This document shows, one piece after another, positions 1 through 35,786 of a stretch of 35,786 bases of DNA (within the stretch, counting starts at the first letter, position 1; every line of letters begins with the position of its first letter). The notes under the pieces are model-generated. The model made no database searches. It saw only the letters and a program-made list of their open reading frames with translations, and was not told the origin of the DNA. The DNA is from Chlorobium sp. (GTDB lineage Bacteria > Bacteroidota > Chlorobiia > Chlorobiales > Chlorobiaceae). The position numbers were made by a program, and so were the translations under genes. The stretch lies in assembly GCA_005843805.1 (NCBI GenBank), contig SZXY01000142.1, positions 1-35,786 on the forward strand, written 5' to 3'.

Positions 1-905
1 AATGGTTTGTCTAAACTCTTGTTGGTTGGAGCTGTTTCAAGTTGTTCATCAAGCTTTTCCTGTAGCAAACGCATAAAATCGGCAACGTTTCCGGGAGAAG
101 CTGTCGTGATAGAGAGGAGGGCTGATTGAAACTCCGTATACACCACGTCAACTTTTCTGAGCTGATATCGTTCCTGATCTCCATCGACAACAGGCTCAAG
201 ATCGTAAATGAACCAGGCAATATCGGCTTCACTCTTTTTAACTGGCTTCAAAAGAGGAAGTGTTTCGAAAAAACTTCTGTTGATTGCTACCACTGTTTTC
301 TTCTGCCATGAATGCAAAATTCCGCCTTTAAACAACAGTTGCGGGGCAAGCCGTTTCCTCGACGAGGAAAGAAAATCCGGACGTGGATAGTTCGGTTGCG
401 CAGTCCAGTCCATCAGTGCATGTGCACCTGGATCTTTCATGTAGTGCTCAAAAGGTTCTCGGACATTACCTGAAATATAGACAGCCTGAACCTCAAGGGC
501 TCCGAAGTCGATCACTTTGCCGTGTTTGTCATAGGCAACAAGCACCACATCGATATTTCCTGCAGATTTGCCAAAAGCATCATTCAGACGAACTTCTGTC
601 AATGAACTCCAGAGTGCGCCCTCTTCAAAAAAGAATGAAGCCGCATCATCGGTAATAAGCCACTCTTCACGAAAGCGTACCGGGCAAGTGATGACTGGCA
701 TGTTGTTCTGCAAAACAGAGCACACACCGAGAGGATTTTTTGCCTTGTCTTTGGTACAGTTTGGAACCTTGTTGTTGAAAGGGCAAAGCCGATGTGCTCG
801 GTAGCGTTGAGCTTTAGGGGATTGGTCGGTTACCATAAAGCCAAAAACCTCGGCTAACGGATGTGAAAATGTTTTCTTGCTGCAGGTGCCATTTCTTTTT
901 TTCAC
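1..905 (-). CDS. NotI-family type II restriction endonuclease (3' end beyond window)
   Basis: The minus-strand frame is open from position 905 to the left edge (about 301 codons, no stop), so the C-terminus lies outside the window. NotI itself has 383 residues. Counting from a GTG at 905, four cysteines sit at about 41 (RLCPFN), 50 (PNCTKD), 62 (GVCSV) and 74 (ITCPVRF). This matches the Fe-Cys4 metal fold known in NotI. A PD-(D/E)xK-type core follows: Asp119 (GNIDVVL), then Glu138 and Gln140 in GALEVQ, equivalent to the D...E-x-Q catalytic set of NotI. The predicted role is cleavage of a specific, probably GC-rich, DNA site. The start is uncertain. ATG at 836 also fits, but the residues before it (KTFSHPLAEVFGF) resemble the family's N-terminus, so I prefer GTG 905, whose ribosome site is weak. 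A partner methyltransferase is not in view and may lie to the left. The family call is from recognised motifs, not a search. Confidence 0.82.
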   Translation of the reverse strand, partial: MKKRNGTCSKKTFSHPLAEVFGFMVTDQSPKAQRYRAHRLCPFNNKVPNCTKDKAKNPLGVCSVLQNNMPVITCPVRFREEWLITDDAASFFFEEGALWSSLTEVRLNDAFGKSAGNIDVVLVAYDKHGKVIDFGALEVQAVYISGNVREPFEHYMKDPGAHALMDWTAQPNYPRPDFLSSSRKRLAPQLLFKGGILHSWQKKTVVAINRSFFETLPLLKPVKKSEADIAWFIYDLEPVVDGDQERYQLRKVDVVYTEFQSALLSITTASPGNVADFMRLLQEKLDEQLETAPTNKSLDKP

Positions 906-971
906 AATATAGACACGCCTGACTCATCTTCATATTGTTTTCTCAGTACCCCTGCTCTCGCCTCAGCCCCC

Positions 972-1259
972 CTACACCAACCCCTTCTTGGGAAATTTCA
1001 GCAGGGCAAAGAGATGGCCGAACAGGTCGCCGAGAAAACGAATGGTGTTGTTGAGCATGTGTCCAAGATTCTGGAATATCTCGTGAGTCGGGCCGCCGGT
1101 GAGCTGGAGCCATGCGGCGTAGAGTACGAGCATGGCGGCGACAACAAGAAAGAGGCGCATGACCCGTCGGAAAAAGGAGAGCATTATCATGATGGCAACG
1201 ATTACTGCCATGATAAAGAGTACCGGATGAGCGACGAGGTAATCAACAGCTTTTTCCAT
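972..1259 (-). CDS. Small two-helix inner-membrane protein of unknown function
   Basis: This 95-residue protein has a short cytoplasmic-type N-terminus and two hydrophobic segments, at about residues 11-28 and 34-52, separated by the basic turn FFRRVMR. An amphipathic tail ending in KFPKKGLV follows. I do not recognise a named family. It begins 18 bases after the lpxB stop on the same strand, so it is probably co-transcribed with lpxB, and a role at the inner membrane near lipid A synthesis is possible but is only inferred from position. The ORF is short, but the clear membrane topology and tight linkage to lpxB support it as a real gene. Confidence 0.65.
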   Translation of the reverse strand: MEKAVDYLVAHPVLFIMAVIVAIMIMLSFFRRVMRLFLVVAAMLVLYAAWLQLTGGPTHEIFQNLGHMLNNTIRFLGDLFGHLFALLKFPKKGLV

Positions 1260-1277
1260 TGTAACCAGACTTTTCTG

Positions 1278-2420
1278 TTAGAGGTATTCCTGCAAGATAC
1301 CAGCGACTTTGTTTGAGGGAGAGCTGCAGGCAAGCTTGTCACGTGCGGCAAGCAATTCACGACGCATGGCGGCGGCAAGTTCCGGGTCGTCAAGAATCAT
1401 GCGTGCCTGACGGTATATCTCTGCGCCGTTCGCGTCATGCTGGAGAAGTTCCGGCACTGCCGTTTCAGAGCTGCCAAGCCCTTTGGCGACAATATTGGCG
1501 AGCGATATATTTTTCAGTTTGACCAACTGTTTGCCAATCAGATAGTTCACTCTGCCTGTCCTGTAGAGCACAATCATTGGCAGTCCAAAGCATAGCGTCT
1601 CAAGGGTTGCAGTACCGGAGGTGACCAGTGCAAGCTCACTGTATTGCATGACCTCATAAGCGGAGCAGTTGATAATGGTCAGGTCAGGGTATTGCGCCAG
1701 CGCATGGTATGCCGCTTCGTCAAGGTGCGGAGCACGGCCAATGAGAAAAACAACCTGGTAGTCGCGACTCAGCAAGCGTGAAGCTTTGAGCATGTCGGGC
1801 AGAATGTGGGCAATCTCCTGCTTGCGGCTGCCGGGAAGAAGTCCGACAAGACGGGTTTCAGGCGCAAGCTCGTGCTGCTTTACAAAACTCTCCCGCGATG
1901 GAAGAGAGAGTTCGTCAAGCTGTTCAATAACGGGATGACCGACAAATTCGGCGGTGACACCGTGGCAACGGAAAAAGTCAACTTCAAAATCGAAAATAAC
2001 GAGCAGCCGGTCAACGTCTCGGCGGATCGCTTTTACCCTCCCCTCTTTCCAGGCCCAGACTTGCGGGGAGATATAGAAGATAACCGGAATGCCGAGTTCG
2101 TGACAAAAACGGGCCATGATGAGGTTCATGCCCGGATAATCAATCAGAAAAGCTGCGTCGGGTTTTTCCCTGAGTACAGCCTCCTTGAGATCCCGAAAAA
2201 CCCGACGAAGAAAGAAGAGATGCTTGAGCACATCAACAAAGCCCATGATACTCATCTGCGCGGTGTCATAGAGCAGCTCTGCGCCAAGCGCCTGAAGCTT
2301 CTGACCACCGATACCGAATACCCTGATGTCAGGCTTTGCCTTAAGCAGTTCAGCAATCACTCCGGCAGCGTGCATGTCTCCGGAAACCTCTCCTGCTAAA
2401 ACAAAAAGCTTCTTGGGCAT
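1278..2420 (-). CDS. lpxB: Lipid-A-disaccharide synthase LpxB
   Basis: The enzyme joins UDP-2,3-diacylglucosamine and 2,3-diacylglucosamine 1-phosphate to make the lipid A disaccharide at the cytoplasmic face of the inner membrane. The 380-residue length is usual for the GT19 family. Visible family motifs are AGEVSGDMHAAG at residues 9-20, SPQVWAWKEGRV in the middle, FVGHPVIEQ, LLPGSRKQEI and the C-terminal TSGTATLETLCFGLPMIVLYR nucleotide-sugar region. The ATG at 2420 gives the normal N-terminus directly before the GEVSGD motif. No strong ribosome site is seen before it. It is divergent from the phosphohexomutase gene, with about 118 bases between them holding the two promoters, and it is followed by a small membrane protein gene. 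Confidence 0.96.
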   Translation of the reverse strand: MPKKLFVLAGEVSGDMHAAGVIAELLKAKPDIRVFGIGGQKLQALGAELLYDTAQMSIMGFVDVLKHLFFLRRVFRDLKEAVLREKPDAAFLIDYPGMNLIMARFCHELGIPVIFYISPQVWAWKEGRVKAIRRDVDRLLVIFDFEVDFFRCHGVTAEFVGHPVIEQLDELSLPSRESFVKQHELAPETRLVGLLPGSRKQEIAHILPDMLKASRLLSRDYQVVFLIGRAPHLDEAAYHALAQYPDLTIINCSAYEVMQYSELALVTSGTATLETLCFGLPMIVLYRTGRVNYLIGKQLVKLKNISLANIVAKGLGSSETAVPELLQHDANGAEIYRQARMILDDPELAAAMRRELLAARDKLACSSPSNKVAGILQEYL

Positions 2421-2538
2421 CGAAAAAGAGATAATTGGATGAACAACAGGAAAACCGTACTTTATCGTTTATATATTTATTTTGCGTTACCACGTCCTTG
2501 AGTGGTTTAAGCTCCAATTATATCAAAATCAATAAAGA

Positions 2539-3921
2539 ATGCAAGTTAAATTCGGTACTGACGGATGGCGGGCAATTATAGCAAAGGATTATACGTTTGA
2601 TAACCTGAAACTTGCTGCGCTGGCATCCGCCCACTACTTTCTTGACCATCCAAACAAGGCGAAAGGGGTCTGCGTGGGGTACGATACCCGCTTTATGTCA
2701 AAAGAGTTTGCTGAATATACTGCGGAGGTCTTTTCGTCACAGGGACTGAAGGTATATCTTTCCGACAGTTTTGCCTCGACTCCCGCCGTTTCTCTCTTTA
2801 CAAAAGCAAAACAGCTTGCTGGCGGTATTGTTATCACTGCATCCCATAATCCTGCGATCTATAACGGGTTCAAGGTCAAGGCATCCTATGGCGGCCCGGC
2901 ACACCCGGAAGTTATCGCGGAAATCGAAAGCTTTCTTCCGCTTGTTGATCCGCAAACGGAGATCGTGGCTGATAAAAAGCTGATCGAGATGGTTGACATG
3001 AAGGGGTTTTATGTAAGCTATCTGAAAAGCAGCATCGACCTTCCCCTGATCCGTGAGTCAAGAATCAAGATTGCGCATAATGCCATGTTCGGCGCCGGAC
3101 AGGATATCATCAAAGGCTTGTTCGATGAGTCAATGGTCAATTGCTACCATTGCAGCATCAACCCTGGCTTCGGAGGCATCAATCCCGAGCCTATGCCTCA
3201 GTATATCACAGAGTTTATAGAGTTCTTCAAGGAGGTTGAAACCGATGTCGCCATTATCAATGACGGTGATGCCGATCGTATTGGCATGCTTGATGAAAAC
3301 GGTGCGTTTGTCGATTCCCACAAGCTTTTTGCCATTATTCTCAAGTACCTGGTCGAGGAAAAGCACCAGAGGGGCGAAGTGGCCAAAACATTTGCACTGA
3401 CCGATGTCATTGACAAAATATGCCGCAAGAACAATCTCATTCTGCATGAACTACAGATAGGGTTCAAGCATGTCAGCAAGCTCATGACCACCAATGACAT
3501 CCTTATCGGGGGTGAAGAGTCTGGTGGCATAGGCATTACCTCGTTTCTGCCGGAACGGGACGGCGTCTATACCGGTCTCTTGATCCTTGAAATGATGACC
3601 CGCAAAGAGAAAACCCTTTCGGAGCTTGTCAATGAACTTTATGAGGAGTATGGCTTCTTCTGTTTCAACAGGGTTGACCTGCATGTCAGCGAAGCCAAAA
3701 AACAGGCCATGATTGACCGCGTTTCAGCAGGAGATCTTGCCTCCATCGCTGGATACAAAGTTTTGAAATTCAGCAATCTCGACGGCTACAAATATCATTT
3801 TGAAGGTGGATGGATGCTGATCCGGCCATCGGGTACTGAACCGGTACTGCGCCTCTATTGCGAAGCCGATTCACAGGAGAAAGTTGACAAGGTTCTTGCC
3901 TTTGCCACAAAACTTGCCTGA
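2539..3921 (+). CDS. Phosphoglucomutase/phosphomannomutase family protein (alpha-D-phosphohexomutase)
   Basis: This 460-residue protein carries all four signatures of the alpha-D-phosphohexomutase superfamily. These are the phosphoserine loop TASHNP (Ser102), the metal loop NDGDADR (242-247), the sugar-specificity loop GGEESGG (about 324-330) and the phosphate-binding RPSGTEP near the C-terminus. It moves phosphate between C1 and C6 of a hexose phosphate. Whether the substrate is glucose, mannose or glucosamine phosphate cannot be decided by eye: the GEESGG loop is shared by phosphoglucomutase and phosphomannomutase types. It would supply activated sugars for glycogen, LPS or exopolysaccharide. 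It is a single gene, divergent from lpxB, ended by the hairpin at 3981-4008. Confidence 0.93.
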   Translation: MQVKFGTDGWRAIIAKDYTFDNLKLAALASAHYFLDHPNKAKGVCVGYDTRFMSKEFAEYTAEVFSSQGLKVYLSDSFASTPAVSLFTKAKQLAGGIVITASHNPAIYNGFKVKASYGGPAHPEVIAEIESFLPLVDPQTEIVADKKLIEMVDMKGFYVSYLKSSIDLPLIRESRIKIAHNAMFGAGQDIIKGLFDESMVNCYHCSINPGFGGINPEPMPQYITEFIEFFKEVETDVAIINDGDADRIGMLDENGAFVDSHKLFAIILKYLVEEKHQRGEVAKTFALTDVIDKICRKNNLILHELQIGFKHVSKLMTTNDILIGGEESGGIGITSFLPERDGVYTGLLILEMMTRKEKTLSELVNELYEEYGFFCFNRVDLHVSEAKKQAMIDRVSAGDLASIAGYKVLKFSNLDGYKYHFEGGWMLIRPSGTEPVLRLYCEADSQEKVDKVLAFATKLA

Positions 3922-3980
3922 GAAGTGAGATTGAAGAACAGCTCATTGCGGGTTTTGTAAAAAAAAGAGCAGGAAAATGA

Positions 3981-4008
3981 AAAGCCTGACGTCCAACCGT
4001 CAGGCTTT
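3981..4008 (+). terminator. Hairpin terminator after the phosphohexomutase gene
   Basis: A perfect 11-base-pair stem (AAAGCCTGACG at 3981-3991 with CGTCAGGCTTT at 3998-4008) closes a six-base loop, TCCAAC. It lies 60 bases after the phosphohexomutase stop and before the sigma-factor gene. The downstream tract (ATCTATTAT) is AT-rich rather than a pure T run, so termination may be partial. It separates the two transcription units. Confidence 0.8.
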
Positions 4009-4044
4009 ATCTATTATCGGATATATTCTCAAGAACTGACACAA

Positions 4045-4608
4045 GTGCACTCGCAAAAAAAAGGTATGACATCAAAGGACGAGCTGTTCAAAAGCCTCGT
4101 TGCGGAACACCAGGAGATGGTGATCAATACCTGTTATCGTTTTGTTTTCAATCGTGAAGATGCCGAAGATCTTGCCCAGGATGTGTTTGTCGAAGTTTTT
4201 CGTTCTCTGGAACGGTTCAGGGAGGAAGCAAAACTTTCAACCTGGATATACAGAATTGCCGTTACAAAATCCCTTGACCATCTGCGCCACCTGAAACGCC
4301 AAAAACGGTTCAGTTCTCTTAAAAGAATGATCGGTGTGGAGGACCCTTCGGCAGAGATTGCTGCACCTCACAGTGAAAATCCCGCAGAAGCTTATGCCGG
4401 AAACGAACGGGCCATAGTATTGCAGAACGCCCTCAATTCGTTGCCAGACAACCAGAAAAGTGCCTTTCTTCTCAGCAAACAGGATGGATTCAGTAACCAG
4501 GAAATAGCCGATATCCTCAACACATCGGTATCTGCGGTGGAATCTCTGGTACACAGGGCTAAAAAAAACCTTCATGACAAACTTTATGCTTTCTATACAG
4601 AGCATTGA
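4045..4608 (+). CDS. ECF-type RNA polymerase sigma factor (sigma-70 family)
   Basis: The 187-residue protein has the two-domain ECF layout. Sigma region 2 spans roughly residues 17-85, with the recognisable stretch [20 protein letters not shown] and the [15 protein letters not shown] segment. After a variable linker, region 4 spans about residues 130-182, with [12 protein letters not shown] and the helix-turn-helix [24 protein letters not shown]. The start shown is a GTG. ATG at 4066 (MTSKDELFK) is an equally possible start. It is followed at 65 bases by a one-helix membrane protein and then two Spy/CpxP-like proteins, which is typical of an ECF sigma controlling an envelope or metal stress response. 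The anti-sigma partner is probably the next gene, by position. Confidence 0.93.
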
Positions 4609-4672
4609 TTTTTTAAAAAAAACCACAAGTTTTTCAACAACCTGTCGTCAAACTAATTGAAACAGGAGCATA

Positions 4673-5020
4673 ATGATGAAACAGAGTAACGAAAAGATAG
4701 AGAGAGAGATCTCCAATACCATGAAACTGCTTGATGAGATGCAACCTCTTGAGGTGCATCATCTCTTCAGGGTTCGGGTTATGCAGAGAGTAGAAAGGGA
4801 GTTTGGCCAGGGTTCAAAGCAGGCAACTGGCTTCGGGAGGCGTATTGACTTGAAATTTGCCTTCATGGTTGTGCTTGTTATCATCAATCTCGGTTCAGCA
4901 GTGGTATCTGTACTCAATAATGAGAAGCAATCGATAGCAGGTATCAGTGAACTGATAAACAACCTTGGTGAGGACTATACCAGTCAGGAGTTTGCTTACT
5001 ATGACCAGACGACACCTTGA
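4673..5020 (+). CDS. Single-pass membrane protein, candidate anti-sigma factor
   Basis: The 115-residue protein has a charged N-terminal cytoplasmic-type region of about 60 residues (EISNTMKLLDEMQPLEVHHLF), one transmembrane helix at about residues 62-82 (FAFMVVLVIINLGSAVVSVL) and a short outer tail of about 33 residues. A good AGGAG ribosome site at 4665-4669 serves ATG 4673 or 4676. Its position just after an ECF sigma gene, and its cytoplasmic part/one helix/short periplasmic part arrangement, fit a small anti-sigma factor. No zinc-binding HxxxCxxC motif is present, so it is not of the ZAS type. The function is inferred from context. Confidence 0.75.
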   Translation: MMKQSNEKIEREISNTMKLLDEMQPLEVHHLFRVRVMQRVEREFGQGSKQATGFGRRIDLKFAFMVVLVIINLGSAVVSVLNNEKQSIAGISELINNLGEDYTSQEFAYYDQTTP

Positions 5021-5086
5021 ACTGGAAAGAGAGGAAAGAAAAAATGAGTGACCGAGCATGTCAATAATGAACAACAAGGAGAAACG

Positions 5087-5671
5087 ATGAAAAAAACAAT
5101 GATGATGATGATGACTGCGTTGCTGATTGGATTTGGCACTGCTTCAGCCGCGACAGATTACAGCCATGCTTCTGATGAGGAACTGGCCAAGCTTCGCGGA
5201 ACAATGCGTAACGCTCCCGTCGAAGACCGGATTGCCTATCATAACGAATGGCAGAAAAGACTGGCTGAGCTTGGGCCAGACAATCGGATGCAAACGATGA
5301 GAATGCCAGGTGGCAGAGTGCAAAACTGCAGAATCGGCATTATGCAGCAACAACTTGGATTGAACGACAAGCAGAGCCAGCAGGTCGTGGCACTTCAGCA
5401 GAAACATTTCAACAGTATGGCTGCAGAGAGAAATGGACTCCAGTCATTAAACATCGAACTGCAGAAAGAGTCACTCAAAGCCACTCCTGACAGAAAAAAA
5501 ATTGAGGGGCTTTCAGAGAAAATAGGCAAAGAGCACGCAAAGCTTGCACGTATGAGAAGCTCTCATATTGAGGAAGTTGCTTCGGTACTGACCCCTTCAC
5601 AGCGCGACAAGATGGGGGCAATGTTCAATTCACGCCCGATGCGGGGTAATTGCGGAATGCGGTTTCAATAA
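5087..5671 (+). CDS. Secreted Spy/CpxP-like periplasmic protein (LTxxQ-type)
   Basis: ATG 5087 is chosen because AAGGAG lies at 5077-5082 and because a standard signal peptide then begins the protein (MKKTMMMMMTALLIGFGTASA, cleavage after about residue 21). An upstream in-frame ATG at 5048 would bury that signal. The mature part begins with an EELAKLRGT...WQKRLAEL segment resembling DUF1104. A long helical region follows with the pattern LGLNDKQSQQVVALQQ and, near the end, VLTPSQRDKM, the LTxxQ motif of the CpxP/Spy/ZraP group. Such proteins are periplasmic chaperones or metal/stress sensors. It is third in the sigma-factor cluster and is probably part of its regulon. The pair LQKESLK...PDRKKIEGLSEKIG is echoed in the next gene, indicating paralogy. 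Confidence 0.85.
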   Translation: MKKTMMMMMTALLIGFGTASAATDYSHASDEELAKLRGTMRNAPVEDRIAYHNEWQKRLAELGPDNRMQTMRMPGGRVQNCRIGIMQQQLGLNDKQSQQVVALQQKHFNSMAAERNGLQSLNIELQKESLKATPDRKKIEGLSEKIGKEHAKLARMRSSHIEEVASVLTPSQRDKMGAMFNSRPMRGNCGMRFQ

Positions 5672-5691
5672 GTGACCCCTGGTTTACACAA

Positions 5692-5719
5692 GCAGGCTGT
5701 CCCAAAGTGAGCAGCCTGC
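5692..5719 (+). terminator. Hairpin between the two Spy-like genes
   Basis: An 8-base-pair perfect stem (GCAGGCTG at 5692-5699 with CAGCCTGC at 5712-5719) has a 12-base loop, 20 bases after the first Spy-like gene. A T-rich stretch lies only about 20 bases further on (5738-5750), so it may be a weak terminator, an attenuator or an mRNA-stabilising 3' structure that sets different expression for the two paralogues. Confidence 0.45.
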
Positions 5720-5754
5720 ACTGTGCAGCACAAACGGTTTTAATATTTTTATTA

Positions 5755-5766
5755 CTGGATATCCAG
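5755..5766. promoter_or_regulatory. Perfect 12-base palindrome upstream of the second Spy-like gene
   Basis: CTGGATATCCAG is a perfect dyad centred 40 bases upstream of ATG 5801, just after a T-rich run. It could be an operator half-site pair or chance. No repeat of it elsewhere in the window was noticed. Confidence 0.25.
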
Positions 5767-5800
5767 ATACAATACACGGAAAACCTGACCTGGCGACACC

Positions 5801-6334
5801 ATGGACTTTTTTACTTCAAAACGATTTATTTCAACAGCGCTTGTTTTTCTTGTTGTGCTCAATATAACGCTGCTCGGCCTTCTGTGGTGGCAGCATACCC
5901 GTCGGCATGAGCCTGGATCGGGAGCCTTTAACCGTCAGTTCAACCATCAACCCTCTTTTACAGAGCCTCTTGCTCTCAGCGAGTCACAAACTGTCAGTTT
6001 TCGCAAACTGCGTCAGGAACATTTTCAGAAGGTCTGGCCTGAAATGCAGGCTATTGCGCTCCTGAAAAAACAACTGCTGGAAGAATCATTGAAAGACAGA
6101 CCTGATACGCAAAAAATAGCAGGCTTTGCGGAAAGCATTGGCTCTCGGCAGGCAACGATAGAGCGTGAACTGGCGACTCATTTTCATGAACTTGCCAAAA
6201 TATGCAACCCGGAACAACGGGATTCACTGAAAAAAGTACTTGAACAAGTCGCCACTCGTAAACTCTCTAACAGAAAAGAGCAGTGGGGATTTCCCCCGCC
6301 GGGAGGCAAGGGTGAAATGCATGGTCGTTATTAG
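5801..6334 (+). CDS. Membrane-anchored Spy/CnrX-like periplasmic sensor (metal-resistance type)
   Basis: The 177-residue protein starts with a cytoplasmic stub and a transmembrane anchor at about residues 12-30 (TALVFLVVLNITLLGLLWW). A helical periplasmic domain follows. Its core LLEESLKDRPDTQKIAGFAE and ICNPEQRDSLKKVLEQ lines up position by position with the preceding secreted protein, so the two are paralogues. Here the LTPxQR motif is changed to CNPEQR, placing a cysteine (about residue 135) in the motif. This fits the periplasmic heavy-metal sensor/resistance group (Metal_resist, CnrX-like). No strong ribosome site precedes the ATG. It is last in the sigma-factor cluster. It may sense envelope stress or a metal and signal to the one-helix protein; that is inference. 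Confidence 0.8.
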   Translation: MDFFTSKRFISTALVFLVVLNITLLGLLWWQHTRRHEPGSGAFNRQFNHQPSFTEPLALSESQTVSFRKLRQEHFQKVWPEMQAIALLKKQLLEESLKDRPDTQKIAGFAESIGSRQATIERELATHFHELAKICNPEQRDSLKKVLEQVATRKLSNRKEQWGFPPPGGKGEMHGRY

Positions 6335-6390
6335 ATAGAGACGACCAGGCCATAATAATAGAAAAAAAGAAGCCTCACCTGGAGAAGCGA

Positions 6391-7905
6391 TTATTTTCGT
6401 CTGAATTTATTGCCCACTTTCAGGGCAACTATCGAAACCTCTTCACGGAAAAGAGCTACGGCGATGACAAGATAGACAACCAGCATGGAGGTTTTCAATG
6501 CAATACCTTCCACAACCTGAGTCAGCTCCAACCCTGCAAGTGAGTTAACCCATGCAAGCGCAATACCTGTCACCAGGAGCAGAATAAGTTTGAGCCAGTC
6601 ATGGTGGACAGGATAGAGCTTGAGGGAGTACCATGCCATGACGAGGCACATGATAAGCGTGCCACCAACAATGGCAAAGGCAGCTCCATCCATGCCGCTC
6701 AGTGGAATAAGCCACCAGCAGCAAAGAGCCGTCACGGCAGCACCGGCAAAGGTGACAACAGGCAAATAGCGCGTGTTGCCGGTAATAAGCAGCCCTGCGG
6801 AAAGATTGGTGGATACCATGTCAAAAACATAGCTCAGAAAAATCCAGGGCAGAATTGAAAGCCCTATCCAGTAACGAGGCGGAAGCAGATAAAAGCGTCC
6901 TCCGTAGTGGCAGCGAACAAGATCGGGCACAAAAAAGGAAGCCGCCAGCGCCAAAAACATGGTAAAAAGGGTGGAAATACTAAGCACATGCTGAAACATC
7001 CTTTTTGCGTCGGGATCTTTGGCATGTTGAAGAAAAAACGGCTGCCAAGCGAAGCGAAATACCTGGATAAAAAGCTGAAGCACAACCCCGAAGGCCGCAA
7101 TACGTCCGTAAATACCTACAATATCAGATGCCTGATAGCCTTTCCCATAAATTCGTTCAATCTCTGAAGCTGAAATCCGGATTAAAATGTTCCGGTCTAT
7201 CAGATGAATGAGAAGTCCGGCTATCCCTGTCGGCACATAAGGCAAGCCTATACGAAGCATGTCACGCAGCATTGCGCCGGAAAAGAAGAGTCTGAACTGA
7301 CTGAAAACAGGAATAACGAGAAGAAGAGTGACTAACGAACCAAATGCTTGGGAAATAAAAACGCCCTGAAGTCCTGCATTGAAAGGAATAATCAGGATAA
7401 CCGCGCTGATCACGACTGCTATCACCCCGACCACTCTGGCGATGGCAAACTGCAGTGCCTTTCTTTTAAGACGAAGCTCTGCAAAGGGAATAACCAGAAG
7501 AGTGTCTATCCACAAAATAAGTGCGGCATATCGGACAAACAGATAATCTGTGGGCGCCAGACCGATAAGCCGGGAAATCGAAGGTGCGAAAACCGCAATG
7601 AAAAGCGCAAAAAGTGTTGACGTTATGAATAGAGAGAGAAAGGCCGTTGAAAAAAACCGGGTTTCATCTCTCTCTTTATCGGACGCATCGGACACAACCT
7701 TGAGATAGGATGTTTCGAGACCATAGGAAAACAAAACATTGGCCAATGCGATATTGGCGTAGATAATGGTCTGAACACCATTGTCAAACGTGGAGAGTTT
7801 GTTGGCGTAGAGTGGAACCAGCAGATAGTTGAGACTGCGGGCAAGAATAGTGCTCGAACCGTAGATAACGGTATCTTTGAAAAGAAGCTTGAGTTTTGAA
7901 AACAT
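6391..7905 (-). CDS. Polysaccharide flippase of the MOP/Wzx (RfbX) type
   Basis: This 504-residue, highly hydrophobic protein has about 12-14 predicted membrane helices along its whole length. The N-terminus ([27 protein letters not shown]) is the typical first helix of the polysaccharide-synthesis/MOP flippase family, which moves undecaprenyl-linked sugar units across the inner membrane. Further family-like parts are the [22 protein letters not shown] segment and the late [13 protein letters not shown] helix. It starts 23 bases after the small coiled-coil membrane protein on the same strand, so the two are probably co-transcribed. It could serve O-antigen-like or exopolysaccharide export; the substrate cannot be read from sequence. 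Confidence 0.88.
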
Positions 7906-7928
7906 GCAGCAGAAAAATCAGGAAAGCC

Positions 7929-8291
7929 TTAAACCGTGTCTTTTTTTACCGTCCCGGAAGCTCCGTTACCATTGGCGGCTTCCCGGCGCTGCCGCAACTC
8001 TTCTTCATCGATCTGGAACCGACCATCCTTCTGAATGACCGGAATCTTTGATATCACATCCCTGAGATGACGCTGGGCCTCCTGTTGCTGCTGTTTGAGT
8101 TTTTCAAGCTCATCACCATACAAGCCGACAGGATTATCCTTGTCGATCAGAGAATCTTTAAATGACTCTATTTGCAGGTTCTGCTCTTTTTTCATATAAC
8201 CCACAAACTTTCTGAGTAAAAAAATAAATAAAAAAAAGACCAGAAGGGAAAAAACCAGAATGATTACCCAGCTCATGGAATCAGAATTCAT
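7929..8291 (-). CDS. Small membrane-anchored coiled-coil protein of unknown function
   Basis: The 120-residue protein has an N-terminal transmembrane helix at about residues 8-27 (WVIILVFSLLVFFLFIFLL) followed by a basic junction (RKFVGYMKK). A predicted coiled-coil, rich in Gln, Glu and Lys, is centred on residues 60-80 (DELEKLKQQQQEAQRHL). The C-terminus is low-complexity. I do not recognise a family. Its gene precedes the flippase on the same strand, suggesting a common transcript and possibly an accessory role in polysaccharide export or envelope organisation; the evidence is positional only. Confidence 0.7.
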   Translation of the reverse strand: MNSDSMSWVIILVFSLLVFFLFIFLLRKFVGYMKKEQNLQIESFKDSLIDKDNPVGLYGDELEKLKQQQQEAQRHLRDVISKIPVIQKDGRFQIDEEELRQRREAANGNGASGTVKKDTV

Positions 8292-8412
8292 ATCGACAGC
8301 TTTATGATTAGCAAAGCAAATAGTAATTATGCAATTTAGCCGATATTCGAGTTTATAAAAACAGGAAGCGGTTATCTTTTCTTCATTAAAGCATCTATTC
8401 TGTCAGGAGACT

Positions 8413-9393
8413 ATGAACCAAGCAGCCCGAAACCGGGAAATTACTACAACCGGAAAAACAATTCTTGAACAGGAAGCACAGGCAATTCAGTCGATAGCGG
8501 AACGGCTTGATGAAAGTTTTTCGGGTGCAGTGGAACTATTGAGATCATGCAAAGGGAAAATCATCATCTCCGGCATGGGCAAATCAGGTATCATCGGCCA
8601 GAAAATTGCGGCCACCATGGCCTCAACTGGTTCAACCGCCTTGTTTCTGCACCCTGCAGATGCGGCTCATGGTGACCTTGGCGTTGTCGGTCATGACGAC
8701 GTTGTTATCTGCCTTTCAAAAAGCGGGACAACGGAAGAGTTAAACTTTATTATACCGGCACTCCGCCAAATCGGGGTATCGATCATTGCAATGACCGGCA
8801 ACAGCCGCTCTTTTCTTGCCCTGAACGCCGACATCACGCTCGATACCGGAATAGAACAGGAGGCTTGCCCTTACGATCTTGCGCCGACCACCTCAACAAC
8901 CGCAATGCTGGCCATGGGAGACGCCCTTGCGATTTGCCTGATGCAAGAGAAGAATTTTACGCAGAGGGATTTTGCTCTCACCCATCCCAAAGGCTCTCTC
9001 GGACGACGGCTGACCCTGAAGGTGTCAGATATCATGGCAAAGGAAAATGCAGTGCCTCTCGTAACCGAACACGCCTCGGTTACCGATCTTATCCTTGAAA
9101 TGACCTCAAAACGATATGGAGTGAGCGCTGTTGTCAATGATGATGGAATACTCTGCGGAATATTTACCGATGGAGACCTGCGCCGTCTGGTTCAGAGCGG
9201 TAACGACTTCATCAACCTCACGGCAGGTTCAGTCATGACAGCAAACCCAAAAACCGTCACGACCAGCACCCTGGCCAAAGAGTGTCTTGATATCCTTGAA
9301 ACCTACCGGATAACCCAACTGCTTGTCTGCGACAGTGAGCAGCATCCGGTTGGACTGGTGCATATTCATGACCTGATCACACTGGGGCTGTAG
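8413..9393 (+). CDS. kdsD: Arabinose-5-phosphate isomerase KdsD (KpsF/GutQ family)
   Basis: The enzyme converts ribulose 5-phosphate to arabinose 5-phosphate, the first step toward Kdo for the LPS inner core. The 326-residue protein has an N-terminal SIS sugar-isomerase domain (about 35-185) with GMGKSGIIGQKIAATMAS (54-71), His80 and His86 in LHPADAAHGDLG, and CLSKSGTTEE. Two CBS domains follow (about 205-326), including VSDIMAKENAVPLV and GIFTDGDLRR. This is the normal SIS-CBS-CBS layout and length. An AGGAG at 8406-8410 lies just before ATG 8413, supporting the start. It is convergent with sucD, and the two are separated by a strong hairpin. Confidence 0.95.
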   Translation: MNQAARNREITTTGKTILEQEAQAIQSIAERLDESFSGAVELLRSCKGKIIISGMGKSGIIGQKIAATMASTGSTALFLHPADAAHGDLGVVGHDDVVICLSKSGTTEELNFIIPALRQIGVSIIAMTGNSRSFLALNADITLDTGIEQEACPYDLAPTTSTTAMLAMGDALAICLMQEKNFTQRDFALTHPKGSLGRRLTLKVSDIMAKENAVPLVTEHASVTDLILEMTSKRYGVSAVVNDDGILCGIFTDGDLRRLVQSGNDFINLTAGSVMTANPKTVTTSTLAKECLDILETYRITQLLVCDSEQHPVGLVHIHDLITLGL

Positions 9394-9412
9394 AAGAGGA
9401 ATTGGAATTGGT

Positions 9413-9456
9413 GGAACAGGAGTTATAAGACTCATGGGACTTATAACTCCTGTTCC
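9413..9456. terminator. Strong bidirectional hairpin between convergent kdsD and sucD
   Basis: A 17-base perfect stem (GGAACAGGAGTTATAAG at 9413-9429 with CTTATAACTCCTGTTCC at 9440-9456) has a 10-base loop, ACTCATGGGA. It lies 20 bases after the kdsD stop and 17 bases before the sucD stop, so it can end transcripts from both sides. The plus-strand side is followed by a T-rich stretch (ATTTTCTTCC). Its inner units resemble the short TTATAAG/ATGGGACTTAT repeats seen between genes in several bacteria, so it may also be a dispersed repeat copy; that is from memory. Confidence 0.8.
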
Positions 9457-9473
9457 TGCAATTTTCTTCCTGT

Positions 9474-10373
9474 TTATCTGCCAAGCGCCTTGAGCATGGC
9501 TTCGCCGATATCTGCGGGGCTTTCTACAACATGAATGCCTGCCGCTTCCATCGCTTTAATCTTGTCTTCTGCAGTACCTTTACCACCGGATACAATAGCA
9601 CCAGCATGACCCATTCTGCGGCCTGGAGGCGCTGTACGACCTGCAATAAAACCAATGACAGGTTTTTTGAAATACTTCTTGATGTACTCTGCAGCCTCTT
9701 CCTCGGCACTGCCACCGATTTCACCGATCATCACAAGCCCTTCTGTCTCATCATCCTTGGCAAAAAGTTTGATTGCATCAATAAAACGGGTACCGATAAT
9801 CGGATCACCACCAATACCAATACAGGTTGACTGACCGAGTCCTACATTGGTGAGCTGGTGCACAGCTTCATAGGTGAGGGTTCCACTGCGGGAGACAACT
9901 CCGATAGAGCCTTTTTTATGAATAAAACCGGGCATAATGCCGACTTTGGCTTCACCAGGAGTAATAACGCCTGGACAATTCGGTCCAACAAGAACAGCAC
10001 CTTTTGCCTTGACAAAGGCATAGGCTTTCATCATATCGTTGACCGGAATGCCTTCGGTAATGCAGATAATCACTTTCAGTCCGGCATTGGCAGCTTCCAT
10101 AATGGCATCGGCAGCAAAGGGAGCTGGAACGAAAATAACCGTAACGTTCGCTTCCGCCTTGTCGACAGCTTCCTGTACGGTGTTGAATACCGGTACCGGT
10201 CTGCAAAACTTGTCCTTGTCGTTACCATTATAGAGCACTCCACCTTTTCCGGGAGTGACTCCGGCAACCACATTGGTTCCGTATTCGAGAATCTGGGAAG
10301 TATGAAAAGTCCCTTCCCCGCCGGTAATCCCCTGCACAAGCAGGCGGGTATCCTTGTTGACTAATACACTCAT
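9474..10373 (-). CDS. sucD: Succinyl-CoA synthetase alpha subunit (ADP/GDP-forming)
   Basis: The alpha subunit binds CoA and carries the phosphohistidine of succinyl-CoA synthetase. In organisms using the reverse TCA cycle the enzyme runs in the succinate-activating direction. The 299-residue protein has the CoA-binding start [17 protein letters not shown] (11-27), the central [13 protein letters not shown] (129-141) and the active-site [12 protein letters not shown] with His256. The length is normal. The ATG at 10373 gives a standard N-terminus, although only weak ribosome-site sequence precedes it. The beta subunit (sucC) is not adjacent in this window: the upstream gene is gatA, same strand, 45 bases away, which is an unusual neighbour. 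Confidence 0.94.
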
Positions 10374-10418
10374 ATTGCCGTATTATTATTAATGGTTACT
10401 AAATACTCCCCTCGATCA

Positions 10419-11846
10419 TTATAGTGAACGCTGCATAAGCCGGGCTATGCCAAGCAGTTTTCCTTCCTCAAAAAAGTTACAGATAAGATGCATTCCGACA
10501 GGCAGGTTCAGGCTGTCCAACCCGACAGGCACACTGATGGCTGGCATACCGACAATACTGGCGGGAACAGTGAAAACGTCAGCAAGATACATTTCAAGAG
10601 GATCCCCGGTTTTGTCACCAATACCAAATGGAGGATAGGGTGATGTTGGCCCGGCTATGACATCGACTTTTTCGAGCGCTTCCCGATACCTGTCCTGAAA
10701 CACCCGTCTGACCTGCTGAGCCTTTTTATAGTAGGTATCATAATAACCTGCAGACAAAACATAGGTACCAAGCATGATCCTGCGTTTGACCTCCCTGCCG
10801 AAACCTTCTGTCCTTGAATTCACATACATTGCAGAGAGATCTTCTGAATGTTTCGAACGATAACCATACCTCGCACCATCAAAACGGGCAAGATTGGATG
10901 AAGCTTCCGCAGTGACAAGAATATAGTAAGCTGCAATGGCATAATCACTCTCAGGAAGCGTGATATCGACAAGTTCCGCTCCCCTGTCACGAAGTTCCTG
11001 AAGTTTTCCCTTCACGATACAGGCAACATCCGCATTAAGAGTCTCGGGGAAAAACGACTTTGGAACACCAATCCTCAGTCCCTCAACCGAAACATTCGCC
11101 ATTTCCGATCCATAATCCGGCACGTCATGCAAGGATGAGGTAGCATCACGTCCATCCTTGCCTGCCATAACACCAAGAACAAGAGATGCATCATCACAGT
11201 TGCGGGCAAGAACACCGATCTGATCGAATGAAGAAGCAAAGGCCACAAGTCCAAAACGGGAAATCCTTCCGTAGGTGGGCTTCAAACCAACAATATCACA
11301 GAAGCCGGCTGGCTGGCGAACAGAACCGCCTGTATCCGAACCGAGAGCAACCATGGCAAGACCAGCAGCAACTGCTGCCGCCGAACCACCTGAACTGCCA
11401 CCAGGTACCCTGTTTTTATCAAAGGGATTGGGAACATTGCCAAATGCCGAATTTTCATTCGAACTGCCCATGGCAAACTCATCCATGTTGGTTTTTCCCA
11501 AAAAAACGGCATCTTCCTCTGCAAGCCTCTGAACAACAGTGGCATCATAGACACTTTCGTAATTCTCGAGGATTTTTGACGCACAAGTAAGCCGACCTCC
11601 TTTTATGGCAATATTATCCTTGATTGCCATCGGCATTCCGAAAAGTCTTCCGGGAGTACCCCCTTCCTGGAGTTTCCGGTCAAGAGCTTTTGCCCGTTCC
11701 AGAGCAGCGTCATGAAAAACCGTTATATAGATGTTATCTTCTCGGTGATGATCGATACGTTCCAGATAAAAACGTATGACCTCTTCACAAGTTATCGAAT
11801 GGGAGAGAAGCCTGGAGCGAAGATCTTCGTAACTACTTAATTGCAC
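10419..11846 (-). CDS. gatA: Glutamyl-tRNA(Gln)/aspartyl-tRNA(Asn) amidotransferase subunit A
   Basis: GatA releases ammonia from glutamine for the GatCAB complex, which converts misacylated Glu-tRNA(Gln) (and Asp-tRNA(Asn)) to the correct aminoacyl-tRNA. The 475-residue protein is an amidase-signature enzyme. Lys76 (MAIKDN), Ser151 (PGGSSGGSA) and Ser175 ([12 protein letters not shown]) form the Ser-cisSer-Lys triad. The start is GTG at 11846, giving the standard family beginning, with no clear ribosome site upstream. gatB and gatC are not in the window, so the complex is encoded at separate loci. It is divergent from uppS, and the 225-base gap must hold both promoters. Confidence 0.96.
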
Positions 11847-11955
11847 GTTAATTGTGAATTATTTTAAATGTAAAATGCCCGAAAAATGATGCATCTGATG
11901 TTCAAGAAAAAAATACCCGGCAAGAGGGCAGGATTTCCGTTCTGTGTAAAGTTTG

Positions 11956-11961
11956 TATAAT
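11956..11961 (+). promoter_or_regulatory. Possible -10 element for uppS-bamA
   Basis: A consensus TATAAT lies 110 bases upstream of the uppS ATG in the gatA-uppS divergent gap. No good -35 hexamer is found 16-18 bases before it, so this is only a weak promoter candidate. Confidence 0.25.
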
Positions 11962-12071
11962 AAGAAATAACTGCATATTATTCAATTCGGGGGTTTTTTA
12001 TAGTCCGCAGAAAGTATGCATGCAATTATGTTCATGACTGCCCGTCAGGCGATAAGGAGTAAACAGGATTT

Positions 12072-12920
12072 ATGGCACTCATCAAAACAATGGACCTTTC
12101 ACCAACGCTTAACCCCCACTGGTTTTTTTCGGACACCGATGCTGAAGATAAAAGAATACAGGCCGAACTGACAACATCATGCCAGGTTCCACAGCATATT
12201 GCCGTGATCATGGATGGTAACGGACGTTGGGCAAGGTTAAAGGGGAAAACAAGAATCGAGGGGCATGTTGCGGGAGTTGAGTCAGTCAGGGATGTAGTTG
12301 AAGCCTCTTCCCAGATCGGCGTCAAATATCTTACTCTTTTTACTTTTTCGACTGAAAACTGGAAGCGACCTGAAAAAGAGGTCTCGGCACTGATGCAACT
12401 CCTTATAAGGGTTATCGGTCGGGAAACCCGCAAGCTTCATGACAACAACATCCGCCTCAATGTCATCGGCAACATAAATCTTCTTCCGGATAAAGTCCGT
12501 GCCGTTATGCAGGAAACCATGGAGCTCACCAAGAATAACAGCAAGCTCATGTTGAACATTGCGCTCAGTTACAGCGGTCAATGGGATATTGTACAAGCTT
12601 GCCAGGCCATTGGATTTGACATCCGGGCAGGACTGGTAAAGCCGGAAGCGGTTGATGAACAGCTTTTCGCTTCATACCTTTCTACAGCTTCCATGCCCGA
12701 TCCCGAACTCCTGATCCGAACAAGCGGAGAGTTCCGTATCAGTAATTTCATGCTTTGGCAAAGCGCATATTCAGAAATCTTCATAACAAACACCTACTGG
12801 CCTGATTTTCGCCGCTCTCAGCTCTATGATGCCATAAGAGAATTTCAAAGCAGAGAAAGACGATTTGGACAAACAAGCGACCAGATTCAGACAAAAAACA
12901 GTGCAGCCAGCAAGCTTTAA
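12072..12920 (+). CDS. uppS: Isoprenyl transferase (undecaprenyl diphosphate synthase)
   Basis: The cis-prenyltransferase elongates farnesyl diphosphate with isopentenyl diphosphate to make the C55 lipid carrier for peptidoglycan and LPS sugar export. The 282-residue protein shows the family motifs IAVIMDGNGRWA (catalytic Asp48), RIEGHVAGVES, LTLFTFSTENWKRP, and near the end LLIRTSGEFRISNFMLWQ and EIFITNTYWPDF. It has an N-terminal extension of roughly 20 residues compared with the Escherichia coli enzyme. An AAGGAG at 12054-12059 precedes ATG 12072. bamA follows at 22 bases on the same strand, and the uppS-bamA pairing is a common one in envelope operons. Confidence 0.95.
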   Translation: MALIKTMDLSPTLNPHWFFSDTDAEDKRIQAELTTSCQVPQHIAVIMDGNGRWARLKGKTRIEGHVAGVESVRDVVEASSQIGVKYLTLFTFSTENWKRPEKEVSALMQLLIRVIGRETRKLHDNNIRLNVIGNINLLPDKVRAVMQETMELTKNNSKLMLNIALSYSGQWDIVQACQAIGFDIRAGLVKPEAVDEQLFASYLSTASMPDPELLIRTSGEFRISNFMLWQSAYSEIFITNTYWPDFRRSQLYDAIREFQSRERRFGQTSDQIQTKNSAASKL

Positions 12921-12942
12921 CCCGATTGATTCCAGAAATTTC

Positions 12943-15444
12943 ATGAAAAACACGCAAAAACTGATCTTATTAGTTCTGGTTGCTCTTGTCTTCAATGCTG
13001 CGGAAAATCCCGTTGAAGCCAAAACCCAAAAACTCAAACAACCTGTAGTGACAGAAGTGGCTAAAAGCACTGAAGCCATAAAAGAACTCTACACTGTCAC
13101 ATCAATATCTTTCAGCGGTCTTGAGACTTTGAACGAAACGGAATTGGCACACAGTCTTCCTCTCAAGGCAATGGACCGTATCACAATCCCTGGAACGGAA
13201 CTGTCGGGAGCAATGCAATACCTCTGGCAACTCCACCTTTTCAGCGATATCAAGGTTGAAAAAACTGATCTCGGTCAAAATAACATCGCCCTCAAATTCA
13301 TTGTCAATGAACTCCCGGTACTTGACAAGGTTATGTTTGAAGGCAACAAGAAATTTGACAGTGATGAACTCAAAAAAACAGCCAACCTTGTAATTGGCAA
13401 GAAAGTCAACGAGCAGGATCTGCTTACTGCCTCCAATAAATTGGAAAAGCTCTACTCTTCAAAGGGTTATATGTCGGCTACCGCACAATTTCATCGGCAG
13501 CAAACAGGAAAAAATCATGTAAATGCAATTTTCACGATAACTGAAGGAACAAAGGTATCAATTGAAAAAATAACCTTTCACGGCAACAATGCCTTCAGCC
13601 AGAAAAATCTGAGAGGGGTTTTCAAAGAAACCAATCAAAACTCATGGTGGCGCAAAATTTTCGGCACCCCCAAGCTTGACACAGAAAAATTCAACGAAGA
13701 CAAAAACCTGCTTGTTGAATTTTACCGGAACAACGGCTACCGTGACGCACGGGTTTTACGTGATTCGATCAGCTACACCAGTGACAAAAAAGGCCTCTTT
13801 ATTGATATCTATCTTGAGGAAGGCCTGAAATACCATGTCAGAAATATCAGTTGGGCTGGTAATTCAAAAGATTTTGCCACAACGGAAATCCTCAATAATA
13901 CCTTCAACATAAAAAAAGGGGATATCTACAATGCCAAACTGATCCAGGATCGACTGAACTTCTCACAGGACAACGCCGATATCAGTTCGCTCTATCTCGA
14001 TCGCGGCTATCTCTCCTTCAGAGTTAAACTCGAAGAACAAATCATCAAACCCGATCAGGTCGATCTGAATATCTCCCTTACGGAAGGCGAGCAATTCCAG
14101 TTGAATACCATCAATATCAAAGGCAATACCAAAACAAAAGATCACGTCATCCGCCGTGAACTCCACACAATTCCGGGAGACATGTTCAGTCGGCAAAACG
14201 TCGTACGCAGCATCAGGGAACTCAGCATGCTCAACTACTTCGATCCGGAACAGATTACACCCGATATCCAGACAAACCCTGAACACAACACGGTTGACCT
14301 GACCTATCATGTCACCGAAAAACAGACCGATACATTCAATGCTTCAGTCGGCTACAGCGGAACCGGTTTCACCGGAGCGCTTGGTGTCACCTTCAACAAC
14401 TTTTCACTGAAGGATATCTTCAATCGAGAAGCTTACAAACCCCTGCCACACGGTGACGGCCAGAAACTTGGCGTGCAATGGCAATTCGGCAGCAGTAACT
14501 ACAACACCATCAGCCTCAACTTTACTGAACCATGGGCATTCGGTGGACCAACAGCCGTGGGATTTTCAGCCTTCAAGACTCACAGCGCATACGACTACAC
14601 AAATAATTCCATAGACGATCCAACCGTTATCGACCAATACGGCACAACCCTCTCCGTCGGAAGACGTCTGACCTGGCCTGATGACTACTGCTATGTCAAC
14701 TGGAAACTGAAATACCTCAACAGCAAAGGAGGCTTCCTGAGCTTTATTCAGGCACCAACCAACGCGCCAAACAAGGCCGACGAATATTCGATAACTCAAA
14801 CCATTGGCCGTAACAGCATCGACAGCCCGATCTATCCACGAAGAGGCAGCAAAAACTCCTTAACAGCTGAACTGGCTGGCGGACCACTTCCCGGCACGGT
14901 TGATTTCTACAAGTTCATTGGAACATCAAGCTGGTTTTTCCCGATATCGAGAAACCTTGTCTGGAATATTTCAACGCAGCACGGCTATCTGGCGACCTTT
15001 ACCAGCAGCGACTATATCCCCTACACCGAGTACTTCTACATGGGAGGCAGTGGAATGTCAACTCTGGCATCCGTACCTCTTAGAGGATATGATGACCGGA
15101 GTCTTGGCGAAAAGTTAGACCCAAGCAGTGCCACATCTGACCTGTATGCGGGCAGGATATACTCGAAGTTCACTTCGGAGCTGCGCTATCCCCTAACCAT
15201 GTCACAATCCGTCAGCATTTACGGACTTGCTTTTGTTGAAGCTGGCAATCTCTGGAAAAATACCCAGTCAGTAAATTTCTCGGACCTGAAAAAATCAGCC
15301 GGCCTTGGCCTTCGCCTCTATCTGCCTATTATCGGTCAGATCGGACTTGATTACGGCTATGGATTCAATGCCGTTCCAAGTCTTCCTGCAAAGAAAAAGC
15401 AGGGATGGGGCTTCACATTCAGCTTCGGCACGGCGAACGAGTAA
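12943..15444 (+). CDS. bamA: Outer-membrane protein assembly factor BamA
   Basis: BamA folds and inserts beta-barrel proteins into the outer membrane. ATG 12943 is chosen because it starts a signal peptide (MKNTQKLILLVLVALVF..., cleavage after about VEA). An in-frame start at 12865 would overlap uppS and hide the signal. The 833-residue product has five POTRA-type repeats over about residues 50-400 (for example VDKVMFEGNKKFDSDELKK-like and INIKGNTKTKDHVIRREL units). A 16-strand barrel domain runs to the C-terminus, with the loop-6 motif LRGY in VPLRGYDDRSLG. The C-terminus ends FSFGTANE rather than with a terminal aromatic residue. Confidence 0.95.
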   Translation: MKNTQKLILLVLVALVFNAAENPVEAKTQKLKQPVVTEVAKSTEAIKELYTVTSISFSGLETLNETELAHSLPLKAMDRITIPGTELSGAMQYLWQLHLFSDIKVEKTDLGQNNIALKFIVNELPVLDKVMFEGNKKFDSDELKKTANLVIGKKVNEQDLLTASNKLEKLYSSKGYMSATAQFHRQQTGKNHVNAIFTITEGTKVSIEKITFHGNNAFSQKNLRGVFKETNQNSWWRKIFGTPKLDTEKFNEDKNLLVEFYRNNGYRDARVLRDSISYTSDKKGLFIDIYLEEGLKYHVRNISWAGNSKDFATTEILNNTFNIKKGDIYNAKLIQDRLNFSQDNADISSLYLDRGYLSFRVKLEEQIIKPDQVDLNISLTEGEQFQLNTINIKGNTKTKDHVIRRELHTIPGDMFSRQNVVRSIRELSMLNYFDPEQITPDIQTNPEHNTVDLTYHVTEKQTDTFNASVGYSGTGFTGALGVTFNNFSLKDIFNREAYKPLPHGDGQKLGVQWQFGSSNYNTISLNFTEPWAFGGPTAVGFSAFKTHSAYDYTNNSIDDPTVIDQYGTTLSVGRRLTWPDDYCYVNWKLKYLNSKGGFLSFIQAPTNAPNKADEYSITQTIGRNSIDSPIYPRRGSKNSLTAELAGGPLPGTVDFYKFIGTSSWFFPISRNLVWNISTQHGYLATFTSSDYIPYTEYFYMGGSGMSTLASVPLRGYDDRSLGEKLDPSSATSDLYAGRIYSKFTSELRYPLTMSQSVSIYGLAFVEAGNLWKNTQSVNFSDLKKSAGLGLRLYLPIIGQIGLDYGYGFNAVPSLPAKKKQGWGFTFSFGTANE

Positions 15445-16172
15445 ATCCGGGAAAAAGGCAACAACTGCTTTCACTTGATAATTTTACCGGTAAGAACGTT
15501 TTGACACTGGTGACGCACTCCTGAGTGTGTCGCCAGACAAAATTCCTCGAAAACACAGGGGTGTTCTCATCGACAACAATAGTTACCATCCCGAAGCGAC
15601 ACAGGCAGTGAACAAATTCCTCTCTTCTATAACTGCAAAGATGAATGAGTACCAAAGCATTCCAGCCACTACTATCGTAACTCCCCTTCCATCTGATTGC
15701 TCTTAACGATCTCAACATGTTCAGATAATACGCCTGCACCCTGTATGAACAAGGCGAACTGTAAACAATGTCTTAAACGCATTTCTTGTTCAGTAAAATC
15801 TGCACACCCTCACAATGAGCGCTGGCATTAGCGACTTAGCGCCCCAAGAGAGCTTGACTCTGCAAGCAATGCAAGTGTTGCAGCTCATACTCTTATCTCC
15901 CTCATCGTCTGAACAGCTCTGATTTTGTATTCTTATTTTGCAGCAAACTCTTTTATCTTGACCCATAAATTTTGTTTCCGTTGCTTCTTGTGCTTTCACA
16001 CTTTAAATTTTTTATCAACCAACACGATACACCTCATTAATACCGTTATTGGGGGTTCTTACATCCTGGAATAAGTCTCAAGTCCGAAAGAAGGGTCAAT
16101 CGGCAGAACCCTCTTCCGGGTAACGGGCTGGTTGAAAAAAATACTGACTGTATTTACCAAAAAAGTGACCAC
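15445..16172. other. Long intergenic region with no convincing gene
   Basis: This 728-base stretch lies between bamA and the sugar cluster. Small open frames exist on the minus strand (106 and 69 codons), but they show no recognisable domain, membrane pattern or ribosome site. The only clear structure is the hairpin at 15499-15542. The part from 15900 onward is T-rich, and the last 150 bases before 16173 should contain the promoter of the sugar cluster, though no consensus pair was convincing. The region may hold decayed gene remnants. Confidence 0.6.
15499..15542. terminator. Long imperfect hairpin after bamA
   Basis: CTGGTGACGCACTC (15507-15520) can pair with GAGTGTGTCGCCAG (15523-15536) over 13-14 positions with two G-U wobbles. 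Outer arms TTTTG (15499-15503) and CAAAA (15538-15542) extend the stem across a small internal loop. It lies about 55 bases after the bamA stop. No T run follows on the plus strand, so it may be a 3'-end stabiliser or a repeat rather than a classical terminator. Confidence 0.5.
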
Positions 16173-17120
16173 ATGAAAAGTGCCGTATTGTTGCTTGTTT
16201 TTAACCGGCCAGATTCTACTTCCCAGGTTTTCAATGCCATTCGGTCGGCAAAACCATCGCGCCTTTATGTCGCAGCAGATGGCCCTCGAGCCGATCGTGA
16301 CGGCGAACGGGAACTTTGCGAAAAAGTCCGGCAAATCGCTACGGCCGTCGATTGGCCTTGTGAACTTAAAACTTTGTTCCATAAGGAAAACCTCGGTTGC
16401 AATTCAGGCCCGGTTAAAGGAATCAGTTGGCTTTTTGAAAATGAAGAAGAAGGAATCATCCTGGAAGATGATATTATACCGCTGCCCAGTTTTTTTCTTT
16501 ATTGCGACGAATTACTGGAACGTTATCGTCACAACGAAAAAGTCGGTGTGGTGAGCGGTTGTAATCTGATTTCCAAACATTTTTCACCCTCTGACAGCTA
16601 CTTTTTTTCGCGATACAATCATGTTTGGGGTTGGGCAACATGGCGCAGGGCGTGGAAACTCTATGACGGCACCTTGCAAGCCTGGCCAGAATGGAGAGAC
16701 AACGGTGGCTTAAAGTCAATTTCAGGTGGCAGTAAACTGTTTGAGTATTCGTGGGGTAAAAGATTCGATCGAGCATGTCATGGAAAGATCGATTACTGGG
16801 ATTACCAATGGACATTTACCTGCTGGTACAACGGAATGCTCAGCACCCTGCCTGCTCATAACCAGACCCGTAACATAGGCTTCGGAACAGATGCTACCCA
16901 CACGAAAGGAGTGCCTGATTATGTCGAAGAATCAATCCCTGAGTCATTAACATTTCCCTTGCATCATCCGCCGTCTATTGAACGCTCTGTTGAAGCTGAT
17001 GAGTTGATTGATCGACGGGTTTTTGGAATGAATAACATGGCGAAAATCAAACTGGCAATACGCCAAACTCCTCTCTTGTTAGGAAGTCTTTTGCAACGCA
17101 CAAAAAAGATCCTGAAATAA
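16173..17120 (+). CDS. Nucleotide-sugar glycosyltransferase of the GT-A type
   Basis: The 315-residue protein starts with [22 protein letters not shown], the N-terminal strand and loop of GT-A-type transferases, followed by [15 protein letters not shown]. An acidic metal-binding site, EDDIIP (98-103), follows. The later segment [18 protein letters not shown] is typical of the HlpA-like sugar transferase group that acts on cell-surface glycans. The donor sugar cannot be read from sequence. ATG 16173 leads directly into the domain, with no strong ribosome site. Its stop codon overlaps the start of the next gene by one base (TAATG), so the two are translationally coupled. Confidence 0.85.
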
Positions 17121-18886
17121 TGGCTGCAAATAACGATAGATGCCGGGTATGCGGAGGTACTGCTCAATATTTGTGGGAAAGTGCGTTGCTTGATTTAGCT
17201 GCTGTACGTTATTTTGAGTGCGATGTCTGTGGTTATGTTCAGACGGAATATCCCTATTGGCTTGAACGTGCATATTCGGAAGCTATCAATGTGAGTGATA
17301 CGGGAATCATGTCTCGTAATCTCGCTAATTCAAAAATTGTTCTGGCAACACTGCTCTCTTTTGGAAAGCTTGACGGGCAGGTGGTAGATTACGCCGGGGG
17401 ATATGGAATTCTTGTTCGGCTTTTGCGTGATCAAGGTATTGATGCGCTCTGGTCCGACCGATACAGCCCAAACCTTCTGGCCCGTGGTTTTGAATATGAT
17501 AAAGGTGGCGCGACTTTGTTAACGGCGTTTGAAGCCTTTGAGCATTTTGTCAATCCAGCAGAAGAATTGGATAACATGCTGACTATTTCACCAAACATTC
17601 TTTTGTCCACCGAACTTATCAGGGGCTCGACGCCTGCACAAGATAAATGGTGGTATTATGGCAAAGAGCATGGACAGCATATTGGTTTTTTTCGCATGCA
17701 AACGCTTGAATATCTCGCGCAAAAGCATGGCAAGCAGTTGACAAGTAACGGCCACTCCTGCCACCTTATATCCGATATACCGGTAAACAGTTTTGGCTGG
17801 AGAGGACTGTTAAAAGTAAAAAAACATTTACCCTCTCTTTTGAAAGTTACGATTAAAGTCAAAAACCTGGCAGGATCACCTGACCATGTCAAAACCAACC
17901 CAATAACGACTCAGTTTAATTCCAATATTGCCTGGAAACAAAAAATGAAACGAATTTTAGTAACAGGAGGAGCTGGTTTTCTTGGCTCACACCTTTGTGA
18001 ACGTCTCTTAAATGAAGGCAATGAGGTAATATGTGTCGATAATTTTTTTACAGGCCGCAAAAAAAACATAGCCAATATTGCCAGCAATCCTTATTTCGAA
18101 ATTATCCGTCATGATGTGACTTTTCCTCTCTATGTTGAGGTGGATCAAATCTATAATCTTGCTTGTCCAGCCTCTCCGGTCCATTACCAGCATGATCCGG
18201 TGCAGACCACCAAAACAAGTGTTCATGGAGCAATCAATATGCTTGGTCTGGCAAAACGATTGAACGCACGCATCCTGCAGGCCTCTACCAGTGAAGTCTA
18301 TGGCGACCCTGAAATTCATCCTCAGCCTGAAAGCTATTGGGGCAAGGTTAATCCCATCGGCATTCGCAGTTGTTATGATGAAGGGAAACGTTGCGCAGAG
18401 ACTCTCTTCTTCGATTACCACCGCCAGCACCAACTGGATATCAAGGTTGTCCGGATCTTCAATACCTATGGGCCCCGCATGCATCCAAATGATGGCCGGG
18501 TTGTAAGCAACTTTATTGTTCAGGCACTCAAAGGCGAAAAAATCACCATCTATGGAGAAGGACTTCAAACACGCAGCTTCTGCTATGTTGACGATCTGAT
18601 AGAAGCCTTGCTCCGCATGATGAATACACCCGCAGGATTCACTGGCCCCATTAACATCGGGAATCCAGAAGAATTCACCATGCTTGAGCTGGCAGAGAAA
18701 ATTATAGCACTCACAGGCAGTTCTTCACAACTTTTTTTCTGTCCACTGCCCTCTGACGATCCCAAACAGCGTCAGCCAGATATCACACTGGCAAAAAAAG
18801 AACTGGACTGGCAACCATCAGTGAATCTTGAAAATGGATTACAGCGAACAATTGCGTACTTCCAAAAACTGCTTTCAGAAAAATAA
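17120..18886 (+). CDS. Fusion protein: Zn-ribbon SAM methyltransferase plus UDP-glucuronate decarboxylase (UXS)
   Basis: One uninterrupted 588-residue frame holds two enzymes. Residues 1-275 form a class I methyltransferase of the Methyltransf_23 type. It has a four-cysteine zinc site (Cys8, Cys11, Cys34, Cys37), a SAM-binding loop VVDYAGGYG (88-96) and [11 protein letters not shown]. From Met276 to the end is a complete short-chain dehydrogenase/epimerase of the UDP-xylose synthase group. It has the NAD motif GGAGFLG (283-289), [19 protein letters not shown] (390-397), the Tyr419/Lys423 pair in YDEGKR, and RTYG-like FNTYGPRM. The second part would convert UDP-glucuronate to UDP-xylose. The first would methylate a sugar or sugar-nucleotide. 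Met276 at 17945 could also be an internal start but has no clear ribosome site. In most bacteria these are separate genes. Confidence 0.85.
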
Positions 18887-18934
18887 CGAACGAGAAACCA
18901 TAACTATTGAACCAGAAGTTCCTGCGACTTTGTT

Positions 18935-19885
18935 ATGAAACGATTAAAACTATCCACTATAGGGCAATATTATACCTACAAGGAAGAATCCTTATTACCA
19001 CTGCTTATAACAAATGCAGGCTATACCATTACCTGGACTGATCCGGCTGATTGTGATCTCCTGATAATTGGCAAACCGGTCAACCCCGTAAAATTGCTAC
19101 TAAAAAATGGCTGGGTTCTGATTTTTCCCGACCAAATACATCACTTTATCAATAAATATATTAACGACAGACATTACAAGCCTTTAACGCTTTTTCACAC
19201 CTGCGAGAACCTTCGTCATGACTGTGTAAAATCAGACTACTCCATCTCGTTTGACTTTTCAGAAGAGAAAAAAAGACACTATAGACTACCATACTGGATG
19301 GAAATGGTCGATTGGTCGCATGAAGGTTTGGTTGGAAATAAAAACAAACGATTCGGAAGACTTTTCAGTATTGACAAAATGATGCAACCCCTTGGACATG
19401 ACTTCCTGTCAAAACCTCAAAAAGCCGTAATATTTGCCTCTCACCTCTCCGAACCAAGAAAAAGTTTTTATAATGCCGTTAAAAAAGTGATTGAAATAGA
19501 TGGATTCGGCAAATACTTTGACCGCAATATCACCAATCATAGCAGCAGCGGATTTGTGAAATATGACATTCTGAGGGAATACTCATTTAACCTTTGTCCA
19601 GAAAACAAGTTATACCCAGGTTATTACACTGAGAAAGTCCCTGAAGCCTTTCTTGGGGGTACCTTGCCTGTAACCTGGACAGACAAAAATGTAGGCGTTG
19701 ATTTTAACCCCAAAGCCTTTATCAATCTTGAACAAATTGAGTGGCGAAACGCCGATGTTTTACGTGAAATTTTGCACTCAAAAAAACAATTGGAAGCTTA
19801 TGCAGAACAGCCTTTAATACTTACCGCGCCATCAATTGAGCCATTTCGAGAATTTATTCGCAATGTACTTCTCAATGCCATATAA
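18935..19885 (+). CDS. GT10-family fucosyltransferase-like glycosyltransferase
   Basis: The 316-residue protein carries the hallmark of the alpha-1,3/4-fucosyltransferase family in its C-terminal half: FNLCPENKLYPGYYTEKVPEAF, then LGGTLPVTW (about residues 215-245). This corresponds to the donor-binding segment with the conserved Tyr-x-Thr-Glu-Lys. A further conserved part, VIFASHLSEPRKSFYNAV, precedes it. No signal peptide or membrane helix is seen, so it acts in the cytoplasm on lipid-linked glycans. The donor may be GDP-fucose or another GDP-deoxysugar. It is the last gene of the sugar cluster and starts 48 bases after the fusion gene. Confidence 0.85.
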   Translation: MKRLKLSTIGQYYTYKEESLLPLLITNAGYTITWTDPADCDLLIIGKPVNPVKLLLKNGWVLIFPDQIHHFINKYINDRHYKPLTLFHTCENLRHDCVKSDYSISFDFSEEKKRHYRLPYWMEMVDWSHEGLVGNKNKRFGRLFSIDKMMQPLGHDFLSKPQKAVIFASHLSEPRKSFYNAVKKVIEIDGFGKYFDRNITNHSSSGFVKYDILREYSFNLCPENKLYPGYYTEKVPEAFLGGTLPVTWTDKNVGVDFNPKAFINLEQIEWRNADVLREILHSKKQLEAYAEQPLILTAPSIEPFREFIRNVLLNAI

Positions 19886-19886
19886 C

Positions 19887-19934
19887 CTGAAATTCCTTAC
19901 ACTGAATCAACTCCTGGTTGAACAAAAATTTCAG
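19887..19934. terminator. Weak dyad between the convergent GT10 and lpxL-like genes
   Basis: CTGAAATT (19887-19894) pairs with AATTTCAG (19927-19934), and inside the loop TCAAC/GTTGA forms a small second stem. It sits in the 62-base gap between two convergent genes, so it may end both transcripts, but the stems are short and AT-rich. Confidence 0.3.
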
Positions 19935-19947
19935 CAATAACGTAACT

Positions 19948-20853
19948 TCATAATTCTGACCTTTTCCAGCGGTTGTGAAGCCAGAACCACTCTTCCGGAT
20001 AACGGTAGATAAAACGTTCAATCACTTTGGTGTAACGGCGGGCAAGCTCTTCGACGTCTGCTTTGGCGGTACCAAGATCAGTCATCTCTATTTCTTCAAT
20101 ATTGACCGTGTAACGCCCGTCACTGGCTCTGCAGCACATGACTACAATAAGAGGAACTCCTGCCTTGAGAGCAAGAAATGCTGGACCGAGAAACACAGAC
20201 GTACGACGGCCAAGAAAATCCGTAAAAAATCCCGCAGCGGGATTGGACTGATCACCAAGAAGCGACACAATTCTGCCTTCTTGCAGGGCTTTCAAGCCCT
20301 CACGAAGAGCCTGCCAGTCATAAACTATCCGATTACCACGCATCGTTCTCCATGCATTGATCTGGCGGTCAATGGCATGATTTTTCACAGGCTTGACGAC
20401 AATGGTCACGGGTGCCATCAATAATCCGGCACAGAGGGCCAGCAATTCCCAGTTACCAAAATGTGCAGAGACCATTACCCCTCCTTTTTTCTGGTCAATG
20501 GTTTTGGCAAGAATAGCCTTGCTGTCAAAGTCAAGAAGGCGCTCAGCATCTTCTGCCGTCTTGATCATGGGAAGACGCAGCATTTCAATAATATTCTCGG
20601 CCTGGTTGCGATATACCCTGCGTGCAATGGCAATGATTTCTGAGCTGTTTTTTTCGGGAAAAGTGATCGCAAGGTTCTCTTCAACAAGTTTTCGTCTGGT
20701 CTTGAGAATCTTAAAGACAAAATCGCCCACAAGATGAGCTACAGCGGTTGATCTCTTGCGACTGATGCTTCTTACAAGAAAACCAAGCACCATAATGAGG
20801 CCATAGTAAACCCTCTCTGTAATTTGATCGTCATCTTCCCAGTTTCGTTTCAT
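19948..20853 (-). CDS. Lipid A acyltransferase, LpxL/HtrB family
   Basis: The 301-residue protein belongs to the lysophospholipid acyltransferase-like group that adds secondary acyl chains to Kdo-lipid A. It carries the HX4E catalytic motif SAHFGNWE (His131, Glu136), the GDQSNPAAGFFTDFLGRRTSVFLGPAFLA segment typical of LpxL/LpxM, and an N-terminal hydrophobic stretch (VYYGLIMVLGFLV, about 15-27) for inner-membrane attachment. The C-terminus RYPEEWFWLHNRWK is also family-typical. Whether it transfers laurate, myristate or another chain cannot be told. It is divergent from rfaE2 and convergent with the sugar cluster. Confidence 0.92.
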   Translation of the reverse strand: MKRNWEDDDQITERVYYGLIMVLGFLVRSISRKRSTAVAHLVGDFVFKILKTRRKLVEENLAITFPEKNSSEIIAIARRVYRNQAENIIEMLRLPMIKTAEDAERLLDFDSKAILAKTIDQKKGGVMVSAHFGNWELLALCAGLLMAPVTIVVKPVKNHAIDRQINAWRTMRGNRIVYDWQALREGLKALQEGRIVSLLGDQSNPAAGFFTDFLGRRTSVFLGPAFLALKAGVPLIVVMCCRASDGRYTVNIEEIEMTDLGTAKADVEELARRYTKVIERFIYRYPEEWFWLHNRWKRSEL

Positions 20854-20964
20854 AGAAATAGCCTCTATTTTACCATGCGGACAATCGGAGAGTATACGCT
20901 AAATTGGAAAAAAATACAGAACTTAATCTTTCGAATGGCTTGAAGCAAATCCCCAGGCCAACAA

Positions 20965-21486
20965 GTGATGACTATGAGTAATTCCGGAAAGCTTCTGAGC
21001 AAAAGCGCAGTTCTTGAACAAGTACGTGCATGGCAGGCTTCTGGCAAAAAGGTTGTCTTTTCAAACGGATGTTTCGATATACTGCATGCCGGACATGTCG
21101 AGTATCTGGCAGCAGCCAAACAGCTTGGCGATGTACTGCTTATTGGTCTTAACAGCGATGCTTCGGTTCGTCGGCTTAAAGGCCCGGAACGTCCGGTCTG
21201 TGGTGAATCGGATCGTGCAGCACTTCTTTCTGCACTGCAGGCGGTCGATGCTGTCACCCTCTTTGATGAAGATACTCCAGAAGAACTGATAAATTCACTT
21301 TTGCCGGACATTCTTGTCAAAGGTTCTGACTGGGCAGTCGAGCAGATTGCCGGTGCGCGGGCGGTGCTTGAGCATGGTGGCAAGGTACTGACCCTGCCAT
21401 TACTTGAAGGTCGTTCAACGACCGGTATCATAGAAAAAATTCTTCAGCTCCACTCAAAATCATCGACCAGTGGTGGAACGCCTTAA
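20965..21486 (+). CDS. rfaE2: D-glycero-beta-D-manno-heptose 1-phosphate adenylyltransferase (single-domain RfaE2)
   Basis: The 173-residue protein is a cytidylyltransferase-like nucleotidyltransferase with the HxGH motif ([15 protein letters not shown], His41 and His44) and the [18 protein letters not shown] segment. It corresponds to the C-terminal half of Escherichia coli HldE and makes ADP-heptose for the LPS inner core. The kinase half is absent here, so RfaE1 must be a separate gene elsewhere. Start choice: GTG 20965, ATG 20968 and ATG 20974 are all in frame; ATG 20968 or 20974 is more likely. Its end overlaps tamB by 17 bases, indicating coupled translation. Confidence 0.92.
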
Positions 21487-24400
21487 ACACTACACGGTCA
21501 GGTTACTGACAGCATTTTCTGCTTTCGTGTTTCTGCTGTCGCTCACTACCCTGATTGTCCTGAACAGCGGAATACTTGACCAATTTGTCAAGGAGAGGCT
21601 TATTACCCTGTTTAATGAAAAATTTTTCGGCCGACTTGAACTACAGGAACTTCACCTGAAATTTCCCAACAATGTCACTCTGATCAATCCGCGCATTTAT
21701 GGCCCGGGAGAAAAAAATCCGGCACTTGAAGCTCGTACCGTATCGCTGAAATTCAACTTTTTAACGATCCTTCAGCCTGAAATCAAAAGGATATACTTAC
21801 GTCACCTGTCGCTTGATTCTCTCAGTGGAAGAATTATTGAAGAGGAAAACGGAAAACTCAATCTTGCTCTTGTTTTTGCTTCACGCGACCCGGATTCGAC
21901 AAAAGCACCATTACAATATTTTTTCTGCAAAAAGCTGCGAATCAAGAACAGCAGCATCTCCTACTCCCGAAACAACTCACTTCCTGTCAACCAGCAACTT
22001 GCTCTGAAGGATATTGATCTTGAACTTTCATCATTGACCGTAAAAAAGAAGTTTCTGGCAGGAACACTCGATAAACTGCATCTCAACATCCCCCAACACC
22101 ATTTCTCATTGCGACAGGCGGCGGGCAAGTTTCTTTTTTCTGAAACCCGCTCGGAGATACTTGCTCTCAAAGCTGTGAGCAATAAAAGCAATGCCGAACT
22201 TTCAGCCACTGTTGAACACTTTAATATTTTTTCAAATCAACCGCTCAAAAAGCTTGCCCACACGACATCCTTTCTGAATATGCAGGAGCTTGCCGTTCAT
22301 AGCGACGAGTTGAAATTATTGTACCCGGAAATTGCCATACCTCCCGGTATCTACACCCTGAAAGGAAACGCCAAAGGAAAAGAGGACAATGTTGAAATTC
22401 TCGATGCACTCCTGACGCACCTCAAAAGCAAAGTGGCCGTAAGGGGGGAGTTACTGAACCTGCTGAACAAAAACGCCCTTGCTTTCCGCCTGGAAAGCGA
22501 CAGCTCCAAAATTACCAGCAACTTTCTTGAAGAGCTCCTCAAAGAGAGTGCGCACAAGGATATTGCCAGCCAAACCGGGGATATTACCTTTCGTGGCCGA
22601 GCAAAGGGGAATCTAAAGGCTGTGCAAACAGAGCTGACTATCCTTTCCGCTCTCGGTGAAGCGTCACTGAACGGTGAAGCGACAAAAGCTGAATCGGAAC
22701 AACTCGCCGGGAAAGGTACTTTTACGTTGAAAGGGTTTAAACTCCACAAACTCACAGGACTGAACAACGCCAAAAGTATCATCAATGCGTCCGGCAGTTT
22801 TGAGGGAAGAATGAGTAAAACGGAAATCAGCCAACTGGCTCTTGACATGAAGCTTGCCAATTCCTTCTGGCAGAATCAGCAGATAAAAGAGGGTACCATA
22901 TCATGCAAATACGCTGAAAAAGTGTTGAATGCATCACTCTCGTTGAAAAATAACCAGACAACACTCAACATAGTGTCGGATATTGAGTGGAAAGATAAAA
23001 CTCCCCGCTACCACATTTCCGGCAACACAACACAGTTCGATATCTCTGAACTCCTCGGTTCAAAAGAGTTTAAAACTGATCTGAACGGCCTTTTCAGCCT
23101 GCAGGGCTCAGGATTCGAATCCGACATGCTCAATGTTGCCGCCATGATGCAGTTTTCCCCATCAACCATCAACGGATTCAAACTTAAAGAGCGTTCCAAA
23201 GCAACTGCCGAAATTGTACAAACTGCCCAATCTTCACGAACATGCATCACCAGCGACTTTCTTGATGTTCTTGCTGAAGGCAATTACACGTTTGATGATC
23301 TGATTAATATCGGAAAATTCACAGTTTCAGGTATTTCCCGGGAAATCTCGGCACAAAATATATGGCACTCAACCCTGCCCGCGCCTTTTGTGCCATCAGG
23401 CAAGCTCAAAAAACCATTTGCGCTCAACTACAAGATCGCTGTCAAAGATATCTCTCCGCTGGTATTGCTTTTTCCTGTCCATAACTTTACCCTGCAAGGC
23501 AGCGCTGAAGGGCGAGCCATTTACCGTCAGGGGCAATGTTTGCTCAATTCATCGATAAACCTTGCCAAACTTCAGTCATCCAATGATTTTCTTTTTGAAA
23601 ACCTCTCCATGAAGGCAGAGGTTGAATGCAGTGGCAGCGAAGCGCCAAGAGCATCGATAACCGGCAGGGCTTCATCAATCACCCTCGCAGGCAAAAAAAC
23701 CGCTGAGACACTCTTTTCGGGCAACTATACTCACTCTCGACTTGATGCCACACTTGAATGCGCCTTACCTGATCCGGCACAAAACATGTCCACAAAATTT
23801 TCAGCAACAAAAGTCGGCAACAGTTATGAACTGCTCTTTAACCACCTTTGGCTTAAAGACAGCTCCGGCGCCTGGAAGGCCGCAGAAAACTCCCTGCTCA
23901 TGCTGGACAGGTCTTCCGTAAAATTCAACCACTTCACCATTACCAAAGAGAGACAGCAGGCGGTGTTCGACGGCGAACTCAGCAACCTGCAGTCGGGCAA
24001 TTTTCAATGCACACTGTCCGGAATTGAGCTCAACGAACTGAAAAGGTTTGCACTGAATCCCTCTTTCGACAAACTTGCGGGCACAATAAATGCTTCGCTG
24101 ACGGTCAGTGGAACTCCTGGTTCAAAAACAAGTTCACTGAAAGTGAACGGCCAAGGCATCCGTTATGACAAAATCATGATAGGAACCCTGCAGGGTAATG
24201 CCCATCACAGTGGCAACCAGCTTCGTTTTGAAATGCACAGCAGTGTTCCTGGATCCAATAATGTCGCAGCACAAGCTGCATCATCAATGAACACTATTGA
24301 AGGAAGCGGAACCATTCCTCTTCAACTCAGCTTCTATCCCCTGCAGTTCAGGAGTCCGGAACAGCAGGCCATCAGCGCTTCGTTTCGCTCAGAGAATCTT

Positions 24401-26011
24401 TCAGCCCGCTTTCTCGAATACCTGCTACCCTTCTTTGAATCAGCCGAAGGTATTATTCCCTCAACGCTCCGAATTGAAGGCCGCACTCCGAAACCCGATA
24501 TATTTCTGACCACCCATCTGCGTGATACCAAAATTAAAATCGAACCTACACAGGTATCTTACCTGCTCAACGGAGAACTCTATGTCACACCGAAAGCGGT
24601 CGAATTGAGAAATCTGAGCGTCAGCGATAACGTTGATGGAACAGGAAAAATAAACGGGGTAATAACGCTTGAAAAGCTTGAGCCTAAAGAACTTGCCCTC
24701 GAAGGCCGGTTTGAGAAACTGCTGTTGTTCAACAAAAAAGACAAGAAAGACGAAACCTCTTTCGGCACCATTACCGGTACAACTGACAACATTCTGCTGC
24801 ACGGTAATTTCTCCGCGCCAGTTGTCGAAGGAGAATTGAGAGTCAACGCAGCGGATTTTTCACTGTACCGGAAAGGTGCCAATGAAAGCGCGAAATATTT
24901 GGGCGTGGAGAAATTTATCGAGTTTGCTGCTCGTAACCCCTCACGCAGTGCTCCTGGTATTGAAAGCAATGAAAAATCAGCCAAACGCACAGAATTTTAT
25001 TACTCCCTCATCGACATCCTGCAGATAAAAGAGCTGAGACTCAGCAGCGTTGAACCACTCAGGTACACTGTTATTTTTGACCGACTCAGAGGTGAACAAC
25101 TTGAAACCTCAATCAACAATCTATCCCTGATTGTCAGCAAACACAATCAGCAATTCCAGCTTTTCGGCTCGGTCAATGTTACTGGGGGTAAATACAAATT
25201 TTCAAACTCCAACTTTGACCTTCAGGATGGTGGAAAAATCACCTGGAACAATATTGACATCCGCAATGGTGTTATGGACAATCTCTACGGAAGCAAATAT
25301 GTGAGTGCCTCAAACCAGCAGACCGGCGAACGGGACAATGTCAAACTGCTGCTTGCCATTACCGGTACACTCAATGAACCCCAGGTTGCAATGGGCTATT
25401 TCCTGAATGAACAAACGCAGCCTTATGCTTCGGTAAACATGATAGGAAACCAGTCCAGCCAGATCGACCCCAACGCTGAGCTGAACGTCATTTCCATGCT
25501 GCTTTCCCGGCAATGGTATGTCAGGCCGGGAAGTAACGGTCAAAATGCCAATATTGCCGTTTCAAGCGTAGGTTTTTCCGCTGGAACCGGCATTGTTTCA
25601 TCCCGAATTTCAAAAGTCATTCAGGATATCGCCGGACTTGAAAGCTTCAATGTCAATGTCGGAATGGATAAACGCGGAGCTTTGAGCGGACTTGATCTTT
25701 ACTTTGCACTTAATGTCCCCGGCACTGACGGAAAAGTCCGCTTTATCGGTACAGGAAGCTCCCCCTCACTCCAGGAATCGGCCCTTTCCAATTACTACGG
25801 CACAGCACAAAAAATTGAATACCGGGTTACTCCGAAAGTCTACCTTGAAGCCTCACGTTCTTACGGACAGAGTGGCAATACAACATCAAGCACCAATTTA
25901 CAGAAACCTTCGGAAACATGGGGGGTCAGCCTCTCCTACAGAGAACGTTTTCACACCTGGGATCAGTTCTGGAAAAGTCTTCTGCCTTCCTCATCCGGCA
26001 ACAAAAAATAA
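21470..26011 (+). CDS. tamB: TamB-like translocation/assembly protein (AsmA/DUF490 type)
   Basis: The 1513-residue protein has a single N-terminal transmembrane helix (about residues 12-31, [20 protein letters not shown]) followed by a very long beta-rich periplasmic region that bridges inner and outer membranes. At the C-terminus is a DUF490/TamB domain, recognisable in [41 protein letters not shown] and the terminal barrel-like [19 protein letters not shown]. TamB with TamA or BamA helps outer-membrane protein insertion and phospholipid transport. The start is GTG 21470 (GTG 21473 is next), overlapping rfaE2. It is first of the large proteins in the rfaE2-tamB-coaBC-udg-dnaB-ptsI run. Confidence 0.9.
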
Positions 26012-26060
26012 ATTCCCGGTTTTGATAACTTATGGATAAACCAATCTGCAATAAATCCCT

Positions 26061-26065
26061 GGAGG
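26061..26065 (+). promoter_or_regulatory. Ribosome binding site GGAGG selecting the TTG start of coaBC
   Basis: A consensus GGAGG sits eight bases before TTG 26074, while the upstream ATG 26032 has no such site. It decides the start in favour of TTG. Confidence 0.7.
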
Positions 26066-26073
26066 ATAACGTC

Positions 26074-27309
26074 TTGATAGGAAAAAACATTATCGTGGGC
26101 ATCTGCGGCGGCATTGCTGCCTATAAAACACCTCACCTTGTAAGACTTTTAAAAAAAAGAGGCGCAAATGTCCGAGTGGCACTCACGGAAGGGGGAGCCC
26201 GTTTTGTCAGTGAACTTGCACTTGCCACAGTTTCCCAGGAACCTGTATACCGCACAATGTTTCCTCCTGCCAATACCGCAGGAACTGACTATACTCGTCA
26301 CATATCACTTGGAGAATGGGCCGATGCCCTCATTATAGCCCCGGCTACAGCAAATACCCTGGCAAAACTCAGTGCAGGACTGTGTGACGACATGCTTTCC
26401 GCCTTTTTTATCACCCTGCGACCTGGCAAACCGGTGCTGATTTTTCCAGCCATGGACGGGCAGATGTTCCTCTCCCCTTCTGTCCAGAGAAACATGGCAA
26501 CCCTTGCGGCCCAGGGATGCACCATCATCAGCCCTGAAAGCGGCGAGCTTGCTTCGGGACAATGCGGACTCGGCCGTATGCCGGAACCAGATGCAATAGT
26601 GAACTCTCTTGAAAAAGCCCTGCATTACGGCGGCAAATCCTCTCCTCTCTATGACAAATCCGTGGTAATCACTGCAGGACCAACTCGGGAAAAGATTGAC
26701 GGTGTCCGTTTTATCTCCAACTACTCTTCCGGAAAAATGGGATTTGCCATCGCCCGCGATGCAGCAAAACGCGGAGCCAGGGTCACGCTCATTACAGGGC
26801 CAGTGAATCTTGAGACCCCATTCGGCGTTAGTCGCATCGATGTGGAAAGCGCTGCTGAAATGCATGAAGCTTCCCGGAAATTTTTTACAAGCTGCGACCT
26901 TTTCATCGGTGCAGCAGCCGTGTCAGATTACCGTCCGGCATCACCTTACGAAGGAAAATTAAAAAAGAACGATCGTGAACTTCAGCTCACTCTTGTGCAA
27001 AATCCCGATATTCTGGCCGAATTCGGTATGCAGAAAGCTTCCGGACAGCTTGCCATAGGATTTGCACTTGAAACACAAACCGGTCTTGACAAAGCACGCG
27101 AAAAACTGGCAACCAAAAACCTCGACCTGATTGCATTCAATTTTTTTGACCGTCTAACATCCGGCTTTGAAGTCGATACAAATATTCTTACCCTGATAGA
27201 ACGTGACGGTGTAACCACTGAGCTGCCGCAACTGACAAAGGATGCTGCCGCCGCGAGACTTCTTGATGCAATAGAGCAACTCTGCCCGAAAACCGGCATT
27301 AACCCCTGA
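26074..27309 (+). CDS. coaBC: Bifunctional phosphopantothenoylcysteine decarboxylase/synthetase CoaBC
   Basis: The protein makes 4'-phosphopantetheine for CoA. A TTG start at 26074 is chosen because GGAGG lies at 26061-26065, eight bases upstream, and the protein then begins MIGKNIIVGICGGIAAYK, the normal family N-terminus. An in-frame ATG at 26032 would add 14 residues and put the GGAGG inside the gene. The N-terminal CoaC half has the flavin-binding GGIAAYKT, an active-site His region (HISLGEWADALIIAPATANT) and PAMDGQM, where Asp replaces the usual Asn, as in some related phyla. The C-terminal CoaB half has ITAGPTREKIDGVRFISNYS, SSGKMG and a KLKKND dimer motif. It follows tamB by 62 bases. 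Confidence 0.94.
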   Translation: MIGKNIIVGICGGIAAYKTPHLVRLLKKRGANVRVALTEGGARFVSELALATVSQEPVYRTMFPPANTAGTDYTRHISLGEWADALIIAPATANTLAKLSAGLCDDMLSAFFITLRPGKPVLIFPAMDGQMFLSPSVQRNMATLAAQGCTIISPESGELASGQCGLGRMPEPDAIVNSLEKALHYGGKSSPLYDKSVVITAGPTREKIDGVRFISNYSSGKMGFAIARDAAKRGARVTLITGPVNLETPFGVSRIDVESAAEMHEASRKFFTSCDLFIGAAAVSDYRPASPYEGKLKKNDRELQLTLVQNPDILAEFGMQKASGQLAIGFALETQTGLDKAREKLATKNLDLIAFNFFDRLTSGFEVDTNILTLIERDGVTTELPQLTKDAAAARLLDAIEQLCPKTGINP

Positions 27310-27325
27310 AAACGTACAATTCTTC

Positions 27326-27979
27326 ATGCAAGGTTTTTTATTCAGCGAAGATGAGCAACGCTTGCCTGCAGAAAAGAATACAGGCGATCGATCTGAAAAA
27401 CTCTCGCGGCTCTTCGATACGGCAAAAGAGTGCCGTCAATGCAGTCTGGCTGCAACCCGAATAAATTTTGTATTTGGGGAGGGCAATCCTTCTGCTGATC
27501 TTGTTGTTATTGGAGAAGCACCCGGAGCTGAAGAAGATGCTTCAGGCAGGCCTTTTGTAGGCCGTTCGGGCCAATTGCTTGATAAAATCCTTCTGGCAGC
27601 GGGATTTGCGCGTCAGGAAGTATTCATCTGCAATATTTTGAAATGCCGTCCACCCGGCAACCGAAACCCTCTCGACGATGAAATCAGGAGCTGCAGCCCC
27701 TGGCTCATCGGGCAACTGCAGATTATAAAACCAAAAATCATTCTGGTTCTTGGAAAAGTTGCGGCCAATACCCTCCTCGAAAACAATCTTTCGCTGGGAG
27801 CAATGAGAGGAAAACCGACAAGATGGAAAGAATATGACTGTTTTATTACCTATCATCCAGCAGCTCTCTTGCGTAACCCCGAATGGAAAAAGGGATGCTG
27901 GCAAGATATTCAAATGATGATGCGCCATTATGAAATAATCTGCGGGAAGGAACGTGACCGCAAAAATGCAACTACCTGA
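27326..27979 (+). CDS. Family 4 uracil-DNA glycosylase (iron-sulfur type)
   Basis: The enzyme removes uracil from DNA as the first step of base-excision repair. The 217-residue protein has four cysteines placed as in the [4Fe-4S] family: Cys36 and Cys39 (CRQC), Cys107 (LKCRPP) and Cys123 (CSPW). The uracil-binding motif GEAPGAEED lies at 63-71, VGRSGQLLDKIL follows it, and the second active-site motif HPAALLRN is near residue 186. The ATG at 27326 follows the coaBC stop by 16 bases, with no strong ribosome site. The stop TGA overlaps the dnaB ATG by one base (TGATG), so the genes are translationally coupled. Confidence 0.92.
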   Translation: MQGFLFSEDEQRLPAEKNTGDRSEKLSRLFDTAKECRQCSLAATRINFVFGEGNPSADLVVIGEAPGAEEDASGRPFVGRSGQLLDKILLAAGFARQEVFICNILKCRPPGNRNPLDDEIRSCSPWLIGQLQIIKPKIILVLGKVAANTLLENNLSLGAMRGKPTRWKEYDCFITYHPAALLRNPEWKKGCWQDIQMMMRHYEIICGKERDRKNATT

Positions 27980-29502
27980 TGATCAAGAAAGCACCCGTCG
28001 CCATAGATTTCAGCAAGGATATCGATTTCAGCAAAGAAAGCAGGGTTCCTCCCTATTCGACAGAAATCGAGCAGGAAGTTCTTGCCTGTATTCTGCTTGA
28101 AGATGACCCGATCGAACAGGTCATCCAGATATTCGGCGATAACGGCGAGGAGGTCTTTTATGAAAGGCGTCACCAGATTGTCTTCAAGGCAATGATGCAG
28201 CTCTACCATAAACGGCAGGCTATCGACATTATCACGGTCAGTGAAGAGCTGCTGAAAATAAACGAACTTGACAATATCGGAGGACGGCACTACCTTGCAG
28301 AGCTATCCGGCAAAGTTATCAGCGCTGCAAACATTGAATACTATGCACGTCTGGCCAAGGAAAAATATCTCTACCGCCGTATGATTTCCATATCGGCCAA
28401 AATATCGGGTGTCGCCTACAACTCTTCGATGGACATTTTCGATCTTGTCGAACATGCCTCGCAGCAGTTTTTCAATATCTCCCAGGCCGGTATCAAAAAG
28501 AAAGCTTCCCTGATCAAGGAACTCGTCAAAAACGGCATACGGATGCTTGAAAGCCTCAGGGCATCTCAATCATCCGTCACCGGCGTTGGCTCCGGCTTCT
28601 CCGAACTCGATCAGCTTACCGCCGGATTTCAGCCATCCGACATGATTATCATTGCGGCCAGACCATCTGCCGGTAAAACCGCATTGGCGCTTGCCGTTGC
28701 CCGTAACGCCGCCGTTGATTTCGATACACCGGTACTCTTTTTCAGCCTTGAAATGGCTGAAGTACAGCTTGCAATAAGGCTTATGTGTGCCGAAGCTTAT
28801 GTTGAATCCCAACTGGTCAGAACCGGTCGTATAACGCCGGAAATGATGGGCAGAATCATCAACAGCATGGACAAACTCAACGAGGCAAAGCTCTTTATTG
28901 ACGATACACCCGGCATTTCCATCATGGAACTTGCGGCCAAAACCCGCAGGATGAAACAGGAACACAATATCGGCATGCTTGTTGTCGATTACCTTCAGCT
29001 TGTAACACCGGTCAGGGATGGAAGAACAAACCGTGAACAGGAAATCGCCCAGATATCCCGTTCACTGAAAGCACTGGCCAAGGAACTCAATATTCCGGTC
29101 ATCGCCCTCGCACAGCTTAACCGCTCTGTGGAGCAACGTTCGGGAGACAGAAGGCCACAGCTCAGCGATCTGAGGGAGTCCGGATCTATCGAACAGGACG
29201 CCGATGTGGTCATGTTCCTTTCCAGACCGGAAATGTACGGCAAAACAACATTTGAGGATGGTTCTTCAACAAAAGATGTTGTTGAAATTGTCATAGGAAA
29301 ACAAAGGAACGGCCCTATCGGCGATATTCGACTCTTATTCCTTAAAAACTATGGACGCTTTCAATCCATGGCCAATACCTATGTTACCAGCGGTGAAGGA
29401 ACAGGAGCGTCACAGGAACAGGAGCGTTATATTCCATCCTTGCCGGAACCAGGTAAATCAACTGTCAGCACATTTATCACCCAGGACGAAGCACCATTTT
29501 AA
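27979..29502 (+). CDS. dnaB: Replicative DNA helicase DnaB
   Basis: The hexameric helicase unwinds the replication fork. The 507-residue protein has the N-terminal DnaB domain (about 25-130, with PPYSTEIEQEVLACILLE and ITVSEELLKI), a linker, and a RecA-like motor with Walker A ARPSAGKT (227-234). The Met usual before Gly in this motif is Ala here. FFSLEM, the Walker B region LVVDYLQLV and the arginine-finger strand RPQLSDLRESGSIEQDADVVMF follow. No intein is present. The C-terminus, after the motor, is a low-complexity tail. It starts at the overlapping ATG of the uracil-DNA glycosylase gene and is followed by ptsI at 10 bases. Confidence 0.95.
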   Translation: MIKKAPVAIDFSKDIDFSKESRVPPYSTEIEQEVLACILLEDDPIEQVIQIFGDNGEEVFYERRHQIVFKAMMQLYHKRQAIDIITVSEELLKINELDNIGGRHYLAELSGKVISAANIEYYARLAKEKYLYRRMISISAKISGVAYNSSMDIFDLVEHASQQFFNISQAGIKKKASLIKELVKNGIRMLESLRASQSSVTGVGSGFSELDQLTAGFQPSDMIIIAARPSAGKTALALAVARNAAVDFDTPVLFFSLEMAEVQLAIRLMCAEAYVESQLVRTGRITPEMMGRIINSMDKLNEAKLFIDDTPGISIMELAAKTRRMKQEHNIGMLVVDYLQLVTPVRDGRTNREQEIAQISRSLKALAKELNIPVIALAQLNRSVEQRSGDRRPQLSDLRESGSIEQDADVVMFLSRPEMYGKTTFEDGSSTKDVVEIVIGKQRNGPIGDIRLLFLKNYGRFQSMANTYVTSGEGTGASQEQERYIPSLPEPGKSTVSTFITQDEAPF

Positions 29503-29511
29503 GTCGACATT

Positions 29512-31317
29512 ATGCCAGAAAAAACAGAGCACCTCAAATCCGAAAGTGGAACTACAACACCTGAATCAGTTGTCAATAATGCCGAAAAACCGCTGCACGA
29601 GCGAGAATCGACCTATTCAGGAATCGGTGGATCGAAAGGTATCGCGATCGGAGAGTGCTATACCTTTGCCAAGGAAGAGGGTATTCATGAAATCGAGGAG
29701 CTGAACGACAAAACCATCAGCGAAGAGATTGAGCGCTTTATGGCCGCCCTGCACCGCTCTGAAAAAGAGCTGAAAAAAATTGAACGAGTCACGACAAGAA
29801 AACTCGGAAAAGGCTACTCAAATCTTTTTCAGGCCCAGATCATGATGCTTCACGATCCGGTACTGATCGATGCCATTTCCCTGCGTATCCGAACAGAACG
29901 AAAACCGGCACATATTGTCATTACCGAAGAGTTCGACCAGTATCTTGAAAAATTCAACAACTCCGAAGACCTGATTTTCCAGGATCGGGCTGATGACCTG
30001 CGCGATATAAAAGACCGGATCATCCGGAACCTTCACATCAGAAAGCTGCACTCATGGCTGCCCGAAGGTGTGATTGTCTCCTCCTATCACCTCTCTCCTG
30101 CGGATGTCATCCTGTTAAGCCGCAGCAACATCAAAGGGTTTATCACTGATTCCGGGGGAAAGACCTCGCATATCTCCCTGATATGCAAGTCACTCAACAT
30201 CCCTATTGTTGTCGGGCTTGGCAACCTCTCCCAGAAGGTATCGACCGGAATGCAGATGATCATTGACGGAAGTACCGGCACGGTCATAACGAACCCCGAA
30301 GAAAAAACCATTGCACACTACACCAGAAAAAAAGAGAACGAGAAAAAACATGAAGACAATGCCTCCCTGACAGCCGAACTTCCGGCCTCAACAAAATGCG
30401 GCGTCAGGATCACTTTTTATGCCAATATTGACTTCAAGGAGGAACTCCATGCCTTACGCGCCTCTGGCGCTGAAGGCGTCGGGCTTTTCAGGAGCGAAAA
30501 CCTTTTTACCGATGGCACAAAAGTGCCACGGGAAGCAGAACAGTACGCCTACTACCGGGAAATGGCTGAAACGATTGTTCCCATGCCTCTCGACATCCGA
30601 CTTTTTGATATTGGAGGAGACAAGCTGATCTATTCACCGGTCAAGGAGCCCAATCCAAACCTTGGATGGAGGGGAATAAGAATCCTGATGGACCTGCCCG
30701 AAATACTTGACGCCCAGCTCAGGGCCATAATACGGGCAAATACACATGGCAACATTGATATCCTCATTCCCATGATTATTTCGGTCGAAGAGATCCGCCA
30801 CGTCAGGGAGATCATCGAGAAACATTATGCCGAACTGGCCAAAGAAACAGATCCACCGGTTGAAAAACCGGAAATAGGAGCAATGATCGAGGTGCCGGCA
30901 GCAGTGGAACTCATCGACGAAATCACGAAATATGTTGATTTCATAAGTATCGGGACCAACGACCTTACGCAGTACAGCCTGGCGGTGGACAGAAACAATG
31001 TCATTGTTCAGGATCTCTTTGAAAAATTCCATCCGGCAATAATCCGCCAACTCTTCAGAGTTATAGGCACTGCCCAGAAAAACCGGTGCAGGACGATGAT
31101 TTGCGGTGATATGGGTTCTGATCCTCTGGCCTTGCCATTCCTGATTGGATGCGGACTCCGAAGATTCAGTGTTGTTGTGTCAGATATTCCGAATCTCAAA
31201 TCACTGGTCTCACGCTACTCACTGGCTGAAACCGAAGCACTTGCACATGAGTGCCTGAAGCTTGGCAGTTCAGCCGCAATCAAAGCCTGCCTGGCAGCTT
31301 TCCAGGCAGCACATTGA
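29512..31317 (+). CDS. ptsI: Phosphoenolpyruvate-protein phosphotransferase (PTS enzyme I)
   Basis: Enzyme I takes phosphate from PEP and passes it to HPr. The 601-residue protein has the complete fold. The phosphohistidine is His220 in SGGKTSHISLI. PEP-binding residues lie in GLFRSENLF (about 324-332) and NLGWRGIR (383-390). The conserved GTNDLTQYSLAVDR is at 481-494, and the catalytic Cys531 is in ICGDMGSDP. About 35 unusual, charged N-terminal residues precede the typical GIGGSKGIAIG start. An internal start is possible, but none with a clear ribosome site was seen. No HPr or sugar permease gene is nearby, so a regulatory phosphorelay role is more likely than sugar uptake. That is inference. 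Confidence 0.93.
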   Translation: MPEKTEHLKSESGTTTPESVVNNAEKPLHERESTYSGIGGSKGIAIGECYTFAKEEGIHEIEELNDKTISEEIERFMAALHRSEKELKKIERVTTRKLGKGYSNLFQAQIMMLHDPVLIDAISLRIRTERKPAHIVITEEFDQYLEKFNNSEDLIFQDRADDLRDIKDRIIRNLHIRKLHSWLPEGVIVSSYHLSPADVILLSRSNIKGFITDSGGKTSHISLICKSLNIPIVVGLGNLSQKVSTGMQMIIDGSTGTVITNPEEKTIAHYTRKKENEKKHEDNASLTAELPASTKCGVRITFYANIDFKEELHALRASGAEGVGLFRSENLFTDGTKVPREAEQYAYYREMAETIVPMPLDIRLFDIGGDKLIYSPVKEPNPNLGWRGIRILMDLPEILDAQLRAIIRANTHGNIDILIPMIISVEEIRHVREIIEKHYAELAKETDPPVEKPEIGAMIEVPAAVELIDEITKYVDFISIGTNDLTQYSLAVDRNNVIVQDLFEKFHPAIIRQLFRVIGTAQKNRCRTMICGDMGSDPLALPFLIGCGLRRFSVVVSDIPNLKSLVSRYSLAETEALAHECLKLGSSAAIKACLAAFQAAH

Positions 31318-31333
31318 TCATAGAGTGCAGGAT

Positions 31334-33439
31334 TCAGGGACGATCATCCTTGACTGTGGCACTTTTGCGAACATAATCAAAATACTCCCCAATGAGTTGT
31401 TGCTGTTTTGCCGGGAGAAGTTGCAATGCAAGCCTTGATTTTTCAGCCTTCATGTCAAGTCCTGCAGGAAGCGTTGTCTTGCTGACCTGCACAAAAGCAT
31501 AACCATTGGTTGTTTTAACCGGAGCAGAAAGCTTTCCAGGAACTGCTCCAGACATGGCCTCGACAAGAAGCCGGTCAACACCATAGCCGGGAATAAAACC
31601 ATCACTCCAACGGATATCGTCGGCAGCAACAACCTTGAGACCGGCATTGGCTGCCGCGATCTTCTCAAGCGTCATTGAGCCTTTCGCCATAGCCGCAAGT
31701 TTTTTCTCCAGGAATGCCCCTTTCTTTTCCCTTACCAGTTCCGCAGTAATTCTGGTTTTCAAATCCTGGTCAAGCTGCCGATATCCAGTATCGTTTTTGG
31801 AAGTCAGACGCATGACATAAAACCCTTTTTCGGTTTCAAGAACCTCCGACAGCTCTCCTTCAGCAGCCTTGAAGGCAAATGCACTGACTTTCTCACTATA
31901 GCCAATCTGCGGGATCATCATATGCTTTCCAAACTCACCACTCTTTTCAATCTGCAGCTTTTCACTGGCGGCACTTTTCTCAAAACCCTTCTCTTTGGCA
32001 TTCATCTGAAATGCCATGGCACGACGCCGTTCGCTATCCACAGTTTCAGTTGACGACTTGATGTTACGGACAATCTCCGAACAGACAATGGCACTCTGGT
32101 CAAAACCCGTCACCTTGATGATATGAAGACCAAACTGGGTCTGTACCGGACCGATTACCGAACCAGGACGGGCACTGAATACCGCAGCAGCAAATTCAGG
32201 CACCATACGATCCTTTGTAAACCATCCTACATCACCCCCATTGACGGCACTTGCGGGATCTGCTGAATATTTTTTCGCAAGCGACTCAAAAGAAACACCC
32301 GCCTGAAGCTGTTTAAAAATAAGCATGGAGAGATCACGAACCTTCTGAACATCATCACTGCTTGTTGGATTGAAGCGCAAGAGAATATGAGATGCCCTTG
32401 CAACAGGCTGCGCGGAAGAGGCCACCTTACTGATCTTGATCAACCGGTATTCTCCCCTGTCAGCTATCGGACCGACAATCGTTCCAGGCTTGAGATTTGA
32501 AGAAGTGAAAACAGCCGCACCCGCTGCACCCGAAAAATCCGCACGGGTGTATAGCACATTGACTCCAGTCGGTCGATCACTCTGAACTTTGACATAGTCA
32601 CTGTCGTTGACAGAACGGGAAAAATCTGCACGGATCGACTCAAGCTCGGTACGAACAGCAAGAGTATCTTTCGAAGAAGGAGTGAGCGGGAAAAAAACAA
32701 AATCCGCTTTGCGCAAAGCATCACTCTGTTTAAAAAGCTCCTTGTGCTCATCATAATACTTTTTGATCTCCTCTTCCTTAACCGGGAAATTACTGTCAGC
32801 ACCGGCAAAGCTGAATGGAACAGGAATAAAAGAGGCGGAAAAACGCGAAAACACCCTTTTGACCGTATCATCAAGCTCACGGTCAGTGACATGATCAAGA
32901 GTCTGAAAAACCCTTATGAGCTTCTTTATCTTGAGCTCCTGACGGGCAGACTTTTCGAGCTGCAGCCATAACTCCTTTGCACGAGGATCACGACGTGCAC
33001 TTTCGAGCTTTTTACGATCAATGGCGCCTGTCGCCGGATCAGTGAAAAACTGGCGAATCACCATTGGCGGATCAGCACTTTCAAGAGCCTCCAACACCTC
33101 CTGATCCTGAAGGGTAATACCGAATTTCTGGAACTGCTGCTCAACAAACAGACGTTTGACCACATTATCCCATGCCTGATTCTGAAGCCCAAGCTCGGTT
33201 TCCGGAGTCAATTCAACTCCAGGACTGGTTCTCCTGAAATTATCGGTTAACTCTTTGTAGACCTCATCATACTGACTATAGGGAATCGACTCTCCGTTAA
33301 CCTGGCCCGCCTGATTGGCCTTGCTTTTGGGCCCGTTAAAATTCATGCCCCACTCAAAAACAATCAACGCAAGAAACGCCGCAAGAAGGGTATATAAAAT
33401 AATATGAGTCTTATCGCGCAAGCTGGACATTACAGCCAT
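31334..33439 (-). CDS. Membrane-anchored periplasmic peptidyl-prolyl isomerase (PpiD/SurA-like)
   Basis: The 701-residue protein has a short cytoplasmic N-terminus (MAVMSSLRDKTH) and one transmembrane helix (about residues 13-30, IILYTLLAAFLALIVFEW), then a SurA_N-like chaperone region. A parvulin rotamase domain follows in the middle (ARASHILLRFNPT...SADPASAVNGGDVGWF...FGLHIIKV). The helical C-terminal region is typical of PpiD. It assists folding of secreted and outer-membrane proteins at the inner-membrane face of the periplasm. The ATG at 33439 has an AGGGA ribosome site shortly upstream. It follows pcm on the same strand by 24 bases and converges on ptsI with a 16-base gap. Confidence 0.9.
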   Translation of the reverse strand: MAVMSSLRDKTHIILYTLLAAFLALIVFEWGMNFNGPKSKANQAGQVNGESIPYSQYDEVYKELTDNFRRTSPGVELTPETELGLQNQAWDNVVKRLFVEQQFQKFGITLQDQEVLEALESADPPMVIRQFFTDPATGAIDRKKLESARRDPRAKELWLQLEKSARQELKIKKLIRVFQTLDHVTDRELDDTVKRVFSRFSASFIPVPFSFAGADSNFPVKEEEIKKYYDEHKELFKQSDALRKADFVFFPLTPSSKDTLAVRTELESIRADFSRSVNDSDYVKVQSDRPTGVNVLYTRADFSGAAGAAVFTSSNLKPGTIVGPIADRGEYRLIKISKVASSAQPVARASHILLRFNPTSSDDVQKVRDLSMLIFKQLQAGVSFESLAKKYSADPASAVNGGDVGWFTKDRMVPEFAAAVFSARPGSVIGPVQTQFGLHIIKVTGFDQSAIVCSEIVRNIKSSTETVDSERRRAMAFQMNAKEKGFEKSAASEKLQIEKSGEFGKHMMIPQIGYSEKVSAFAFKAAEGELSEVLETEKGFYVMRLTSKNDTGYRQLDQDLKTRITAELVREKKGAFLEKKLAAMAKGSMTLEKIAAANAGLKVVAADDIRWSDGFIPGYGVDRLLVEAMSGAVPGKLSAPVKTTNGYAFVQVSKTTLPAGLDMKAEKSRLALQLLPAKQQQLIGEYFDYVRKSATVKDDRP

Positions 33440-33463
33440 AGATCTTCCCTGATTAAGATATTG

Positions 33464-34126
33464 TTAAAAAACACCTTCATTCCAACCACTTTTGCCAACC
33501 AATGGCACAAAAGTAAAATTCTCAAATACCTCCCTGCTGAAATCTTCCCCCCTTCTCTGAAAAACAGTCATCTGCTGCGAATCATGTCCACCCAAAGGTA
33601 TCACCATACAACCATTTTCAGCAAGCTGCCCCATAAGCGGCTCCGGCTCCTGCGGAGCTCCAGCAGTAACCATAACAGCATCGAAAGGAGCTTCTTCAAT
33701 CCATCCAAGCGTCCCGTCACCAAGGCGACAGGCAACATTGAATCCAAGTGAGGCAAGCAGCTTTTCAGCCTTTTCATAAAGCCCCTCAATCCTCTCTACA
33801 GTAAAGACCCGGTATCCGAGAGCCGCAAGAATTGCAGCCTGATAACCTGATCCTGTACCAATTTCAAGCACCTTCCCGGATGAGCAGCGCTCAACGAGCA
33901 GGGTCGTCATATATGCCACCGTATAGGGCTGGGAAATGGTCTGGCCAAACCCTATTGGAAATGCCCCGTCTCTATAGGCCAATTCCCTGGTTTCAATTTC
34001 AAAAAAACAGTGCCGAGGAACCTCCATAAAGGCATCCAGCACACGTCGGTTATCAATCCCGTACCGTTTCAGAGTGTCAACCATCTCCCGGCGCTTCTGC
34101 TCCAGAAGTTTTTCCGACTCTTTCAT
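33464..34126 (-). CDS. pcm: Protein-L-isoaspartate O-methyltransferase
   Basis: The enzyme methylates L-isoaspartyl residues in damaged proteins to start their repair. With ATG 34126 the protein has 220 residues, a normal length, and begins MKESEKLLEQKRREMV. This start has AAAGGA eight bases upstream. A TTG at 34147 would add seven residues and its GGAGGG is only three bases away. Visible motifs are GFGQTISQPYTVAYM (59-73) and the SAM-binding VLEIGTGSGYQAAIL (86-100). VACRLGDGTLGW and VTAGAPQEPEPLMGQL follow. It lies just upstream of ppiD on the same strand, a pairing that suits protein quality control. Confidence 0.94.
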   Translation of the reverse strand: MKESEKLLEQKRREMVDTLKRYGIDNRRVLDAFMEVPRHCFFEIETRELAYRDGAFPIGFGQTISQPYTVAYMTTLLVERCSSGKVLEIGTGSGYQAAILAALGYRVFTVERIEGLYEKAEKLLASLGFNVACRLGDGTLGWIEEAPFDAVMVTAGAPQEPEPLMGQLAENGCMVIPLGGHDSQQMTVFQRRGEDFSREVFENFTFVPLVGKSGWNEGVF

Positions 34127-34254
34127 CGAAAAAAATCCTTTGAACAATTACCCTCCAACAGCTTCAAAAAACCTGTACTTTTCTATTCAAACATACCACA
34201 CACCCAACGCTCAAACATGAACGGCTAATATTGCCTCAAAAAACACAAAAAACA

Positions 34255-34821
34255 ATGTCCGATCGACAGTTTACTATTTTTGGCAATAAATACCTCATGG
34301 GCTCCTACATCCTGCTGATAAGGGTTTCCAGCCCTTTTAAGCTTGCATTCGGAAGATTTCAGCAGGGAAAGCTGTTCACCATTTCCAAAGGCAACTATCT
34401 CTATATCGGCTCGGCGCTTGGCAAATCGGGAGCACCCCTTGCCCGGCGACTGCTTCGGCACGCCTCACGATCCGGCGAAAAGCATCCCCATGAAATCCGG
34501 ACAGCGATGAGAACCCTTTTCTCGAAAAATGACCTTATCGCAACCTTCGCCATAAAACCCTCAAAAAAACAGCTCCGCTGGCATATCGATTATCTGCTTG
34601 ACCAGCCTGAAGCGGAGATCACCCATATCGTCATCATTCGCAGCCCGGAGAGACTGGAGCATAAGATTTCGGAACTTCTCGAACCACTCGAAGAAACCTC
34701 TGCGCTTGCCTCTCGCCTCGGCGCTCAGGATACACGAAACAGCACCCATCTGCTCAAATGCACCGATCAGAAAAAAATTCTGGCGCAGCTCCGAAAACAT
34801 ATTCCACAACTGAGTGCATAA
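34255..34821 (+). CDS. DUF123 (GIY-YIG-like) protein
   Basis: The protein of about 188 residues contains the DUF123 domain: GSYILLIRVSSPFKLAFG, then ISKGNYLYIGSALGK with the GIY-YIG-like tyrosines, a conserved RRLLRHAS and RWHIDYLL. DUF123 proteins are small, single-domain relatives of GIY-YIG nucleases, sometimes fused to endonuclease III; catalytic activity is not established for most. Start choice is unclear: TTG 34231, ATG 34255 and ATG 34297 are in frame and none has a clear ribosome site. ATG 34255 is given as a compromise. The gene is divergent from pcm and converges on ftsY with a 14-base gap. Confidence 0.8.
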   Translation: MSDRQFTIFGNKYLMGSYILLIRVSSPFKLAFGRFQQGKLFTISKGNYLYIGSALGKSGAPLARRLLRHASRSGEKHPHEIRTAMRTLFSKNDLIATFAIKPSKKQLRWHIDYLLDQPEAEITHIVIIRSPERLEHKISELLEPLEETSALASRLGAQDTRNSTHLLKCTDQKKILAQLRKHIPQLSA

Positions 34822-34835
34822 ATCAGCAATAAAAA

Positions 34836-35780
34836 CTATCGCCCAAGAAGCGCCTCAACAAACTCCGCACGATCAAACAACTGAAGATCGTCAATTTTTT
34901 CCCCGACACCTATATACTTGACCGGCAACTTGAGGTCACGGGAAATGGAAAGCACAATGCCTCCTTTGGCCGTACCGTCAAGCTTGGTAACGACAAGCCC
35001 GGTCACACTGACAAACCGTGTAAACTCCCTTGCCTGCATCACGGCATTCTGCCCTGTTGTACCATCAAGTACCAGTAACACTTCATGAGGCGCTTCAGGA
35101 ATTTTCTTTTTTGCCACCCTCATGATCTTGGCCAGCTCTTCCATCAAATGGTTTTTGTTATGCAGACGGCCTGCTGTATCGACCAGCACGACATCGGCAT
35201 TTCTTGAGACCGCAGCGCTGACGGCATCATAGACCACCGATGCCGGATCGGCTCCCTGTCCCTGGCCTATGAGTGGAACGCCTGCCCGGTCTGCCCATAT
35301 CTGGAGTTGTTCATAAGCTGCAGCCCTGAAAGTATCCGCAGCGGCTATAATGACCTTTTTGCCCGCTTTTTCATAGTTATAGGCCAGTTTGGCAACACTT
35401 GTGGTCTTGCCTACACCATTGACCCCAACAATTAAAATCACATAAGGTTTGGCTGGAAGCAATGCTTCAAAATCCAGAGGATGATCCTCTCCGGTTTCTC
35501 GAAGCATGTGCTGAATCTCCTCCATCAGCATTCCGTTGAGCTCCTCTTCCGAACGGTAGGTCTCCCTTTTAGCCCGCTCCGTAATCGCATCAACAATGCC
35601 AAGCGTGGTTTCCACACCAACATCGGCTCCAACAAGAATCGTTTCAAGACCTTCAAGGAACTCTTCGTCTATCTCAGTTTTACCCTGTGTAATGACAGAG
35701 AGCTTTTCACGAAGAGTCTCACGGGTTTTTCCCAACCCTTCCTTCAGTCTTGATAATTTGAACTTGTCAAAAAAACCCAT
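34836..35780 (-). CDS. ftsY: Signal recognition particle receptor FtsY
   Basis: The SRP receptor GTPase brings ribosome-nascent-chain complexes to the inner membrane. The 314-residue protein is complete, with its ATG six bases inside the right edge of the window. It has an N-terminal helical NG-type bundle (about 1-110), G1 GVNGVGKTT (119-127), ADTFRAAA (149-155), G3 DTAGRLHNK (201-209), G4 TKLDGTAKGG (265-274) and a final IGVGEKIDDLQLF. The acidic A domain of Escherichia coli FtsY is absent, as in many other phyla. The upstream context is outside the window. Confidence 0.97.
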   Translation of the reverse strand: MGFFDKFKLSRLKEGLGKTRETLREKLSVITQGKTEIDEEFLEGLETILVGADVGVETTLGIVDAITERAKRETYRSEEELNGMLMEEIQHMLRETGEDHPLDFEALLPAKPYVILIVGVNGVGKTTSVAKLAYNYEKAGKKVIIAAADTFRAAAYEQLQIWADRAGVPLIGQGQGADPASVVYDAVSAAVSRNADVVLVDTAGRLHNKNHLMEELAKIMRVAKKKIPEAPHEVLLVLDGTTGQNAVMQAREFTRFVSVTGLVVTKLDGTAKGGIVLSISRDLKLPVKYIGVGEKIDDLQLFDRAEFVEALLGR

Positions 35781-35786
35781 AAAAAG

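Follow-up and report, generated by a model that had tools for sequence, protein, structure and literature searches.

The closest described enzyme is NotI, in which iron is bound in a Cys4 motif and a glutamine replaces the catalytic lysine (PMC4081073). The crystal structures of NotI (3c25, 3bvq) share the fold, the Cys4 site and the D..ExQ core with the protein encoded at the left end of the window, the 35,786-nucleotide stretch of Chlorobium sp. DNA analysed here. NotI differs in sequence, with about 15% identity, and the site implied by the adenine methyltransferase of the window gene's relatives is unlike that of NotI. The same kind of gene pair is found on the Thermus brockianus plasmid pTbrSNM4-1c, where the two products are annotated as 'NotI family restriction endonuclease' and 'DNA adenine methylase'. 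This pair shares the restriction-modification gene order and its nuclease exhibits 66.7% identity over 99% of the query, the protein of the relative L022, but unlike the window copy it is complete, plasmid-borne and found in a thermophilic host. PD-lambda-5 (PMC9519451) provides the best PADLOC model (PD-Lambda-5_B) for the relatives' methyltransferase, whereas the nuclease has no PD-Lambda-5 match and its only PADLOC match is REase_II. The lpxB-linked restriction-modification pairs of uncultured Chlorobiaceae (L022, L023 and L024) exhibit 91–93% identity, share the chromosomal neighbour and have a complete methyltransferase, and differ from the window copy in using an ATG start where the window reads AAG. 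A literature search on NotI homologues and M.NotI returned nothing useful.

The left contig end holds a nearly complete, ordinary member of the NotI family belonging to a known kind of restriction-modification system (Table 1). The reading frame, counted from the GTG codon, runs on the minus strand to the left edge without encountering a stop, as the earlier note had reported. The genome assembly comprises 208 contigs, and this edge coincides with the first base of contig C13, so the gene is cut short by a contig end. Close relatives terminate in '..SLDKPF-stop' and the window protein in '..SLDKP', so that only one residue and the stop codon are lost, which bears out the view that the gene is truncated by the edge alone. 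Comparison with L022 gave a dN of 0.031 and a dS of 0.647 (ratio 0.05), indicating strong purifying selection on the protein body, and the branch of the window gene is not lengthened in the tree. Chance is excluded as the source of this frame by the ratio of 0.05 together with the Pfam score given below. The upstream neighbour is taken to be lpxB, a name that comes from its sequence and from the earlier note rather than from a domain search.

Table 1. Coordinates of the window gene, its motifs and neighbour, and of the fused NotI-domain genes found at other loci
Feature	Sequence	Position	Strand	Remarks
NotI-family (PF12183) restriction endonuclease	Window	3..905	-	301 residues; contig end removes the last residue and the stop
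Predicted catalytic core D119 .. E138-V-Q140 (PD-(D/E)xQ)	Window	486..551	-	Conservation in relatives
Cys4 metal-site segment C41 to C74 (C-x8-C-x11-C-x11-C)	Window	684..785	-	Conservation in relatives
Site of the ATG start used by L022–L025	Window	876..878	-	AAG in window; alignment
GTG codon	Window	903..905	-	No other common start codon lies in frame ahead of the conserved PLAEVFG motif
lpxB (lipid-A-disaccharide synthase)	Window	1278..2420	-	Upstream neighbour; ORF; adjoins the gene in L022–L024 too
Fused NotI-domain protein	L030	7500-8837	+	Without methyltransferase
Fused NotI-domain protein	L030	9475-10557	-	Without methyltransferase
Fused NotI-domain protein	L037	7482-8840		Without methyltransferase
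Fused NotI-domain protein	L040	7407-8840		Without methyltransferase
Fused NotI-domain protein	L041	7437-8840		Without methyltransferase
Fused NotI-domain protein	L042	7386-8831		Without methyltransferase
Fused NotI-domain protein	L045	7458-8861		Without methyltransferase

The Pfam NotI profile (PF12183) identified the window protein with an E-value of 8.7e-63 and 212.3 bits against a curated cut-off of 22, confirming the proposed family membership. Searches of the PDB by sequence provided no match, whether the query was the single protein or the profile built from 17 relatives, and NCBIfam has no model for the nuclease; NotI was reached by fold only. An AlphaFold model built from 17 homologues (pLDDT 74, pTM 0.73, with low confidence at residues 42–58) was matched by Foldseek to the two NotI structures (E-values 1.2e-9 to 2.3e-8, probability 1.00), the best hit being 3c25_A (E=1.2e-9, TM 0.59). 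The fold therefore agrees with NotI, and the low identity and the failure of the 17-relative profile to find NotI bear out the description of the protein as much diverged from it. The residues named in the earlier note (C41, C50, C62, C74, D119 and E138-V139-Q140) are all exact. The four cysteines and D119 are invariant in the 17 relatives and in a distant set of NotI-family proteins, with E138 and Q140 conserved in at least 90%; plasmid proteins of Achromobacter, Cronobacter and Sedimenticola in the distant set retain the four cysteines, D119 and ExQ.

Relatives were located by a genome scan at 33 loci, which are spread over many phyla and extend to the archaeon Methanothrix; 25 of the loci are informative once seven loci of a fused form (see below) and L054, which ends at a contig edge, are left out. 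A D12-class adenine-N6 methyltransferase (PF02086) with the motifs FRYPGGK, EPFAGGG and DPPYT directly follows the nuclease gene in the same orientation at 22 of these 25, starting within a few bases of its end or overlapping it. The three loci lacking the methyltransferase are L044 and L051, which are truncated, and L049. The L049 nuclease (7998-8825) carries E138C and is apparently decayed or repurposed. Within the genus, every sampled genome with a stand-alone PF12183 gene has the methyltransferase except the window's own; the methyltransferase match in G012 spans two stop codons and that in G006 runs into a contig end. Among the distant plasmid genes, those of Cronobacter and Sedimenticola are linked to cytosine methyltransferases and that of Achromobacter to an adenine methylase, so the type of partner varies between branches of the NotI family. 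At L087 (1734-3906) and L088 (37-2059), plasmid-borne distant NotI-family genes are preceded by a cytosine methyltransferase.

Pairing of the relatives with an adenine methyltransferase marks the window gene as an ordinary phage-defence gene, and horizontal movement of the pair is indicated by its occurrence in different phyla as well as on a plasmid and two viral contigs. The position beside lpxB is common to the window and L022–L024, and the pair lies elsewhere in other relatives, which fits a mobile defence pair, in line with the earlier suggestion of a defence insertion. The suggestion that enzymes of this type are rare does not hold for the genus: PF12183 exceeds the cut-off in 14 of 41 genomes, comprising 12 of 25 in Chlorobium and two of 16 from elsewhere in the order and phylum, where one of the two matches is weak. 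The family is thus common in the genus, and plasmid relatives are already named 'NotI family restriction endonuclease' by NCBI.

Taken from sequence and model, the window gene very probably encodes the restriction endonuclease of a two-gene type II restriction-modification system, its activity being a prediction. The protein is predicted to be a PD-(D/E)xQ nuclease with the NotI fold and a structural Cys4 metal site and, by analogy with NotI, would cut a palindromic site as a dimer. The D12-class adenine-N6 methyltransferase encoded directly downstream in the relatives would protect the same site in the host. Since this partner methylates adenine and GCGGCCGC contains none, the recognition site would have to contain A and T and could not be GCGGCCGC; the adenine-specific partner of the relatives supports the earlier proposal that the site may differ from that of NotI.

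In the window genome the methyltransferase gene would sit just past the contig end. The earlier note proposed extending the sequence leftward to find it; the junction coincides with the contig end, and no methyltransferase was found in the assembly, which is 99.95% complete; a search of the window genome for the sequence lying beyond the methyltransferase in L024 gave nothing convincing. Two methyltransferase matches were discarded: that at C13:5-220 is an out-of-frame reading of the nuclease gene, caused by a query ORF with too early a start, and that on C160 falls below the cut-off. Besides the site of the relatives' ATG, the closest in-frame start codons are the GTG at position 905 and an ATG further downstream whose use would delete the conserved PLAEVFG motif, and no clear ribosome-binding site is seen by eye at the GTG. 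As the ATG of the closest relatives is AAG here, use of the GTG is a derived and uncertain trait; the probable GTG start proposed earlier is available but is not the ancestral one. With no methyltransferase in the assembly and the ATG changed to AAG, the local gene may be silent or weakly translated. A recent silencing of the window copy, in which the start codon and methyltransferase were lost while the protein body still looks intact, is nevertheless unlikely. An assembly gap may account for the missing methyltransferase, whose expected start coincides with the contig end; the frame is intact with a dN/dS of 0.05 on an unlengthened branch, and a GTG start is still available. An assembly gap combined with the alternative GTG start is judged more likely than silencing. 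It is highly improbable that the enzyme is a true isoschizomer of NotI that cuts GCGGCCGC, with the relatives' methyltransferase serving another purpose: it has the fold and Pfam family of NotI, but its D12-class partner is tightly linked and methylates a base that GCGGCCGC lacks, the distant plasmid genes of Cronobacter and Sedimenticola are paired with cytosine methyltransferases instead, and identity to NotI is low.

A second form of the domain occurs outside the window, in fused proteins of 440–545 aa present in 17 of 61 sampled genus genomes. These open with a segment of some 64 residues, which a variable linker joins to the NotI domain. The N-terminal segment exhibits a weak resemblance, below the cut-off, to DUF2383 and four-helix bundles, and a structure model of the fused protein is poor (pLDDT 38) except for an N-terminal helical hairpin. 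Stand-alone proteins of 73–104 aa homologous to this segment are encoded in Chlorobium genomes without the fusion (L074–L081). The NotI domains of L030, L037, L041 and L045 are 67–73% identical to the window protein and keep the Cys4 site; the fused proteins are unlike it in having the N-terminal helical segment, in lacking a methyltransferase and in changes to catalytic or helix residues. Throughout the fused group the four cysteines and D119 are retained and R185 is lost, with Q140H in addition in the holB-linked fusions and K184E or K184Q in the GH8-linked ones. A cognate methyltransferase with a strong E-value is absent from 13 of the 17 fusion-bearing genomes; G006, G019, G023 and G047 have both fusion and methyltransferase, and three of these four are recorded as having a stand-alone nuclease besides the fusion. 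The fusion genes are found repeatedly in two neighbourhoods. One adjoins holB and often contains a convergent pair of copies; in the other the fusion follows a GH8-type gene and, in L037, L041 and L045, lies just upstream of nifH. The GH8 and nifH names at these loci are presumed from sequence recognition rather than domain searches. The fused proteins form a single clade (100/100) nested among the restriction enzymes of Chlorobiaceae (nesting support 90/85), and pairwise dN/dS within the NotI domain of this clade is 0.04 to 0.15, with several dS values saturated, indicating purifying selection.

The gain of an N-terminal helical segment and the loss of the methyltransferase and of conserved active-site or helix residues, with the Cys4 site kept, suggest domestication. 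The simplest reading of the fused clade is a single event in Chlorobium by which an enzyme of the window subfamily became a protein with a putative DNA-binding or metal-sensing function, non-cutting or altered, whose chromosomal locations are fixed and include one just upstream of nifH; the balance for and against this proposal is about even. The NotI-fold enzymes linked to adenine methyltransferases are candidate new specificities, with sites that would contain A and T, and a thermophilic relative is at hand. The fused, methyltransferase-free branch is a clear test case for the passage from restriction enzyme to host protein and is the part that deserves follow-up.
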